From positions 434,001 to 498,000 of the forward strand of contig NZ_CP132334.1 of NCBI RefSeq assembly GCF_030758415.1: 64,000 nucleotides of DNA, read 5' to 3'. This stretch comes from Parvularcula sp. IMCC14364 (lineage in GTDB: Bacteria > Pseudomonadota > Alphaproteobacteria > Caulobacterales > Parvularculaceae). This document shows, piece after piece, positions 1 to 64,000 of the stretch. Below the pieces are notes generated by a model, which worked only from the letters and a program-made list of their open reading frames with translations, was not told where the DNA came from and ran no database searches. The translations under genes and the position numbers were made by a program. The first letter of the stretch is position 1. Each line of letters starts with the position of its first letter.

Positions 1-252
1 GTTGTGATCTTGGCTGGTTGCGCCGGCTGGGTGCAGGAGCGCCCGGATATACGCCTTCATGGTCGTGTACTGTCAATTTATGAAGTAACCGACTTTGTTG
101 GCTCATGTGAGGAACTGGCAACGCGCAGCGCAGGCTTGTCTGAATATCGTGAGATTGCTGTCACGACAGGTAGATCTCATGGGGCGTTTTATACCCCTGA
201 CCCGGTGTGGGTTGAGCCGTTGCTCGCATGGATCAGCCACAAGGCTGAATAG
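1..252 (+). CDS. Alpha/beta hydrolase, C-terminal part (cut by window start)
   Basis: The frame is open at the left edge, so only about the last 83 residues are visible. The end of the protein carries a Ser-His-Gly-Ala-Phe-Tyr stretch followed by a Pro-Asp-Pro-Val-Trp helix start, which is how the catalytic-histidine loop and last helix look in many secreted alpha/beta hydrolases. The nucleophile elbow and acid would lie upstream, outside the window. The call rests on this short C-terminal resemblance only; substrate unknown. Confidence 0.55.
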   Translation, partial: VVILAGCAGWVQERPDIRLHGRVLSIYEVTDFVGSCEELATRSAGLSEYREIAVTTGRSHGAFYTPDPVWVEPLLAWISHKAE

Positions 253-286
253 TCGTGAAAGATAATTGATCTGCAGTTTTCGGGTG

Positions 287-314
287 AAAAAAAAGAGCGG
301 CCAGTAGGCCGCTC
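287..314 (-). terminator. Rho-independent terminator of the PLDc_N-like gene
   Basis: An 8-bp perfect stem (gagcggcc / ggccgctc) with an AGTA loop is followed, on the minus strand, by eight T residues. It lies about 25 bases after the stop of the small membrane-protein gene at 338-520 and also faces the end of the hydrolase gene. Confidence 0.85.
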
Positions 315-337
315 CTGTTATCATGTTATCCGCTAGT

Positions 338-520
338 TCAGGCTGCCTGTGCGGATGATTTTGGTCCGGCCAAAAACCAGACGATCAGTCCGACAAGCGG
401 GAATACCAGTACCAGCAATGTCCAGAGAACTTTTGCCAGCGGTGTTGCGCCGGAACCAATAATATTCATGATCGCCCATATGGCGACAACAAAATGCAGT
501 ATGGCGAGTAATGTGCCCAT
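338..520 (-). CDS. Small PLDc_N-type membrane protein
   Basis: A 60-residue protein with two hydrophobic segments (about residues 3-22 and 30-51) separated by a short polar turn. The pattern, ending in Pro-Leu-x-Gly-Leu-Ile-Val-Trp-Phe, is that of the phospholipase D/cardiolipin synthase N-terminal domain found alone in many short membrane proteins. No catalytic HKD motif is present, so it is not itself a synthase. The start is supported by an AAAGGAC ribosome site seven bases upstream, and the gene has its own terminator. Role unknown, probably an inner-membrane accessory or stress protein. Confidence 0.7.
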   Translation of the reverse strand: MGTLLAILHFVVAIWAIMNIIGSGATPLAKVLWTLLVLVFPLVGLIVWFLAGPKSSAQAA

Positions 521-588
521 CGTTAATGTCCTTTGGTAACTGTTATACCCGAAGAAACACTATTGACTGCTTTTGGTTCCATAAAAGA

Positions 589-1458
589 TCAATGCGCCGC
601 GTCATGAACTTTCTTGGGTAGAAAAAATAGCGGCACTGTCATCAGTACCATGACGATCAATCCCGGAATGCCCACAATGCCGCGCAGGAAAACATCATCC
701 GTCACCAGCACAAAAAGCGTCATGGGGGCGACAGCATTGAGCACACCGTGAAAAATTGACCCGGCGAAGACAGAGCCTGACCGGTCGCGCAGATATCCCA
801 TCCACGGTGACAGCATCAGGCAGAAGCCCACCATCATGATCGGACCAAGCACCGGTTCACCTGGATAATTATGGCCATGCACAATAATTGGTGCGTGCCA
901 CAGCCCCCAGGCAAGACCGGTGAAGAGGGCGGCAGACCAGAAACCGCCAGGCCGAAATACCGACCAGAGATAGCCGCGCCAGCCAAGCTCTTCGGACAAT
1001 GTGGCAATACCGTTGATCAAAGCGCCGGTCAGGGCAGAAAGCAGGAGAACCACTAGAAATGGCGGCATCGAGTCCAGCGCGGTGGCCGCCTGTTCTTCAC
1101 CCAGCTGGCTTTCCAGCACTGGCCGTATGCCGTCAGCATAGCTCTGCGTCTCGACGCCATTGAAAAAAGGTGACAGCCAGGTTGCAGCCAGTATGGCGAG
1201 GGCTGGTACGAGTATGGCAACCAGCCACCAGAGGGAAGGCATGAAGCGCAAGCCGAGCATCTTTTTCAGCGCGCCGCGATCAAACATCATCGCCGTAACA
1301 AGCGCTCCGATGGCCGGTCCGAACATATAGGCAAAGAGATAGATGACGTCTCCCGCCTTGAAGGTTTCACCGATAAGCCCGCCCATGCGCAGCGCATAGA
1401 ACAGCCCCCAGCTATAGGTGCAGCTGATGAGAAGAAAAACGACTGATCTTTTTACCAT
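589..1458 (-). CDS. CPBP-family intramembrane metalloprotease
   Basis: A 289-residue integral membrane protein with about eight hydrophobic segments. Near residue 155 it shows the CPBP/Abi signature Glu-Glu-Leu-Gly-Trp-Arg-Gly-Tyr, followed by a His in a Trp-His-Ala-Pro context near 188 and a further His in Phe-His-Gly near 238; these are the expected metal/catalytic residues of the Rce1-like family. Such proteins cleave or mature membrane peptides, though substrates are rarely known in bacteria. A GGAGG ribosome site lies seven bases before the start. It is a single-gene unit divergent from the dihydrolipoamide dehydrogenase gene. Confidence 0.85.
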   Translation of the reverse strand: MVKRSVVFLLISCTYSWGLFYALRMGGLIGETFKAGDVIYLFAYMFGPAIGALVTAMMFDRGALKKMLGLRFMPSLWWLVAILVPALAILAATWLSPFFNGVETQSYADGIRPVLESQLGEEQAATALDSMPPFLVVLLLSALTGALINGIATLSEELGWRGYLWSVFRPGGFWSAALFTGLAWGLWHAPIIVHGHNYPGEPVLGPIMMVGFCLMLSPWMGYLRDRSGSVFAGSIFHGVLNAVAPMTLFVLVTDDVFLRGIVGIPGLIVMVLMTVPLFFLPKKVHDAAH

Positions 1459-1615
1459 GACAATACCTCCACGCGATTCTTTTATTCGTTAATTCGCAAA
1501 AAAGCAAAATATAAATCCAGACCCCGCTGAAAGGCCGCGCCGGTTGACCTTGCCGTGGCAAGGGGGCTAAGGCCCTGACACCCTGTAACCCACGTCTGAT
1601 CAAGGATTTCTCGAC

Positions 1616-3025
1616 ATGGCTTCTTCTTTCGACATTGTTGTCATCGGTGGCGGCCCCGGTGGCTATAACGCGGCAATCCGGGCCGGGCAGCTTGGTCTGT
1701 CTGTCGCCTGTGTGGAGATGCGATCAACACAGAAATTCGGCGGCACCTGTCTGAATGTCGGCTGCATCCCGTCCAAGGCGTTGCTCCATGCATCAGAGCT
1801 TTACGAGGAAGCTTTGCAGAATTTCGAGGGTCTCGGCATCAAGTTCAGCGGTCTGAAGCTGGACCTTCCACAGATGCTGAAACAGAAAGATGATGCCGTG
1901 GAAGGTCTGACGACCGGCATTGAATATCTGTTCAAGAAGAACAAGGTCACCGGCATTCTCGGGCGCGGCGAAATTACCGGCAAGGGCAAGGTAACGGTGC
2001 ACAAGGAAGATGGCAGCACGCAGGAGTTGACAGCAAAAGACATCATCATTGCGACAGGCTCTGAGGTGATGCCGCTGCCGGGCGTGGAAATTGATGAAGA
2101 GCGCATTGTGTCGTCAACAGGTGCGCTTTCCCTGCCAGCTGTACCCAAGCATATGATCGTTGTCGGTGGGGGCATCATTGGTCTGGAACTGGGCTCTGTC
2201 TGGCGTCGCCTGGGCGCCAAAGTGACGGTGGTCGAGTTTCTGGACCGGATCATTCCGGGCATGGACGGGGAAGTCGCCAAGCAGTTCATGCGTATTCTGA
2301 AAAAGCAGGGCATGGATTTCAAACTGGGTCACAAAGTGACCGGCGTGGAGAAACTGAAAACCAAGCTCAAGGTATCCATCGAGCCTGCTAAAGGCGGTGA
2401 TGCAGAAACCATCGACTGCGATACTGTTCTGGTCTCGATTGGCCGCCGCCCGTACACGCAAAGCCTTGGTCTTGAAAATGCAGGTGTACAGACGGACAAG
2501 CGCGGCTTTATCGAAACCGATCATTTCCGCACCTCGGCAGAGGGCATATGGGCGGTAGGTGACTGTATTCAAGGGCCAATGCTGGCCCACAAGGCAGAGG
2601 ATGACGCCGTTGCCTGTGTCGAGTTGATTGCCGGCAAGGCAGGGCATGTGAATTACGACCTCGTGCCGGGTGTCATCTATTCCGCGCCGGAAGTCGCGTC
2701 AGTCGGCAAGACGGAAGAAGAGTTGAAAGAAGCAGGCATCGCGTACAAGACCGGTAAATTCCCGTTCATGGCCAACAGCCGGGCCAAAACAAATCATGAC
2801 ACGGATGGTTTTGTGAAAGTGCTTGCGCATAAGGAAACAGATGAGGTGCTGGGCGTGCATATCATTGGCACAGGGGCAGGGGAGCTGATCGCGGAAGTCT
2901 GTGTCGCCATGGAGTTTGGCGCTGCCTCGGAAGACATCGCCCGCACCTGTCACGCGCACCCGACCCGCTCGGAAGCTGTCCGTCAGGCAGCCATGGGCGT
3001 CGAGGGCTGGACCATGCAGGCGTGA
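1616..3025 (+). CDS. lpdA: Dihydrolipoyl dehydrogenase
   Basis: The 469-residue flavoprotein E3 reoxidises the lipoyl group of the pyruvate, 2-oxoglutarate and glycine-cleavage complexes, passing electrons to NAD. It begins with the FAD-binding Gly-Gly-Gly-Pro-Gly-Gly-Tyr fold (residues 11-17), has the redox disulfide in Gly-Gly-Thr-Cys-Leu-Asn-Val-Gly-Cys (about 43-51), a second dinucleotide fold Gly-Gly-Gly-Ile-Ile-Gly-Leu-Glu near 184, and the C-terminal His-Ala-His-Pro-Thr-Arg-Ser-Glu catalytic dyad near 447-454. Length matches the family. No E1 or E2 gene is adjacent, so this copy is an isolated lpd. The next gene starts within or just after its stop codon. Confidence 0.96.
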   Translation: MASSFDIVVIGGGPGGYNAAIRAGQLGLSVACVEMRSTQKFGGTCLNVGCIPSKALLHASELYEEALQNFEGLGIKFSGLKLDLPQMLKQKDDAVEGLTTGIEYLFKKNKVTGILGRGEITGKGKVTVHKEDGSTQELTAKDIIIATGSEVMPLPGVEIDEERIVSSTGALSLPAVPKHMIVVGGGIIGLELGSVWRRLGAKVTVVEFLDRIIPGMDGEVAKQFMRILKKQGMDFKLGHKVTGVEKLKTKLKVSIEPAKGGDAETIDCDTVLVSIGRRPYTQSLGLENAGVQTDKRGFIETDHFRTSAEGIWAVGDCIQGPMLAHKAEDDAVACVELIAGKAGHVNYDLVPGVIYSAPEVASVGKTEEELKEAGIAYKTGKFPFMANSRAKTNHDTDGFVKVLAHKETDEVLGVHIIGTGAGELIAEVCVAMEFGAASEDIARTCHAHPTRSEAVRQAAMGVEGWTMQA

Positions 3026-3033
3026 GCGGAAAA

Positions 3034-3576
3034 ATGATCTACGCCGTGACAAGAAGACTGTTCTTTATCGGCGCCGTGCTCGCGCTGGCGGCATGTACAA
3101 GCACGAAGGTCCCCACTGCTGACGGGGGCGATACCCTGACAGTGATATATCTCGTGCGCCACGCGGAGAAACAGACGGGCACTGATCCGTCTCTCACCGT
3201 CGCCGGGCAGGAAAGAGCAGCGCTCCTGGCGCGGGAGTTGTCAGACGCGGGACTCACACACATTCATTCAACTGAGTACAGGCGCACGCGCGAGACGGCG
3301 ATGCCCGTTGCACAATTCACTGGTCTGCCAGTCAGCCTGTATGATCCGCGGGACCTGCCGGGCTTTGCCGCGCGCCTGACAGAAGAGCCGGGCACCCATC
3401 TTGTGGTTGGCCATTCCAACACGACACCAGCGCTGGTTGCGGCACTGGGCGGTGAGCCCGGCACGCCGATCTATGAAAAAAGCGAATATGACCGGCTTTA
3501 TGTCGTCACGATACCGGCGGAGGGCGCGGTCGCCACAGAGCTGCGGCGATATGGCGCAGCCTATATCCCGGAATAG
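3034..3576 (+). CDS. Lipoprotein of the histidine phosphatase (SixA/PGAM) superfamily
   Basis: The protein starts with a lipoprotein signal ending in Leu-Ala-Ala-Cys, so it should be anchored in the outer or inner membrane facing the periplasm. The phosphohistidine motif appears as Leu-Val-Arg-His-Ala-Glu-Lys near residue 44, a second basic region is Tyr-Arg-Arg-Thr-Arg-Glu-Thr-Ala near 89, and the second catalytic His is in Val-Val-Gly-His-Ser-Asn near 131. These are the RHG-type, Arg and second His of the branch-2-like small phosphatases. An upstream GTG at 3022 overlaps the lpdA stop; the ATG at 3034 fits the signal peptide better. Substrate unknown. Confidence 0.82.
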   Translation: MIYAVTRRLFFIGAVLALAACTSTKVPTADGGDTLTVIYLVRHAEKQTGTDPSLTVAGQERAALLARELSDAGLTHIHSTEYRRTRETAMPVAQFTGLPVSLYDPRDLPGFAARLTEEPGTHLVVGHSNTTPALVAALGGEPGTPIYEKSEYDRLYVVTIPAEGAVATELRRYGAAYIPE

Positions 3577-3641
3577 CCACGTCTTCTCTCGACAGACAGG
3601 CGCTGTCAGCCGCATAGTGCGCCGAACAATGAGGATGCCAC

Positions 3642-3911
3642 ATGAGCGAACTATCACTGGGGTGGCCTGATCTTGTCGGCTTTGTCGGCGTCGCCTTCCT
3701 GCTCTCGTCCTATGCAGGCCTGCAATTTGGCAAGATTTCGGCTGAGGCACCTCTCTACTCTGTGCTTAATGCGCTTGCAGCTTTGCTGATTCTGTTCTCG
3801 CTGATCTTTTCCTTCAACGCCGCCAGCTTTGTGATCGAGCTATTCTGGCTGATCATCAGTCTGGTCGGTCTTGTGCGGTCACTTCGCAAACGGGCAAAAG
3901 AATCAGAATAA
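3642..3911 (+). CDS. CBU_0592-like small membrane protein
   Basis: An 89-residue protein with three hydrophobic segments (about 9-27, 39-57 and 60-79) and a basic C-terminus. The Gly-x-x-Gly-Val-Ala-Phe-Leu-Leu-Ser-Ser-Tyr start and Tyr-x-x-Leu-Asn-Ala-Leu-Ala-Ala core resemble the CBU_0592 family of uncharacterised inner-membrane proteins. A GAGGA ribosome site precedes the ATG. Its stop abuts the convergent HIT gene. Function unknown. Confidence 0.65.
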   Translation: MSELSLGWPDLVGFVGVAFLLSSYAGLQFGKISAEAPLYSVLNALAALLILFSLIFSFNAASFVIELFWLIISLVGLVRSLRKRAKESE

Positions 3912-4346
3912 TCAATGGCTTGTGCCAATAACCTGACGTATTTTTGTGACCATCGCAGCGGCAGCATCTGGGGTGTAGGCCTCGCGCGTGCCAAAACCGA
4001 TGGCGCTATCCGGCCAGGCCGGGTCTGTCTGGTTGCGGGCAACTATATGGATGTGCAGTTGCGGCACCATGTTGCCGAAGGCGGCGATGTTGATCTTGTC
4101 GCAGCCTGTTGCCTGCTTCAACATCCGGGAGATCAGGCTTATTTCCTGATAACAGATGGACTGATCCTCCTGCTTCAGGTCAAAAATTTCCGTGGCATCC
4201 CGTCTCTGGGGCACCAGCACCAGCCACGGGAAGCGGCAGTCATTCATCAGACGTATCTGGCATAATGCCAGCTTTGCAACATTGATCGTGTCTGCCTCAA
4301 TCCGGGCATCCAGAAAAAACTTATGGGCCTGCCTTTGGGCGCTCAT
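3912..4346 (-). CDS. HIT-domain nucleotide-binding protein
   Basis: About 144 residues from the chosen start. The histidine-triad motif reads Gln-Leu-His-Ile-His-Ile-Val-Ala-Arg near the C-terminal third: the first two triad histidines are kept and the third position is Val-Ala-Arg rather than a clear His, as in several bacterial HIT proteins of the galT/HIT diadenosine branch. Family members hydrolyse nucleotide phosphoramidates or dinucleotide polyphosphates. An upstream ATG at 4376 would add ten residues that look untranslated. A broken relative of the same family lies at 6104-6328, on the other side of the peptide transporter. Confidence 0.82.
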   Translation of the reverse strand: MSAQRQAHKFFLDARIEADTINVAKLALCQIRLMNDCRFPWLVLVPQRRDATEIFDLKQEDQSICYQEISLISRMLKQATGCDKINIAAFGNMVPQLHIHIVARNQTDPAWPDSAIGFGTREAYTPDAAAAMVTKIRQVIGTSH

Positions 4347-4518
4347 ATAATGACATTTCCTCATCCGGGAGGGCATCTGGCCGTAAACGGGCGTGCCCGG
4401 CTTTTATTTCACTTTGAGTGTGCTCAAAAAGTGGCATAGGGTGACAAAAATTTGTCTCATAGTTGATGAGGCGGGAAAACAACAATCTGGCCGTTCAGTG
4501 CCGGATAAAGAGGGTATT

Positions 4519-6048
4519 ATGAGTGACACATCTACGGCAGGACCGCTTGACGGCGATAAAAGCTTTTTAGGCCACCCTAAAGGGCTGCAAACATTGTTCC
4601 TCACCGAGATGTGGGAGCGCATGAGTTATTACGGTATGCGTGGATTGCTGGTTTTATTCATGACGGCGACCATGGCTGAAGGCGGGCTGGCAATAAGTGT
4701 GGCTACAGCAACCGCAATTTACGGTCTTTATACAGCATCGGTTTATTTTATGGGCTTGCCGGGGGGGTGGATTGCTGACCGCATGATCGGTTCCCAAAAG
4801 GCCATCTGGTATGGCGGCATCATAATTATGTTCGGCCATATCGTACTGGCTATCCCTAGCGATAAAACTTTCTTTGTTGGTCTCATATTGGTTGTACTGG
4901 GTACAGGGTTGCTCAAGCCAAATATTTCTGCGGTGGTGGGGCAGCTTTATAGCGCCAAGGATGCACGGCGAGATTCCGGTTACGCACTTTATTACATGGG
5001 TATCAATATTGGTTCCTTCATTGGTTACACGGTGTGTGGCTGGTTGTATGAAAACCAGGGTGTCCACTGGGCGTTCGGTGCATCGGCGATCGGTATGGCC
5101 CTGGGCCTGATATATTTCTGGTTTACGAACAAAGATCTGAACGGTGCAGGCGAGGCGCCCAATTCACCTCTTTCATCAAGCGCCCAACGAAAAGGCTGGG
5201 GAGTGATCTGGGCCTTCCTGGCAGTTCTGGCGGCTGTGACCATCGCCATGTTGATGGGACTTTTTACCTTTGACCCGATTGCCTTGTCCAAAGTGACGGC
5301 TGTTATTTTTGTCGGAATATTCGTGCTGTATTTTTGCTGGGTGTATTTTGGCGGAAACCTTAGCGGGGTGGAGAAGAAAGGCATGTGGGCATTCCTCCTC
5401 GTTTGCATCGCCTCCACGTGTTTCTGGTCGGGATTTGAACAGGCAGGATCCTCCTTAAACCTGTTCGGGCAGGACTTTACTAACCGCATGATCGGTGATT
5501 TTGAAGTCCCGACGACATGGTTGCAAAACGTCAATCCGTTTTTCATCATAACGCTCACGCCATTTTTCGCAGCTTTCTGGATTTGGCTGGGTAAGCGCAT
5601 GATGACGCCCGGATATGGGCTGAAAATGGGTGCCGGACTCATCATCATGGGGTTGGGCTTTGTCGTTATGATCTTTGCGGCCCAGGCAGCGTCTCAGGGG
5701 AAAGTTGCCATTTTCTGGCTGGTAATGACTTACTTTCTGCACACGGTGGGTGAGTTGACGCTCAGCCCGATTTCCTTGTCTGCGGTGAGTAAATTATCTC
5801 CACCAAGATTCCTGGGACAAATGATGGGTTTGTTCGTCCTGACCTATTCCATGGGAAATATCATCGCCGGACTTTTGGCGGGTGGCTTCGATCCTGAAAA
5901 TGTTGCCGAGATGCCAGACCTCTTCCAGCTGATTGCAACTTTTGCAATTGGTGTCGGCGCCGTGGTGTTCCTTGTCGGGATGTTCACGAAAGGTTGGGAA
6001 AAGGAAATGGAAGACTCCAATGCTGCGCAAGAGGCGAGCACAAATTAG
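4519..6048 (+). CDS. POT/PTR2-family proton-coupled peptide transporter
   Basis: A 509-residue major-facilitator protein that should import di- and tripeptides with protons across the inner membrane. Helix 1 carries the family signature Glu-Met-Trp-Glu-Arg-Met-Ser-Tyr-Tyr-Gly-Met-Arg (residues 31-42), containing the ExxER proton-coupling motif, and the PTR2 signature Gly-Thr-Gly-Leu-Leu-Lys-Pro-Asn-Ile-Ser is seen near 129. The frame extends upstream to 4393, but the ATG at 4519 has an AGAGGG ribosome site and starts at the usual place before the His-Pro-x-Gly-Leu N-terminus. A 12-bp stem at 6064-6104 follows the stop. Confidence 0.93.
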   Translation: MSDTSTAGPLDGDKSFLGHPKGLQTLFLTEMWERMSYYGMRGLLVLFMTATMAEGGLAISVATATAIYGLYTASVYFMGLPGGWIADRMIGSQKAIWYGGIIIMFGHIVLAIPSDKTFFVGLILVVLGTGLLKPNISAVVGQLYSAKDARRDSGYALYYMGINIGSFIGYTVCGWLYENQGVHWAFGASAIGMALGLIYFWFTNKDLNGAGEAPNSPLSSSAQRKGWGVIWAFLAVLAAVTIAMLMGLFTFDPIALSKVTAVIFVGIFVLYFCWVYFGGNLSGVEKKGMWAFLLVCIASTCFWSGFEQAGSSLNLFGQDFTNRMIGDFEVPTTWLQNVNPFFIITLTPFFAAFWIWLGKRMMTPGYGLKMGAGLIIMGLGFVVMIFAAQAASQGKVAIFWLVMTYFLHTVGELTLSPISLSAVSKLSPPRFLGQMMGLFVLTYSMGNIIAGLLAGGFDPENVAEMPDLFQLIATFAIGVGAVVFLVGMFTKGWEKEMEDSNAAQEASTN

Positions 6049-6063
6049 TCACACTCAATAAAA

Positions 6064-6104
6064 TTGAAAGTCGCTTTGGCCAGATTGGTCGTAGCGGCTT
6101 TCAA
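6064..6104 (+). other. Inverted repeat after the peptide transporter gene
   Basis: A 12-bp stem with one G-T pair (ttgaaagtcgct / agcggctttcaa) and a 17-base loop lies 15 bases after the transporter stop. There is no T tract, so it may be an imperfect or Rho-assisted terminator. Confidence 0.4.
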
Positions 6105-6328
6105 TGCCCATGCCATACCGTGTGTGCACACAGCTAAATCAGGATACTGTTGTCACCACCAAACTGGCACTGTCTGAAGGCCGCCTGATGAGAGATTTTC
6201 GCTTCCTCTGGCTGCCTCTTGTGCCGCAACGTGCAGCTGTTTCCAAAATTTTCGATCTCTCGCCGGAAGACCAGCAAATCCTGGCCCGCGAAATCTCGCT
6301 GAGCGGACTCATCAAGAGGTGGATGTAA
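6104..6328 (+). pseudogene. Truncated HIT-domain remnant
   Basis: The 74-codon frame matches the first half of the HIT protein encoded at 3912-4346: shared stretches include Lys-Leu-Ala-Leu, Arg-Leu-Met-x-Asp-x-Arg-Phe, Leu-Val-Pro-Gln-Arg and Lys-Ile-Phe-Asp-Leu. The frame stops before the His-x-His-x-His triad, so it cannot be a working hydrolase. It is best read as a diverged paralog that lost its 3' half. Its own start is unclear, since resemblance begins about ten codons into the frame. Confidence 0.7.
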
Positions 6329-6459
6329 GGCGAAGGCTAGCACGCGCTTTGGCGTCTCAATACGATGTCACATTGCAATGATTGATGTGATATACGAAAT
6401 GTGTACGGTCCCGTGTGGGATTACTGGACAGGATTGTCCGCAACAAAAGGAAGTTTGAC

Positions 6460-7410
6460 ATGAAATATCTGATGCTCGGCGCAGCAGCACTGGCGCTGAC
6501 CGCTTGCGCCGCTGAAAACAAGGAAGCCGAAGCGGCTGTTGAAGAAGCGGCAGAAACAGTTGTCGAAACAGTAGAAGTTGCGGCACCAGAGCCAGCAACA
6601 TCCGGCATTACGGTTGCCCCAAAAGAGCGCCAGCTCGAGCTCATCCTGGCGGCCCAGCCAGAAGAAGTGCAGGCCCGTTATGATGCGCGCAACCCGTATG
6701 AGACACTCCTTTTCCTCGGCATTGAGCCGGGCATGAATGTCGCGGAAATCCTGCCGGGCGGTGGCTGGTATTCCAAGCTCCTGCTGCCCTATCTTGGGGA
6801 AAAGGGCACTCTCCATGGGGTCGATTACGACATTGAGATGTGGCCGCTGTTTGGCGGGTTTGCCACGGAAGAATTCCTTGAAGCGCGCAAGACCTGGGCT
6901 GAAACCTGGAGTGCGCAGGCAGAAGAGTGGCGTTCTCCAGCCAGTGCCTCTTTGAACGCTTTCACAATCTCGACGGCCCCGGCAGAGGCTGCCGGCACAC
7001 TGGATGCCGTGCTGATGGTCCGCGCGTACCACCATTTCAACCGCTTTGAAGATCAGGGCGGCTATGCCACGGCAGCGCTGGAAGAAATCATGACCCTGCT
7101 GAAGCCGGGCGGCATTGTTGGTGTGGTTCAGCACCGCGCGCCAGAAGGCAACAGCGATGAGTGGGCCAATGGCGACAATGGCTATGTCAAACAAAGCGAA
7201 GTCATTGCTGATTTCGAGGCCGCCGGTTTTGAACTGGTCGAAGCCAGTGAAATCAACGCCAACCCGAAAGATCAGCCAACAGAAGAAGACATGGTCTGGC
7301 GTCTGCCGCCTACACTTGGCACCAGTGGTGAGGACGAAGAGCTGCGTGCGCAGATGATGGAGATCGGTGAGACCGACCGCATGACCCTGAAATTCCGCAA
7401 GCCTGCTTAA
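6460..7410 (+). CDS. Lipoprotein with class I methyltransferase-like fold (COG4798 type)
   Basis: The 316-residue product begins with a lipoprotein signal ending Leu-Thr-Ala-Cys (about residues 14-17), then a Glu/Ala-rich linker of some 30 residues. The body has the Arg-Asn-Pro-Tyr-Glu-x-Leu-x-Phe-x-Gly-Ile-x-Pro-Gly start and an Ile-Leu-Pro-Gly-Gly-Gly-Trp-Tyr SAM-like glycine motif typical of the predicted periplasmic methyltransferases of COG4798. Because SAM is not expected outside the cytoplasm, the true activity is uncertain. The ATG at 6460 is chosen because it starts the signal peptide and follows an AAAAGGAAG ribosome site. Confidence 0.8.
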   Translation: MKYLMLGAAALALTACAAENKEAEAAVEEAAETVVETVEVAAPEPATSGITVAPKERQLELILAAQPEEVQARYDARNPYETLLFLGIEPGMNVAEILPGGGWYSKLLLPYLGEKGTLHGVDYDIEMWPLFGGFATEEFLEARKTWAETWSAQAEEWRSPASASLNAFTISTAPAEAAGTLDAVLMVRAYHHFNRFEDQGGYATAALEEIMTLLKPGGIVGVVQHRAPEGNSDEWANGDNGYVKQSEVIADFEAAGFELVEASEINANPKDQPTEEDMVWRLPPTLGTSGEDEELRAQMMEIGETDRMTLKFRKPA

Positions 7411-7425
7411 CCGTCAGGACAAAAG

Positions 7426-8019
7426 TCAGGAAAAATCTTTTGCAAGCTCTTCCCGGTTCGCCGGGGAGAGTACGCTCAGATGCGCATATTCAGGATGATC
7501 CGACCCGATCAGAACCTGCGTCGCAGGGGTGGTGAATTCTTTTTTCTGTGCATCATTGAAGGGAAAGTGAAAGAAGTGCACGGATGATGTTTTACCGTCC
7601 TCCGTGGTACGCTCGGCATCATCTTCCGGGACGGCATAGATTTTCTCATCGCCAACCTGAATGAAAACGTGGTTTTCGATGCCCCCCAGCCGCAGCAGAA
7701 GATTGAGGCGACGCTTTGGATCATCAATCTCGAACATCATTGTTGCCACAAGTTCACTGCCCTGTGGGATCAGCGGGTTATAGGCAGACATTTCATCGAC
7801 AAGCTGTTCGTCACCGCCACGTTCAATGAAAAGCATTTCCTGTATCTGGAACAGCATCGTATCATAGCTCTCGAAATAGAAGGTACAATGTGGTCCCACA
7901 TCCAGTCGCCGGCGCTTCTTGGCGGGCAGCAGTTGGGCGCGCAGCTCAGCGCGCTGACGGCCAAATTCTTCCGGTGAGATAATATCGTCAGGGGTGATGC
8001 GTCTTTCGGCAACTGGCAT
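7426..8019 (-). CDS. DUF3501 family protein
   Basis: A 197-residue soluble protein starting Arg-x-Ile-x-Pro-Asp-Asp-Ile, with a basic Lys-Lys-Arg-Arg-Arg cluster and a conserved-looking Phe-Glu-Ser-Tyr-Asp-Thr-Met-Leu-x-Gln-Ile-Gln-Glu-Met-Leu-x-Ile-Glu segment, the hallmark of DUF3501. The family is found together with rubrerythrin and a GlpC-like Fe-S protein, as here, and its biochemical role is not established. It is the last gene of that operon, 21 bases after the Fe-S gene, with a GAGGAG ribosome site. Confidence 0.88.
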   Translation of the reverse strand: MPVAERRITPDDIISPEEFGRQRAELRAQLLPAKKRRRLDVGPHCTFYFESYDTMLFQIQEMLFIERGGDEQLVDEMSAYNPLIPQGSELVATMMFEIDDPKRRLNLLLRLGGIENHVFIQVGDEKIYAVPEDDAERTTEDGKTSSVHFFHFPFNDAQKKEFTTPATQVLIGSDHPEYAHLSVLSPANREELAKDFS

Positions 8020-8040
8020 GTCAGAAATACTCCTCAGTCT

Positions 8041-9393
8041 TTATGACGTCAGGCCATAGGCCCGGGCAAAAATTTCGATTGGGTGGTCTGCGCCTGGCAC
8101 ATTCTCCTCGCCACTATCTTCCATAACCTGCACGAGATGCTTGCAGGCGAGGGGGCAGTCCGAGCACAGATGATCATTGCCCTTGGACTTGATCTGTCGG
8201 ACGGCTGGCCGGGCAACTTTCTCGGCATAGCCCCGCGTTTCCTTCATGATGCCGAACGTACCGCCATGGCCGGAGCATCGCTCGACAATATCAACCTTGG
8301 CGTCAGGAATAAGGCGGAGCATTTCGGCAGATTTCGCGCCAACATTCTGTGCGCGTGCATGACAGGCCATGTGCACGGTGATGCCGCCATCAACATTCGA
8401 AAGACCGGGGGCAAGGCCTTCCTTCTTGGAAATATCTACCATGTATTCACTAATATCGGATACGGCAGTCGAAAGTTTCCTGATATTTTCATCTTCCGGC
8501 AGGATCAATGGCCACTCAAATTTCATCATCAGGCCACAGCTTGCTGTCAGGGCGAGTACGTCATATCCTTTCTCAATCCATGGTAACAGCTCGGTGGAAA
8601 CCTTGCGGGCCTGTTCTGCGACCTGTTCAATATTCCCATGCTCAAGCTGGGGCATACCGCAGCAGGCCGGGTAGACCACTTCCGTCTCGACACCGTTCTT
8701 CGCCAGTACGGCCTGTGCAGCCTTGCCAGTATCAGGTTTGTTATAGTCAACGATACAGGTTGCATAAATAACGGCTTTGCGCCCATGCGCTGGCGCTTGT
8801 GCATTGATCTGTACAGGGTCAGTCTTTGCTCTATCAGAAAAGGTCTTGCTGACATACGTGGGCAGCTCAGCCTTGCGGTCAATGCCGGCAACATTCTCAA
8901 GCACGCCGCGCATTGCGGTGTTGCCTTTGGCGGAAGCCCAGTTGGCAAGGCCGGAAACAGGCTTGGCCATTTTGCCGTTCCGGTCCGTCTGGGCCAGCTG
9001 TGCCAGGGTGAATGGCGCACCATGTTCCTTGAACTCCGCAGCGCGGTGTCGCAGCATCAGATGCGGGAAATCAAGGTTGAATTCATGAGGCGGTACATAA
9101 GGGCATTTGGTCATGAAACACATGTCACATAACGTGCATGCATCAACGACTTTTTTGTATTCCCCCTTGTCAACACTGTCCAACTCGCCCGTCTCGGACT
9201 CGTCAATCATGTCAAACAGGAGTGGAAAACTCTCACACAGATTAAAGCAGCGCCGACAGCCATGGCAGATGTCGAAGACCCGCTCCATTTCTGCCTCAAT
9301 GGCCTGTTTGTCGTAAAACTCGTCAGATTGCCAATCGAGCGGATGCCGTGTCGGCGCTTCCGTGCTGCCTTCCTTCGGGGGTGTTGAAGACAT
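8041..9393 (-). CDS. Heterodisulfide reductase/GlpC-related Fe-S oxidoreductase
   Basis: The 450-residue protein has two ferredoxin-type cysteine clusters near its N-terminus (Cys-His-Gly-Cys-Arg-Arg-Cys-x3-Cys near 43 and Cys-Thr-Leu-Cys-Asp-Met-Cys-x3-Cys near 87) and two CCG-type elements later (Cys-Cys-Gly-Met-Pro near 244; Cys-Ser-Gly-His-Gly-Gly near 366), the arrangement of GlpC and HdrD. It probably shuttles electrons between a quinone or thiol donor and the rubrerythrin encoded just upstream. A GGAGGAA ribosome site is well placed. Partner and donor are inference from the operon. Confidence 0.88.
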   Translation of the reverse strand: MSSTPPKEGSTEAPTRHPLDWQSDEFYDKQAIEAEMERVFDICHGCRRCFNLCESFPLLFDMIDESETGELDSVDKGEYKKVVDACTLCDMCFMTKCPYVPPHEFNLDFPHLMLRHRAAEFKEHGAPFTLAQLAQTDRNGKMAKPVSGLANWASAKGNTAMRGVLENVAGIDRKAELPTYVSKTFSDRAKTDPVQINAQAPAHGRKAVIYATCIVDYNKPDTGKAAQAVLAKNGVETEVVYPACCGMPQLEHGNIEQVAEQARKVSTELLPWIEKGYDVLALTASCGLMMKFEWPLILPEDENIRKLSTAVSDISEYMVDISKKEGLAPGLSNVDGGITVHMACHARAQNVGAKSAEMLRLIPDAKVDIVERCSGHGGTFGIMKETRGYAEKVARPAVRQIKSKGNDHLCSDCPLACKHLVQVMEDSGEENVPGADHPIEIFARAYGLTS

Positions 9394-9421
9394 CTGGTTT
9401 CCTCCGCTTTAAAATGGCTGG

Positions 9422-9470
9422 GCCTCTCCGGGAGAGGCATAAGCCGACGGTGTGTTTCCGCCGTCGGCTT
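9422..9470 (-). other. Tandem hairpins between rubrerythrin and the Fe-S gene
   Basis: Two strong inverted repeats fill the gap: a 10-bp perfect stem (aagccgacgg / ccgtcggctt, 9441-9470) and an 8-bp one (9422-9438). Neither has a T tract on the minus strand. They may stabilise the upstream rubrerythrin message or partly terminate, lowering expression of the two downstream genes. Confidence 0.55.
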
Positions 9471-9477
9471 TGAAATA

Positions 9478-9897
9478 TCAATCGTCCATGCTTTCCAGTG
9501 CTTTGGTGAAGCGTCCGGCATGGGATTTTTCCGCCTTGGCAAGAGTTTCAAACCAATCCGCGATTTCGTCAAAACCTTCTTCGCGGGCCGTGCGGGCCAT
9601 ACCGGGATACATATCCGTGTACTCATGGGTTTCACCAGCGATTGCCGCTTTCAGATTGTCGGCTGTTCCGCCAATCGGCTTGCCAGTTGCCGGGTCGCCG
9701 ACAGCTTCCATGAATTCGAGGTGGCCATGCGCGTGGCCCGTTTCGCCTTCTGCCGTTGACCGGAATACGGCGGCAACATCATTATAGCCTTCAACATCTG
9801 CTTTTTGCGCGAAATACAGATAACGGCGGTTGGCCTGGCTTTCACCGGCAAAGGCTTCTTTCAGATTTTCAATCGTCTTGCTTTGTCCCAGTTCCAT
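9478..9897 (-). CDS. Rubrerythrin (no rubredoxin domain)
   Basis: A 139-residue four-helix diiron protein that reduces hydrogen peroxide. Metal ligands are visible as Glu-x-x-Ala-Asn-Arg-Arg-Tyr (helix A), Glu-x-Gly-His near 53-56, Glu-x-His-Glu-Tyr near 92-96 and Glu-Lys-Ser-His near the C-terminus. The usual C-terminal rubredoxin domain is missing, so electrons must come from another protein, plausibly the adjacent Fe-S oxidoreductase. The ATG at 9897 follows GAGGAGAG; an upstream in-frame start at 9939 is disfavoured. Confidence 0.93.
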
Positions 9898-9963
9898 GAG
9901 TTTCTCTCCTCTGTTAGGGGTATGTGAAAGAGGGCCCACGGGCCGTGGGCTATAACGCGCCTG

Positions 9964-9991
9964 ACAATAGCGAAGTCGTGGCCAAGGTCAA
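9964..9991 (-). promoter_or_regulatory. Candidate sigma-70 promoter of the rubrerythrin operon
   Basis: On the minus strand TTGACC (9986-9991) and TATTGT (9964-9969) are separated by 16 bases, upstream of the rubrerythrin start. Directly upstream of the -35 box is an imperfect palindrome, TTTAG..N..GAAA (about 9992-10010), which could be an operator for the Irr-like regulator encoded next door. Inferred from base pattern only. Confidence 0.45.
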
Positions 9992-10011
9992 GTTTCTGGA
10001 ATGATACTAAA

Positions 10012-10413
10012 TTAGGCAGAGACGCGGATAATGACATCAACGCCGGTGATATTCCCGGTGCGTGGTATTTCATCAATGCCAGTAATTTTCAGGCTTTCAG
10101 CAGGGAGGTCCGTTAGCGTGCCACTATTTTCATGATAGACATGATAATGATTATCAGTATTCGTGTCGAAAAATACTGGCCCGTGTTCGACAATGATACG
10201 CTTGAGCAGCCCACAGTCAGCAAACTGGTTCAGCGTGTTATAGACCGATGCAACAGATGTCCTGATACCTTTCTGGCGAGCAACCGACACCACACTGTCT
10301 GCCGTCACATGCTGGTCTTTACCGGACAGTAACAATGTTGCCAAAGCGACGCGTATGCGCGTCGGATTGATACCAGCGGTGACCAGCTTTTCAGTTATGG
10401 TATTCTTGGTCAT
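10012..10413 (-). CDS. Fur-family regulator, Irr-like
   Basis: A 133-residue Fur-fold regulator. The winged-helix part contains Asn-Pro-Thr-Arg-Ile-Arg-Val-Ala-Leu-Ala-Thr-Leu-Leu and Ser-Val-Ala-Ser-Val-Tyr-Asn-Thr-Leu-Asn, the recognition helix. The metal/haem region is Phe-Asp-Thr-Asn-Thr-Asp-Asn-His-Tyr-His-Val-Tyr-His-Glu, closer to the Irr group than to Fur or PerR, and it lacks the C-terminal CxxC zinc pairs. In Alphaproteobacteria Irr links haem and iron status to oxidative-stress genes. Its position directly upstream of rubrerythrin suggests it controls that operon. Confidence 0.83.
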   Translation of the reverse strand: MTKNTITEKLVTAGINPTRIRVALATLLLSGKDQHVTADSVVSVARQKGIRTSVASVYNTLNQFADCGLLKRIIVEHGPVFFDTNTDNHYHVYHENSGTLTDLPAESLKITGIDEIPRTGNITGVDVIIRVSA

Positions 10414-10587
10414 ACGAAGAGCTTACTGCTGTCTGGCGCAGGATTCAATAATTCTCAATTCAGGAATGCCGATTTTCTGGTGAGAAAGTCAGCATCTGCA
10501 ACTTCCGGTTAAAGCGCCATTAAACTCTATGCTGTTTAATCAGCCACAAGGGGAGAACAATATTGTTATTGTTCTGGAAACGCGCTG

Positions 10588-12462
10588 GTGACGACAAAAG
10601 CTGAAAATATCCGCAGCCTGTTCAGGGGGCGCTATCTCACCGGTATGCTGCTGATTGCGGCCCTGGCCTTTACCTCGTTGTTTGTCCTGCTGGGGCATGA
10701 AAGCTGGCAATCGGGACAGTCCCGTCAGGTCAACCTTGCTGCAACGCAAAAAGCAACCAGCCAGCGTATTGCCTTTCTGGCGAATGCGATGATGACAACC
10801 TTGAGCGACAGTGACAGGGCTGTGATCCGGGAACAGTTACGCACATCAGCACAACAGATGTTGCAGGATCACGAAGCGCTCGTGAAGCCGTATCTGGTGC
10901 GTGGGCACAGGGAGAAGCTGTCACCCATCGGGATGATCATGTTCAATGATCAAGAACCGTTCGACGCACAGGTGCGTCGTTTTGCGCAGCAGGCAATCGA
11001 CCTGTCCATGTCGAAAGATGAATCTGAAGCTGCGTCAGGCGATGCTTTGCGCGAAATCAATTTGCTGGGCATGACGTCTATTCCACAGACCCATGATGTG
11101 ATCGCGCATATCCTTGTTCATGAGTCTGAAAGCGCTGTGCGTCAGGCCAAGTTTACCCAGGGGGTACTAATCGTCCTGATTGTGGCACTGTTGATCCTGG
11201 AGGCGCTTTTCATCTTTGAGCCAATGGGGCGCAAGATCAGGGACAGTGTCCGGGAGGCTGACAAGGCGAGGCAGCGCGCAGAGGAAGAGGCAGCAAGTGC
11301 CTTGCGGGCAAAGCGGGCAAAGGATCAGTTCTTCCGTACCATGAGCCATGAAATGCGTACGCCGCTAAATGCCGTAACAGGCATGACCGACCTTTTGCGT
11401 GACACCTCGCTTGATCAAGAGCAGCGCGACCGTCTCGATCACCTTCACGATGCCAGTCGACATCTGCGCCATCTTGTCAATGACGTATTGGCGCTCAATC
11501 GTCTCGATACCGATGACGTCTCTTTCAATCTCTCTTTCGTATCGCTTAATCAGCAGATCAAATCCTGCATTGAAATGCTGCGCCATGAAGCGGCGCACAA
11601 GCGCGTCGATCTGAACTTCAGCAGTGACATTCCGGAAGATTATATCCATGAAACAGACAGCTTTCGGTTCCGTCAGGTTATTATCAACCTGATTGGTAGT
11701 GGTATGAAGTCAATCTCATCCGGTTTTGTTGATATTGCCATGACAGTCGAGACGGCAAGCGCTGCCGATGACGAGGTCATCCGTATATCGATTCAGAGCA
11801 CAGGGTCCGGAGCTGTTGAAATCTCTCCCAAGGAAAATGCTGATGTCCGCAACCAAGCCCAGCTCATTGTAGATGCGCGGGGCGATGCCAGTGAGCTTGG
11901 TCTGGCTCTATGTCGCCAGATCATCAACAAGGCAGGTGGTGAGATGTCCACGACACTGACCAGTAGAGGGCAAAGTGTTGTTGTGACCGTGCCCATGAAG
12001 AAGACTGTTATGAAACAAAACTCAGATGAAAACAGTCAGCCATCGATTGGTGAAGTCGAGGAGAGGGGAGCTCCGGAGAAAATGAAAATTCTGGTCGCTG
12101 ATGACAATATGCCGAACCGCATGATTGCCCGGGCTTTTCTTCAATCTGATCATGTTGAGATCATTGAGGTCGAGAATGGTGCAGAGGCCGTTGACGCCAT
12201 GAACAGGCATGATGATATTGATCTTATACTGATGGATATTGATATGCCTGTTATGGATGGCGTTGAGGCCACATGCCGGATACGTGAGCAGAGCGAGGCG
12301 CAGGCAGTGATGCCAATCATCGCCGTGACAGCACATGTTCTGCCAGAGGATGCGAGCCTGCTTCTGGAAGCGGGCCTCACGGAAGTGTTACACAAGCCTG
12401 TGACCAAACATGAACTCTCAGTGTGTGTGAGCAGCCATGTCAAGGCGACAAGGGCGGCTTGA
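10588..12462 (+). CDS. Hybrid sensor histidine kinase with degenerate ATPase domain
   Basis: A 624-residue protein: membrane helix near 16-36, periplasmic helical sensor of about 140 residues resembling the PilJ-type four-helix domain, second helix near 192-212, then HisKA with an intact H-box (Phe-Phe-Arg-Thr-Met-Ser-His-Glu-Met-Arg-Thr-Pro, near 248-259), an HATPase-like region, and a C-terminal receiver with Asp-Asp, Met-Asp-Ile-Asp and Lys-Pro residues in place. The ATP site looks damaged: the N-box reads Asn-Leu-Ile-Gly-Ser-Gly-Met-Lys (Asn lost) and the G1 box Ser-Thr-Gly-Ser-Gly (Asp lost). It may act as a phosphorelay or phosphatase rather than an autokinase. The start is GTG. It is 12 bases upstream of a PstS-like gene. 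Confidence 0.86.
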   Translation: MTTKAENIRSLFRGRYLTGMLLIAALAFTSLFVLLGHESWQSGQSRQVNLAATQKATSQRIAFLANAMMTTLSDSDRAVIREQLRTSAQQMLQDHEALVKPYLVRGHREKLSPIGMIMFNDQEPFDAQVRRFAQQAIDLSMSKDESEAASGDALREINLLGMTSIPQTHDVIAHILVHESESAVRQAKFTQGVLIVLIVALLILEALFIFEPMGRKIRDSVREADKARQRAEEEAASALRAKRAKDQFFRTMSHEMRTPLNAVTGMTDLLRDTSLDQEQRDRLDHLHDASRHLRHLVNDVLALNRLDTDDVSFNLSFVSLNQQIKSCIEMLRHEAAHKRVDLNFSSDIPEDYIHETDSFRFRQVIINLIGSGMKSISSGFVDIAMTVETASAADDEVIRISIQSTGSGAVEISPKENADVRNQAQLIVDARGDASELGLALCRQIINKAGGEMSTTLTSRGQSVVVTVPMKKTVMKQNSDENSQPSIGEVEERGAPEKMKILVADDNMPNRMIARAFLQSDHVEIIEVENGAEAVDAMNRHDDIDLILMDIDMPVMDGVEATCRIREQSEAQAVMPIIAVTAHVLPEDASLLLEAGLTEVLHKPVTKHELSVCVSSHVKATRAA

Positions 12463-12916
12463 AGGGGCTGATATATGCGTATGTTATTGAATATTCTGGC
12501 GTTAGGGATCGCGCTTTTTATCCCGGCAGCAGCTGACGATAAGCAAGAAATCATTATTGTCGGCTCCTCCACAGTGACGCCCTTTGGACAAGCTGTCATA
12601 GATCGCATCAACGTCAGCGACACAGAGCGCTTGGTGATCGACACAACTGGTACAAGCGGGGGCATATCGTTATTCTGCCGTAGCGAGACAGATTCTTTTG
12701 CCCCAATTCTCCTGGCATCGCGCGCGATGACCGAAGAGGAAATGAATGCCTGTTCTGATCAACTGGCAGACGGAATCAGGGAATATAAAATCGGGTTAAG
12801 CGGTATTGTGCTTGCTGAAAAGGCAGGGAACAGACCACTAAAGCTGACCACCAGCCATATCTATCGCGCGCTGGCGGCTTTTCTGCCGTCCTCTGACGAT
12901 GATTGCGTTTTCGTTA

Positions 12917-13750
12917 GGGTGTGGACTCAATTGATCCAGCATTTTGCTGCGAAGAGATATATCATGTTGATGAAGTTCCTTCGAGATTTCTCGAACCGTG
13001 TAGCCAGCCGTCTCATGTCTTTCATTTTGCAGAAGAACCGCTCGACAATATTACGCATGGCGTAAAGGCTGGTGTCATGCGGGACCGGATTGCGCGCATT
13101 GGACTTGGCGGGAATAACCGCCAACGCACCTTCATCGGCGATATCGCGCCTGATCTTCGCACTGCCATAGGCTTTGTCCAGGACCATCGCCAGAGGCGGC
13201 ATCTCCCAGTCGAGGAAGACATTCATCACCTGGCTGTCATGAACATGGCCGCCAGTGACCTCAATGCGCAATGGCCTGCCATTTTCATCTACGGCCACGT
13301 GAACTTTGCTTGTGCGACCGCCCCGTGAGCGTCCAATATCTTCCGCCAGTTCCCCCTTTTTGAGCCACTCGCTGCGCGGTGAGCTTTGACAATCGAGGCG
13401 TCTATGAAGATCAGACTGTCCTCACATTCTTCAGCGAGCGCATCGAATATGCCCTTCCAGACGCCGCGCTCGCCCCACCTGTTATACCGATTGTAAGCAG
13501 TCGTGTACGGTCCATATCGTTCCGGCAAGTCCCGCCATGGCGCGCCTGTGCGCAAAATGTAAAAGATGCCGTTCAGGATCGTACGATCATCTTTGCGCTT
13601 CGGGCCGCGGCTAACCTTTGGCAACAACGGTTCAATCACCGCCCATTCTTCATCCGACAAATCAAACCGCGCCATTTAAGACTCCCTTTCGGAAATCCCT
13701 GAATCACGCTTTGCACAAACAAATCAATCAGTTAAATTGGGTACAGACCC
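12917..13750 (-). mobile_element. IS5-family element A, copy 1 (834 bp)
   Basis: The element is bounded by imperfect inverted repeats (GGGTgTGgACtCAATT and GGGTcTGtACcCAATT) and flanked by a TA duplication at 12915-12916 and 13751-13752. It holds one frameshifted transposase gene on the minus strand and is the same as the copy at 25268-26101 in length and encoded protein. TA target and two-frame transposase fit the IS427 branch of IS5. Confidence 0.93.
12927..13675 (-). CDS. IS5-family transposase (element A copy 1), two frames joined by -1 shift
   Basis: The upstream frame (13675-13289) encodes the N-terminal helix-turn-helix part with Trp-Arg-Asp-Leu-Pro-Glu-Arg-Tyr-Gly; the downstream frame (ending 12927) encodes the catalytic end with Asp-Lys-Ala-Tyr and Val-Glu-Arg-Phe-Phe-x-x-Met-Lys. 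The two overlap, and a CAAAAAGGGGG run in the overlap is a natural -1 slip site, after which translation continues into Gly-Arg-Ser-Arg-Gly-Gly-Arg-Thr-Ser-Lys. Both halves look intact. Confidence 0.9.
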
Positions 13751-14453
13751 TAGTAACAACAACAAAACCTGGCACGATGTTGACCCGGCTTTACCTAAAA
13801 GGCGCATACAGGTTTTCGGCCCACCTGCCACGTCAGGCACAAGAGGGTCGTTCCTTTCTTTGGCCATGGAGCATGGTGCCCTGCAGGATACGTGCATCCA
13901 GGTATTGAAAGCGCGTGATAAAGAGCATTTTTACAGAGTGACGCATAACGTGCGCCTTGATGGTGCCTGGGTTGATGCTGGTGAGAATAATCATACGATC
14001 ATTGCAGCTATTTCCGGGATACCAGAGGCAATAGGTATACTTGGATATGCTGATGTCACCGCCTATAGCGATATCATTTCTTCACTGACGATCAATGAGG
14101 TAGCGCCGACCCTGTCCACCATCGCGTCAGGAGACTATCAGCTATCGCGGTTTCTGCGCTTTTATACAAAGCAGAATGCCGAGCAGAATAATACTCTCGT
14201 ATCAAAGTTTGTCGCCGAGATGACAAGCCGGGAAGCTGTTGGGGCTTCTGGTTATCTGGTCAATCAGGGGTTGATTTCACTGGATAGCATGAGCAAGGAA
14301 ACAGCCTTGCTCGATCTGAGTAACTAACGACCCTCTCAATGATGTATTGACAGCACCATCCGGCGCGCAAAGTGCGCCGTTCCCCTGACCGTGCGTTTCT
14401 GATATTGCCCTTCTGCATAGGCAATTTGAGTGCCGCCCGGTGAGGAGAGACTG

Positions 14454-16106
14454 ATGACCAGACTGACAAGACGTGGATTCCTATCGACAACTGCAGGTGC
14501 AGCCGGAGCGGGATTGACCGCTTGCACAACGCTTACAGCGACGGCTCCCCTTTATCAGGGTGAAGTTACCTTCCGCCATGGTGTTGCCTCCGGTGATCCG
14601 TTAACGGACCGGGTTATTCTCTGGACGCGGGTGACCTCTGATGCCGTCGACGCAAGCGTGCCGGTTCTCTGGCAGGTTTATGAAGATCAGGCGCTTGAAA
14701 AACCGGTCACGTCTGGCGTCGCGATGACGAGCGCCGCGCGTGACTATACCGTAAAAGTAGACGCCACTGGTCTGGTCGCCGGGCAGGTTTACTATTACCG
14801 TTTCAGTGTGAACACGCCTGAGGGTATTCAGCACTCGGCCACTGGTCGCACACGGACCTTGGCTGCGAGCGGGCAAGCGCCTGTCAGGTTTGCCGTTGTC
14901 TCTTGCTCGAATTATCCTTTCGGCTACTTCAACGTCTACCGGGAAATTGGCAAACAGGCTGATCTCGATGCGGTTATCCATCTGGGCGATTACATTTATG
15001 AGTATGGCCGGGATGGCTATGGCGGCGATGTTGGTGAGCGGCTTGGCCGCAACCACATTCCGCCGACGGAAATCATTTCACTGGCTGACTACCGCACCCG
15101 CCATGCCCAGTATAAAAGTGACAGGGATCTGCAGTCAGCCCACGCGGCCGCGCCGTGGCTGTGTACCTGGGATGACCACGAGAGTACGAATAATTCCTAC
15201 CGCACAGGGGCTCAGAACCATAATGACGGTGAGGGAGACTGGACCGTCCGTAAGCAGATTGCAACACAGGCTTACCTTGAATGGATGCCGGTGCGCGATC
15301 CGGCGCCGGGCCGCGCGCGCGAAAGCATTTATCGAAAATTCGACTTTGGCGATATCGCGACCGTTTTCTGCCTTGAAAGCCGTCTGACCGGGCGTTCAGA
15401 CGAGATAAGTTGGGGGGCTGTTCTGGCGGACAAGACACCAGCAGAAATTCCGGCAGCGGCGTTTGCGACCATGCAGGCAGTCGCTGATCCCGCCCGCACG
15501 ATGCTTGGTGCCACACAGGAAAACTGGCTGGCCGAAGGGCTTGAAAAATCTGCAAAGGACAAGGCGTGGCAGGTGCTCGCCAATCAGGTCATCATGGCAA
15601 AGGTAAAGCCGCCCCGGTTTGACCAAACCCTGACTGATGAGCAGAAAGCAGGGCTGCAGGGCTTCGCGGCACAGGTGGTTGGCTTTTCCCGCCTTCAGGT
15701 GCCATGGAACCTAGATGCCTGGGATGGTTTCCCGGCAGCACGGGAGAGGCTGTATGCGGCCGCTGAAAAAGCTGATGCCCGACTGGTGACGCTGACTGGC
15801 GACACCCATACGGCGTGGGCCAACACTTTGTATGATGATGCAGGCAATACACGCGGCGTCGAGTTCGGCACCACCTCTGTCAGCTCCCCGGGTCTTGGCA
15901 GCTATATCAGCAATGTGCCTGACCTCGGCCAGCAATTCGCTGATGCCAATAGAGAAGTGGACTGGTTCAAGCCCGATGGGCATGGCTGGATGCTGGTAAC
16001 GCTGACAAAGCAGTCCGCAGAAACAGAGTATCATGAGGTTTCTGCGATCGATGCCGATGACTATACCACAAGTGTGGTGAAGAAAGTCAGTGTGGAGCGT
16101 TCTTGA
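14454..16106 (+). CDS. phoD: PhoD-family alkaline phosphatase/phosphodiesterase, Tat-exported lipoprotein-like
   Basis: The 550-residue protein opens with a twin-arginine signal (Thr-Arg-Arg-Gly-Phe-Leu-Ser) ending in Leu-Thr-Ala-Cys, so it is exported folded and may be lipidated. The PhoD N-terminal domain begins Phe-Arg-His-Gly-Val-Ala-Ser-Gly-Asp-Pro; catalytic-domain motifs include Ser-Cys-Ser-Asn near 155, His-Leu-Gly-Asp-Tyr-Ile-Tyr-Glu near 178, Trp-Asp-Asp-His-Glu near 241 and Thr-Gly-Asp-Thr-His near 448, the iron/calcium ligands. It frees phosphate from organic esters under starvation. It follows the split PstS-like gene by 126 bases with a GAGGAGA ribosome site; phzF starts at the very next base after its stop. 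Confidence 0.94.
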   Translation: MTRLTRRGFLSTTAGAAGAGLTACTTLTATAPLYQGEVTFRHGVASGDPLTDRVILWTRVTSDAVDASVPVLWQVYEDQALEKPVTSGVAMTSAARDYTVKVDATGLVAGQVYYYRFSVNTPEGIQHSATGRTRTLAASGQAPVRFAVVSCSNYPFGYFNVYREIGKQADLDAVIHLGDYIYEYGRDGYGGDVGERLGRNHIPPTEIISLADYRTRHAQYKSDRDLQSAHAAAPWLCTWDDHESTNNSYRTGAQNHNDGEGDWTVRKQIATQAYLEWMPVRDPAPGRARESIYRKFDFGDIATVFCLESRLTGRSDEISWGAVLADKTPAEIPAAAFATMQAVADPARTMLGATQENWLAEGLEKSAKDKAWQVLANQVIMAKVKPPRFDQTLTDEQKAGLQGFAAQVVGFSRLQVPWNLDAWDGFPAARERLYAAAEKADARLVTLTGDTHTAWANTLYDDAGNTRGVEFGTTSVSSPGLGSYISNVPDLGQQFADANREVDWFKPDGHGWMLVTLTKQSAETEYHEVSAIDADDYTTSVVKKVSVERS

Positions 16107-16913
16107 ATGACCGAGTACGATATCTATCAGGCAGATGCTTTTGCCGATGAAGTGTTCAAAGGTAACCCTGCAGCGGTGGTGCCGCTGCAGGAATGGCTAC
16201 CGGATGAAACGCTGCAGGCAATCGCAATCGAGAACAATCTCTCGGAAACGGCCTATGTCATTGACAGGGGGCAGGGCAAATATGACCTGCGCTGGTTTAC
16301 GCCGGGCGCAGAAGTTGACCTCTGCGGTCATGCGACACTGGCAACAGCACATATTCTTTGTACAGAGCTGGGGGCGACTGCATCCACGCTCAAATTCGCA
16401 ACGCGCAGTGGTGAGCTTGTTGTTTCGCGTGACGGGCAGGTATTCATGATGGACTTCCCGGCCTATCTGAACCGACAAGAAGCAACGGACCAGATTGATT
16501 TGATTGAACAGGCGATTGGCGTTTGGCCACTGGAAGTCTGGTCAGATGCGTTTCTGCTGGCCATCCTGCCAGACGCCGGAACAGTGCGAGAGTTACAGCC
16601 GGATATCTTCCGTATTGAGCAATTAAGGCACCATGCGCATGACGGCTGCCTGTTGGTGACAGCGCCGGGCGATGACGGGTTTGATTTTGTTTCCCGGTTT
16701 TTCGCGCCAGGGGTCGGCATTCTCGAAGACCCTGTCACAGGGTCCGCCCATTGTATGACAGCCCCATACTGGGCTGAAAAACTGGGCATGTCAGACTTGT
16801 CTGCGTTTCAGGCGTCGCCACGCGGCGGCAAGGTTCAGTGTCTGGTGAAAGGCGACCGCGTGATCCTGCGTGGGCAGGCGGTGACTTACTTGCGCGGCCG
16901 GATCAGTTTCTGA
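16107..16913 (+). CDS. PhzF-family isomerase
   Basis: A 268-residue protein of the PhzF/diaminopimelate-epimerase fold. Visible family features are the start Gln-Ala-Asp-Ala-Phe-Ala-Asp with Lys-Gly-Asn-Pro-Ala-Ala-Val, the catalytic-Glu stretch Asn-Leu-Ser-Glu-Thr-Ala-Tyr (near 45), Arg-Trp-Phe-Thr-Pro-Gly-Ala-Glu-Val-Asp-Leu-Cys-Gly-His-Ala-Thr and, near 207, Asp-Pro-Val-Thr-Gly-Ser-Ala-His. No phenazine genes are nearby, so a general small-molecule isomerase role is more likely. It abuts the phoD stop and overlaps the convergent DMT permease gene by 28 bases. Confidence 0.93.
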   Translation: MTEYDIYQADAFADEVFKGNPAAVVPLQEWLPDETLQAIAIENNLSETAYVIDRGQGKYDLRWFTPGAEVDLCGHATLATAHILCTELGATASTLKFATRSGELVVSRDGQVFMMDFPAYLNRQEATDQIDLIEQAIGVWPLEVWSDAFLLAILPDAGTVRELQPDIFRIEQLRHHAHDGCLLVTAPGDDGFDFVSRFFAPGVGILEDPVTGSAHCMTAPYWAEKLGMSDLSAFQASPRGGKVQCLVKGDRVILRGQAVTYLRGRISF

Positions 16914-17866
16914 AGCCCCATGCCCGGCCCCAGCAGGTGCCTGGAACGGCTGATTGCCAGCCCTGCCAGTATGGCGAGCAAGCCAATCAGGAATGTGGGC
17001 TTCAGGGGTTCCGCGTAAATCAGCATACCCATAACAATAGCCACGACCGGGGTCACATAATTGGCCATGGCCATAAACCCGGCACCGTTCTTGCGGATCA
17101 GGTTGATAATGACAATGGCCGCAATACCCGAGGGCATGATGCCGAGATAGATCATTGCCAGCCAACTCGTGCTGTCTGTCGCCGTCCAGTCCTGCCCTGA
17201 AATCAGCAGCAGAGGGGTTGCGAAGATCGCCGACGATAAAAGGGTGCCAGCAGCAAAAGTGCGGGCCGGCATCTCCGGTGCCCAGCGCATCATCACTGCA
17301 TAGATGGCATAACAGACATTGGCGATAATCAACCAGAGCTGGGCTGTTACATCGCTGGAGCCGATGCCTTGCAGTGCAGCAGGGCCAATCAGGAAGATCA
17401 CGCCGATCGTGCCTAGGCTGAAGCCTGTGATGCGTGAGAGTGTCAGTGGTTCACGGGCAAAGAAATAAGCCATGACAATCGTCAGCAGGGGCATGAAAGC
17501 CATATAAATCCCGGCGAGCATCGAATCGACCGTTTGCTGCGCCAGTGGAAACAGCGTGAACGGAATAGTATAACCGATCAGGCCACCCGCCAGCATGAAG
17601 CGCCAGCGTCGGTCAAGCTGGCGTTTGCCGTCTTTCACTGTCAGAAGACCTGGCAATGGTCGGCCACTTGCGTAGGCATAGCCGCACAGCAAAAGCGCGG
17701 CGACCCAAAGCCGCACACCAGAGACAACAGCAGGCTCTGCCGTCTGTACGGCCGCCTTGATACAGACAAATGCTGATCCGCCAATAAAAATGAGGGCCGC
17801 CAACATCAGCCAGTCTTTCACCGAGGCGTCACGCAGGACTGAGAGTTGTGGCTGTTCTTCGCTCAT
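16886..17866 (-). CDS. EamA/DMT-family permease
   Basis: A 326-residue protein with about ten hydrophobic helices arranged as two EamA repeats; the first begins near Leu-Ala-Ala-Leu-Ile-Phe-Ile-Gly-Gly-Ser and the second near Leu-Trp-Leu-Ile-Ile-Ala-Asn-Val-Cys-Tyr-Ala. Such permeases export or exchange amino acids or other small metabolites; the substrate cannot be told. The last 28 bases overlap phzF tail to tail. Confidence 0.9.
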   Translation of the reverse strand: MSEEQPQLSVLRDASVKDWLMLAALIFIGGSAFVCIKAAVQTAEPAVVSGVRLWVAALLLCGYAYASGRPLPGLLTVKDGKRQLDRRWRFMLAGGLIGYTIPFTLFPLAQQTVDSMLAGIYMAFMPLLTIVMAYFFAREPLTLSRITGFSLGTIGVIFLIGPAALQGIGSSDVTAQLWLIIANVCYAIYAVMMRWAPEMPARTFAAGTLLSSAIFATPLLLISGQDWTATDSTSWLAMIYLGIMPSGIAAIVIINLIRKNGAGFMAMANYVTPVVAIVMGMLIYAEPLKPTFLIGLLAILAGLAISRSRHLLGPGMGLQKLIRPRK

Positions 17867-18033
17867 TGTCGCCAGCTAGGCTTTGTGCCGGTAAGGGTCA
17901 AGCGCTTTCTCCTGATACCCTTGTGAGAAATTGACGGCCCGTCATGCTCCGATAACGGAGGGATGATCAGTCGCACTCAGCGCGCATATGGGGGAGATTG
18001 CCGCTGTTTTCTTCGCAACTGCACAATAAGCCG

Positions 18034-18121
18034 TTGACTCACAAATCGAATATGCAATGGTCCGCCCGGGCCACGCTGTCCCAACGCAGCGCGACCTATC
18101 TGTAAGGATAGGAGTTACATG
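18034..18121 (+). ncRNA. Candidate serC leader RNA
   Basis: The last 90 bases before serC are rich in nested inverted repeats: a GCCCGGGC-centred element (18064-18071), gctg..cagc (18075-18090), and a hairpin cctatc-tgtaag-gatagg (18096-18113) whose right arm reaches the AGGAG ribosome site. A structured serC motif has been described upstream of serC-serA in Alphaproteobacteria; this fits by position and by sequestering the ribosome site. Family membership was not tested. Confidence 0.4.
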
Positions 18122-19279
18122 ATGACTTTACAGAAGCCGGCAATCACGCCGGATAGACCCTTTTTTTCATCCGGCCCTTGCGCCAAGCGCCCCGGATGGT
18201 CTCTCGCAAATCTGGAAAATGCCCAGCTGGGGCGGTCTCACCGGTCAAAGCCGGGCAAGGCACGTCTGAAGGACGCCATCGACAAGACCCGCAAGGTTCT
18301 GGGCGTACCAGATGAGTATCTTATCGGCATTGTCCCGGCGTCTGACACAGGGGCTGTGGAAATGGCCATGTGGAGCCTCTTGGGGGAGCGCCCTGTCTCC
18401 GTGCTAGCCTGGGAAAGTTTCGGCGAGGGCTGGGTCACAGATGCTGTCAAACAACTGAAGATTGATCCAGTGGTCTTGCGGGCAGATTATGGTGAGATCC
18501 CTGATCTTGCACAGGTTGATCCGTCCCATGACATTGTCTTTACCTGGAATGGCACGACTTCCGGTGTCCGGGTGCCGGGTGCTGACTGGATCAGGGCAGA
18601 TCGCGAAGGGCTGACCATCTGCGACGCGACATCAGCTGCCTTTGCGCAGGACCTGGACTGGCCGAAGCTCGATGTTGTCACATACTCATGGCAGAAAGTA
18701 ATGGGCGGTGAAGCAGCCCATGGTATGCTCATTCTCGGTCCGCGTGCTGTTGACCGGCTGGAAAGCTATACGCCGCCCTGGCCGTTGCCGAAAATTTTCC
18801 GCCTGACCAAGGGCGGTAAACTGAATGCCAGCATTTTCGAAGGCGCGACTATCAATACTCCGTCCATGCTTTGTGTTGAAGACTATATCGACGCGCTGGA
18901 CTGGGCAGAGAGCCTCGGGGGCCTGTCAGCGTTACAGGCGCGGGCAAATGCCAATCTGGCAGCCCTTGAAAACTGGGTTGCCAGAACTGAGTGGGTGGAT
19001 TTTCTGTGTGCCGATGAGGCCATCAGGTCCAATACCTCCGTCACCCTGAAAATCACTGACAGCCGGGTAGCAGCCATGTCGGCTGACGCGCAGCGCGCGT
19101 TTGTGAAGCAGATGGAAAAACACCTTGAGGTCGAGAAAGCCGCTTTTGACATTGGCGGGTATCGCGATGCCCCGCCGGGCCTGCGTATCTGGTGCGGGGC
19201 CACAGTCGAGACGCGGGATGTGGAAAACCTCACGCCATGGCTTGATTGGGCGTTCGAGACGGCACTGGCGGCAGAATAG
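18122..19279 (+). CDS. serC: Phosphoserine aminotransferase
   Basis: The roughly 385-residue PLP enzyme converts 3-phosphohydroxypyruvate and glutamate to O-phosphoserine. It has the alphaproteobacterial/archaeal-type start [14 protein letters not shown] and the PLP lysine in [10 protein letters not shown] near 190. Two adjacent ATGs occur; the second is seven bases from AGGAG and is preferred. serA follows after a PagL-like gene, so the first two serine steps sit together. The leader upstream may be a regulatory RNA. Confidence 0.95.
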
Positions 19280-19337
19280 GCAATTTACACCATGGTGAAT
19301 ACAGCTATACTCCGGCCCAGTCGCAGGGGATATATAC

Positions 19338-19922
19338 ATGAACTTGACCAGAACACTTGCCGTTTCACTGGTTTCACTGGCCGCGTTGGGCTTCACCGCC
19401 GCGCAGGCAGGGATCGAGGAATTTCGAATCGGCATCGCCAAGCACGACGTGGAACTGACGGGCGACGATCCGCGCGAGAGCGGCGTCAACATTCAACCGC
19501 AAATCGTCTTTACGTCGCCGGATTTCCTGCGCTTCATTGCGTCACCCAATCCTTATCTGATCGCGTCCATCAACACAGATGGCGAGACCAATTTCGCTGG
19601 CGGCGGCCTCCTCTACAAGCGGGACTTTGGTCAGTCGGACTGGTTCTGGGAGCTGGATGGCGGTCTTGTCTATCAGGATGGTCGCACCGATCTGCCGCCA
19701 CCAATCGAAGCAGCAGAGCGCGAGCGCATTCTGGCAACAGAAATTACTTTCGGATCAGAATTGCAATTCCACTTTGTGGCGGGCGTTGGCAAGGCCGTGT
19801 CCGACAAATGGGATGTACAAGCCTATTTCGAGCATCTTTCTCACGGCCAGATTCTCGGCGACACAGAGAAGAACGAGGGCGTCGAGAATGTCGGCCTCAA
19901 ATTCGGGCGTCGCTTCCGTTAG
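19338..19922 (+). CDS. PagL-like acyloxyacyl hydrolase (lipid A deacylase)
   Basis: A 194-residue protein with a signal peptide cleaved after Ala-Gln-Ala, then alternating hydrophobic/polar strands ending in Gly-Arg-Arg-Phe-Arg, as in an eight-strand outer-membrane barrel. The C-terminal part has Phe-Glu-His-Leu-Ser-His-Gly and Glu-Asn-Val-Gly-Leu-Lys-Phe-Gly, matching the His-Ser catalytic region and last strand of the PagL family, which removes an acyl chain from lipid A. It sits between serC and serA with an AGGGGAT ribosome site and is followed by a terminator. Confidence 0.72.
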   Translation: MNLTRTLAVSLVSLAALGFTAAQAGIEEFRIGIAKHDVELTGDDPRESGVNIQPQIVFTSPDFLRFIASPNPYLIASINTDGETNFAGGGLLYKRDFGQSDWFWELDGGLVYQDGRTDLPPPIEAAERERILATEITFGSELQFHFVAGVGKAVSDKWDVQAYFEHLSHGQILGDTEKNEGVENVGLKFGRRFR

Positions 19923-19981
19923 ACATTTGTGAACAGTCAGCCGCAGCGCTGACTGCCCGCAATATATTATATGCATCATCA

Positions 19982-20012
19982 GCCTTGCTGTTTCCACAGC
20001 AGGGCTTTTTTT
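19982..20012 (+). terminator. Rho-independent terminator after the PagL-like gene
   Basis: gccttgctg and cagcagggc form a nine-base stem with one G-T pair around a six-base loop, followed by seven T residues. It lies between the PagL-like gene and serA, so serA probably has its own promoter or depends on read-through. Confidence 0.85.
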
Positions 20013-20045
20013 GTGTTCCCACCTTTCATCTTCAAGGAATGACCA

Positions 20046-21620
20046 ATGCCTAAAATTCTTATCTCTGACAAACTAAGCCCCACTGCCGTACAGATATTCA
20101 AGGATCGCGGCCTCGACGTGACCTATGAACCTTCGTTGGGTCCCGACGCGCAAGAACTGCTGCGTATTATCCCTGAATTTGACGGGCTGGCCGTGCGTTC
20201 TGCCACCAAAGCGACGCCTGAGCTTATTGCGGCTGGTCGGAACCTGAAAGTTATTGGGCGTGCGGGTATTGGCGTTGATAATATCGACATTCCCTCTGCG
20301 ACCAGTGCCGGCATTGTGGTGATGAATACACCCTTTGGCAATTCCATCACCACGGCAGAGCACGCGATTGCGATGATCTTTGCCGCTGCTCGCCGCATTC
20401 CGCAGGCGAATGAAAGCACACATGCCGGGAAGTGGGAAAAGTCGAAATTCATGGGTACGGAGCTTTACGGCAAGACACTGGGTCTAATTGGCTGTGGCAA
20501 TATTGGCTCCATCGTTGCCAGTCGCGGCATTGGCCTTGCCATGAAGGTTGCTGCCTATGATCCCTATCTCACACCTGAGCGCGCCCAGGAACTGGGTATC
20601 GAAAAACTGGACCTGGACGAGTTGCTGGCCAAGGCTGACTTCATCACATTGCACACGCCATTGACGGACCAGACGCGCAATATCCTCTCTGCCGAGAATA
20701 TAGCCAAAACCAAAAAGGGCGTGCGTATTGTCAACTGCGCGCGCGGTGGCCTGATTGATGAAGCAGCTCTGCGCGCAGCGCTGGATGAGGGGCATGTGGC
20801 GGCGGCGGCGCTGGATGTGTTCGCGGAGGAACCCGCCAAAGAGAATGTGCTGTTCGGTCACGAAAATGTCGTCTGTACACCTCATCTGGGTGCTTCAACA
20901 TCTGAAGCACAGGAGAATGTTGCTATCCAGGTTGCCGAGCAGATGTCAGACTATCTTTTGACAGGGGCTGTAACCAACGCGCTCAACATGCCGTCCGTGA
21001 CGGCGGAAGAAGCACCGAAATTGAAACCGTTTGTCAGCCTTGCAGAGAACCTTGGCTCGTTCGCGGGGCAACTCACGGAAACAGGTGTGCGTGAAATCAT
21101 CATCACTTATGCCGGGCCTGTCAGTAAGCTGAATACCAAGCCGCTCACGTCAGCCGTGATTGCCGGCGTGCTGGCGCCAATGCTGCAAGGGGTAAACATC
21201 GTCAGTGCGCCCGCGGTTGCCAAAGAGCGTGGCATCGTCGTCACAGAGACCTTCACTGATGCGGCGCAGAACTTTGGCAGCACGATACAGCTCCAGATCA
21301 CCACAGAGCGGTACAAGCGGACCGTAACCGGGGCCCTGTTTGGCGGTGCACCGCGCATCGTTGAAATCAAGGGAATTGAGATGGAAGCCACTTTTGCGCC
21401 GCATATGCTCTATGTCACCAATGATGACAAACCAGGCCTGATCGGCGCGCTGGGTGTGCTGCTGGCTGAGGCAGGCCTGAATATCGGGACATTCAATCTG
21501 GGCCGGAATGAAGATGGCGCGATTGCCATCGTCGCCGTAGACAGTGAAATCACCGATGCATTGCTGCAGAAAGTCAGTGACTTGACGCATGTACGTCAGG
21601 CCAAGAAATTGCAGTTCTGA
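20046..21620 (+). CDS. serA: D-3-phosphoglycerate dehydrogenase
   Basis: The 524-residue enzyme oxidises 3-phosphoglycerate, the first step of serine synthesis. Seen in order: substrate-binding start Ile-Ser-Asp-Lys-Leu; the NAD fold Gly-Leu-Ile-Gly-Cys-Gly-Asn-Ile-Gly near 146; Asn-Cys-Ala-Arg-Gly-Gly (catalytic Arg) near 233; a Glu-Glu-Pro, then His-Leu-Gly-Ala-Ser-Thr (catalytic His) near 278; an intervening domain; and a C-terminal ACT domain beginning Met-Leu-Tyr-Val-Thr-Asn-Asp-Asp-Lys-Pro-Gly near 454, likely the serine-feedback site. The long form with both regulatory domains is the usual one in Alphaproteobacteria. Confidence 0.96.
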   Translation: MPKILISDKLSPTAVQIFKDRGLDVTYEPSLGPDAQELLRIIPEFDGLAVRSATKATPELIAAGRNLKVIGRAGIGVDNIDIPSATSAGIVVMNTPFGNSITTAEHAIAMIFAAARRIPQANESTHAGKWEKSKFMGTELYGKTLGLIGCGNIGSIVASRGIGLAMKVAAYDPYLTPERAQELGIEKLDLDELLAKADFITLHTPLTDQTRNILSAENIAKTKKGVRIVNCARGGLIDEAALRAALDEGHVAAAALDVFAEEPAKENVLFGHENVVCTPHLGASTSEAQENVAIQVAEQMSDYLLTGAVTNALNMPSVTAEEAPKLKPFVSLAENLGSFAGQLTETGVREIIITYAGPVSKLNTKPLTSAVIAGVLAPMLQGVNIVSAPAVAKERGIVVTETFTDAAQNFGSTIQLQITTERYKRTVTGALFGGAPRIVEIKGIEMEATFAPHMLYVTNDDKPGLIGALGVLLAEAGLNIGTFNLGRNEDGAIAIVAVDSEITDALLQKVSDLTHVRQAKKLQF

Positions 21621-21708
21621 TCAGGACCGAAAGCTGGCCCGAAAGTTGGCCTGACATCGTTTCCGGCTTTCAGGCAGTTGTGCTTTAGAACAACGCCGGG
21701 CAGGTGCC

Positions 21709-21763
21709 AAAAAAAACGCCTCGCCCTTTGTAACCTGCACATTCAGGCCAAAAGGGCGAGGCG
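21709..21763 (-). terminator. Terminator shared by serA and the outer-membrane gene, now cut off from the latter
   Basis: A 13-base stem (cgcctcgcccttt / aaagggcgaggcg) is flanked on the left by seven A residues, giving a T tract on the minus strand. It is placed to end transcripts of the barrel gene at 22631-23248, but insertion of element B (21790-22631) now separates them by over 800 bases. On the plus strand the CTGTTTGTTT after the stem may also serve serA. Confidence 0.75.
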
Positions 21764-21789
21764 CTGTTTGTTTCGGGTGAAAGAGCCTA

Positions 21790-22631
21790 GGCTCAGGACC
21801 TATTAATCTTGTGATCTGATACGAACGGTGATTCAAGATTGCAAAGGAGGCTTTGCAATGAGCGATTTGATTTGGTTATCGAAAGAGCAGTTGTCACGGA
21901 TTGAGCCGTATTTTCCTTTATCCCATGGTGTTCCGCGCGTTGACGACAGGCGTGTATTGTCCGGGATCATCTTCGTGATCCGCAACGGTTTGCGCTGGCG
22001 TGATGCGCCGAAGGAATATGGTCCGCACAAGACTTTATACAATCGCTTTATCCGCTGGAGCCGCTTGGGCGTTTTTGATCGCATCTTTTCGAACCTGTCT
22101 GCGCAAGGGGACGTTTCCGAAACGCTGATGATTGACGCCACGCATTTGAAAGCCCATCGCACCGCGTCCAGCCTTTTAAAAAAGGGGCTTTTCCCAGGCA
22201 CATTGGACGCACAAAAGGCGGCTTGAACTCAAAACTTCACGCCGTTGTCGATAACATGGGACGCCCGCTGATCATGTGCCTGACGGCTGGACAGACAAGC
22301 GATCATATCGGCGCAAAGCTGATCTATCCGGCACTGCCGGAGGGCGCGAAAACCCTGATCGGCGACAAGGGTTACGATAGCGATGAGTTTCGCAGTGCTC
22401 TCACCGCTAAAAACATTCAGCCCTGCATCCCACCGCGAAAAGGACGGCGTCATCCAGCGGAGTTTTGCGAAACTCTCTATAAACAACGCCACAAAGTCGA
22501 GATCATGTTCGGAAGACTGAAAGACTGGCGGCGCGTCGCCACCCGCTATGACCGCTGTGCTCACACATACTTCTCAAGCATCTGCATCGCAGCTACGATG
22601 ATCTTCTGGATCAATCAATGAGTCCTGAGCC
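21790..22631 (+). mobile_element. IS5-family element B, copy 1 (842 bp)
   Basis: Ends are GGCTCAGGAC and GTCCTGAGCC, a ten-base perfect inverted repeat, flanked by TA at 21788-21789 and 22632-22633. The insertion point is inside the stop codon of the outer-membrane gene to the right; the element's terminal C replaces the original third base and keeps TAG. It carries a frameshifted transposase gene on the plus strand; the second copy is at 49728-50569. Confidence 0.93.
21858..22621 (+). CDS. IS5-family transposase (element B copy 1), two frames joined by -1 shift
   Basis: The first frame (ATG at 21858, ending 22226) holds the DNA-binding part, with Arg-Asn-Gly-Leu-Arg-Trp-Arg-Asp-Ala-Pro; the second (to 22621) holds Gly-Asp-Lys-Gly-Tyr-Asp-Ser and Tyr-Lys-Gln-Arg-His-Lys-Val-Glu-x4-Arg-Leu-Lys-Asp-Trp-Arg, the catalytic end. 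A canonical A-AAA-AAG slippery heptamer lies at 22178-22184 in the overlap; a -1 slip there continues into Gly-Arg-Thr-Lys-Gly-Gly-Leu-Asn-Ser-Lys. Confidence 0.92.
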
Positions 22632-23248
22632 TAGAACTTCTTGCCCACAGCCGTCACAACCTGATGGCGCTCAGTGTCATCGTCATAATCAGTATAGCGA
22701 TATTCGACTTTGGCAAAGAGGTTGCGCGGCAGGGCGAATTCACCTCCAAAGCCGACGCGTAACCCGTCATCAAAGGCTTCTGCACCATTGCCGGTCAGCT
22801 GTGAATTGACCAGCGCCACAAGCGTATAAACTGTCAGGTCATCGCGCAGGAGGTAGCCCAGCTTGCCGCCCACTTCTACATCACGGCCTGTATCAACGCC
22901 GCCTGCGAAAGACGTGCTGGACCATTCGATACTGGTAAACGCCCCAATGATCAGTTTTGACATCTGGTGATCATACCCGAGAGAAAACCCCCACAAGGCA
23001 CCATCTTCTTCAATGCTGCCCGCAACAGGATCCTCTGTTTCAAAAGAGTCATAGCCAAGACGCAGTTCTGCGCGCGGTCCGGACAGAACGCTGGACTTTG
23101 CATCGCGCGCGCCAAGGCGTGAGTCTGCAGCAGATGCAGCGGAAACCGCCCGGGGGTTGAAGGTGTATTGTTGCGGCTGGGCTTTCGCTGTGCCCCAGCC
23201 AGCCAGCAGGGCCATGGAAAGCCCCAGGAAAAATTTGGATCGTTTCAT
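22631..23248 (-). CDS. Outer-membrane beta-barrel protein
   Basis: A 205-residue protein with a signal peptide (cleavage after Thr-Ala-Lys-Ala), a low-complexity Ala/Ser/Arg linker, and then about eight amphipathic strands, closing with Thr-Ala-Val-Gly-Lys-Lys-Phe, a typical outer-membrane C-terminal Phe. Strand pattern such as Leu-Arg-Leu-Gly-Tyr-Asp and Ala-Lys-Val-Glu-Tyr-Arg-Tyr-Thr-Asp-Tyr resembles the OmpA-like/Opa-like porin families. The protein is complete, but element B lies in its stop codon and displaces its terminator. Function unknown. Confidence 0.8.
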   Translation of the reverse strand: MKRSKFFLGLSMALLAGWGTAKAQPQQYTFNPRAVSAASAADSRLGARDAKSSVLSGPRAELRLGYDSFETEDPVAGSIEEDGALWGFSLGYDHQMSKLIIGAFTSIEWSSTSFAGGVDTGRDVEVGGKLGYLLRDDLTVYTLVALVNSQLTGNGAEAFDDGLRVGFGGEFALPRNLFAKVEYRYTDYDDDTERHQVVTAVGKKF

Positions 23249-23476
23249 CTCATGCGCTCCGGTGTTTGCATGAGGCGTGTTGTCAGCGCCCAGGCCTTAA
23301 CGCCGGGTTAACCATAACACTGAGCAGTGTTTCAGTGTGTCGGGTCGGCCACAGCTTTTTGCCCGAATTTGCGGTTTGACCGGGGCAGGACGATCCGTCA
23401 TGTATCCGCTTTGATTTCGGCCCCGCTGTGTCGACTCACGGCATAGAGGCTCTTCTAGTTCAGCAAGGCAAAAAAC

Positions 23477-24769
23477 ATGGCAGATGTAGCAGTAATCGGC
23501 GCACAATGGGGCGATGAAGGCAAAGGCAAGGTCGTGGACTGGCTCTCCGCCCGGGCAGAAGTGGTGGTGCGCTTTCAAGGTGGCCACAATGCCGGTCACA
23601 CGCTCGTGGTGGATGGGGAAGTTTACAAACTGTCCCTGCTGCCCTCCGGCATTGTTCGAGAAGGTAAGATGTCAGTTATCGGAAATGGTGTGGTGGTGGA
23701 CCCATGGGCACTGGCCGAAGAAATTGCCCGGTTACAGAAGCAGGGCGTTTCCATCTCGCCCGTCAATCTGGTCATTGCAGAAAATGCGGCGCTCATTTTG
23801 CCGCTGCATGGTGAACTGGATGCCTTGCGAGAGGCCGCCGCGGGTGACGGAAAGATCGGCACCACCAAGCGCGGCATTGGCCCTGCTTATGAAGACAAGA
23901 TCGGGCGCCGGGCCATTCGCCTGATTGACCTCGCCCATCCGGGGTCTCTCAAGGAAAAAGTAGAGAAACTCCTGACACACCATAATGCCTTGCGGCGGGG
24001 TTTAGGGGAGCAGGAAATTACCCCTGATGAGCTGGTTGCGAAGCTAAAAGAAGTGACGCCAAAAGTTCTGCCTTTTGCCGGCCCTGTGTGGAAACTGCTG
24101 CATGATGCACGCAAGGCAGGCAAACGAATCCTGTATGAAGGCGCGCAAGGGGTCTTGCTGGATGTGGATCATGGCACCTATCCTTATGTTACCTCGTCCA
24201 ATGTAGTGGCCGGGCAGGCGGCAGCAGGCACAGGGCTCGGGCCAAAAACCAGCGGCTATGTGCTGGGTATCGTCAAGGCTTATACAACTCGCGTTGGCGA
24301 GGGCCCGTTCCCGACAGAAGACCATGGTGAGCACGGACAAATTCTGGGCGAACGGGGGCGCGAGTTTGGCACGGTCACGGGGCGCAAGCGGCGCTGTGGC
24401 TGGTTTGATGCCGTGCTGGTGCGCCAGTCGCTTAAAATTTCCGGTGTGGATGGCATTGCCCTGACCAAGCTGGATGTGCTGGACGGCCTGCCGGAACTGA
24501 AAGTCTGTGTCGGCTATGATCTTGATGGCAAACAGCTTGATCATTTTCCGGCGGGCATGGATGCCCAGTCGCAGGTAAAGCCGGTTTATGAAACCATTCC
24601 CGGCTGGAGAGACTCAACGGAAGGTGCGCGCAGCTGGGCTGACTTGCCCGCGGAGGCAGTCAAATATGTGCGCCGCCTTGAGGAGTTGATCGAGTGCCCG
24701 GTGGCGCTGGTCTCCACCTCGCCAGAGCGAGAGGACGTGATCCTCATGCGTGACCCTTACGAGAGTTAA
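23477..24769 (+). CDS. purA: Adenylosuccinate synthetase
   Basis: The 430-residue GTP-dependent enzyme joins IMP and aspartate on the way to AMP. It has the P-loop start [11 protein letters not shown] (8-18), the His in Gly-Gly-His-Asn-Ala-Gly-His-Thr near 38-45, Thr-Thr-Lys-Arg-Gly-Ile-Gly-Pro near 131, Gly-Ala-Gln-Gly-x-Leu-Leu-Asp near 222 and Thr-Gly-Arg-Lys-Arg-Arg-Cys-Gly-Trp near 300. Length fits the family. It is four bases upstream of an ArsC-like gene. Confidence 0.97.
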
Positions 24770-24773
24770 GCCG

Positions 24774-25115
24774 ATGAACTTCTACGGTCTGAAAAATTGC
24801 GACACCTGCCGTATAGCTATGAAAGAACTGGATGCAGCAGGTATCGCCTATGCGTATATTGATGTGCGGGCAGATGGTGTGCCTGCTGGCACTCTGTCTG
24901 GCTGGATCGACCAGATGGGAGCAGATAAGTTGGTCAATCGCCGCTCTACAACCTGGCGCAATCTGACAGAAGCCGAGAAGGCATCAGCGGAAGATAACGC
25001 AAAGTTGCTCTCCCTGTTGCAAGCAAACCCGACGCTCATCAAGCGCCCGGTGATCGAGCAGGGGGCAGGTATTTATGTTGGTTGGCAGGAGTATGTACAA
25101 TCAAGAAATTTTTAA
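24774..25115 (+). CDS. ArsC/Spx-family thioredoxin-fold protein (YffB-like)
   Basis: A 113-residue protein with a Cys-Asp-Thr-Cys pair at residues 8-11 and the Asn-Arg-Arg-Ser-Thr-Thr-Trp-Arg and Leu-Ile-Lys-Arg-Pro-Val-Ile motifs of the ArsC/Spx/YffB group. It may be a small-molecule thiol reductase rather than a true arsenate reductase, because no ars genes are nearby. The ATG at 24774, four bases after purA, is the natural start. Its end overlaps by 15 bases the convergent, IS-split gene. Confidence 0.83.
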   Translation: MNFYGLKNCDTCRIAMKELDAAGIAYAYIDVRADGVPAGTLSGWIDQMGADKLVNRRSTTWRNLTEAEKASAEDNAKLLSLLQANPTLIKRPVIEQGAGIYVGWQEYVQSRNF

Positions 25116-25267
25116 GCCAAGCCTACGAAATAGTGCTTTGCCACCGGTTGAATTCTTGGATAAACTCGCACCCCGAGCTTGGCCGTTTGTATAAAGAATA
25201 AGATCATTATTCTGTCTATTCTCATAATCGGAGAGTTTCCAAAAACGCACGCTGCGCGTAGCTACTA

Positions 25268-26101
25268 GGGTCTGTACCCAATTTAACTGATTGATTTGTT
25301 TGTGCAAAGCGTGATTCAGGGATTTCCGAAAGGGAGTCTTAAATGGCGCGGTTTGATTTGTCGGATGAAGAATGGGCGGTGATTGAACCGTTGTTGCCAA
25401 AGGTTAGCCGCGGCCCGAAGCGCAAAGATGATCGTACGATCCTGAACGGCATCTTTTACATTTTGCGCACAGGCGCGCCATGGCGGGACTTGCCGGAACG
25501 ATATGGACCGTACACGACTGCTTACAATCGGTATAACAGGTGGGGCGAGCGCGGCGTCTGGAAGGGCATATTCGATGCGCTCGCTGAAGAATGTGAGGAC
25601 AGTCTGATCTTCATAGACGCCTCGATTGTCAAAGCTCACCGCGCAGCGAGTGGCTCAAAAAGGGGGAACTGGCGGAAGATATTGGACGCTCACGGGGCGG
25701 TCGCACAAGCAAAGTTCACGTGGCCGTAGATGAAAATGGCAGGCCATTGCGCATTGAGGTCACTGGCGGCCATGTTCATGACAGCCAGGTGATGAATGTC
25801 TTCCTCGACTGGGAGATGCCGCCTCTGGCGATGGTCCTGGACAAAGCCTATGGCAGTGCGAAGATCAGGCGCGATATCGCCGATGAAGGTGCGTTGGCGG
25901 TTATTCCCGCCAAGTCCAATGCGCGCAATCCGGTCCCGCATGACACCAGCCTTTACGCCATGCGTAATATTGTCGAGCGGTTCTTCTGCAAAATGAAAGA
26001 CATGAGACGGCTGGCTACACGGTTCGAGAAATCTCGAAGGAACTTCATCAACATGATATATCTCTTCGCAGCAAAATGCTGGATCAATTGAGTCCACACC
26101 C
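25268..26101 (+). mobile_element. IS5-family element A, copy 2 (834 bp)
   Basis: Same ends and length as copy 1 at 12917-13750, in the opposite orientation, with TA at 25266-25267 and 26102-26103. It splits the AT-rich gene at 25101-26734. The transposase proteins of both copies read the same. Confidence 0.93.
25343..26091 (+). CDS. IS5-family transposase (element A copy 2), two frames joined by -1 shift
   Basis: Frame one runs 25343-25729 and frame two to 26091. A slip at A-AAA-AGG (25657-25663) gives Lys-Lys-Gly-Glu-Leu-Ala-Glu-Asp followed by Gly-Arg-Ser-Arg-Gly-Gly, the usual joining region of IS5-family DDE transposases. Later motifs are Asp-Lys-Ala-Tyr-Gly-Ser and Val-Glu-Arg-Phe-Phe-Cys-Lys-Met-Lys. 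Confidence 0.91.
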
Positions 26102-26737
26102 TAGTAAGCGATTTCTAGCAAGTACTTGCGGTAGTATCTGAGTGTGGACATGATCTATAGCAATTTTACAGGACGGTAGCTCTTTAATAAGTTTTGATGC
26201 GCCAAACCTTGAGGAGTGGTATGGAAAAAGTTCAATACAAGAAATTTTCTGCCTAATTTCAGCTATCGCTGATGCATAATCATTGTCATATTTTTGCTCA
26301 GCTAACGCAAGCAATACATCCTTTAACTTTCGTTCCCACCAAGCGTAGCCTGCGGTCCAACAATACTTGGAATCGAGCGCAGTGAATTTTCGGTTTTTTT
26401 GGTTAATTGTGTCTAATTTTGCTTTGTAAAAACTCTTGTCATTAAATTCAACGTAGTAGTCAGTATGGCAAAATCCTGGGTTTAAAAGTAATAAGATGAT
26501 GTCTGCATTGTCTAAATCGCCTTGATAGGGACCTGGCAATAGGGAAAGATGGATTTTGTCATCAGAAATTTGAGAAGATTGATACTTGTGAATATAATCT
26601 TCAAAGTTATTGACCGAGGGGTTTAAAAGATTTTTATATCGGTTGCTTAGCAGAATCTGTTCGTCAGCATGATGCGCTAACACTATGCCATCATCTGAAT
26701 ACGAACTCCAGAAATTTGCTAACTCATTTGTCATGAC

Positions 26738-27952
26738 TCACTTCATAAAAGGCTGGATTTTCTTGTAGGTCAACGAACGCCACAGCCATTCCAGTGGACC
26801 GAAGCGGAACACCGACAGCCAGAGCGGCGACCAGACCAGCATCGCCACGAATGTCGCACCGACAATCAGCATCAGCTGTTGCAGGCTCACCTCTCCATAC
26901 AATCCAAGGCCGTGACCGTAAGCAAGGGTCGTGCCAAGCACTGAGCAGGCAATATAGTTCGTGAACGCCATCCGCCCGACAGCCGCAACTGGTGAGAGTT
27001 TCGGGCCAACCCGGAGAATGAAGGCAATCAGCGCCGCATAGCCGAAGGCGCCAAGTGGCCCCGCAATCATGATCACAGGCGTCCAGACAGAGAAGGCTTC
27101 ATAGGACCAGTTGGCCTTGTTCAGTTCCAGCACGCGCCAGAATTCCATTCCCCATGCACTGCCAAGCGCGATAATCGCGATCGGCAGGTAGACGGAAGAT
27201 TTCCAGCGTCCCTGCAGGAAGCCGGTTTTGAAAAGTACCATACCGGCCAGCATCAGCCCAAGCGTCATCGCAAACATGCCGCCAAACAGGCCATAGCCGA
27301 TAATCATGCCAAGCGCGTTTTCTGCCCGATAGGCAATATGGCCGGGAATGCCGCCGAGATAGATCGCGGATTCTTTGGCCAGCATTTCAGGGTCCGTCCC
27401 CCACATCATGCCGCTCATTTTCTCGGCCATGCCGGGAATATAAGGTGTCGCCATCATGAAACCGCCCATCCAGAGAGAGCCGAGGATCATGAAGAAGATC
27501 GTCCAGAAAATCAGCTTGCCGGTGGACATGTTGCGGAACAGGATCGCGATGAAACCGGTAATCGCATAGACGGTCAGTATATCCCCCATCCAGATGCCCA
27601 CAAGGTGCACAAGCCCGAACAGCAGCAGGAAGGTGAGACGCCGCCGCAACCTGCGGCCAGCTTCTTTTCTGTCACCGCCAGCCTCCTCGGCCTTCATGGC
27701 AATCAGCATAAGCCCGGCGCCGAACAGTGCGGTAAAGTTCGTGCGCCATTTATTATCGACAAAAATGTTCTGCACATTGGCGATGAAAGCATCCACGTCC
27801 GATCCCCAGAGCAGGGGATTGGCGTAGAAGGCGAAAGGCTGGAACATTGCCTTGATGTTGACGATGAAGATCGCCATCACGGCGAAGCCGCGCAAAACAT
27901 CCATGTAATCCAGACGGTTTTCAAGACTGACGGGTGCATCGGCAGTGGACAT
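26738..27952 (-). CDS. DUF418-family membrane protein (YeiB-like)
   Basis: The 404-residue protein has about ten hydrophobic helices. Its N-terminus, Arg-Leu-Asp-Tyr-Met-Asp-Val-Leu-Arg-Gly-Phe-Ala-Val, is the start of the DUF418/YeiB group and resembles the acyltransferase-3 family; the C-terminal DUF418 part includes Gly-Arg-Met-Ala-Phe-Thr-Asn-Tyr and Gly-Pro-Leu-Glu-Trp-Leu-Trp-Arg. The role is unknown, possibly transfer of acyl groups at the membrane. The ATG at 27952, behind GGGAAC, is preferred over one 33 bases upstream. Confidence 0.86.
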   Translation of the reverse strand: MSTADAPVSLENRLDYMDVLRGFAVMAIFIVNIKAMFQPFAFYANPLLWGSDVDAFIANVQNIFVDNKWRTNFTALFGAGLMLIAMKAEEAGGDRKEAGRRLRRRLTFLLLFGLVHLVGIWMGDILTVYAITGFIAILFRNMSTGKLIFWTIFFMILGSLWMGGFMMATPYIPGMAEKMSGMMWGTDPEMLAKESAIYLGGIPGHIAYRAENALGMIIGYGLFGGMFAMTLGLMLAGMVLFKTGFLQGRWKSSVYLPIAIIALGSAWGMEFWRVLELNKANWSYEAFSVWTPVIMIAGPLGAFGYAALIAFILRVGPKLSPVAAVGRMAFTNYIACSVLGTTLAYGHGLGLYGEVSLQQLMLIVGATFVAMLVWSPLWLSVFRFGPLEWLWRSLTYKKIQPFMK

Positions 27953-28106
27953 GAGGTTCCCTCTCAAAAATATTTTGTCCAGCATAGTGCCTCACTTTGA
28001 AAAATAAAGTGAAATTTTGTGAAGGCATTCCCGGCCAGCGTTTTGCGTCGGTTTAGCCGCATGTTGGCTCAAACGGGCAGGGGGTACCGAGGGTTCACGG
28101 CGGGCT

Positions 28107-29240
28107 CTAAAGTCCCAGAAATGCCTTGATGTCATCGGCCTGCGCTTCTGCGTCCTTGCGCCCCAGGTCCATCAGGGCACGAATATAACCAGGTTCAAAC
28201 AGAAGATAGGAGGGCAGCACCCAGGGAGCCTTTAGCGCCCCGATGGAGCGCAACAACATGCGCACGGTTGCCGGCATCTCATGGGCGTGCTGGCCGGCAA
28301 TTTCGCGAATATCCTGTGATGGCTTGATCATCAGGACATCCAGCGTGCGCAGGTCTGTCTGTGCCCGGCGCTCTGGCAGCATTCGCTCAAGAGTCGAGTT
28401 GATGCGCTGCAACCGCTCCACATCTGCTTCCAGATTGTCGTTGAACACAATATCCATCAACTGGCCCGATACCTGGCCGATCGACGGGTAAGGCACCTGT
28501 TCGTGCCTGACCGGTTCGCCGGAGAGCTTGCCGTCCCGTGCCCCGATCACCAGCAGCTTGTCTGCGCCCAGATGAATGGCGGGGGAGAGCGGCGCGATCT
28601 GCCGCAGGGCGCCATCCCCGAACCAGGTGCCGTCCACTGACCATGCAGGAAAGATGAAAGGCAGTGCGGCGGATGCCAGCACATGATCCGGCCCGATCTC
28701 GCATTTGCGCCCCACCCGGCGCGAGCGCCGCCATTCCGCCGCATCGACACTGCCCTGATAAAAAGCAACAGCCAGCCCTTCCTCATAGGAGGAGGCGGTG
28801 ATCGACAGGGCGTCCAGCAGCGGCCCGTCGAGGTTTTTCTTCAGTTGCGCAAAATCGGTTTCCCGCCCGATAAGTTCTTTCAGCGGCGTATTATCGAACA
28901 GGGATTGTGGCGGCGAGACGCCAAAAGCACCGCCCAGTACATAGCTCAGCAAGTGGCCAAAGCGCAGCGCCACCTTGTCCGCACCAGTTTCAAACACGTT
29001 TTGGGTGCGCAGATTTCCCCATAAAGCTGACAGCCGACGGATTGCTTTTTTCAGGTCCTGTGCCCCGCTGGTCAGCGATACGGCATTGATCGCCCCGACA
29101 GAGACGCCGGTAATGACCTGAAAGGGCAACTGCCCATGCTCCAGCATGTCACCAATGGCGCACATCACGCCCACCTGATAGGCCCCGCGCGCGCCGCCGC
29201 CGGACAGAATCAGGGCTGTCTTGCTGTCACCATTATTCAT
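28107..29240 (-). CDS. Patatin-like phospholipase
   Basis: A 377-residue protein with the oxyanion loop Ser-Gly-Gly-Gly-Ala-Arg-Gly-Ala-Tyr at 13-21, the nucleophile Gly-Val-Ser-Val-Gly near 45-49, and the Asp of the dyad in Phe-Gly-Asp-Gly-Ala-Leu-Arg near 213-219. No signal peptide is seen, so it is likely a cytoplasmic or membrane-associated lipid acyl hydrolase of the RssA/YchK type. The start is the ATG just before the Lys-Thr-Ala-Leu-Ile-Leu-Ser-Gly strand; the ribosome site is weak. Confidence 0.91.
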   Translation of the reverse strand: MNNGDSKTALILSGGGARGAYQVGVMCAIGDMLEHGQLPFQVITGVSVGAINAVSLTSGAQDLKKAIRRLSALWGNLRTQNVFETGADKVALRFGHLLSYVLGGAFGVSPPQSLFDNTPLKELIGRETDFAQLKKNLDGPLLDALSITASSYEEGLAVAFYQGSVDAAEWRRSRRVGRKCEIGPDHVLASAALPFIFPAWSVDGTWFGDGALRQIAPLSPAIHLGADKLLVIGARDGKLSGEPVRHEQVPYPSIGQVSGQLMDIVFNDNLEADVERLQRINSTLERMLPERRAQTDLRTLDVLMIKPSQDIREIAGQHAHEMPATVRMLLRSIGALKAPWVLPSYLLFEPGYIRALMDLGRKDAEAQADDIKAFLGL

Positions 29241-29395
29241 ATCCGTCTTATACAGGGTGTTCGTGGGCTGAGAAAATAACGTGTTTCACTCTTTTCACGC
29301 ACGTGGCCTGCTATGCCTGTGCTGCATCGCAATAACAAACGCCGGAAAGCTGCGCCGGTTAGAGTTGTCGCGCACAGCTTTTTGGTGTAGACCAT

Positions 29396-29492
29396 CCACA
29401 GCCGAGGGGCGTCTGCCGGGATATAGAGAGAGGCAGGCTGAGATGAACCCTTTGAACCTGATCCGGCCCATACCGGCGGAGGAACTGGCATT
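29396..29492 (+). ncRNA. TPP riboswitch (THI element) upstream of thiC
   Basis: The conserved aptamer core is plain: AGGGGCG, then GGCTGAGAT at 29436-29444, ACCCTTTGAACCTGATC (29447-29463), CCGG..CCGG stem and GGCGGAGGAACTGG. This is the thiamine-pyrophosphate aptamer; ligand binding should reduce thiC expression. About 170 bases separate the aptamer from thiC, with a terminator-like hairpin between. Confidence 0.93.
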
Positions 29493-29517
29493 ACAGACAG
29501 GCGAAGGCCTGCCATCG

Positions 29518-29582
29518 GGCTTTCCTCGCCGCCAGTGAAGACGCCGGAATACCGGGTTGGCCGCGAGGAGAGCCTTATTTGT
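29518..29582 (+). terminator. Likely expression-platform terminator of the TPP riboswitch
   Basis: ggctttcctcgc and gcgaggagagcc form a twelve-base stem with one T-G pair, followed by TTATTTGT. It lies 25 bases after the aptamer and could form when TPP is bound, stopping transcription before thiC. Confidence 0.55.
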
Positions 29583-29642
29583 GTCTGACGCTTTCTATTC
29601 CCCGCATTTCCAAAGGCACACGCATGTCTGGCGCTAGGCTGA

Positions 29643-31568
<1,926 letters not shown>

Positions 31569-31584
31569 GGGAATGGATGCTATA

Positions 31585-31902
31585 ATGCGTCATATTCCTG
31601 TTGTCATGGGCGTCGTGTTTATCTTCTCTATGTCTAGTTGCGCAAGAAGTGAAGCTAGCGCTGACGTATACACGCTTTATCGTGATAGCCCATACTTGGA
31701 GGAGATAGAGAAGGGTAGGCTTGACATAAAGTGGCAACGCGTTCATGTGGCAACATTTGATGCTAGAAATATGGATACAGAGTATAATTCGAGCAAATGT
31801 CTAAAGGTAAAAGAATTTTTCCAAAATGAATGGAGAGAATATCATCAAGAAAAACCAGAACACTGGAGCCATTTTTGGTGTGAACCTGGAGGGTATAAAT
31901 AA
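31585..31902 (+). CDS. Hypothetical small lipoprotein
   Basis: About 105 residues: a hydrophobic signal ending Ser-Met-Ser-Ser-Cys, then a charged, Trp- and Tyr-rich body with two further Cys (in Ser-Lys-Cys-Leu and Trp-Cys-Glu-Pro-Gly), perhaps a disulfide in the periplasm. No family recognised. In-frame ATGs also occur at 31573 and 31555, the latter inside thiC. The base composition is more A+T-rich than thiC, and it begins a patch of three such genes. Confidence 0.55.
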   Translation: MRHIPVVMGVVFIFSMSSCARSEASADVYTLYRDSPYLEEIEKGRLDIKWQRVHVATFDARNMDTEYNSSKCLKVKEFFQNEWREYHQEKPEHWSHFWCEPGGYK

Positions 31903-31984
31903 GTGGGGCGGATGAAACGCAGCGTAATCCGGCATCCCGACAGAGCTGAATTTATTCCAGACTACTTGTTTATAGGAATGCACT

Positions 31985-32500
31985 ATGAAATTCCCTTTAC
32001 TAGTAACACTCTGTACAAGCCTCTTGTTGGTGAATTGTGTGGCCAAATCAGAAGTTGAACTAACATACGAAGAGCAGTCCTATGTTTTCGACAAGGCTGA
32101 GTATCATTATGACGGGGATTACCCTGAAGACCTGCCAATTGAAAATGCTTTCACCCATACCGGGTTCTACCTGACCTGGCTCGCCGAAAACGACCTTCTC
32201 AGTGATGAAACAACGACCTACCATCGTGATAGAATTGTCCAACTTTCAAAGCGTAACATTTCTCCAGTCAAACTGTATGAAGTGGGGGACGGGTCCCTGA
32301 TTGGAGAAATTCTGTCCGTACAGGGTTGTAAATTCTCAATAGGCTATTTCGAATTTGAAACGGGGTCTTATCTCCAGGATTATGTCGCCACTTTCCCTGA
32401 CTTACCCTCAGTCTATCACGTCGAACCAACATGGGAAAATTACGACAAGATCAAACCGGTCATTGACCAACGCTATAGGGAATGGCGCGACAGCCAATAA
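31985..32500 (+). CDS. Lipoprotein with a DUF7832-like domain
   Basis: A 171-residue protein with a lipoprotein signal (Leu-Leu-Val-Asn-Cys near residue 18). The body contains Leu-Pro-Ile-Glu-Asn-Ala-Phe-Thr-His-Thr-Gly-Phe-Tyr-Leu-Thr-Trp-Leu, close to the pattern of DUF7832 proteins, a family of unknown role often seen in scattered accessory genes. Richer in A+T than neighbours; may have arrived by transfer. Confidence 0.6.
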   Translation: MKFPLLVTLCTSLLLVNCVAKSEVELTYEEQSYVFDKAEYHYDGDYPEDLPIENAFTHTGFYLTWLAENDLLSDETTTYHRDRIVQLSKRNISPVKLYEVGDGSLIGEILSVQGCKFSIGYFEFETGSYLQDYVATFPDLPSVYHVEPTWENYDKIKPVIDQRYREWRDSQ

Positions 32501-32541
32501 ACTCGGGTCCGCTAAGCACCCTGTGAGCCTACGGGATTTAG

Positions 32542-33195
32542 CTATATACCATTGAGCAATATATGATTGGCGGTGAAATACAAAGCATCGAAGATCAATG
32601 ATAAAACCGGTTGTGCGAGAGTCATAAAAGTCAGCCAGTATTGACGGTCAGTCCAATCATTTTCCATGTACATTCCGTCATTAGTTTCTTCGAATAGTCG
32701 TCTTTTCTCCTGTCTTTGCAATGTCGTTCTTAAGAAAATCGGTATCATCCGCTTATAGTATGGAACAAGCATCAGCGGCCCCAGAATTAACCATGGCAGT
32801 ATCAGTTTTAAAATTTGCCATCTTCTATACAGCCTATCGACTGGATGTACCCAGTTAGGCTGATGTGGTCTTCGCTCACCTGTCTTGGAGCTGTTAATAA
32901 TGCGTGGATCTGTCAGATGACCGTTATATGTTGCTGTTATAGACAGTACCCAGATCGAAATAATGTCCATGGCTGTTTGGTTCAACTGGATATTGAAAAA
33001 AGGTATTGTCCAAATATCAAATATCCAGCGTCGTACGACATCGACCATTAAAGACCGATAGAACTCAAGCATCCAAGCGGTTGCGTCATCTAGGGCAATG
33101 TTACCGTATCTCACTGTTAGCGATGCAATACTGCCAGCAGCTAATAATGTTCCTAAAAGAGCAAATATGCTCTTCAATAATCTAATAACGGCCAC
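32542..33195 (-). CDS. Hypothetical membrane protein
   Basis: A 217-residue protein with hydrophobic segments near 8-28, 60-85 and 130-148 plus a possible fourth near 190-210. No family recognised. It starts with GTG five bases behind a strong AAGGAGGG site. It is convergent with the preceding lipoprotein gene and belongs to the same A+T-rich patch. Confidence 0.6.
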   Translation of the reverse strand: MAVIRLLKSIFALLGTLLAAGSIASLTVRYGNIALDDATAWMLEFYRSLMVDVVRRWIFDIWTIPFFNIQLNQTAMDIISIWVLSITATYNGHLTDPRIINSSKTGERRPHQPNWVHPVDRLYRRWQILKLILPWLILGPLMLVPYYKRMIPIFLRTTLQRQEKRRLFEETNDGMYMENDWTDRQYWLTFMTLAQPVLSLIFDALYFTANHILLNGI

Positions 33196-33267
33196 TTAAC
33201 CCTCCTTGGCTGATAAAACTCTATTCCGATGATATGGAGTGAGCAAGCGCGGCGGAGAAGCCGTAGC

Positions 33268-34122
33268 TCACCCCTTTTTCACCAGCGTCGCCAGAGCGAC
33301 GCCGCCAAGAATAATTGCGCTCGCCACGACAAACCTCAAGGTCAGTGGTTCCGCGAGAAACAGAATGCCACCCGCTGCGGCAATCGCGGGCACGCTCAGT
33401 TGCGCTGCCCCGGCTTGCGTGGCGCTGAGCCCCGGCAGGGCAGCATACCAGATCGTATAGCCGATGCCCGAAGCAACAATACCGGAAAGGAGGGCGTAGA
33501 GAACGCCCATCACAGTCGGGGCTGTCTCCCCCGTCAGCACCACGATTGGCACCAATGGCAGGCAAATGATCGCTGCTCGAATAAAATTGCCAGTCGTTGC
33601 CCCGGCCGGGTCTGTCGTGCCTCTGCCGATCAGCGAGTAAACACCCCAGGAGGCGCCGGCAAGTATCATGGCGAAGACCGCCAGCAGGGGCGGCGCAGTT
33701 GCCGCAGGGTAGAGCAGCCAGACCAGGGCGGCAAAGGCAGAGATAAGCCCGATCCATTGCAGGAGCCGCAGCGTTTCTCCTTTATACAACCCCCAGTCAA
33801 TCATGGTCATCTGTACCATGAAGAACAGGATAACAGCACCGAGTCCTGCACCTAGCGCCAGGTAAGCGTAAGAGAAGAAAACGGCATAAGACAAAAGAGC
33901 GAGGGGTCCTGTCCAGCTACCTTGCCACAAGGCGCTGGCAGTGCCTTGCCGCAAGGCCATCAGTACACCCATAAAAACAGCGCCTGAGATAATGCGAATG
34001 GCCGTGTAACCCCCAGCGCCTGCCGCCCCGTCAATCAGCGCGAGGCGCGCCAGAACGGAGTTCGCGGCAAAGGCGACCATGGCGATAATCGTCAACAGAA
34101 GCGTGCGACTCAAGCTCGTCAT
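33268..34122 (-). CDS. EamA/DMT-family permease
   Basis: About 284 residues with ten hydrophobic helices in two EamA repeats; the first starts Ala-Phe-Ala-Ala-Asn-Ser-Val-Leu-Ala-Arg, the second Gly-Ala-Ser-Trp-Gly-Val-Tyr-Ser-Leu-Ile-Gly-Arg-Gly. It is the second permease of this superfamily in the window, not closely alike the one at 16886-17866. Substrate unknown. An ATG at 34134 would add four residues. Confidence 0.9.
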   Translation of the reverse strand: MTSLSRTLLLTIIAMVAFAANSVLARLALIDGAAGAGGYTAIRIISGAVFMGVLMALRQGTASALWQGSWTGPLALLSYAVFFSYAYLALGAGLGAVILFFMVQMTMIDWGLYKGETLRLLQWIGLISAFAALVWLLYPAATAPPLLAVFAMILAGASWGVYSLIGRGTTDPAGATTGNFIRAAIICLPLVPIVVLTGETAPTVMGVLYALLSGIVASGIGYTIWYAALPGLSATQAGAAQLSVPAIAAAGGILFLAEPLTLRFVVASAIILGGVALATLVKKG

Positions 34123-34202
34123 AAGGTCCCACATGTGCCGACAATCTCAAAGCCTGCCAAGGATAAGCCGCACTGCTCGCCACTTCGTGATGGTAAGTGC
34201 CG

Positions 34203-34736
34203 TCAGTCTTTTGTGTAATCCGTCTTGAACGTCGTGCAGTCCGTGCCTTCCGGCGCGGCGTTGTCCATGGCGAAGACGATGCGCCAGTCACCCTCGGCTT
34301 TGGCCAGCACAAATTCATTCACGCCGCAGCCCACGACTGCACCTTTATAGGTCACCACAAAAGGGGCCCATACGGAGGCAAGCCGTCCGGTCGCCTGCAC
34401 TTCAATCTCAAAAATTTCCTCCACGGCATCACCGGGAGATTGTGCGCCCACCCAGTCGCGCCATGCCTGCAAGCCATCAGGCCGGATCTCGCCGGTGTTG
34501 GTGACGCGGCGCAGCTGCGCATCGGGCAGAAAAACTTTATCCACCAGTGTCGCGTCGCCCAGATACATGGCGCGGAACATGCTGCGGACCGTTTCTTCCG
34601 GTGTGGACAGGTTCAGCGGATCATCAAGCCCCGCCGGCACATAGGCTGCTTCTTTCTCAGCCTGAGCGAAGCTGGCGGGGGCCGCCAATAATACGATAGC
34701 CAGTAATGCGAGCAGGCGTGTGGGAGTGTGCATCAT
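34203..34736 (-). CDS. Exported SnoaL/NTF2-like protein
   Basis: About 178 residues: a Sec signal ending Ala-Ser-Phe-Ala, then an alpha+beta cone fold suggested by Pro-Glu-Glu-Thr-Val-Arg-Ser-Met-Phe-Arg-Ala-Met near 50, Trp-Arg-Asp-Trp-Val near 100 and Gly-Asp-Trp-Arg-Ile-Val-Phe-Ala-Met near the end. Such domains bind small hydrophobic ligands or act as accessory enzymes; here the function is unknown. Tandem ATGs at 34736 and 34733 are the natural start. Confidence 0.68.
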   Translation of the reverse strand: MMHTPTRLLALLAIVLLAAPASFAQAEKEAAYVPAGLDDPLNLSTPEETVRSMFRAMYLGDATLVDKVFLPDAQLRRVTNTGEIRPDGLQAWRDWVGAQSPGDAVEEIFEIEVQATGRLASVWAPFVVTYKGAVVGCGVNEFVLAKAEGDWRIVFAMDNAAPEGTDCTTFKTDYTKD

Positions 34737-34928
34737 CTTGTCCTTCCAGAGGGGCAGGCGAAGAATAGCGCAATGCCTTGCGTCAGCCCACCCTGTTCTA
34801 AGGGGGTAGCTTACGCCAATAAGATGTAAGCGCACCTGTTGCGCACGCGCACAAAATGCGCTTAAGTAGCACATTCAGATGGCGGGGCATTCGGTCCGGC
34901 TGTCTCAACCAGAGAAAGGAGCCACCAG

Positions 34929-35045
34929 ATGGCCACTAAAAAAGTTAAAGCCCTGAAAAAGGAAATCAAATCCCGCAAGAAGCGCATTTCCACACAGGAA
35001 TCTAAGCTGAAAAAAGCGCGTCGCGCGCTGAAAAAAGCCGCGTAA
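34929..35045 (+). CDS. Very small, highly basic protein (38 residues)
   Basis: The ORF is short but has a strong AAAGGAG ribosome site seven bases before ATG and a near-perfect terminator 28 bases after the stop. Of 38 residues, 18 are Lys or Arg, with Ala/Leu/Ile spacing that fits one long helix. It could bind nucleic acid, like small histone-H1-type or ribosome-associated peptides. No family was recognised. It would be missed by length-limited gene callers. Confidence 0.65.
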   Translation: MATKKVKALKKEIKSRKKRISTQESKLKKARRALKKAA

Positions 35046-35072
35046 CGGCGTCAGCAGGCATGACAACCTGAA

Positions 35073-35105
35073 AAAGCCCGCCGGGACCTTTCCCGGCGGG
35101 CTTTC
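35073..35105 (+). terminator. Bidirectional rho-independent terminator
   Basis: A fourteen-base perfect stem (starting aaagcccgccggga, 35073-35086) with a CCTT loop is followed by CTTTCTT. It ends the 38-residue gene. Confidence 0.9.
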
Positions 35106-35401
35106 TTGTTGGTAAAATTCCAACTATTTCAAAGCCTTGACCAAACTTATGTGCCCCCCTTTGTGATGGCCTATTATTCGTTGCAGGCTCATTCATGAGA
35201 GAGTGGGGCTGATTAGCAGACAAGCCATTGGCCTGATTATTTGAGTCCCATGGCCTGCGGAAACATGCAGCTGTGTCCTTAACTCAGCGCGAGACAGGCA
35301 GGGCGCAAAATTCAGCGATCCTGGTTCACGTCGGCCTTTGCCCGGCGGCGTGCTTGTGCTTAATTCAGGACAGAGAACCAACCAGAGGGGAGTGGGTGAC
35401 G
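35106..35401. other. Gene-free stretch
   Basis: About 300 bases between the terminator and the outer-membrane protein gene. The frame of the next gene is open back to 35273, but no ribosome site supports a start before 35402. No RNA gene, repeat or clear promoter was recognised. Confidence 0.5.
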
Positions 35402-36130
35402 ATGTCTTCATTAAAATCACTGATTGTTGCCGGTGCTGCGGCGCTGGCTTTGGCACCATCAATGGCCAGCGCGGCTGGTGGTGGCGGCGAGCCGGTCAAG
35501 TATTTTGCCATCGGGGCAGGATTGAGCGTGCCGGATGATACCGAACAGGATACCAGTCTGGCGCCTTTTTCGGGGGCCAATAATTTTACCCTGCCGGATG
35601 GTTTCGACACGAGTTTTGATCCAGGCTTCAATGTCGGTGCGCTTGTTGGTTACAAGTTCAATGATTACTGGCGTATCGAAGGCGAGTATCGCTATTCCTC
35701 TGCGGATATTGACGCCACGACAACGCGGGGCCAGTTCAATGTGCCCACATCCGCCAATCCTGGCGGCACGCTGACGGCCAACTCTGGTGATGTCAGTGTG
35801 CACGCGCTGTTTGCCAATGCCGTTCTTGATATCAACATGGCCAATAATCTGTTGCCATATCTGGGGGCAGGCATCGGCTATGCTGACGTGGAAATTTCCG
35901 GCCTCGGCGCCGATGAGGGCGAGGGCGTTTTCGCCTATAAGGTCTTTACCGGCCTTGATGTCAAAATGGATGAGAATTCCTGGGTAGGCGCACGCTTTTC
36001 TTTCATGAACACGGGCGATTTTGCCTATGATCCTGTGGGGTTTGATACGGTGGGCGGTGCCTTCACCCTGAGTGAAGGGCAATATGCGTCTTTCGACCTG
36101 ACGATCGCCTATCGCCGCAAATTCAAGTAG
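35402..36130 (+). CDS. Outer-membrane beta-barrel protein (OmpA-like porin fold)
   Basis: A 242-residue protein with a signal peptide cleaved after Ala-Ser-Ala, a Gly-rich start and about eight amphipathic strands, e.g. Val-Gly-Ala-Leu-Val-Gly-Tyr-Lys-Phe, Ile-Glu-Gly-Glu-Tyr-Arg-Tyr, and a Leu-Pro-Tyr-Leu-Gly-Ala-Gly-Ile-Gly-Tyr strand typical of outer_membrane_beta-barrel families. The end, Ala-Tyr-Arg-Arg-Lys-Phe-Lys, lacks a terminal Phe by one residue. A GAGGGGAG site lies upstream. Confidence 0.8.
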   Translation: MSSLKSLIVAGAAALALAPSMASAAGGGGEPVKYFAIGAGLSVPDDTEQDTSLAPFSGANNFTLPDGFDTSFDPGFNVGALVGYKFNDYWRIEGEYRYSSADIDATTTRGQFNVPTSANPGGTLTANSGDVSVHALFANAVLDINMANNLLPYLGAGIGYADVEISGLGADEGEGVFAYKVFTGLDVKMDENSWVGARFSFMNTGDFAYDPVGFDTVGGAFTLSEGQYASFDLTIAYRRKFK

Positions 36131-36175
36131 GTGCCGGTGCGGTGGTAAAAGGTATGGTTCTTGCCCGGTGGGGGC

Positions 36176-37270
36176 ATGATGTTTGTTACCGCTGAAGAAC
36201 GCCAGCCACTGGGTGGATTTTTGACCTTTCTGTTACCGATGCTGGTGGTTGGCATTGGTGCAGGTATCGCTGTGGGGCTGCCACTGCCCGAAATGGTCAA
36301 AAGCCTGATTAGCATTGCCGCGGCCAATTTCCTTTATCTGTGGCGGGCCAGCAAACCGCTGGGCACGGTTGGGGTGACTGTTCTCGTGACGGCCGTCATG
36401 GTGCTGAGTTTTCATCTGGCCGGGCCTGGCTGGTTGAGCGCACTGGCATGGATCAGCCTGTTGGCGCTGGCAGGCGCGATGATCGATGATCCGGCGGCGG
36501 GGTTGACGGTGCCACCGGCCTGGCGGGCTGTTTTTGCCCGGTTGACGAGCCTGCCGCTGATTTTGTTGATGGTTTTTTTTCTTGGCGGGCTGTTCGTCCT
36601 CATGCTGACAGCCCTGTTTCAGGTCAGTCTTTCCTTTGGGCCATCAGGGGCAGCAGGTGGGGGGGCTGAGACGCTCATTCAGTCCCTCACTGACGAATGG
36701 AGCCTCTTTGCGCTTGGCGGTGGTGGGCTTATTCTGGCGAGTGTTGTTGCACTGGTGCGGTTGCAAAGGGCAGTCATTGGCGCGCTACGCTACGCGGTGA
36801 TGCTGGCCTGCCGCTGGCTGCTGCCAGTGCTCAGCGTTGTCAGCCTGGTGTTTCTGGTCAGCGCGCCGGGCAATGCTGCTTACAGCAGTGATACCTTGCT
36901 GGCTGTGTCACTGGTTTTTGCCAGTGTGCTGCTGGTGGCGGTCAACCTTGTCTGCGCAGATGGGGCCAGCCAGGGCCCGCCGCTCTGGATCAGGATGTCG
37001 GTCTGGTTTGCTGCAGTGGTGATTTTGTTGATGGCGGTGATGCAACTGACGACGATACTCGGCTTTGCAGGGGATGGTGCAGGGGCCGAACTATGGGCCG
37101 GCTATGCCGTTCCTGTGCTGATTGTCGCGATAGCCGGTTTCTGTCTGTTGGCGGCGTTACTGTCAGGCGTTCTGCCAGGGCGGGACAGCTGGCTGCCATG
37201 GCTGCCTGTCCTCAATACAGTGCTGGTTACGTTGATTGGATTTTCACCACTCTGGTCACTCATTCTGTGA
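36176..37270 (+). CDS. Polytopic membrane protein of unknown function
   Basis: About 364 residues with ten or so hydrophobic helices and few charged residues, mostly Arg in the loops. The arrangement is reminiscent of DUF4153-type proteins, but no diagnostic motif was recognised. Adjacent ATGs at 36176 and 36179 follow a GGTGGGGG site; a TTG at 36161 is also in frame. It follows the outer-membrane gene by 45 bases and may be co-transcribed. Confidence 0.62.
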   Translation: MMFVTAEERQPLGGFLTFLLPMLVVGIGAGIAVGLPLPEMVKSLISIAAANFLYLWRASKPLGTVGVTVLVTAVMVLSFHLAGPGWLSALAWISLLALAGAMIDDPAAGLTVPPAWRAVFARLTSLPLILLMVFFLGGLFVLMLTALFQVSLSFGPSGAAGGGAETLIQSLTDEWSLFALGGGGLILASVVALVRLQRAVIGALRYAVMLACRWLLPVLSVVSLVFLVSAPGNAAYSSDTLLAVSLVFASVLLVAVNLVCADGASQGPPLWIRMSVWFAAVVILLMAVMQLTTILGFAGDGAGAELWAGYAVPVLIVAIAGFCLLAALLSGVLPGRDSWLPWLPVLNTVLVTLIGFSPLWSLIL

Positions 37271-37292
37271 CACGCGGCATGACTGATGACGG

Positions 37293-37553
37293 CTAAACCG
37301 GTTCTTTGTCTTTCTTGGCATGTTCGGTCATCACGACCTTGCGGTGTGGCCCGCGATAATCTGCGACCCCCTCGGTCAGGGCATAACAGGCGAGCCGGAC
37401 CGTCAGCGGGATTTGCACTTTCTCGCCGTCACGTTCACCTTTTTCGTAATACTGGATCATCCGGCGCTTCAAACCGAGCGCGTGCGCCGCATCCTTCTGG
37501 GAAAGGCCCATGCCCTTGCGCCATTTTTTGAAATCACTCGGTTCCATACCCAT
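37293..37553 (-). CDS. Small HTH (XRE-like) regulator
   Basis: An 86-residue protein whose first half is a Cro/C1-type helix-turn-helix: Trp-Arg-Lys-Gly-Met-Gly-Leu-Ser-Gln-Lys-Asp-Ala-Ala-His-Ala-Leu-Gly then Arg-Arg-Met-Ile-Gln-Tyr-Tyr-Glu-Lys-Gly. The rest is short and charged, with no sensor domain. Chromosomal copies of this type occur widely in Alphaproteobacteria. It lies directly upstream of, and divergent from, ssrA. Confidence 0.78.
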   Translation of the reverse strand: MGMEPSDFKKWRKGMGLSQKDAAHALGLKRRMIQYYEKGERDGEKVQIPLTVRLACYALTEGVADYRGPHRKVVMTEHAKKDKEPV

Positions 37554-37754
37554 CCCGATCCATTTCCAGTCACATTGCCTATAGCGTGCAATTATTGCGC
37601 TTTTGTTACAATCTTCACGGTGATTATCGTTAATGCTGTGTTGGCCTGTGACAAGTCATTGATAACGCGATGGTTTTCATAATTTCGCATTGTTGGCAAT
37701 AAGCCACACACACCACCTTTAATTGTTAAGCAATGTGGCCTATATCAATAGATG

Positions 37755-38090
37755 TCGGGCAACCGACTATGGCGATAAATTGCGTTCGTAATAAGCGGAT
37801 TGGACCCGGGGGCGGTACCCGGCGGCTCCACCAGAATACCCGGCCTGATCTGATGATCGGGTCTTGTGGCGGGGCCGAAATAGGATCGACAAACGTGTAC
37901 AGGCTCTGCTTTCGCCCGGATGATCTCCGTTATTGGATCACATTTATAGTTGCAAATGACAACTACAAGGAAGAGTTCGCTCTCGCTGCGTAACGCAGTG
38001 CGAGTTACTCGCTTTAAACTCCTAGGCCCTTTCCAGGTCTAGGCGGGGCCTCCGGGAGCCTGGCAACAGAATCCCGGGTTTCTTTCCTTG
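37755..38090 (+). ncRNA. ssrA: tmRNA, circularly permuted two-piece form
   Basis: The acceptor piece comes first: a T-arm CCGGG-GGCGGTA-CCCGG followed by CGGCTCC-A-CCA ending at 37833. A spacer (37834-37870) is followed by the coding piece starting GGGGCCG at 37871, which pairs with CGGCTCC including a G3-U70 wobble, the alanine identity mark. The tag frame resumes at GCA 37952 and reads Ala-Asn-Asp-Asn-Tyr-Lys-Glu-Glu-Phe-Ala-Leu-Ala-Ala then TAA (37991-37993). Pseudoknot-like stems follow to about 38090. The layout is that of the Caulobacter-type gene. Outer ends are approximate; the tag and CCA are exact. Confidence 0.95.
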
Positions 38091-38100
38091 AGATATTCCG

Positions 38101-38913
38101 TCAACCCACAAATGCCTTTTCGACTACGAACGTATCGGGTTTCGCATTTGAGCCTTCGGTCAGGCCGGCTTTCACGGTCAGGGCCTTTGTATCATTGATC
38201 ATGTCCATGGAGCCACAAATCATGACGCGATCTGTCTCCGGATCAAGGGGAGGCAGACCGAGATGTTCAAACAGTGCACCTGTTTCAATCAGGTCAGTGA
38301 TACGCCCCATATTGTCTGACTGTTCGCGTGTTGTCGAAGCAAAATATTTGATCTTGTCCCGGACAAATTCGCCGATCAGTGGATCATCGGGCAGGCTGTT
38401 GACCAGGTCACGGGAATAGGCAAGTTCGGCAACTTCACGGCATGTATGCGTGACGATGACCTCGTCAAATTTTTCATAGGTTTCCGGGTCACGAACCAGA
38501 CTGGCAAAGGGGGCAAAGCCTGTACCGGTGGAGAACATGTAAAGGCGTTTGCCGGGCACCAGCGCATCCAGCACCAGCGTGCCGGTAGGCTTTTTCCCCA
38601 GTAAAATTTCATCACCTGGCTGAATTTTCTGGAGTCGCGATGTCAGGGGCCCGTTTTCGACCTTGATAGAGAAGAATTCCAGTTCCTCATCCCATGCGGG
38701 GCTGGCGACAGAATAGGCACGCAGGATTGGTTTGCCATTGTCACCGGGCAGGCCAATCATCACGAATTCGCCTGAACGAAACCGAAAGCTTTGCGGGCGT
38801 GTTGTTCTGAAGGCAAAGAGCCTGTCAGTGTAGTGTGTTACACTGAGTACTTTTTCCAGTGTGGGAGCGTTCGGGTTTAGCTTGGGTTTGTCCATTATTG
38901 CGGCCTCAGTCAT
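38101..38913 (-). CDS. fpr: Ferredoxin--NADP reductase
   Basis: About 270 residues. FAD-binding motif Arg-Ala-Tyr-Ser-Val-Ala-Ser-Pro near 64, the NADP phosphate loop Ser-Thr-Gly-Thr-Gly-Phe-Ala-Pro-Phe near 127, Thr-His-Thr-Cys-Arg-Glu-Val-Ala-Glu-Leu, Met-Ile-Cys-Gly-Ser near 231, and a C-terminal Val-Glu-Lys-Ala-Phe-Val, all of the bacterial (subclass I) Fpr type. It reduces ferredoxin or flavodoxin for Fe-S and oxidative-stress reactions. Starts at 38970, 38913 and 38895 are all in frame; 38913 has a GAGG site and gives the usual length. Confidence 0.93.
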   Translation of the reverse strand: MTEAAIMDKPKLNPNAPTLEKVLSVTHYTDRLFAFRTTRPQSFRFRSGEFVMIGLPGDNGKPILRAYSVASPAWDEELEFFSIKVENGPLTSRLQKIQPGDEILLGKKPTGTLVLDALVPGKRLYMFSTGTGFAPFASLVRDPETYEKFDEVIVTHTCREVAELAYSRDLVNSLPDDPLIGEFVRDKIKYFASTTREQSDNMGRITDLIETGALFEHLGLPPLDPETDRVMICGSMDMINDTKALTVKAGLTEGSNAKPDTFVVEKAFVG

Positions 38914-39055
38914 GTTGGCAGCCTCTGATTTTTCAACGATGCTTTTGGAGTGCAGCATATAGTCAGCCAATGACGGTGTGACAACACCGTCTGTATGACG
39001 AAGCCGTGACCCGAAGACGATAAATCATCGCCTCTGCATTAGAAAAGCTGCACCT

Positions 39056-40168
39056 TTACAGCAAATCGTCAGCTTCCTTGAATTTCATGGCGAGGTCTTC
39101 GGCAACTGCTTCATGGGTGATCCAGCCTTTCGCGACATTGAGTCCACGCTTGAGGTGGCGGTCACGACGCAGGGCATCCTGCACGCCGCGATTGGCCAGG
39201 TTAACGGCATGGGGCAGGGTCCGGTTGTTCAGTGCCAGGGTTGAGGTGCGCGCAACAGCGCCCGGCATATTGGCCACACAATAATGCACAATGCCATCAA
39301 CCTCGAAATATGGATCCTGATGGGTTGTTGGCTTGGAAGTCTCAAAACAGCCCCCCTGATCAATGGAAATATCAACCAGCACGGCGCCCTTTTTCATGGT
39401 GCCAAGCATTTCACGGGTGATGAGTTTGGGCGCTGCAGCGCCGGGCACCAGAACAGCTCCCACCACGAGGTCGGCGGTGGTAATTGCTTCGGCCAGAGCG
39501 CCAGCGGTTGAATAAACCGTCTGTATGCGGTTTCCAAAAATTGTATCCAGTTCTTCCAGCTTGGTGATGGAGCGGTCAAAGACGCTGACATCCGCATGCA
39601 TGCCAACAGCCATCTGGGCGGCATTGTAGCCGGAGGTGCCGCCACCAATAATAACGACCTTGCCGGCTTCCACACCCGGCACACCGCCAAGCAGAACGCC
39701 GCGCCCGCCTGCGGCCATTTGCAGACACGCAGCACCAACCTGGATCGACATCCGGCCCGCCACTTCGCTCATTGGCTGAAGCAGGGGAAGGGTGCCCACA
39801 TCCGAGGTCACGGTTTCATAGGCAACGGCCCAGCAGCCTGATTCTGCCAGCGCTTCGGCCTGTGGTTTGTCTGCTGCCAGATGCAGATAAGTGAAGAGTG
39901 TCTGCCCTTCGCACAGCATCGCGCATTCATGCAGTTGTGGTTCCTTGACCTTCACAATCATGTCGGCTTCGGCGAAAATTTCTTCCGGCGTGCTGACAAT
40001 TTTTGCGCCTGCTATCTCATATTGCTCGTCGAGAAAGTCGATGGCAGCACCGGCGTTGGTTTCAATCAATACCTCGTGCCCGGCCCGTGTCAGTTCGAGC
40101 ACACTGTCCGGTGTGAGGCCAACACGAAACTCGAGTGTCTTGATTTCCTTGGGGCAACCGACGCGCAT
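39056..40168 (-). CDS. ald: Alanine dehydrogenase
   Basis: The 370-residue NAD enzyme interconverts alanine with pyruvate and ammonia. It starts Met-Arg-Val-Gly-Cys-Pro-Lys-Glu-Ile-Lys and has Val-Lys-Glu-Pro-Gln near 74-78, His-Leu-Ala-Ala-Asp near 96, the NAD fold Gly-Gly-Gly-Thr-Ser-Gly-Tyr-Asn-Ala-Ala near 173, and Asp-Ile-Ser-Ile-Asp-Gln-Gly-Gly near 267. The ATG at 40168 follows GGAGAATC and gives the standard length. Single-gene unit divergent from malate synthase. Confidence 0.96.
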   Translation of the reverse strand: MRVGCPKEIKTLEFRVGLTPDSVLELTRAGHEVLIETNAGAAIDFLDEQYEIAGAKIVSTPEEIFAEADMIVKVKEPQLHECAMLCEGQTLFTYLHLAADKPQAEALAESGCWAVAYETVTSDVGTLPLLQPMSEVAGRMSIQVGAACLQMAAGGRGVLLGGVPGVEAGKVVIIGGGTSGYNAAQMAVGMHADVSVFDRSITKLEELDTIFGNRIQTVYSTAGALAEAITTADLVVGAVLVPGAAAPKLITREMLGTMKKGAVLVDISIDQGGCFETSKPTTHQDPYFEVDGIVHYCVANMPGAVARTSTLALNNRTLPHAVNLANRGVQDALRRDRHLKRGLNVAKGWITHEAVAEDLAMKFKEADDLL

Positions 40169-40383
40169 GTGATTCTCCTTCCCGGTTTTTTTGTTGCATC
40201 TATATATCTGCCAACTGCGCATTTTACTATCTGCAAAAAGCAACAGCGTGGCGTATGAGGTTGGCTAGAGGAATAAGGCGATTACCTGCTTTTAAGTCTT
40301 GAAAATCAGACGGTTTCTGCTTGTTTCAGGGGAATGAATTGAGATGATCTGACCCCTGGCGGGTCACCAGAGGAGTGTTTGTG

Positions 40384-41973
40384 ATGCAAAAAGGCGGATT
40401 TGAATTTACCGGTGAATGGCGTGAGGGCGATGAATATATCCTGAGCGACGGGGCGCTTGAGTTTCTGAAAGAGCTGGTGGACCAGTTTGCCGGTCGCCGC
40501 GCGCAGTTGCTGCAGGCACGGCGCGACTGGTACAAAAAAATTGATGCGGGCCAGTTACCGGATTTCCGTCCTGACACCAAAGCCATTCGCGAAGGTGACT
40601 GGAAAGTTGGCGCGCTACCAACGCCATTGCTCGATCGTCGCACCGAGATTACTGGGCCTGTTGATCGCAAGATGGTCATCAATGCCCTCAATGCGGACGT
40701 GAAAGTTTTCATGGCTGACTTTGAAGATGCCCTGTCGCCAACATGGCGGAACGTGGTGGAGGGGCAGCAAAACCTCCATGATGCGATCCGTCGCACGATT
40801 GATTATACAGACCCGAGAAGCGGCAAACACTATGCGTTGAGTGATGATCCGGCGATCCTGCTGGCGCGGGTGCGCGGGCTGCATCTTGATGAGAAGCATA
40901 TCAGGCGTGATGGGTTGAATGTGCCCGGTGGCCTCGTGGATTTCGGTCTTTATTTCTATCACAACTGGCAGGCGCTGATTGATCTTGGGCATGGGCCTTT
41001 CTTCTATGTGCCGAAACTGGAACACGCCGAAGAGGCCCGTTGGTGGAATGATGTGTTTGTTTACGCGCAGGAGCGCGTGGGCCTGCCTGTTGGTACGATC
41101 AAGGCAACGATGCTGATCGAGACACTGCCAGCCGTTTTCGAGATGAACGAAATCCTCTTTGAGCTGAAGGAACACGCCGCTGCCCTGAATTGTGGCCGTT
41201 GGGATTATATTTTCAGCTATATCAAGACTCTGAAAAGTCACCCGGACCGGATGTTACCGGATCGGACGGATGTGAATATGAGCCAGCCTTTCCTGGATGC
41301 CTATTCACGGCTGCTGGTCAAAACCTGCCACCAGCGCGGGGCGCTGGCGATGGGCGGCATGTCGGCCTTCATCCCGAGCAAGTCGGAAGAAGATAACAAG
41401 GTTGTCTTTGAAAAGGTGCGTGCTGACAAACAGAAGGAAGCGGACAATGGCCATGACGGTTCCTGGGTCGCGCATCCAGGGCTGGCTGCCATTGTGAACG
41501 AAGTATATGGCAAGGCGTTTGAGGACGGTAAAACCAATCAGCGTCACATCCTGCGCGAGGGCGATGCACCTATTGTAGCTGACAATCTGCTGGCTCCGTC
41601 AGAAGGGAATTACACAGATGAAGGCTTGCGCGACAATATTCGCGTTGCTCTGCAATATATCGAAGCATGGTTGCAGGGTGCCGGTGCTGTGGCAATCTAT
41701 GGGCTGATGGAAGATGCAGCCACGGCTGAAATTTCGCGTGCCTCCATCTGGCAGTGGATTCGCAATGGCGCAAAACTGACCAATGGTGAAACCATGACTG
41801 CTGATTATTTCCGCAAGGCCATGGCGGAAGAGATTGAAGTCATCAAGGGCGAAGTTGGTGCTGAGCGCTGGGAGAATGGCCGCTTTCCGGAAGCGATTGA
41901 ACTGTTTGAAAATCTCTGCCTGCAGGACGGGTTCGCAGAATTCCTGACCCTTGGCGCTTACGAGAAACTGTAA
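40384..41973 (+). CDS. aceB: Malate synthase A
   Basis: The 529-residue glyoxylate-bypass enzyme condenses glyoxylate with acetyl-CoA. Visible are Gly-Pro-Val-Asp-Arg-Lys-Met near 91, Phe-Met-Ala-Asp-Phe-Glu-Asp-Ala near 108, the catalytic Arg in Leu-Ala-Arg-Val-Arg-Gly-Leu-His near 160-167, Met-Ile-Glu-Thr-Leu-Pro-Ala near 243, Gly-Arg-Trp-Asp-Tyr-Ile near 270 and Ala-Met-Gly-Gly-Met-Ser-Ala-Phe-Ile-Pro near 321. Isocitrate lyase is not in this window. The ATG at 40384 is nine bases behind AGAGGAG. Confidence 0.96.
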   Translation: MQKGGFEFTGEWREGDEYILSDGALEFLKELVDQFAGRRAQLLQARRDWYKKIDAGQLPDFRPDTKAIREGDWKVGALPTPLLDRRTEITGPVDRKMVINALNADVKVFMADFEDALSPTWRNVVEGQQNLHDAIRRTIDYTDPRSGKHYALSDDPAILLARVRGLHLDEKHIRRDGLNVPGGLVDFGLYFYHNWQALIDLGHGPFFYVPKLEHAEEARWWNDVFVYAQERVGLPVGTIKATMLIETLPAVFEMNEILFELKEHAAALNCGRWDYIFSYIKTLKSHPDRMLPDRTDVNMSQPFLDAYSRLLVKTCHQRGALAMGGMSAFIPSKSEEDNKVVFEKVRADKQKEADNGHDGSWVAHPGLAAIVNEVYGKAFEDGKTNQRHILREGDAPIVADNLLAPSEGNYTDEGLRDNIRVALQYIEAWLQGAGAVAIYGLMEDAATAEISRASIWQWIRNGAKLTNGETMTADYFRKAMAEEIEVIKGEVGAERWENGRFPEAIELFENLCLQDGFAEFLTLGAYEKL

Positions 41974-42023
41974 GCCATCGGCTGATGCAGCTTGCCGGGC
42001 GCTGTCTGCACACATGCGTGAAG

Positions 42024-42602
42024 TCAGAGTTTTTTCTGTGCGTCATAATAATTGTTGCCGCCTTCATCCTCGTGCGTCCCAAGCAGGATCATGTCAGCGT
42101 CACTCAAAATAGCTGAATAGGCGTCGCGCCCCAGTGAGCTGGATATTTGTCCGGTCAGCATATCCTTCCAGGTACAAGTCTGGTGCGGCGCGGAAAACAG
42201 GAGCCGTCCACCGGGATTCAGTACACTGCAGATATGGCGAAGCAAGACAGTTTGCCTGTCTTCTGGCAACAGGAAGATCAGCCCGATTGCCAGCGCAGCG
42301 TCGAAGTGCCGCCCGAAAAACCGGCTCTGTTCTGCGGGCTCGCAGGCGATCTCTATAGTCGGGAATTGTTGCCGGAAGGCAGTCACCATTCTGGGCGATG
42401 CATCAATGGCGAAAACGCTCAGGCCCTTTTTGATCAGGATAGAGGTCAGCGGCATGCCCGATCCGGCACCGATATCCACGACCGTGCTTTTTGGCGGAAG
42501 AGTGTCAGCCCATTTCGTGACAATGTCAGTGCCAACGGTGGACCGTATGTCAATAAATTCAGCCGCGATAGTGTCATACCCGTTTGAGTGATCTGACGAC
42601 AT
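42024..42602 (-). CDS. Class I SAM-dependent methyltransferase
   Basis: About 192 residues. The SAM motif I is Val-Val-Asp-Ile-Gly-Ala-Gly-Ser-Gly-Met-Pro-Leu, followed by Phe-Ala-Ile-Asp-Ala-Ser-Pro-Arg-Met and Phe-Asp-Ala-Ala-Leu-Ala-Ile-Gly-Leu-Ile-Phe-Leu-Leu, then Leu-Asn-Pro-Gly-Gly-Arg-Leu-Leu-Phe-Ser. Substrate unknown. The start at 42602 is chosen because it opens the usual Tyr-Asp-x-Ile-Ala-x-Glu-Phe helix; an upstream ATG at 42695 is in frame. Confidence 0.85.
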   Translation of the reverse strand: MSSDHSNGYDTIAAEFIDIRSTVGTDIVTKWADTLPPKSTVVDIGAGSGMPLTSILIKKGLSVFAIDASPRMVTAFRQQFPTIEIACEPAEQSRFFGRHFDAALAIGLIFLLPEDRQTVLLRHICSVLNPGGRLLFSAPHQTCTWKDMLTGQISSSLGRDAYSAILSDADMILLGTHEDEGGNNYYDAQKKL

Positions 42603-42784
42603 GGGCGATACGCCTCCTGTGTTGTTTATGTGTCCAGTTGTTTCTGATAACAGCATGATCTGACAAGGGCTTTCTCCCGCCGCACCTGCTACCAAGGCTG
42701 CCTCTGACAGGCATTAACCTTGCTGCGTATGGATATTTCATCTGTCCCGCAGATGGTTAAGATAGCCGGTTTGAACGGGAAGGA

Positions 42785-43501
42785 ATGTGCGCGGTGTTGT
42801 GCAGAATCAAGCTGCTTGTCCTGGCGGTGATTGTCGTGACCGGGTGTGAGGCTATACCGCCTGCGCCGAGATCATTGGAGGCTGCGCCTGTCACGCAGGC
42901 GCCGGTCCGCGCGATAGTAGCACCGGTTCAGACGACGCGCCCGCCCGCCGGCGACACACAAACAGCCGAGCTATCAGACTCTTGTGCCTGCGCAGTTCCT
43001 GCCGAGATGTTTGTGCCCTCCGCGATGCGGGTGCAGCCTGTGTTGAGCGCACAGCGCCAGGGTGTTCAGCCGGTATTTCGCAGCACGCCTGCCCGCGACA
43101 TCATGCCACGGCTTAATCTTGATCAGGCGATCCGCATGGTGAACGTATATCGCGGCGAGAACGGACTGGCACCGCTGTTCCTTGAGCGACGTCTGGTCAC
43201 AGCTGCGCGCAGCCATGCGCAGGACCTCGCACAGGTTGACCGTGTTTCCCACACCGGCAGCGATGGGTCGACATTGCAGACGCGCTTGCAACGTGCCGGG
43301 TACGACGCCCATGCCGCAGCGGAAAATATCAGTGGCGGTCAGCGCAGCTTTGAAGAAGCATTTCGCGCATGGCAGCAAAGTCCGGTACATCGCGAAAAAC
43401 TGCTGGCAGCAAAGGCACAGGATATTGGTATTGCCTATGTGTATGATCCCGCGTCAGAGTACCGTGTATTCTGGACCCTGATTATTGCCGAACGGTTTTA
43501 A
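42785..43501 (+). CDS. CAP-domain (SCP/PR-1-like) lipoprotein
   Basis: A 238-residue protein: lipoprotein signal ending Val-Thr-Gly-Cys, a Pro/Ala-rich linker of about 80 residues, then a CAP domain with Asn-x-x-Arg-x-Glu-Asn-Gly-Leu-Ala-Pro-Leu, Ala-Ala-Arg-Ser-His-Ala-Gln-Asp near 140, Val-Ser-His-Thr-Gly-Ser-Asp-Gly near 153, Ala-Glu-Asn-Ile-Ser-Gly-Gly near 180 and Trp-x-x-Ser-Pro-x-His near 197. Bacterial members are cell-envelope proteins of mostly unknown role. Gene ends two bases before the convergent gtrA-like gene. Confidence 0.9.
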   Translation: MCAVLCRIKLLVLAVIVVTGCEAIPPAPRSLEAAPVTQAPVRAIVAPVQTTRPPAGDTQTAELSDSCACAVPAEMFVPSAMRVQPVLSAQRQGVQPVFRSTPARDIMPRLNLDQAIRMVNVYRGENGLAPLFLERRLVTAARSHAQDLAQVDRVSHTGSDGSTLQTRLQRAGYDAHAAAENISGGQRSFEEAFRAWQQSPVHREKLLAAKAQDIGIAYVYDPASEYRVFWTLIIAERF

Positions 43502-43502
43502 C

Positions 43503-44081
43503 CTAGGCTGCCTTGAATACGATGAAGCGGTTCCAGCAATAGGTCAGAACAGCCGCAGTACCGGAACTTGCGATGAAGGCAATGGTTGTGGAGGTTGTGA
43601 GAGATGTATCGCCCACCAGATGTGGTGACAGCCAGGCCGGCATGATGCTGATAAACCACTGCCACAGGCCAATCAGGGCCTCACCGCCAACACTGGCCAC
43701 CGGGCCCTGGAGAAAAGTGAAAATCTGCCCTTGCGTCAGCCCGATCATCAAACCGGTATGCAATAACATGACGATAATATAGCCGGCGACCATCAGGGCA
43801 AACCCGTGAACGTGGCTGCGCCCGCCATCAAAGACGAAATAGTGATTGCCGAGATAAGAGATCAGCAGGCCGCCGCCGAAGCCCAGCAGGTTGGCTGCGG
43901 CCAGCGATGTGACAAGCCCCGTTTCCATCAGAACCATCAGGATGAGATAATGCACCAGTGTTGCCGCGATACCGACCATGGCAAAGGCGCCAAGTGATTT
44001 GGCCAGATCAGACAAATGGCGTTTCATGCCGTCAGTTGAGCCGGTTTCCAATGGTGTGGCAATGTCAGCTGTCGGTGTCAC
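43503..44081 (-). CDS. GtrA-family membrane protein
   Basis: A four-helix inner-membrane protein; GtrA relatives move polyprenyl-phosphate-linked sugars across the membrane. Features: Phe-Ala-Met-Val-Gly-Ile-Ala-Ala-Thr-Leu-Val-His-Tyr early, Asn-Leu-Leu-Gly-Phe-Gly-Gly-Gly-Leu-Leu-Ile-Ser-Tyr-Leu-x-Asn-His-Tyr-Phe-Val-Phe, and an ending Cys-Trp-Asn-Arg-Phe-Ile-Val-Phe. A GTG at 44081 with a GGAG site ten bases upstream is taken as start; ATG at 44027 is the alternative. It lies 34 bases after murD2, in the same direction, so may be co-transcribed. Confidence 0.82.
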   Translation of the reverse strand: MTPTADIATPLETGSTDGMKRHLSDLAKSLGAFAMVGIAATLVHYLILMVLMETGLVTSLAAANLLGFGGGLLISYLGNHYFVFDGGRSHVHGFALMVAGYIIVMLLHTGLMIGLTQGQIFTFLQGPVASVGGEALIGLWQWFISIMPAWLSPHLVGDTSLTTSTTIAFIASSGTAAVLTYCWNRFIVFKAA

Positions 44082-44115
44082 GGGGAGGTATCTCCAGCAG
44101 TGCAGGCGTTTGGCG

Positions 44116-45462
44116 TTAACCTTGTGGGGCAAAAGATTGAAAAATCCTTGACCGCTCGAGGTAATTTGCATGTGGGCGAGCTGAGGGGGCAGCTGGTGAA
44201 AACAGGATGATATCTCCCTCGCGGGCCTTATGGCGCGCGCTTTCGATCATGCTCTCAAGGCTGTCGTGATGCGAAATCAATGTTGGCGCTGCGCCAGACT
44301 CAGCTGCTGCCTGTAAGGCAGAGGCCGTTTCGCTGAAGGCATAAAGCTGGATATTGGCGCGGGCCCGGCAATGTGCGATCAGGGCATCAAACTGCTGGCC
44401 CCGGTCTGCCCCGCCCAGCAGCAGGTGAATGGTCTGCCCCTGCCAGCGCGTGAGAGCAGAAAGTGTTGCCTCCGGCACTGTCGCCAGCGCGTCATCAACC
44501 CAGATGAGTCCATCAGTCGTTGGCAGGATAAACTGGCGGGACGGCAGACCGGGCCAGCCCGACAGATTCTTCTGCAAGGCAGCCGAGACCTGATCCGGGG
44601 TCAGCAAACCACTGGCAAGGCAAGTGGCAATGCTGGCCCGCAGAGCAAGCAACATCGACGGTGCGGCAAAGGCCGGGTGCAGATCAACTGGCGTCAACTC
44701 ATGTACGGTGCCGAATGTGATCCGGTTGCCGTCAATGCGGGTATGGTCGTCGAAGGTGGTGATCGCGCTGTTTGCCGGGACTTCCTGTCGTAAATCAGTA
44801 GCGACGATACCCCGCGCAGGCGGGTTTTGCGCGAAGGGGCGCAGCTTGTCATGCCTGTAGGCGCTGTGGCTGCCATGCCAGTCCGTATGTTCCTTATAGA
44901 TATTGGTGACGACATGAAAAGCGGAGAGGGGCGGGAGATCGTGCATCATGTAAGAGGAGAGCTCAAGCACGCAAATTGTATCCGTACTGATGACTGCTTC
45001 AAAAGGTGTACGCCCAATATTACCCATCTCCTCGGCCCTGCGCCCGGCCCAGCGCAATAAATGTGCCGTCAGGCTGGCGGTGGAACTCTTGCCCTTGGTC
45101 CCGGTGATGGTGATGGTGTTTTGCGGCGCATATTTGGCCAGCCAGTAGCCGGTGGGCGTGGTGTGCGGAATACGCAGATGTCTGATTTTTTCAAAAACAG
45201 GATTATCCGGCGCAATACCCGGCGAGCGTAGATAGAGCTCTGGCCGCGGGGTGTCATGATTTTCCGACACCCACTCTGGCTCGGTCACATGGGTGACGGC
45301 TGTATTCTGCTGAAGGGATTCGGGCAGGGCAGAAAATTTATCTGCCCTGTCTATAACGGTAATGTGCTGTGCCTGCTGTGTGAGAAACCAGTCCAGCGCG
45401 GCGCGGCCTTCAACGCCGAGGCCGTGAATGATGAGTCTGGATGTGGCCGGATCAAAGATCAT
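44116..45462 (-). CDS. murD2: UDP-MurNAc-L-Ala--L-Glu ligase (MurD2-type Mur ligase)
   Basis: A 448-residue Mur ligase: N-terminal Gly-Leu-Gly-Val-Glu-Gly-Arg-Ala, P-loop Gly-Thr-Lys-Gly-Lys-Ser-Ser-Thr near 120-127, Glu-Leu-Ser-Ser-Tyr near 165, Asn-Ile-Tyr-Lys-Glu-His-Thr-Asp-Trp-His near 185-194. It resembles MurD but differs at many positions and is encoded next to murL, overlapping its end by 11 bases. In the known pair MurD2 adds L-Glu to UDP-MurNAc-L-Ala, and MurL then inverts it. The assignment to MurD2 rests largely on the gene pairing. Confidence 0.85.
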   Translation of the reverse strand: MIFDPATSRLIIHGLGVEGRAALDWFLTQQAQHITVIDRADKFSALPESLQQNTAVTHVTEPEWVSENHDTPRPELYLRSPGIAPDNPVFEKIRHLRIPHTTPTGYWLAKYAPQNTITITGTKGKSSTASLTAHLLRWAGRRAEEMGNIGRTPFEAVISTDTICVLELSSYMMHDLPPLSAFHVVTNIYKEHTDWHGSHSAYRHDKLRPFAQNPPARGIVATDLRQEVPANSAITTFDDHTRIDGNRITFGTVHELTPVDLHPAFAAPSMLLALRASIATCLASGLLTPDQVSAALQKNLSGWPGLPSRQFILPTTDGLIWVDDALATVPEATLSALTRWQGQTIHLLLGGADRGQQFDALIAHCRARANIQLYAFSETASALQAAAESGAAPTLISHHDSLESMIESARHKAREGDIILFSPAAPSARPHANYLERSRIFQSFAPQG

Positions 45463-46813
45463 GGGCTGCTTTCATCATCGTGTCCGGCACGAAATGTCTG
45501 TCCGCAACACCCATTCCGTCCTGCCAGAATGTCTCGAGCGTTGCCGTATCATGCAGCGCCAGGATCTGCGGGATGAGTGCACGCACGGCTCGCGTGGCGC
45601 GCCAGGGGGAGGACAGGCTCAGCCGATATACTGTAGCGCGACATTCATTGATGGTGCCAACGCAATCCCACGGTTTGCTGTCTGTCAGTCCACAGAGTTC
45701 CCGATAAAGCGGCAGCAGGTTTTCGCGCTCAAGGAAATTATCGGGAAAGATTGTTCGGGCCTGCTCAAGGCTCAGATGTGGCGCCAGCATCAGCGAGGTG
45801 AAAGCGCATTTCGCGCACGCACCGCACCAGCGTGGTGGTTCTGCGCCGGTAATACGGAAGTTTTGGTTGCAACTGGTGAAGCGCGGGAATGCTTCCTGCA
45901 GAGCCGAGAACTTTTCGGCAATCCAGATCTCCGAATAGGGGCGAAGGACGGAAAAATAGGCCGGCGCCAACGGATCGGCTGTCCCGATGGCATCGCGCAT
46001 GATATTCTCGAAGTTGCTGGATTTCGAATACTGATGATTTGCGACGATCCCGTCCTGCCGGATGGTTGGCTCATCGGCAGAGCGTTCATTTGCGAAAATC
46101 ACACTTTGCGCACCTGACAGGCGGCCGAGAATGACCAGCATCAGCGCGTTAATGGCAGTGATGGGAACGTGGCCGTTCAGGGCATCAGCGGCATTCACAT
46201 CGCGCAGTTTCGGGTCGAGATGTCGGCGCAGAAACAGCACTGGCATTTCGCTTGTGCGCTGGATCGCGGCCTCAACCTTGTCGGACATGACAACCGCACA
46301 GCGCTGCGCCGTCAGGCCCGCCCGCCGGGCGATTGCATCAGCAACATAAGAATCCTTGCCGCCGCCCCAGGCAACCAGTGCCTGTCCGTCAAGGCTGTGC
46401 GTCTGTGCCACCTGTTCGGGATAGGGGGCGCTGTCTTTGTCGCTGGCGACAATCTCAAGCTCATGGCTCTGATAGAGACCGTTACGCACATACAACTCAG
46501 CCAGACCATCGCCATAAAGGGCAGTTGCCAACTGGTGTAATTCTGATGAGATTCGCGTGAGGGGTAACAGCAGGCGGCGGGCGGCAGCGCATTTGTAATA
46601 ACTGACCCCCAGCGCAACCTGCAACAGGTCGAGGAGGCCAGCCAGTCCCCGGTCCAGGCGCGCTTCCAGGGCCAGATCCGTGGCCGTAAAAGTGACAATT
46701 TCCGAGAAGGCCCCGTAGCGCGCGCAGGTATAGTCAAAACGCACAGACGCCCCGTCAGCTGACACCTGCCATCCCTCCATCCTGAAACTGTCTGCCTGTC
46801 GCGGGTCCGCCAT
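45452..46813 (-). CDS. murL: UDP-MurNAc-L-Ala-L-Glu epimerase
   Basis: About 453 residues with an ATP-pyrophosphatase-like loop Gly-Gly-Gly-Lys-Asp-Ser near residue 155, then Ala-Asn-Glu-Arg-Ser-Ala-Asp-Glu-Pro-Thr near 246, His-Gln-Tyr-Ser-Lys-Ser near 265, and a Cys-Gly-Ala-Cys-x-Lys-Cys-Ala-Phe cluster near 335. These match MurL, which epimerises the terminal L-Glu of the peptidoglycan precursor to D-Glu with ATP. It overlaps the murD2 start, giving a translationally coupled pair. Start at 46813 preferred; ATG at 46834 has its ribosome site too close. Confidence 0.88.
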   Translation of the reverse strand: MADPRQADSFRMEGWQVSADGASVRFDYTCARYGAFSEIVTFTATDLALEARLDRGLAGLLDLLQVALGVSYYKCAAARRLLLPLTRISSELHQLATALYGDGLAELYVRNGLYQSHELEIVASDKDSAPYPEQVAQTHSLDGQALVAWGGGKDSYVADAIARRAGLTAQRCAVVMSDKVEAAIQRTSEMPVLFLRRHLDPKLRDVNAADALNGHVPITAINALMLVILGRLSGAQSVIFANERSADEPTIRQDGIVANHQYSKSSNFENIMRDAIGTADPLAPAYFSVLRPYSEIWIAEKFSALQEAFPRFTSCNQNFRITGAEPPRWCGACAKCAFTSLMLAPHLSLEQARTIFPDNFLERENLLPLYRELCGLTDSKPWDCVGTINECRATVYRLSLSSPWRATRAVRALIPQILALHDTATLETFWQDGMGVADRHFVPDTMMKAAHDL

Positions 46814-47027
46814 GACCTGATCCTGAAAAACCATTTCCCTGATAGGTCATATCGCAGCATGGCGGCAATATGACAGTTTAAGCGAATGGCAGGCTATTTG
46901 ATGCCTATTAGTCACCCGCTAAATGAGGGAGGTAGTTCACCAGAATAGAATGTGACCTATTTCCTTCGACGCCCATCGTCAAAACGTGCGTCATGTCCTT
47001 TCTAGCTGATGTTTAGAATTTTGGCGG

Positions 47028-47275
47028 GCCCGTCGTTTGCGGTCCATATTGTTCTGGCAAGTCACGCCAGGGCGCAAAATGTAAAAGATGCAGTTCAGGA
47101 CCGTGCGATCATCTTTGTGCTTCAGGCTGCTGTTATCCTTTGGCAACGACGGTTCAATCACCGCCTATTCTTAATCCGAAAAATCAAAACATGCTATATC
47201 ATACTCCCTTTCGGGAATCTTCTAATAACACACAGCTTAAAAGATCAATCAAGAAAATAAATTGCAGGGTATGAT
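47028..47275 (-). mobile_element. Decayed fragment of an element A-like insertion sequence
   Basis: The stretch is clearly related to the left 240 bases of element A (compare 13508-13750): shared runs include gcgcaaaatgtaaaagatg and acggttcaatcaccgcc, but with many substitutions and a worn terminal repeat. It corresponds to the start of the transposase gene, with the rest lost. It is older than the full copies. The flanks 46860-47027 and 47276-47316 hold nothing recognisable. Confidence 0.8.
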
Positions 47276-49727
47276 AAAATTAATATAAGATAATCCGTAT
47301 AGTATACATTAATTATTCAAACGATAATATCATCTAATATATCAATTAATGATGTGTTATTTATTGTCAGCGTATCGTTTCCTATAAGCAAAAACACATC
47401 ACCATTTTCCTCAACCATCGCAGCGATTGCATCATTGGCGTCAATGAAATCAAAATCAGTTAGATCAATTTTATCAGTACCATTTCGAAAGTCTATTATT
47501 GATACTTCCTCATCGCCAACGTTGAATACAAATGTATCGCTTCCGCCGTTACCAGAAAGTATATCAATGCCGCCCCCACCAGAGAGAATGTCATCGCCGC
47601 CACCGCCGGACAAAGTATCGTCACCGAGTCCACCGGAAACTTCATCATTGCCACTACCCCCAAAAATCTGATCGTTTCCAGAATTTCCATTGAGGATGTC
47701 GCTTCCCCCTCCACCACGAATAATGTCGTTGCCTGAATCCCCAGAGATTATATCAGTTAAACCATTACCAATGATTAGATCATTGCCGGCGCCCCCAAAA
47801 ATAGTGTCGCTGCCCCGCCGACCTTCTATCTGGTCGTTGCCATCACCACCCTGAATAAAATCACCTGAATCGCCGCCAATAAGAATGTCGTTTCCTATGC
47901 CGCCGTCCAATTGATCTCGCCCCCCACCCGCCGAAAGCGTATCATTACCTTCATTCCCGAAAAGCTTGTCTTTGCCTCCGTTCCCTTCGATCTTATCATC
48001 TTGAGTTCCGCCGAACAGGCTGTCAGCACCGGAGCCGCCGAATATAGTATCAGAGCCGTCACCTCCGAAAACCGTGTCTCGCCCGCTACCGGCTTCAATA
48101 TAATCCTGCCCAGCCATGCCATCTATAATATCATTTCCCGCAAGGCCTTGCAGTCTATTATCGGCGATATCACCTATCAATGTATCGTTAAAGTCTGACC
48201 CAGTGATGCCCTCAATGTTTTGAATAGTGTCACCTTCCGCGTCGCCACCGAAGGAAACACCTGTACTGAGGTCAATAGATATTCCGGCTGAAGAAGAATG
48301 GTAACTTGCAACATCGATATCCTCGCCACCATCTAATATGTCAGCGCCAGAACCACCAATGAGCAAGTCATTACCTCTCCCGCCAAGCAGTTCATCATCT
48401 CCAGCAAAACCAAATATTTCATCTCCAAGAAAAGATCCGTTTAAAACATCTTCGTCATCAGTGCCGTTTAGCCCTGTGGAGAAACCGAAAATTATATATG
48501 TTTGGCCGCTTACAGATGACTCATTACTAGGGCCTCCAGGTAGTCCGATTGCCACGTCGTCAAATCCATCGCCATTAATATCACCGGCAGAGGAAGCTTG
48601 CGTACCATTACTCACTGCGAAACCATTCGAGCCGTCAAGCTCGGATAGCTCGACGGTATCCGTAAAACCTCCATCACGACCAAACACAATATAAGTTTTT
48701 CCAAAGGAAATGAAATTACCATTTCTAGATGTAACTTCACTGTCTGTACTTAAGATGAAGTCTCCAACCCCATCTCCATTGAAATCTCCTGCAGAACCTA
48801 TCGCTGTAGTTCTTTCTCGTTCACCCACACCGTTAATTGCAAACCCCTGACTGTTGTCAAAATCGGATAGTTCCAGTCGATCTTGTGTGAAGTCATTTCT
48901 ACCATAAATTACATATGCTTCTCCGGAATCATATGCGTTCGCATCACCACCAGGCGCCCCCAAGAATATATCATTAATGCCGTCACCGTTAACATCACCA
49001 ATATTGCCAGATGCTGCCAATCTATCACCCGCATCTATACCTTCTATTGTGAAGCCATTCGAGCCGTTCAAGCTACTCACGTTCATTGCGGCAGGCTTGA
49101 TATTGTCATCACCAAAAATAATATACACTTCACCAACTGAATTTTTCCCTGAACTATTTGCATTTGCGGCACCGATTGCGAAATCATCAATTCCGTCGCC
49201 ATTAATATCGCCAAGTCCAGAGAGTGTGCTGCCGGAATAGTCTCTACCGCCTGTTCCTTGCACCACAAATCCGTTGAGACCGTTTAGATCTGATGTTTCT
49301 ATATTTTCACCGAAGCCCCCCGCGGAACCGAAAACAACATAAGTCTCTCCAGCGGAGAAGTTACCGTCCACAGTGGCTCGTATACTTGAAACCAGAAAAT
49401 CGTCGATGCCGTCAGCGTTAATATCACCTGCGGCGGCAGTGCTGAAGCCCAGCCGGTCACCTGTGGTCAAGCCGCTTAAAGAAAAACCGTTAGTGCCATC
49501 AAGTGACGAGACAGAAAAGCTAGGCTCTGCCCCTTCAGTAGTGCCAAAAATGACGTATGCTTGACCGGAGTCAAAAGCTCCACCTGTATTTTTGTACGGC
49601 GCTGAAATGATAAAATCATCTATACCATCACCGTTGATGTCTCCGACAATATTAGCATCAAAACCAAGATTATCACCATCTGAGCTATCTTGGATGGGTT
49701 CAATTGAAAAGCCGTCCGAGCCATCTA

Positions 49728-50569
49728 GGCTCAGGACTCATTGATTGATCCAGAAGATCATCGTAGCTGCGATGCAGATGCTTGAGAAGTATGTGTGAGC
49801 ACAGCGGTCATAGCGGGTGGCGACGCGCCGCCAGTCTTTTAGCCTTCCGAACATGATCTCGACTTTGTGGCGTTGTTTATAGAGAGTTTCGCAAAACTCC
49901 GCTGGATGACGCCGTCCTTTTCGCGGTGGGATGCAGGGCTGAATGTTTTTAGCGGTGAGAGCACTGCGAAACTCATCGCTATCGTAACCCTTGTCGCCGA
50001 TCAGGGTTTTCGCGCCCTCCGGCAGTGCCGGATAGATCAGCTTTGCGCCGATATGATCGCTTGTCTGTCCAGCCGTCAGGCACATGATCAGCGGGCGTCC
50101 CATGTTATCGACAACGGCGTGAAGTTTTGAGTTCAAGCCGCCTTTTGTGCGTCCAATGTGCCTGGGAAAAGCCCCTTTTTTAAAAGGCTGGACGCGGTGC
50201 GATGGGCTTTCAAATGCGTGGCGTCAATCATCAGCGTTTCGGAAACGTCCCCTTGCGCAGACAGGTTCGAAAAGATGCGATCAAAAACGCCCAAGCGGCT
50301 CCAGCGGATAAAGCGATTGTATAAAGTCTTGTGCGGACCATATTCCTTCGGCGCATCACGCCAGCGCAAACCGTTGCGGATCACGAAGATGATCCCGGAC
50401 AATACACGCCTGTCGTCAACGCGCGGAACACCATGGGATAAAGGAAAATACGGCTCAATCCGTGACAACTGCTCTTTCGATAACCAAATCAAATCGCTCA
50501 TTGCAAAGCCTCCTTTGCAATCTTGAATCACCGTTCGTATCAGATCACAAGATTAATAGGTCCTGAGCC
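49728..50569 (-). mobile_element. IS5-family element B, copy 2 (842 bp)
   Basis: Same ends and length as the copy at 21790-22631, opposite orientation, with TA at 49726-49727 and 50570-50571. It interrupts the FG-GAP/RTX gene near codon 80. Confidence 0.93.
49738..50501 (-). CDS. IS5-family transposase (element B copy 2), two frames joined by -1 shift
   Basis: Identical in both translated frames to the transposase at 21858-22621, with the same A-AAA-AAG slip site between its halves (minus strand, near 50175-50181). Both halves look complete. Confidence 0.92.
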
Positions 50570-50990
50570 TAGGTCCGACAATTCAACCACTGGTTTAAAC
50601 CCGTCCGAACGGCCAAAAATTACAAACGCACGACCATTGTCATTTCCACCTGAGCCTGCACCAATAAGGATATCGTCAAATCCATCATTATTTATGTCGC
50701 CATCTACTGATAACGATCGACCAGACCTGACTAACCCTTCAAGGCCATTGATCTGAAATCCATTAATTCCATTTATTTCTGTCAAGTCAAATTGAGTCAA
50801 AATGGACATGGAAACTCCTTTAGATATTAGTGCTTCTAAAAATTATATGTATAATTTGTGTCAGTAACGTGACGGTATGGACGGTATTGAAAGTGAAGAT
50901 GCAGAGCGACATCAGTATCATTTTGTGAAAATCTTGCCCAGTTCAAGTCGGTCCTCAATCTGCTTGACGGCTCACATTGAACTTGTTTTC

Positions 50991-52553
50991 CTATGTCGGG
51001 TTGGCACGCTCGCGTCTTTTGCGGGCCTTGTCGAACTCTGCGGCCTGTTCAGCGCCCCAGGCTTCGACGGAGAAGCGTTTGACCATGCGGCGCAGGGCGG
51101 TCATGCGGGTACGGCGTTCTGCCTGCGGCATGTCGAGCGCCTGCAGAATGGCCTGGTCCATGGAGCGGTTGGAGAACGGGTTTGTGATAACGGCCGAGTT
51201 GAGTTCCACAGCGGCACCGGCAAATTCCGACAGGACGAGGACACCATCATTGTCCGTACGCGCGGCTACATATTCCTTGCAAACAAGATTCATGCCGTCA
51301 GCCAGGGGCGTGATCCAGGCAATATCCGCCGCCAGATAATACTTTATCAGGTCATCAAACGGGATCGCCCGCGAGATCAGCGCGATGGGCTGCCAGTCCA
51401 GTGTGCCAAAGCGCCCATTGATCCGGCCCGCCGTTTCTTCAATACCGGACTGAATATCCTCATATGCCGTCATATTGCGATTGGCGCTGACAGAGACATG
51501 CATCAGCCGCACGTTGCCACGCAGCCGCGGATTGTCCTGCAAAATGCGCTCGAAGCTCTCCAGCTGTTCAACGCCGCCTTTGGTATAATCCGTACGCCCC
51601 ACAGACAAGATCAACTGGCTGCCATCCATATTCTCGCGCACCTGACGCGCCTGTTCCCGGAAGACGGGATCGCTCGCGCGTGTCTCAATGAAATCGACCG
51701 CGACTCCCACGGCGGATGAACTGATGGCAATCTGTTGGCCCTCATAGGTGATCAGAGTCGGCGCGCTGCGCTCGCTCAGCGCTGTCCCTTCCGAGATGAG
51801 ATCATGATCAACCGGCTGTCGCTCCAGGACGTCGACATCAAGCAGGCTGCGTGCCACGGACAGGAAATTGGCCGCATAACGCGGAATCTGAAAGCCGATC
51901 ACATCGCAGGCGAGCAGACTTTCCACAATCTCCCGGCGCCATGGCAGCACGTTGAACATGTCCGCTGCGGGAAAGGGCGTATGATGAAAGAATGATATGG
52001 TTAGGTCCGGACGCATCTGACGCAAATAACCGGGCACCAGCCAGAGGTTATAGTCGTGGACCCAGACGCGCGCATTTTCGCCAGCCTCAGATGCCGCTGC
52101 CTCGGCAAAGGCCCAGTTAACCTCGCGAAAGGTTGGCCAGTCCACCGGGTCATAATTATAGTTGCCCTTGAAGCTGTGCAGGATCGGCCAGAACGCTTCT
52201 TTCGAGGTAATGTGATAGAAACTGCTGACCTGCTCAGCCGTCAGGGGCAGGCGCGATACGCTGTATTTGCCATGGGCATCGTCAATCTCGACCACGCGCT
52301 CGAAACCGGGGTTGACGGGATCTTCTGCCAGTTTCCAGGCGACCCAGGCACCATGTTCAGCTTTGCCAAAGAAACTTTTCAATGTTGGCACAATGCCATT
52401 CGGGCTGGCATTTTCACGGAAGACTGTCTTGCCGTTTTCCTCAACCTCCTCATAGGGTTGCCGGTGATATACAATGACGAGGTCTGACGACATTGAGTCT
52501 GCAGCTTTTGTTTGTGTTGACATCTTGTCTGTTGGTGTTGTTTTTGCAGGCAT
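50991..52553 (-). CDS. ggpS: Glucosylglycerol-phosphate synthase (GgpS-type)
   Basis: A 520-residue family-20 glycosyltransferase. It shares the GgpS hallmarks that separate it from trehalose-phosphate synthase: Val-Ile-Val-Tyr-His-Arg-Gln-Pro-Tyr-Glu-Glu-Val, Ala-Ser-Pro-Asn-Gly-Ile-Val-Pro-Thr-Leu-Lys-Ser-Phe-Phe, and Ser-Phe-Tyr-His-Ile-Thr-Ser-Lys-Glu-Ala-Phe-Trp-Pro-Ile-Leu-His-Ser-Phe. Later come Trp-Val-His-Asp-Tyr-Asn-Leu-Trp and Phe-Phe-His-His-Thr-Pro-Phe-Pro, and Asp-Gly-Met-Asn-Leu-Val. It would make glucosylglycerol phosphate from ADP-glucose and glycerol 3-phosphate for osmoprotection. GGAGG lies eight bases before the ATG; the HAD gene ends three bases upstream. Confidence 0.88.
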   Translation of the reverse strand: MPAKTTPTDKMSTQTKAADSMSSDLVIVYHRQPYEEVEENGKTVFRENASPNGIVPTLKSFFGKAEHGAWVAWKLAEDPVNPGFERVVEIDDAHGKYSVSRLPLTAEQVSSFYHITSKEAFWPILHSFKGNYNYDPVDWPTFREVNWAFAEAAASEAGENARVWVHDYNLWLVPGYLRQMRPDLTISFFHHTPFPAADMFNVLPWRREIVESLLACDVIGFQIPRYAANFLSVARSLLDVDVLERQPVDHDLISEGTALSERSAPTLITYEGQQIAISSSAVGVAVDFIETRASDPVFREQARQVRENMDGSQLILSVGRTDYTKGGVEQLESFERILQDNPRLRGNVRLMHVSVSANRNMTAYEDIQSGIEETAGRINGRFGTLDWQPIALISRAIPFDDLIKYYLAADIAWITPLADGMNLVCKEYVAARTDNDGVLVLSEFAGAAVELNSAVITNPFSNRSMDQAILQALDMPQAERRTRMTALRRMVKRFSVEAWGAEQAAEFDKARKRRERANPT

Positions 52554-52556
52554 GGA

Positions 52557-53333
52557 TCATGCCTCCTGAAGGGCGTGCGGATGCAGGTCAAAAATACGAA
52601 TGGCTTCGGCAATGCCGGCGGCACCGACCGCCCTGGCGCGATGGATATTTTTTAGTTGGGGCAGGGCTTCAATCAAGCCGGTTTCAGCGCCGCCAACGGC
52701 GACCGCGGGCGTGCCAGTTGTGAGCAGGGAGAGGTCATTCAGGGTATCACCTGCAGCAAGCACCTTTGCCAGTGGCACATTCAGTTCTGTCAGCAAACGG
52801 ATGAGAGAGGGCCCCTTGCTGATACCGCGCGGCAGGACGTCGAAAAACCGATTATCCGAGATGAGGCTGTCTGCCCCTAGGGCTTCGACGATACTGATGG
52901 CACTGTTGTCAAATTTTTCCGGATCCAGATCATAACTGACCCGGTAACGAAATGCTGTCGGCTGCAGGGTGAGGCCTGGATGAGCGTCGAGCTTTTTGCG
53001 AACTGTCGGTCCGCGGTCGTCCCAAATGGCGCAGATATGCGCTTCCAGTGCCGGGATGGGCAGGACCTCTTTGCCCGGTGAAAGGCGGGCAATGGTTGTG
53101 CCCACATCCCCCACCACATAATCAGGCCAGGGGACGCGGCCAGATGCGCACAGCTCCCGGATGAAGGCAGGGTCACGCCCGGTCACGAAGATCAGGCCCA
53201 CCGTATCACGATGTTGCTGGATCCATTGATAAAGCTGGTCGCGGGCGTCTTCGCTACCGCCTAGAAAGGTACCGTCGAGGTCTGTCGCCAGCACCATATG
53301 ATGGCCAGACAGGTCCGCGGGAGTATCGGGCAT
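52557..53333 (-). CDS. HAD-IIB phosphatase, probable glucosylglycerol-phosphate phosphatase
   Basis: About 258 residues with HAD motif I Leu-Ala-Thr-Asp-Leu-Asp-Gly-Thr-Phe-Leu, motif II Phe-Val-Thr-Gly-Arg, a C2-type cap, the motif III Lys in Ser-Lys-Gly-Pro-Ser, and motif IV Ala-Gly-Asp-Thr-Leu-Asn-Asp. The fold is that of sucrose- and mannosylglycerate-phosphate phosphatases. Its stop overlaps the ribosome region of ggpS, so it very likely dephosphorylates the GgpS product; substrate is inferred from context. Upstream in-frame ATGs at 53357 and 53405 make the start uncertain. Confidence 0.78.
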   Translation of the reverse strand: MPDTPADLSGHHMVLATDLDGTFLGGSEDARDQLYQWIQQHRDTVGLIFVTGRDPAFIRELCASGRVPWPDYVVGDVGTTIARLSPGKEVLPIPALEAHICAIWDDRGPTVRKKLDAHPGLTLQPTAFRYRVSYDLDPEKFDNSAISIVEALGADSLISDNRFFDVLPRGISKGPSLIRLLTELNVPLAKVLAAGDTLNDLSLLTTGTPAVAVGGAETGLIEALPQLKNIHRARAVGAAGIAEAIRIFDLHPHALQEA

Positions 53334-53456
53334 GTTGTTTATTTCTGTTGATGGCATGTGCGTGGTTGTAGGGGCGATCGGCACCACAAGTCCAGATGCA
53401 CACAATGCTCCTGCCCGCAGGTGGTTTGTGATTGGGGTGTTGTGTGTGTTCGGACT

Positions 53457-54146
53457 TCAGTGAAAACGGATTGAGACGGTGACTGTGCCTATGATGCCAG
53501 TAAGATCATCAATATACAGTGTTTCATGGGCCGGATCGCTGGACCATGGCTCAAGGCGGGATGGATCACGGCGCCAGCGCCGCAGCAATGGCTGTCCGTC
53601 CGGCAGTTGCAACAGCACGACATCGCCGCTCACCGGCACCCGGTGATTGTAATCCACGACGGCCAGTGTGTTGCCGGGGAAGGCCAGATTCATGGCCTCA
53701 TCATTCACGAAGAAGCCAAAAAGACTATTGCTGCCGGATGTGACCGGGATGTAGTCCGTGGCCAGCGCGTGCAGGTCGGCACCATTACGGTCGATCATCA
53801 GCACCGTATCTTCCAGACGAATCACCGGGACATGAAACAGGCCGCGGCGGATATAGGCGGCCGTCGGGTGCTTGTCGCGCTCGGCGGTGGAGCGCTCGCC
53901 GCTGGCAAGCCACCCCAGTTGCACATCCAGCGCCTCGGCAATCTTGGCCAGCATCAACTGACGCGGGTCATGCACGCCTGATTCCCAGTTGGCCACCGTC
54001 GGCTGACTGACACCTAGGCGGGTCGCCAGATCCGCCTGATTCAAGCCCTTTACCTTACGAGACTGGCGGATTCGCGCGCCGATGGCGTTCTCGGTTTCAG
54101 GGCCATCAGACAGGGCGGGCCGGGAAATTAAAGTTTGCTCAGACAT
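53457..54146 (-). CDS. XRE/S24-like repressor lacking protease residues
   Basis: A 229-residue regulator: an N-terminal helix-turn-helix (Gln-Ala-Asp-Leu-Ala-Thr-Arg-Leu-Gly-Val-Ser-Gln-Pro-Thr-Val-Ala-Asn-Trp-Glu-Ser-Gly, near 37-57, given in three-letter form) and a C-terminal S24/LexA-type fold. Where LexA-like proteins have Gly-Asp-Ser-Met this one reads Asn-Asp-Glu-Ala-Met, and the catalytic Lys position reads Leu-Leu-Arg-Arg-Trp. Self-cleavage is therefore unlikely; the domain may only dimerise or sense a ligand. It faces a strongly A+T-rich intergenic region and may repress the small gene at 54369. Confidence 0.85.
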   Translation of the reverse strand: MSEQTLISRPALSDGPETENAIGARIRQSRKVKGLNQADLATRLGVSQPTVANWESGVHDPRQLMLAKIAEALDVQLGWLASGERSTAERDKHPTAAYIRRGLFHVPVIRLEDTVLMIDRNGADLHALATDYIPVTSGSNSLFGFFVNDEAMNLAFPGNTLAVVDYNHRVPVSGDVVLLQLPDGQPLLRRWRRDPSRLEPWSSDPAHETLYIDDLTGIIGTVTVSIRFH

Positions 54147-54368
54147 GATTCGATCGTATCAGTTTTGCTTATATTTGCAGTCGAATCAATATCGGAGAAG
54201 CCTATAAACTGTATAAAATCTCTCATTTGATACAATTTTGATATAATATCACAAATTTTTGCCTATATTTTTGTCAGGAAATATAGTTTTCACTGGACAG
54301 GTGAGGGCAAATTTGATTGCATATCGCCAACAACAATAAGGGGCTTGAACCAGAAACAGGAGGATAAG
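54147..54368. promoter_or_regulatory. A+T-rich divergent control region
   Basis: The 220 bases between the S24-like repressor and a small gene are unusually A+T-rich and contain related motifs GTATCAGTTTTGCTTATAT (54167-54185) and GATACAATTTTGATATAAT (about 54229-54247), with a TATAAT at 54242-54247 pointing right. The spacing suggests operators for the adjacent repressor, but no site was tested. Confidence 0.45.
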
Positions 54369-54566
54369 ATGTCCGATTATTGTAACAAAGATGGTGCCAC
54401 GCGTCTGAGAAACACAATTGTCGAATTCTGGAAGAAAAAAGGATTTGATGTGGATATTGAGCTTGTAAATGAAGGCTTCGTTTCCACTATGCGGTCCGCC
54501 AGGACAGATCTTCGCAGCGACATGATAAATGGCATGCCACAGCGCGTCGGCATGGAAGCTGCCTGA
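54369..54566 (+). CDS. Conserved-looking small hypothetical protein
   Basis: 65 residues: Met-Ser-Asp-Tyr-Cys start, amphipathic helix Arg-Leu-Arg-Asn-Thr-Ile-Val-Glu-Phe-Trp, a short strand pair, then Arg-Ser-Asp-Met-Ile-Asn-Gly-Met-Pro. The AGGAGG site seven bases before the ATG is the strongest in this part of the window. Upstream in-frame ATG at 54345 has none. No function recognised; divergent from the S24-like repressor. Confidence 0.65.
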   Translation: MSDYCNKDGATRLRNTIVEFWKKKGFDVDIELVNEGFVSTMRSARTDLRSDMINGMPQRVGMEAA

Positions 54567-54581
54567 ACAAACAGTCTGAAA

Positions 54582-55265
54582 TCAGTCTGAGAATATTTCC
54601 GATATGATGCCCGGTATTTCGTCAAAATCGTCGAATTGCCGGGCTTTTTTTATCTCCGTTTCAGTAAATGTCCCGTAGCCGAAACTGGCTATCAGGCAGG
54701 GCATGTCTGCAGCAATCGCGGCAGTCAGGTCCGTCATGGTGTCGCCGACCATGACCCCGCGCGACGCGCCAGTGCGCTCTGCGCAGGTTAAAAGGGGCAG
54801 CGGGTCAGGTTTGTAAGACGGCAGACTGTCGCGGCAGATTATACAGTCAAAAAAACTGGTCAGCTTCAGGTCTTCCAGCAGCGGCAGCGCCAGTTCTTCG
54901 CGCTTGTTTGTGCATACAGCCAGGGGGAACCCGCCCTCGGCCAGATGTTCAAGCGTTTTGCCGACATGCCGAAAAGGCACGGTGCTGTCTGTCAGGTGCA
55001 CCTTGTAGTGGGCGATAAAACGCTCGATCAGGGCGGCCATTTCTTCTTCCGAGGCCGTGATGCCGTGGCGTGCGAGGCCTGCTTCCAGCAAGGCTTTTGC
55101 CCCGTGACCGACAAGGTGGCGCACGTCCTGAGCCGGAATGGCATCATGCCCTTCAGCTTCCAGCACGTGATTCATGGCACCTGACAGATCCGGGGCGCTG
55201 TCGACAAGTGTGCCATCAAGATCGAAAATAATGACTGTGTTGCGTGGGGCAGCAATGTCCGGCAT
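54582..55265 (-). CDS. gph: Phosphoglycolate phosphatase (HAD-IA)
   Basis: A 227-residue HAD phosphatase with motif I Phe-Asp-Leu-Asp-Gly-Thr-Leu-Val-Asp-Ser (14-23), the Asp-Val-Arg-His-Leu-Val-Gly-His-Gly cap segment typical of Gph, motif II Val-Cys-Thr-Asn-Lys, motif III Lys-Pro-Asp-Pro-Leu-Pro and motif IV Val-Gly-Asp-Thr-Met-Thr-Asp. It clears 2-phosphoglycolate from DNA repair or Rubisco side reactions. Divergent from glmU; AGAAGGAC precedes the ATG. Confidence 0.9.
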   Translation of the reverse strand: MPDIAAPRNTVIIFDLDGTLVDSAPDLSGAMNHVLEAEGHDAIPAQDVRHLVGHGAKALLEAGLARHGITASEEEMAALIERFIAHYKVHLTDSTVPFRHVGKTLEHLAEGGFPLAVCTNKREELALPLLEDLKLTSFFDCIICRDSLPSYKPDPLPLLTCAERTGASRGVMVGDTMTDLTAAIAADMPCLIASFGYGTFTETEIKKARQFDDFDEIPGIISEIFSD

Positions 55266-55381
55266 AGTGGGGTCCTTCTTCTGTGCAGGCTACTTACGGT
55301 GCCATGGCGGAAAGAAAAAGAAACGAATCTTCATTTAAGAGCCGCCCGAAAGCCGTTTAAGGGCAGAAGCGTGGACGCGTG

Positions 55382-56734
55382 ATGAGTAAGACAGTCAAAA
55401 CAGCTATTGTTATTCTGGCAGCGGGACACGGGACGCGCATGAAGTCGACCCTGCCCAAGGTGCTGCACCTTGTGGGCGGACTGCCCATGTTGGGCCATGT
55501 CGTGCGCGTGGCAGGCGCCCTGTCTGCAGAGCGCCTGTGTGTTGTGATCGGTGACCATGCCCCTGAAGTGGGTGAGTCAGCACGCGGCTTTGCGCCGGAA
55601 GCGGAAGTTTTTGTGCAGGCCCCGCCACGTGGCACCGGCGATGCCGTTACGTGCGCCATGCCGGGGCTTGATGGTTTTGAGGGGGTTGTGTTTGTTCTGT
55701 ATGCAGATACGCCCCTGATCCGGCCTGAAACCTTGCAGGAGATGGCGCGACTTGTTGAAGACGGGGCCGGTGTTGTCGTGCTCGGGTTCCGGCCGGAAGA
55801 CCCGAAACTTTACGGCCGCCTCATCACCACTGATGGGAATGCGCTGGAGCGCATTGTCGAGGCGCGTGATGCGAGCCCGGAGGAGCTTTCCGTCACCTTG
55901 TGCAATTCCGGTGTCATGGCCATGCGGGCCGGGGTGCTGGCCAGTCATTTGTCGAAGATCACCAATGATAATGCCAAAGGGGAATATTATCTGACGGACA
56001 TTGTGGAGCTTGCCCGCCGGGCAGGTGAGGGTGCGCGTGTCGTCGAATGTGATGAAGCAGAGGTGATGGGCGTCGATTCGCGCCTCGGGTTGTCCGAAGC
56101 TGAGGCTGTATTCCAGAGCCGCCGCCGTGAAGAGGCCATGCTTGCTGGCGTGACACTATATGATCCGCAGACAGTATATTTCTCACATGATACGATGCTG
56201 GCGCAGGACGTTCGGGTCGGCCAGAATGTCGTCTTTGGTCCGGGCGTAAGGGTTGAGAGCGGCGCAGAAATAAAGGCATTTTCTCATCTGGAAGGTGTCA
56301 CCGTCAAAGCGCAGGCTGCCATTGGTCCATTCGCGCGCCTGCGCCCTGGCACTGTGGTGGGGGAGAAGGCCAAGATCGGCAATTTTGTCGAGACGAAAAA
56401 AGCGATCCTTGATGAAGGCGCAAAAGTCAGCCATCTGAGTTATATTGGCGATGCGCAAATAGGCGCCCACGCGAATATCGGTGCCGGAACGATCACCTGC
56501 AATTATGACGGGTTCCGCAAGTATCAAACTGTCATTGGAGAAGGAGCTTTTGTCGGCTCCAATTCTTCGCTGGTTGCGCCCGTGACGATTGGCGCGGGCG
56601 CTTATGTCGGCTCCGGTTCTGTCGTGACGAAAGATGTTGAGATAGATGCACTGGCTGTCGCGCGCGGGCGGCAGATGCAGAAAGCTGGCTGGGCTCTCAG
56701 TTTTCGCCAGAAAATGACGTCTAAAGAGAATTAG
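55382..56734 (+). CDS. glmU: Bifunctional GlcNAc-1-P uridyltransferase / GlcN-1-P acetyltransferase
   Basis: 450 residues. The N-terminal pyrophosphorylase has Ala-Ala-Gly-x-Gly-Thr-Arg-Met-Lys-Ser near 13-22 and Gly-Thr-Gly-Asp-Ala-Val near 83; the C-terminal half is a left-handed beta-helix with repeated Ile-Gly-x-x-Ala hexapeptides, Asn-Phe-Val-Glu-Thr-Lys-Lys near 336, and Thr-Ile-Thr-Cys-Asn-Tyr-Asp-Gly near 367. It makes UDP-GlcNAc for peptidoglycan and lipopolysaccharide. Followed 21 bases later by glmS, forming a short pathway operon. An in-frame GTG lies directly before the ATG. Confidence 0.96.
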   Translation: MSKTVKTAIVILAAGHGTRMKSTLPKVLHLVGGLPMLGHVVRVAGALSAERLCVVIGDHAPEVGESARGFAPEAEVFVQAPPRGTGDAVTCAMPGLDGFEGVVFVLYADTPLIRPETLQEMARLVEDGAGVVVLGFRPEDPKLYGRLITTDGNALERIVEARDASPEELSVTLCNSGVMAMRAGVLASHLSKITNDNAKGEYYLTDIVELARRAGEGARVVECDEAEVMGVDSRLGLSEAEAVFQSRRREEAMLAGVTLYDPQTVYFSHDTMLAQDVRVGQNVVFGPGVRVESGAEIKAFSHLEGVTVKAQAAIGPFARLRPGTVVGEKAKIGNFVETKKAILDEGAKVSHLSYIGDAQIGAHANIGAGTITCNYDGFRKYQTVIGEGAFVGSNSSLVAPVTIGAGAYVGSGSVVTKDVEIDALAVARGRQMQKAGWALSFRQKMTSKEN

Positions 56735-56755
56735 AGAGTTAAGGAAACAGGCCTT

Positions 56756-58582
56756 ATGTGTGGGATCATCGGTGTTATCGGCAAGTCGGAAGTTGCGGGC
56801 TCAATTCTTGAAGGGCTCACGCGCCTAGAATATCGCGGGTATGATTCGGCCGGTATCGCCACATTTCTGGATGGTCGCATCGAGCGCCGTCGTGCCGTAG
56901 GCAAACTTTCTGCCCTGCGGGATGTGCTGGCGGGCCAACCTCTGGGCGGGCTCGTCGGGATAGGTCATACCCGCTGGGCAACACATGGTGCACCCACGGT
57001 GACCAATGCTCATCCCCACGCGACGCCAGAGGTCGCTGTCGTCCATAATGGCATCATTGAGAATTTCGCAGACTTGCGTGATGAATTGACCAAGGTGGGA
57101 CAGGTTTTTGAAACCGAGACAGACACTGAGACAATCGCGCATCTTGTCAGTCATTATCTTGCCAAAGGACGCCCGCCCGAAGAAGCCTTCGTTGAGGCGG
57201 TCAACCGTCTCGAAGGCGCCTTTGCGATTGCGGTGCTGATTCGTGATCATCCGGGCAAGGTCTATATTGCCCGGATGGGCAGCCCACTGGCAGTTGGGCG
57301 CGGTGACGGAGAGATGTTTCTGGGCTCTGATGCTTACGCACTGGCACCCTTCACCAACCTTGTCACCTACCTTCAGGACGGGGATCGTGGCGTTATGTGG
57401 CAGGATGGTTTTGAACTGACGGACGCACAAGGCACACCGGTTCAGCGCACGGAACAGATTTCCGATGCTGCTGCCGCCATGGTGGACAAGGGCGGGCACC
57501 GACATTTCATGGCCAAGGAAATCCATGAGCAGCCGGAAGTCGTTGGCCATACCCTGTCCGCCTATGTCGATCCGGTGCGCCGGGAAATTCGTATGCCTGA
57601 AGGGTTGGACTTTTCTGCCGTATCAAGGCTGACCATATCTGCCTGCGGTACGGCCTATTACTCTGGCCTGATTGCAAAATACTGGTTTGAACAGTGGGCG
57701 AACCTTTCTGTTGAAATAGATATTGCCTCAGAGTTGCGCTACCGGCATGTGCCGTATCCTGAAAAAGGCATGGCGCTCTATATCTCCCAGTCTGGTGAAA
57801 CAGCAGATACGCTGGCGGCTTTGCGTGATGCGAAAGGTGCCGGCCAGACCATTGCAGCACTCGTAAACGTGCCTGAGTCCACTATCGCGCGTGAGGCGGA
57901 TATTTGTCTGCCGACCCATGCAGGCCCTGAGATCGGCGTTGCCTCCACGAAGGCGTTCACCTGTCAGCTGGCGGCGCTGGCGGCGATTGCCATCGGCGCC
58001 GGGCGACAGCGCGGTGTTCTGGATGCAGCGAGGGAAGGCGCTCTGGTGGACGCCTTGCTGGAAACGCCGCGCCATATTTCCGAGGCGCTGGCCCGCGCGG
58101 GCGAGGTGGAGCAACTGTGTAATGACCTCTCGCGGGCACGCGATGTCCTGTATCTCGGCCGCGGTGTCAGTTTCCCGCTGGCGATGGAAGGTGCCCTGAA
58201 GCTGAAGGAAATCTCCTATATCCATGCCGAAGGGTATGCCGCAGGGGAGCTGAAACACGGTCCCATTGCCCTGATTGATGAAAATGTGCCGGTCATTGTC
58301 GTGGCACCAAAAGACGCGCTGTTTGAAAAGACCATCTCCAACATGCAGGAAGTAATGGCCCGTGGCGGCAAGTGTCTGCTGATTTCGTCAAGCGATGGGA
58401 TCGCTGAAGCCGTGCGTGGCGGCACACTTTGGGGTCAGGTGCAGGCGCCTGTCATGGAACCATTGCTGACGCCTATCGTCTATGCAGTGCCGGTGCAGTT
58501 GCTGGCATATTATACCGCCGTGGCAAAAGGCACAGATGTTGATCAGCCGCGTAATCTCGCAAAGTCAGTGACAGTTGAATAA
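56756..58582 (+). CDS. glmS: Glutamine--fructose-6-phosphate aminotransferase
   Basis: The 608-residue enzyme makes glucosamine 6-phosphate. Cys-2 in Met-Cys-Gly-Ile-Ile-Gly is the amidotransferase nucleophile; Gly-His-Thr-Arg-Trp-Ala-Thr-His-Gly near 72 and Arg-Met-Gly-Ser-Pro-Leu near 170 follow, and two SIS domains contain Ala-Cys-Gly-Thr-Ala-Tyr-Tyr near 296, Ser-Gln-Ser-Gly-Glu-Thr-Ala-Asp-Thr near 345 and Leu-Gly-Arg-Gly near 467. The last residues, Asn-Leu-Ala-Lys-Ser-Val-Thr-Val-Glu, are the family C-tail. Together with glmU it feeds UDP-GlcNAc. Confidence 0.97.
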   Translation: MCGIIGVIGKSEVAGSILEGLTRLEYRGYDSAGIATFLDGRIERRRAVGKLSALRDVLAGQPLGGLVGIGHTRWATHGAPTVTNAHPHATPEVAVVHNGIIENFADLRDELTKVGQVFETETDTETIAHLVSHYLAKGRPPEEAFVEAVNRLEGAFAIAVLIRDHPGKVYIARMGSPLAVGRGDGEMFLGSDAYALAPFTNLVTYLQDGDRGVMWQDGFELTDAQGTPVQRTEQISDAAAAMVDKGGHRHFMAKEIHEQPEVVGHTLSAYVDPVRREIRMPEGLDFSAVSRLTISACGTAYYSGLIAKYWFEQWANLSVEIDIASELRYRHVPYPEKGMALYISQSGETADTLAALRDAKGAGQTIAALVNVPESTIAREADICLPTHAGPEIGVASTKAFTCQLAALAAIAIGAGRQRGVLDAAREGALVDALLETPRHISEALARAGEVEQLCNDLSRARDVLYLGRGVSFPLAMEGALKLKEISYIHAEGYAAGELKHGPIALIDENVPVIVVAPKDALFEKTISNMQEVMARGGKCLLISSSDGIAEAVRGGTLWGQVQAPVMEPLLTPIVYAVPVQLLAYYTAVAKGTDVDQPRNLAKSVTVE

Positions 58583-58633
58583 TCACCGAACACTGATAGG
58601 CTGATTGGTCAAATATCGAGGAAGGGGACCGAT

Positions 58634-59032
58634 ATGGATTTCATGCAGGCCGTCAAATCAGTTTATTCAAATTATGTGAACTTTCAGGATCGTTCCGGCA
58701 GGGGTGAATACTGGTGGTTCATTCTTTTCTATTTCGCCGCCTATGTGGTGCTCTATATGCTGGAAGGTATGCTTGGATTGACTGGCATTCTTACCAACAT
58801 TTTTGCCCTTGGAACATTGATCCCGTCCATCGCGGTTGCTGTCAGAAGACTGCACGATACCGGCCACAGTGGCTGGTGGGTTTTGTTGAATCTGATTCCA
58901 CTGATCGGCTGGATTATCCTGATTATCATGTCTTATGCAAAGCCGGGTGAGGGGCCAAACAAATATGGGGCGGTACCTATTGGTGCCACACTGACAAATC
59001 CGTCAGCTGACCCGGAAAAACCTGATCTTTAG
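58634..59032 (+). CDS. DUF805 membrane protein
   Basis: 132 residues with the DUF805 start Phe-x-Asp-Arg-Ser-Gly-Arg-Gly-Glu-Tyr-Trp-Trp-Phe and three or four helices, including Arg-Arg-Leu-His-Asp-Thr-Gly-His-Ser-Gly-Trp-Trp near 66-77. Bacterial DUF805 proteins have no firm role. GAGGAAGGGG lies upstream of the ATG, and a terminator follows. Confidence 0.9.
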   Translation: MDFMQAVKSVYSNYVNFQDRSGRGEYWWFILFYFAAYVVLYMLEGMLGLTGILTNIFALGTLIPSIAVAVRRLHDTGHSGWWVLLNLIPLIGWIILIIMSYAKPGEGPNKYGAVPIGATLTNPSADPEKPDL

Positions 59033-59061
59033 CTTTTAAGATGCGCAGTGCGTCTGCATTC

Positions 59062-59096
59062 AGCGCTGGCCTTGCGAGGCCGGCGCTTTTATTTTG
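59062..59096 (+). terminator. Rho-independent terminator after the DUF805 gene
   Basis: agcgctggcc / ggccggcgct, a ten-base stem with one T-G pair and a six-base loop, is followed by TTTATTTT. It closes the DUF805 transcript (perhaps with glmU-glmS) ahead of rpiA. Confidence 0.85.
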
Positions 59097-59123
59097 CCTG
59101 CATTGACACGAATGGAACGGATT

Positions 59124-59828
59124 ATGTCACTTGATGACCAGAAGAAGCGGGCGGCCATTGCTGCTGTGGACTATGTAAAAGACGGGATGCTGTTGGGGTT
59201 GGGCACAGGGTCCACCGCAGCGCATCTTGTCCGGGCGCTTGGCGAAAAGGTCAGAGCCGGGTTGACGGTTCAGGCGATCCCCACCTCAGAAGAGACACGG
59301 GAGCTGGCGACAAAAGAGGGCATAGAGCTTGTTGCCCCGGCTGAAACCACCCGGATTGACCTTGTGATAGATGGAGCAGATGAAGTTGATCCCCGTAAAG
59401 ATCTTATCAAGGGCGGCGGCGGTGCGCTGCTGCGCGAAAAGATCATCGCGTCGGCCGGGACACAAATGATCGTCATTGCTGACGGCAGCAAGAAAGTTTC
59501 TCAACTGGGCAGGTTCCCTTTGCCGGTGGAGATTGATCGTTTCTCCTGGCCCCTCACAATTCAGAAGATTAGGGCTGTACTGGAAGAAGCTGGCCTTGCC
59601 GGGGTGGGCCTGACCTTGCGTCCCGGCCCGAGGGAAGCGGGTGGCGGTGTTTTCCGCAGCGATGGCGGTAATTATATCGTTGATATAAGCTGTGCACGTA
59701 TTCCTGATGCGCGGCAACTGGATGAGGCCCTGCAGGCGATACCAGGCGTAATCGAAACGGGGTTGTTCATTGACATGGCTGATATTGTCATATTCGGTAC
59801 GGATGATGGCGTAGATATAATGGATTGA
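59124..59828 (+). CDS. rpiA: Ribose-5-phosphate isomerase A
   Basis: About 234 residues. It has Leu-Gly-Thr-Gly-Ser-Thr-Ala near 27, Pro-Thr-Ser-Glu-Glu-Thr near 54, Ile-Asp-Gly-Ala-Asp-Glu-Val-Asp near 84 (catalytic Asp region), Lys-Gly-Gly-Gly-Gly-Ala-Leu-Leu-Arg-Glu-Lys near 97 and Ser-Asp-Gly-Gly-Asn near 177, all of the RpiA family. It interconverts ribose and ribulose 5-phosphates. The in-frame ATG at 59112 is an alternative start. Confidence 0.95.
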   Translation: MSLDDQKKRAAIAAVDYVKDGMLLGLGTGSTAAHLVRALGEKVRAGLTVQAIPTSEETRELATKEGIELVAPAETTRIDLVIDGADEVDPRKDLIKGGGGALLREKIIASAGTQMIVIADGSKKVSQLGRFPLPVEIDRFSWPLTIQKIRAVLEEAGLAGVGLTLRPGPREAGGGVFRSDGGNYIVDISCARIPDARQLDEALQAIPGVIETGLFIDMADIVIFGTDDGVDIMD

Positions 59829-59842
59829 GGGAACGGTCGGCC

Positions 59843-60373
59843 ATGGCGACAAGATATGAGGAATTGAAGCAAGCAATCAGTGATTATGGTGAAGCCGCCA
59901 TGGAAAATCTTGTGCGGTGTAAAGGGTTTGGCAAGGCCGTGGTGTCCGGTTTTCCCGCTTGGCTGGGATGCCCGCCGGAGCAGGTGACAACCGTGCCGCC
60001 CGGTGGCCAGTTTGATCCGCGTCGAGATTATGGCGAAGCCGCGTTCAGTTATCATAATCAGCCTGTAATCCGGCTGGAGCCGATAATTTTTGGTATTTGT
60101 GTTGCCGTACAGAATGTCGAGGATTCGGGCGCTTTGTGGTTGCGCACTGCAATCCGGGTAGAGGTCACAGGCGATACCTTTGATGTATTTGTGGCCAATC
60201 AGCCGGTGGTACATATTGCGCTCGACTATGAAGGCAAGCTCGATCCTGTCTATGAGGCCATCCACAAGGAACTGATGCAGGTGTTCAAGACTCAGCTCGC
60301 GGAATTCAACGACAGCCGGTATGAGCGAGGCATTGGCTTTTTCGTTGCGCCGGAAGAAGCGACCGCAAAATAG
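59843..60373 (+). CDS. Conserved hypothetical protein
   Basis: 176 residues, soluble by appearance, with a helical start, Pro-Pro-Gly-Gly-Gln-Phe-Asp-Pro-Arg near 52, alternating strand-like segments in the middle and a helical Tyr-Glu-Ala-Ile-His-Lys-Glu-Leu near 140. No family recognised. It follows rpiA by 14 bases with GAGGGAA upstream and precedes gor, so it may be part of the same transcript. Confidence 0.7.
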   Translation: MATRYEELKQAISDYGEAAMENLVRCKGFGKAVVSGFPAWLGCPPEQVTTVPPGGQFDPRRDYGEAAFSYHNQPVIRLEPIIFGICVAVQNVEDSGALWLRTAIRVEVTGDTFDVFVANQPVVHIALDYEGKLDPVYEAIHKELMQVFKTQLAEFNDSRYERGIGFFVAPEEATAK

Positions 60374-60457
60374 CCATCCCGTATCACATCGGATCAGCTT
60401 TGCGTGAGCGGCAAATCATGTGTTTGCGCCCCGCCTGTTTTCGGTCATAAGGCCCGC

Positions 60458-61843
60458 ATGTCTTATGATTATGATCTGTTTACAATCGGTGCGGGGTCTG
60501 GCGGTGTGCGGGCTTCTCGTCTGGCCTCACAATATGGTGCAAAAGTTGGCATTGCGGAAGAAAGTCGGGTAGGCGGCACATGTGTCATTCGTGGCTGTGT
60601 GCCGAAGAAATTCTTCGTTTATGCCAGTGAATTTTCCCATGCTTTTGAAGACTCCGGGCCTTATGGCTGGTCGGTTGGCGATGTCAGCTTTGACTGGAAA
60701 ACCCTTGTCGAGAACAAGGACAAAAATATCGACAGGCTGAACGGGATCTATATCACCAATCTGGAGAAGGCTGGGGTCGAGCTGTTTCATTCACGGGCGA
60801 TTCTGAAAGATCAGCATACCGTTCACCTTGTTGGTGAAGGGCGTGATGTAACAGCAGAGAAAATTCTCATTTCGGCCGGTGGCACACCCTGGACAGATGA
60901 AAGCATTGAGGGGCATGAGCTTGGCATAACTTCGAATGAGGCATTTCATCTGGAAGAACTGCCGGGTAGCATCGTGGTTGCCGGTGGTGGCTATATTGCT
61001 GTCGAGTTTGCCTGCATTTTTGCCGGTCTTGGGGTGGATACAACACTGGTCTATCGCGGCCCGACCCTGCTCAAAAACTTTGATCACGATATTTCTGAAC
61101 AGTTACACAAGGAACTGGAGCACAAGGGAATCAAGCTGGAGCTTTCAACCATCTTTACAAAGATTGAGAAAGTTGATGGCAAGAAGCATGTCTCTCTGAC
61201 AAATGGTAACAAGCTGGTCGCGGACCAGGTGATGTGGGCCGTGGGGCGTCGTCCCAAAACGGTTGGTCTTGGTCTTGAAAAAGCTGGCGTTGCAACCGGG
61301 CATAATGGCGCGATTATCACTGATGATCATCACAAAACCAGCGTTGAGAATATCTATGCTATCGGGGACGTGACAGACCGCGTCAATCTGACACCGGTTG
61401 CGATCCGCGAAGGGATTGCCTTTGCGGAGAGCCATTTTAACGCCAAGCCGACGGTCATGGACTACGATTTCATTCCCAAGGCCGTATTCAGCCAACCACC
61501 TATCGGCACCGTTGGTATGACAGAGCGTGAAGCGCGCGACGCCGGGCATAACGTCCACATCTACCGCTCTGATTTCATGCCCATGAAAAACTCCCTGTCC
61601 GGAAACCCTGAGCGTATGCTGATGAAGCTGGTTGTCGATAAGGCGACCGATACTGTTCTTGGTTGCCACATTATCGGCTTTGAGTCGCCGGAGATGATTC
61701 AATGTCTGGCGATCGCGATAAAGCATGGGGTGAAGAAAGCAGAATTCGATGCGACCTGCGCCCTTCACCCTTCCGCTGCAGAAGAAATCGTGACCCTGAA
61801 AGTCCCGAGCAATGAGTCCATGGTTGGCAAAAAGCACGACTGA
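60458..61843 (+). CDS. gor: Glutathione-disulfide reductase
   Basis: 461 residues. FAD fold Gly-Ala-Gly-Ser-Gly-Gly-Val-Arg near 11, redox Cys pair in Gly-Gly-Thr-Cys-Val-Ile-Arg-Gly-Cys-Val-Pro-Lys-Lys near 39, NADP fold Gly-Gly-Gly-Tyr-Ile-Ala-Val-Glu near 174, and the C-terminal His-Pro-Ser-Ala-Ala-Glu-Glu catalytic motif. The Val-Ile-Arg between the cysteines is typical of Gor rather than of Lpd. Keeps glutathione reduced. Start at 60458 fits the family. Confidence 0.95.
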   Translation: MSYDYDLFTIGAGSGGVRASRLASQYGAKVGIAEESRVGGTCVIRGCVPKKFFVYASEFSHAFEDSGPYGWSVGDVSFDWKTLVENKDKNIDRLNGIYITNLEKAGVELFHSRAILKDQHTVHLVGEGRDVTAEKILISAGGTPWTDESIEGHELGITSNEAFHLEELPGSIVVAGGGYIAVEFACIFAGLGVDTTLVYRGPTLLKNFDHDISEQLHKELEHKGIKLELSTIFTKIEKVDGKKHVSLTNGNKLVADQVMWAVGRRPKTVGLGLEKAGVATGHNGAIITDDHHKTSVENIYAIGDVTDRVNLTPVAIREGIAFAESHFNAKPTVMDYDFIPKAVFSQPPIGTVGMTEREARDAGHNVHIYRSDFMPMKNSLSGNPERMLMKLVVDKATDTVLGCHIIGFESPEMIQCLAIAIKHGVKKAEFDATCALHPSAAEEIVTLKVPSNESMVGKKHD

Positions 61844-61890
61844 CTGCGTTGTTGCTTAAACGGTAGTCGGGAACGGACAGAGCTTTTTCC

Positions 61891-61929
61891 CTCTGCACAC
61901 TGAGATAAAACAGGGATCAGTGTGCAGAG
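61891..61929. other. Perfect 13-bp inverted repeat between gor and the MoxR gene
   Basis: ctctgcacactga and tcagtgtgcagag pair exactly with a 13-base loop. There is no T tract on either strand. It lies between two convergent genes and may stop transcripts from both sides with help. Confidence 0.55.
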
Positions 61930-61964
61930 AACAGTTTCAGATATCTAGAAGTCGCCGGGTGCGG

Positions 61965-62810
61965 TTACTGTCCGTCGCGTCGTGCCAGAAATGCCAGTCG
62001 CTCAAACAGGTGCACATCCTGCTCGTTTTTGAGCAGGGCGCCGTGTAGCGGTGGAATCGCCTTGCGCGGATCACGCTCACGCAATACAGAATCGTCCACA
62101 TCCTCTGCCATCAGGAGTTTCAGCCAGTCCAGCAATTCGGATGTTGAGGGCTTTTTCTTGAGGCCAGGCGTTTCGCGCAACTGATAGAAAATCTTGAGGG
62201 CTTCCGCGACCAGCCGTTTCTTGATGCCGGGGAAATGGACATCAACAATCTGTTCCATCGTCTCGTTGTCGGGAAACTTGATGTAATGAAAGAAACAGCG
62301 CCGCAGAAACGCGTCCGGCAGTTCTTTTTCATTATTTGAAGTAATCACCACGATCGGGCGTTGCCGAGCCTTGATCGTTTCCCCCGTCTCGTAAACGAAG
62401 AATTCCATACGATCGAGTTCCTGCAACAGGTCGTTCGGAAACTCGATATCGGCCTTGTCGATCTCGTCAATCAACAGGATAGGGCGTTCTTCGGCCGTGA
62501 AGGCGTCCCATAATTTGCCGCGTTTGATGTAGTTGGCCACGTCTGTCGCCCGCGCTTCACCCAGCTGACTGTCCCGCAGGCGCGCGACGGCGTCATATTC
62601 ATAGAGGCCCTGCTGGGCCTTGGTTGTGGATTTGATATGCCATTCCAGCAGGTTAGCGCCGAGCGCCTGCGCCATCTCGTGGGCCAGAACGGTTTTGCCC
62701 GTGCCTGGCTCTCCCTTGATGAGCAGGGGGCGCTCCAGAGTAACAGCAGCATTCACCGCAACTTTAAGGTCATCTGTTGCAATATAATCTTTTGTGCCGT
62801 CAAATTTCAT
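61965..62810 (-). CDS. MoxR-family AAA ATPase
   Basis: 281 residues: Walker A Gly-Glu-Pro-Gly-Thr-Gly-Lys-Thr near 37-44, Walker B Ile-Leu-Leu-Ile-Asp-Glu-Ile-Asp-Lys-Ala near 110, sensor-1 region Val-Val-Ile-Thr-Ser-Asn-Asn-Glu-Lys-Glu-Leu-Pro and Phe-Leu-Arg-Arg-Cys-Phe-Phe (Arg finger) near 168. The pattern is that of the CoxD-like branch of MoxR chaperones, which normally sit next to a von Willebrand A protein gene. No such partner is adjacent here, so the client is unknown. Confidence 0.92.
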   Translation of the reverse strand: MKFDGTKDYIATDDLKVAVNAAVTLERPLLIKGEPGTGKTVLAHEMAQALGANLLEWHIKSTTKAQQGLYEYDAVARLRDSQLGEARATDVANYIKRGKLWDAFTAEERPILLIDEIDKADIEFPNDLLQELDRMEFFVYETGETIKARQRPIVVITSNNEKELPDAFLRRCFFHYIKFPDNETMEQIVDVHFPGIKKRLVAEALKIFYQLRETPGLKKKPSTSELLDWLKLLMAEDVDDSVLRERDPRKAIPPLHGALLKNEQDVHLFERLAFLARRDGQ

Positions 62811-62955
62811 GTACTGTGCTTTCCCTGAAGACTGAACGCGGAAGATAGCAGCGTGCCGGAGGAGGGCAAGCTGCGAGCGCAGTTTTGATCATGACAGGTC
62901 TGGTGCCCGGAAGGCCTTTACTGCTGCTGCAAAACGCGGCGAGGATTTTGGTGCT

Positions 62956-63444
62956 ATGAAAGAATACGCAGTCATTTTTCTGGGTGCCTGGCGGGCACAT
63001 AAAGACCTGACAGTTGAAGAGCTGGGCCGTCGGGCTGGTCTGGACGCCAAGAATGTTACAGCACTGGAAAAAAGTACGTCTGATTACAGCCCCGAGGACA
63101 TTGCGCGCCTGTCAAAAGCACTGGGTATTGAGCCGTACAAGCTCTTTATTCACCCGGCTGTGCAGTTCGACAACAAGCCCTCTTTTGACGGCGTAACAGC
63201 CGATACGATGGCAACGCTGCTGCAACTTTACATCCCTGATGCAGTATCAAGGCTGAAGGATCAGGAAGCGCTTGAACGATTGTTTGCAGATGACCTGCCG
63301 GAGGATTACTGGCACGTACAGGGAGAGAAGATGATCGAACTGCTTGGCTTCCTCAGGTCTTGTCGAGAGGATCGTCCTGCGGCTCTGCGGGCGCTGTTTT
63401 CGTCGCTAGAGACTGACTCTCTGCCTCCGCATAATCCTGATTGA
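62956..63444 (+). CDS. Helix-turn-helix (XRE-like) regulator
   Basis: 162 residues. The N-terminal part has Thr-Val-Glu-Glu-Leu-Gly-Arg-Arg-Ala-Gly-Leu-Asp-Ala-Lys-Asn-Val and Leu-Ser-Lys-Ala-Leu-Gly-Ile-Glu-Pro-Tyr-Lys-Leu-Phe, a Cro/C1-type fold with standard spacing. The C-terminal 90 residues have no recognised domain. The last 92 bases overlap a convergent small ORF. Confidence 0.75.
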   Translation: MKEYAVIFLGAWRAHKDLTVEELGRRAGLDAKNVTALEKSTSDYSPEDIARLSKALGIEPYKLFIHPAVQFDNKPSFDGVTADTMATLLQLYIPDAVSRLKDQEALERLFADDLPEDYWHVQGEKMIELLGFLRSCREDRPAALRALFSSLETDSLPPHNPD

Positions 63445-63622
63445 CCCTGTTCAGATATTCTTTCAGGGCGCGATAAATGATGCTCTGCTCAGGTTTGATA
63501 TCCCGACCGGAGGTCAGCCACTTAGGCAGATAGGAAACGTTGTCATTCTTGTTTTTCACGCCCAAATCCTGTCTGGCCCGCAAATTACCTGAATAGATAA
63601 CCTGTAAATTCGGAAGTGGCAT
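63353..63622 (-). CDS. Possible small hypothetical protein
   Basis: 89 residues, with a polar start, Lys-Trp-Leu-Thr-Ser-Gly-Arg-Asp-Ile-Lys-Pro near 35 and an acidic, Ala-rich end. It overlaps the convergent regulator gene by 92 bases, has no clear ribosome site and matches no family I know. Could be spurious. Confidence 0.35.
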   Translation of the reverse strand: MPLPNLQVIYSGNLRARQDLGVKNKNDNVSYLPKWLTSGRDIKPEQSIIYRALKEYLNRVNQDYAEAESQSLATKTAPAEPQDDPLDKT

Positions 63623-63718
63623 AATATGCCATAAATAAGTTTAAAGTAATACAAGTTGTCAGGTGGTCAGGGCAAGGGAAAAGTGCGCGTGCAAATAGTG
63701 CATTCCGGGGACGGTTAA

Positions 63719-64000
63719 GAGCCTGATCCAAAAGTATCTGGGTGATTTCAACGACTTATGATTCTCTTTGTTTGCTTAAGACACGGAGGATCAGATGAGT
63801 TGGAATGAAACCACCCGCACATATTATGACCGCAGTTTCCTGCGCTATGCAAGTGATCTGACGGACGACGAATGGGCTTTGATTGAACCTGAAATACCTC
63901 TTCCAAATCGGATGGGGCGTCCTCGCAAGTGGCCGATGCGGGAGATCATGAACGCCTTGTTGTATATCGCGTCTACTGGCTGCCAATGGCGCATGTTACC
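63719..64000 (+). mobile_element. IS5-family element C, left end (continues beyond window)
   Basis: A third kind of IS5-family sequence begins close to 63719 (gagcctgatccaaaag), 76 bases before a transposase start, and is cut by the window edge. The true left end and target duplication cannot be fixed without the right end. Confidence 0.7.
63795..64000 (+). CDS. IS5-family transposase, N-terminal part (cut by window end)
   Basis: The visible 68 codons read Leu-Thr-Asp-Asp-Glu-Trp-Ala-Leu-Ile-Glu-Pro and Gly-Arg-Pro-Arg-Lys-Trp-Pro-Met-Arg-Glu-Ile-Met-Asn-Ala-Leu, then Tyr-Ile-Ala-Ser-Thr-Gly-Cys-Gln-Trp-Arg, which is the N-terminal domain of IS5-type transposases. It differs from elements A and B. 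ACGGAGGATC precedes the ATG. Confidence 0.88.
   Translation, partial: MSWNETTRTYYDRSFLRYASDLTDDEWALIEPEIPLPNRMGRPRKWPMREIMNALLYIASTGCQWRML

Follow-up and report, generated by a model that had tools for sequence, protein, structure and literature searches.

A MurD2-MurL gene pair as the probable sole route to peptidoglycan D-glutamate in Parvularcula sp. IMCC14364, and a predicted PP-loop fold for MurL

How does Parvularcula sp. IMCC14364 obtain the D-glutamate of its peptidoglycan? The question is raised by two reverse-strand genes in the window, that is, the whole 64,000-nt stretch of DNA analysed here (positions 434,001 to 498,000 of contig NZ_CP132334.1). An earlier note, made from the letters alone, had described them as overlapping genes for a divergent Mur ligase and a MurL protein, and this description was borne out. 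The two open reading frames, both full length, overlap by 11 bp; the ligase scores 232 bits against the MurD model TIGR01087 (cut-off 212) and contains Mur ligase domains according to Pfam, and its partner aligns with 447 positions of NCBIfam NF041275, a whole-length match at E=1.8e-88 and 297 bits. A Pfam search of MurL matched no domain.

44116-45462, reverse strand: murD2 homologue, 448 aa
45452-46834, reverse strand: murL homologue, 460 aa; an in-frame ATG at 46813, seven codons inside the longest ORF, is an alternative start
46349-46366, reverse strand: PP-loop GGGKDS, MurL residues 157-162, invariant in the alignment and matched by profile to the PP-loop of TtuA
46019-46039, reverse strand: NHQYSKS motif, MurL residues 266-272, invariant bar the aromatic residue
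45806-45871, reverse strand: C322-x14-C337-x2-C340-x2-C343, four invariant cysteines forming a presumed metal site (compare the QueC zinc motif)

NF041275 (the MurL_Xanthmoales equivalog) is a Xanthomonadales-specific model with a curated cut-off of 700 bits, which was reached neither by the window MurL nor in any of 385 Alphaproteobacteria genomes, so that the protein is not filed in that subfamily. We drew MurL and MurD2 homologues from these 385 genomes of the class and from 100 genomes of the order. Most other alphaproteobacterial MurLs share 28-31% identity with the window protein, and the best value within its own genus is 58%. Nonetheless, the three signatures that had been noted, namely the MurL loop, His-Gln-Tyr-Ser-Lys and Cys-x2-Cys-x2-Cys, are all present and conserved throughout a 23-row alignment: G157-S162 (GGGKDS), C322, C337, C340, C343, C391 and further residues are invariant, as is the stretch from N266 to S272 except for the aromatic position in HQ[YWF]SK. 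In the MurL tree, whose root is arbitrary, the window protein groups with its own genus (support 98), and with Parvularculaceae, Oceanicaulis and genome G414 (support 100). MurD2 adjoins MurL in all alphaproteobacterial loci long enough to show a neighbour, bar an orphan in L024; three MurL contigs of the class search were too short to reveal the adjacent gene. At L128:5113-6552 (forward strand), near recR and fmt-like genes, lies an orphan gene for a MurL-like protein; it has no MurD2 neighbour, and its product contains GGGKDS, the Cys motif and HQWGKS.

We then examined the ligase at the positions that discriminate between glutamate enantiomers.

45085-45105, reverse strand: Walker A TGTKGKS, MurD2 residues 120-126
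44887-44892, reverse strand: MurD2 E191-H192, equivalent to E. coli D182-H183; E191 corresponds to X. oryzae E197
44485-44487, reverse strand: MurD2 L326, replacing the catalytic-site Lys319 of E. coli MurD
44401-44403, reverse strand: MurD2 R354, equivalent to X. oryzae R358 and E. coli K348, invariant in the MurD2 alignment

Like canonical MurD (E. coli 2jff, Streptococcus 3lk7), MurD2 has the Mur ligase fold, the Walker A Lys, N138, E157, H183 and K198, whereas E, R and L stand in place of D182, K348 and K319, and the gene lies outside the dcw cluster. Across 21 MurD2 proteins, R354 is invariant and the residues for Mur ligase catalysis are retained; all 21 have I or L at E. coli position 319 (K in canonical MurD), and the Glu at window position 191 is replaced by D in four of them. 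The residues by which MurD2 is recognised, E197 and R358 in X. oryzae numbering, are thus present as E191 and R354. The double change E197D/R358K leads X. oryzae MurD2 to use D-Glu, and K319T makes E. coli MurD accept L-Glu (PMC8788868). Since E191, R354 and L326 correspond to these mutagenised specificity positions, the window MurD2 is predicted to be L-Glu specific.

The MurD2-MurL pair of X. oryzae (XOO_1320/XOO_1319) and its orthologues in Micromonospora, Salinispora, Devosia and Parvularcula share with the window the gene pair, the MurL motifs, the L-Glu-type MurD2 residues and the lack of MurI (PMC8788868). Because Parvularcula had already been named as a MurD2/MurL carrier (PMC8788868), the window pair adds one more member to an established system. 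It differs from these systems in a much diverged MurL, under the Xanthomonadales cut-off, in the location of the pair beside glmU-glmS, and in the complete deletion of the dcw murD. The Xanthomonas, Micromonospora and Salinispora homologues are active in vitro, where L-Glu ligation, its inversion and the conversion of ATP to AMP have been established (PMC8788868, PMC5808125). By analogy, the window pair would have both activities: MurD2 would first attach ordinary L-glutamate, and MurL would afterwards flip it in one direction at the expense of ATP, releasing AMP and passing the product to MurE and MurF. MurD2 and MurL are considered narrow-spectrum antibiotic targets. What is new here is the MurL fold and the decayed dcw MurD described below, neither of which was found in the literature searched.

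The earlier note had suggested looking for murI and a canonical murD in the full genome, and neither is there. The host genome (family Parvularculaceae) is complete, in one contig of 3,417,277 bases, and yielded no match to the glutamate racemase model TIGR00067, which was positive in 10 of 14 control genomes. Its only MurD-type ligase is the window MurD2. Indeed, the dcw cluster reads ftsI-murE-murF-mraY-ftsW-murG-murC-murB-ddl-ftsQ-ftsA and is devoid of murD, leaving just 166 bp between mraY and ftsW, the usual place of the gene. A search for a D-amino-acid transaminase (Dat) gave no strong match in this genome either, the best one (154 bits) being closer to other transaminases. Together with the L-Glu-type residues E191, R354 and L326, these absences support the proposal of sole use made in that note, and we regard it as very probable, as judged from sequence, that the pair is a MurD2-MurL module providing the only D-Glu route in the peptidoglycan of this cell.

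The distribution of D-Glu routes in related bacteria fits this reading. Across 100 genomes of the order, full-length MurI was found in 65, MurL in nine and neither in 26. All 26 of the latter (e.g., G474, G449 and G425) encode a strong Dat (228-290 bits) alongside canonical MurD, which is a third route to D-Glu; the idea that they might conceal a divergent MurL was consequently discarded as unnecessary. The nine MurL genomes, on the other hand, yielded no Dat match above 155 bits. MurI and MurL never occur in the same genome of the order (Fisher p=4e-5 over the 100 genomes), and in the class their non-overlap has p=0.002 for the 16 genomes with MurD2-paired MurL, both values being indicative only because the genomes are related. 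Dat and MurI can co-occur, since both of the MurI genomes in which Dat was sought (2 of 65) have a good match. Close relatives within one family thus cleanly show routes to an essential D-amino acid replacing one another.

MurL has been described as a protein without known domains that forms AMP (PMC5808125), and a PDB sequence search returned no MurL structure. We turned to its predicted fold. The AF2 model of the window protein (pLDDT 90.8, pTM 0.92) resembles QatC most closely (Foldseek E=4.7e-6; VIA Z=17.2 over 329 residues that span the N-terminal part and the core), followed by QueC (Z=13.8) and Cap9 (Z=12.9), with other PP-loop enzymes below Z=10. At the sequence level, a search with the MurL profile picked up TtuA (3vrh/5mko) through its PP-loop (E=0.0012). 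MurL is therefore predicted to be a PP-loop protein with a fold like that of QueC/QatC. It is not assigned to the QueC family, PF06508, to which none of 23 MurL members had a match at E<=0.1. QatC (9y01/9y02), QueC (2pg3, 3bl5) and Cap9 (9nto) share with the model the PP-loop fold, extending to the N-terminal region in QatC, and a Cys-rich site downstream; QueC and Cap9 use ATP to activate a carboxylate. The window protein departs from all three in having no detectable full-length sequence similarity to them, in its substrate (a UDP-MurNAc-dipeptide, not a deazaguanine) and in its outcome (epimerisation, not amide formation). Its motifs, GGGKDS and C(x)14CxxCxxC, also deviate from the strict QueC signatures SGGxDS and C(x)8CxxCxxC, the latter being the QueC zinc motif (PMC13329287), although they occur in the same order. 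Two 2026 papers on the QueC family make no mention of MurL.

A PP-loop ATP pyrophosphatase fold would account for the conversion of ATP to AMP and suggests that the alpha-carboxylate is adenylated before epimerisation. That MurL adenylates the alpha-carboxylate of Glu had already been proposed from the AMP product (PMC8788868), and the model would lend this proposal a structural basis. We envisage MurL acting as a QueC/QatC-type PP-loop ATP pyrophosphatase, with the GGGKDS loop binding the ATP phosphates while the terminal alpha-carboxylate of Glu becomes adenylated. Once its carboxylate is activated, an N-acyl amino acid tends to form an oxazolone and to lose its alpha-proton, as is well known from peptide chemistry. 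The activated Glu may thus lose its alpha-proton, either directly or via a 5(4H)-oxazolone in which the Ala carbonyl takes part, to be reprotonated on the opposite face and then hydrolysed; hydrolysis would drive the inversion one way, and this direction would be maintained by the inability of MurL to adenylate the D product. In this manner, the fold prediction provides a concrete and testable mechanism for MurL.

The same pathway could nonetheless operate with a MurL that spends ATP otherwise, its likeness to PP-loop enzymes reflecting a shared fold and not QueC-like carboxylate adenylation. The core is indeed common to many PP-loop enzymes, hhalign of MurL against QueC aligned the PP-loop only (22 columns, probability 5.7%), and MurL was matched by no QueC or QatC model in PADLOC or Pfam. 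However, the QatC match covers the N-terminal part as well as the core, with a clear gap down to the next families, the four cysteines follow a QueC-like order, and AMP is the product in a homologue (PMC5808125), all of which render this alternative improbable, although it is the most serious of those considered here. Far less likely is that free D-Glu arises from a YgeA-like Asp/Glu racemase or a Dat/IlvE-like transaminase and is ligated by the divergent MurD, leaving MurL with some other job. The racemase candidate, L039 (G000:C1:245969-246616, 231 aa), passes TIGR00035 with 128 bits against a threshold of 93, but its first catalytic Cys motif is altered (TSGTTH) and its score falls under the PRK10200 cut-off; the PF01177 match, considered as a hidden MurI, was rejected as just such a YgeA-like amino-acid racemase lacking that motif. 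The transaminase candidate, L036, matches PRK06680 and TIGR01121 weakly yet scores best with a branched-chain aminotransferase model, far under the Dat scores of the sister genera, and was dismissed as Dat because it lies nearer to IlvE and further transaminases of fold IV. Moreover, the MurL-bearing Parvularcula genomes lack any TIGR00067 match whatever, and the ligase carries L-Glu-type residues.

Least credible of all is that the pair serves another D-Glu glycoconjugate, tied to GtrA and lipid-carried sugars, instead of the main peptidoglycan, a reading to which the gene neighbourhood speaks directly.

43503-44027, reverse strand: GtrA-family gene (PF04138), likely start at 44027, longest ORF to 44171; a non-conserved neighbour
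55379-56734, forward strand: glmU, for UDP-GlcNAc synthesis (NF010933, 659 bits); a conserved neighbour
56756-58582, forward strand: glmS (TIGR01135, 764 bits); a conserved, syntenic neighbour

A GtrA-family gene does follow the pair in the same direction, as had been noted, but the link with lipid-carried sugars that it was taken to hint at does not hold: such a gene lies downstream in only three of nine Parvularculaceae neighbourhoods, the window included, and GtrA was accordingly rejected as a functional partner. In contrast, glmU-glmS are the constant neighbours, with glmU syntenic beside murL in 8/9 neighbourhoods, and the genome holds no other MurD or D-Glu source. Supply of the UDP-MurNAc precursor fits this context better. 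In Parvularculaceae MurL loci, the pair has as neighbours glmU, glmS and a gene for a HAD phosphatase, and most of these loci also include an XRE/S24 regulator gene. Between murL and that regulator, the window has otsBA, a split transposase and a gene for an RTX/FG-GAP protein. This last gene (47317-49470, reverse strand) is an insertion that parts murL from its customary neighbour; its 717-aa product carries FG-GAP repeats and calcium-binding RTX repeats. The transposase (49738-50531, reverse strand) is arranged in two overlapping frames, like insertion sequences with programmed frameshift. On the other side, 42785-43501 (forward strand) encodes a CAP-domain protein that scores 88 of 200 bits for similarity to DalA, a divisome-associated lipoprotein; in relatives it is often found beside murD2. 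A scan for promoters and terminators returned no more than expected by chance.

With MurD2-MurL as the probable D-Glu route, what became of the inherited dcw MurD? In all eight MurL relatives examined (seven Parvularculaceae and one from another family; L169-L176), the mraY-ftsW slot still holds a MurD-related open frame of ~440-470 aa, which has lost N138, H183, K198, K319 and S415. On a long branch, these derivatives group with their family's canonical dcw MurDs and apart from MurD2; the G414 row has a very long branch and its placement is unsure. The seven Parvularculaceae copies have pN/pS values of 0.43-0.49, like those of murL and murD2, with synonymous sites near saturation. The derivative is thus a candidate pseudoenzyme. 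The simplest history would be that MurD2-MurL took over, that the inherited MurD lost catalysis under constraint, and that it was deleted in the present genome. We see roughly even chances for the full proposal that MurL is an unrecognised QueC/QatC-like PP-loop branch inverting a peptide stereocentre by carboxylate adenylation, and that its spread rendered the dcw MurD of Parvularculaceae non-catalytic yet constrained, in a new and perhaps structural role that later became dispensable here. A decayed yet retained dcw MurD suggests that a non-catalytic role is possible for Mur ligases. Decay of murD also appears in a second lineage, the MurL-carrying Rhodobacteraceae NBU2976 (G490), whose dcw murD (C1:1263418-1264419) contains an internal TAA.
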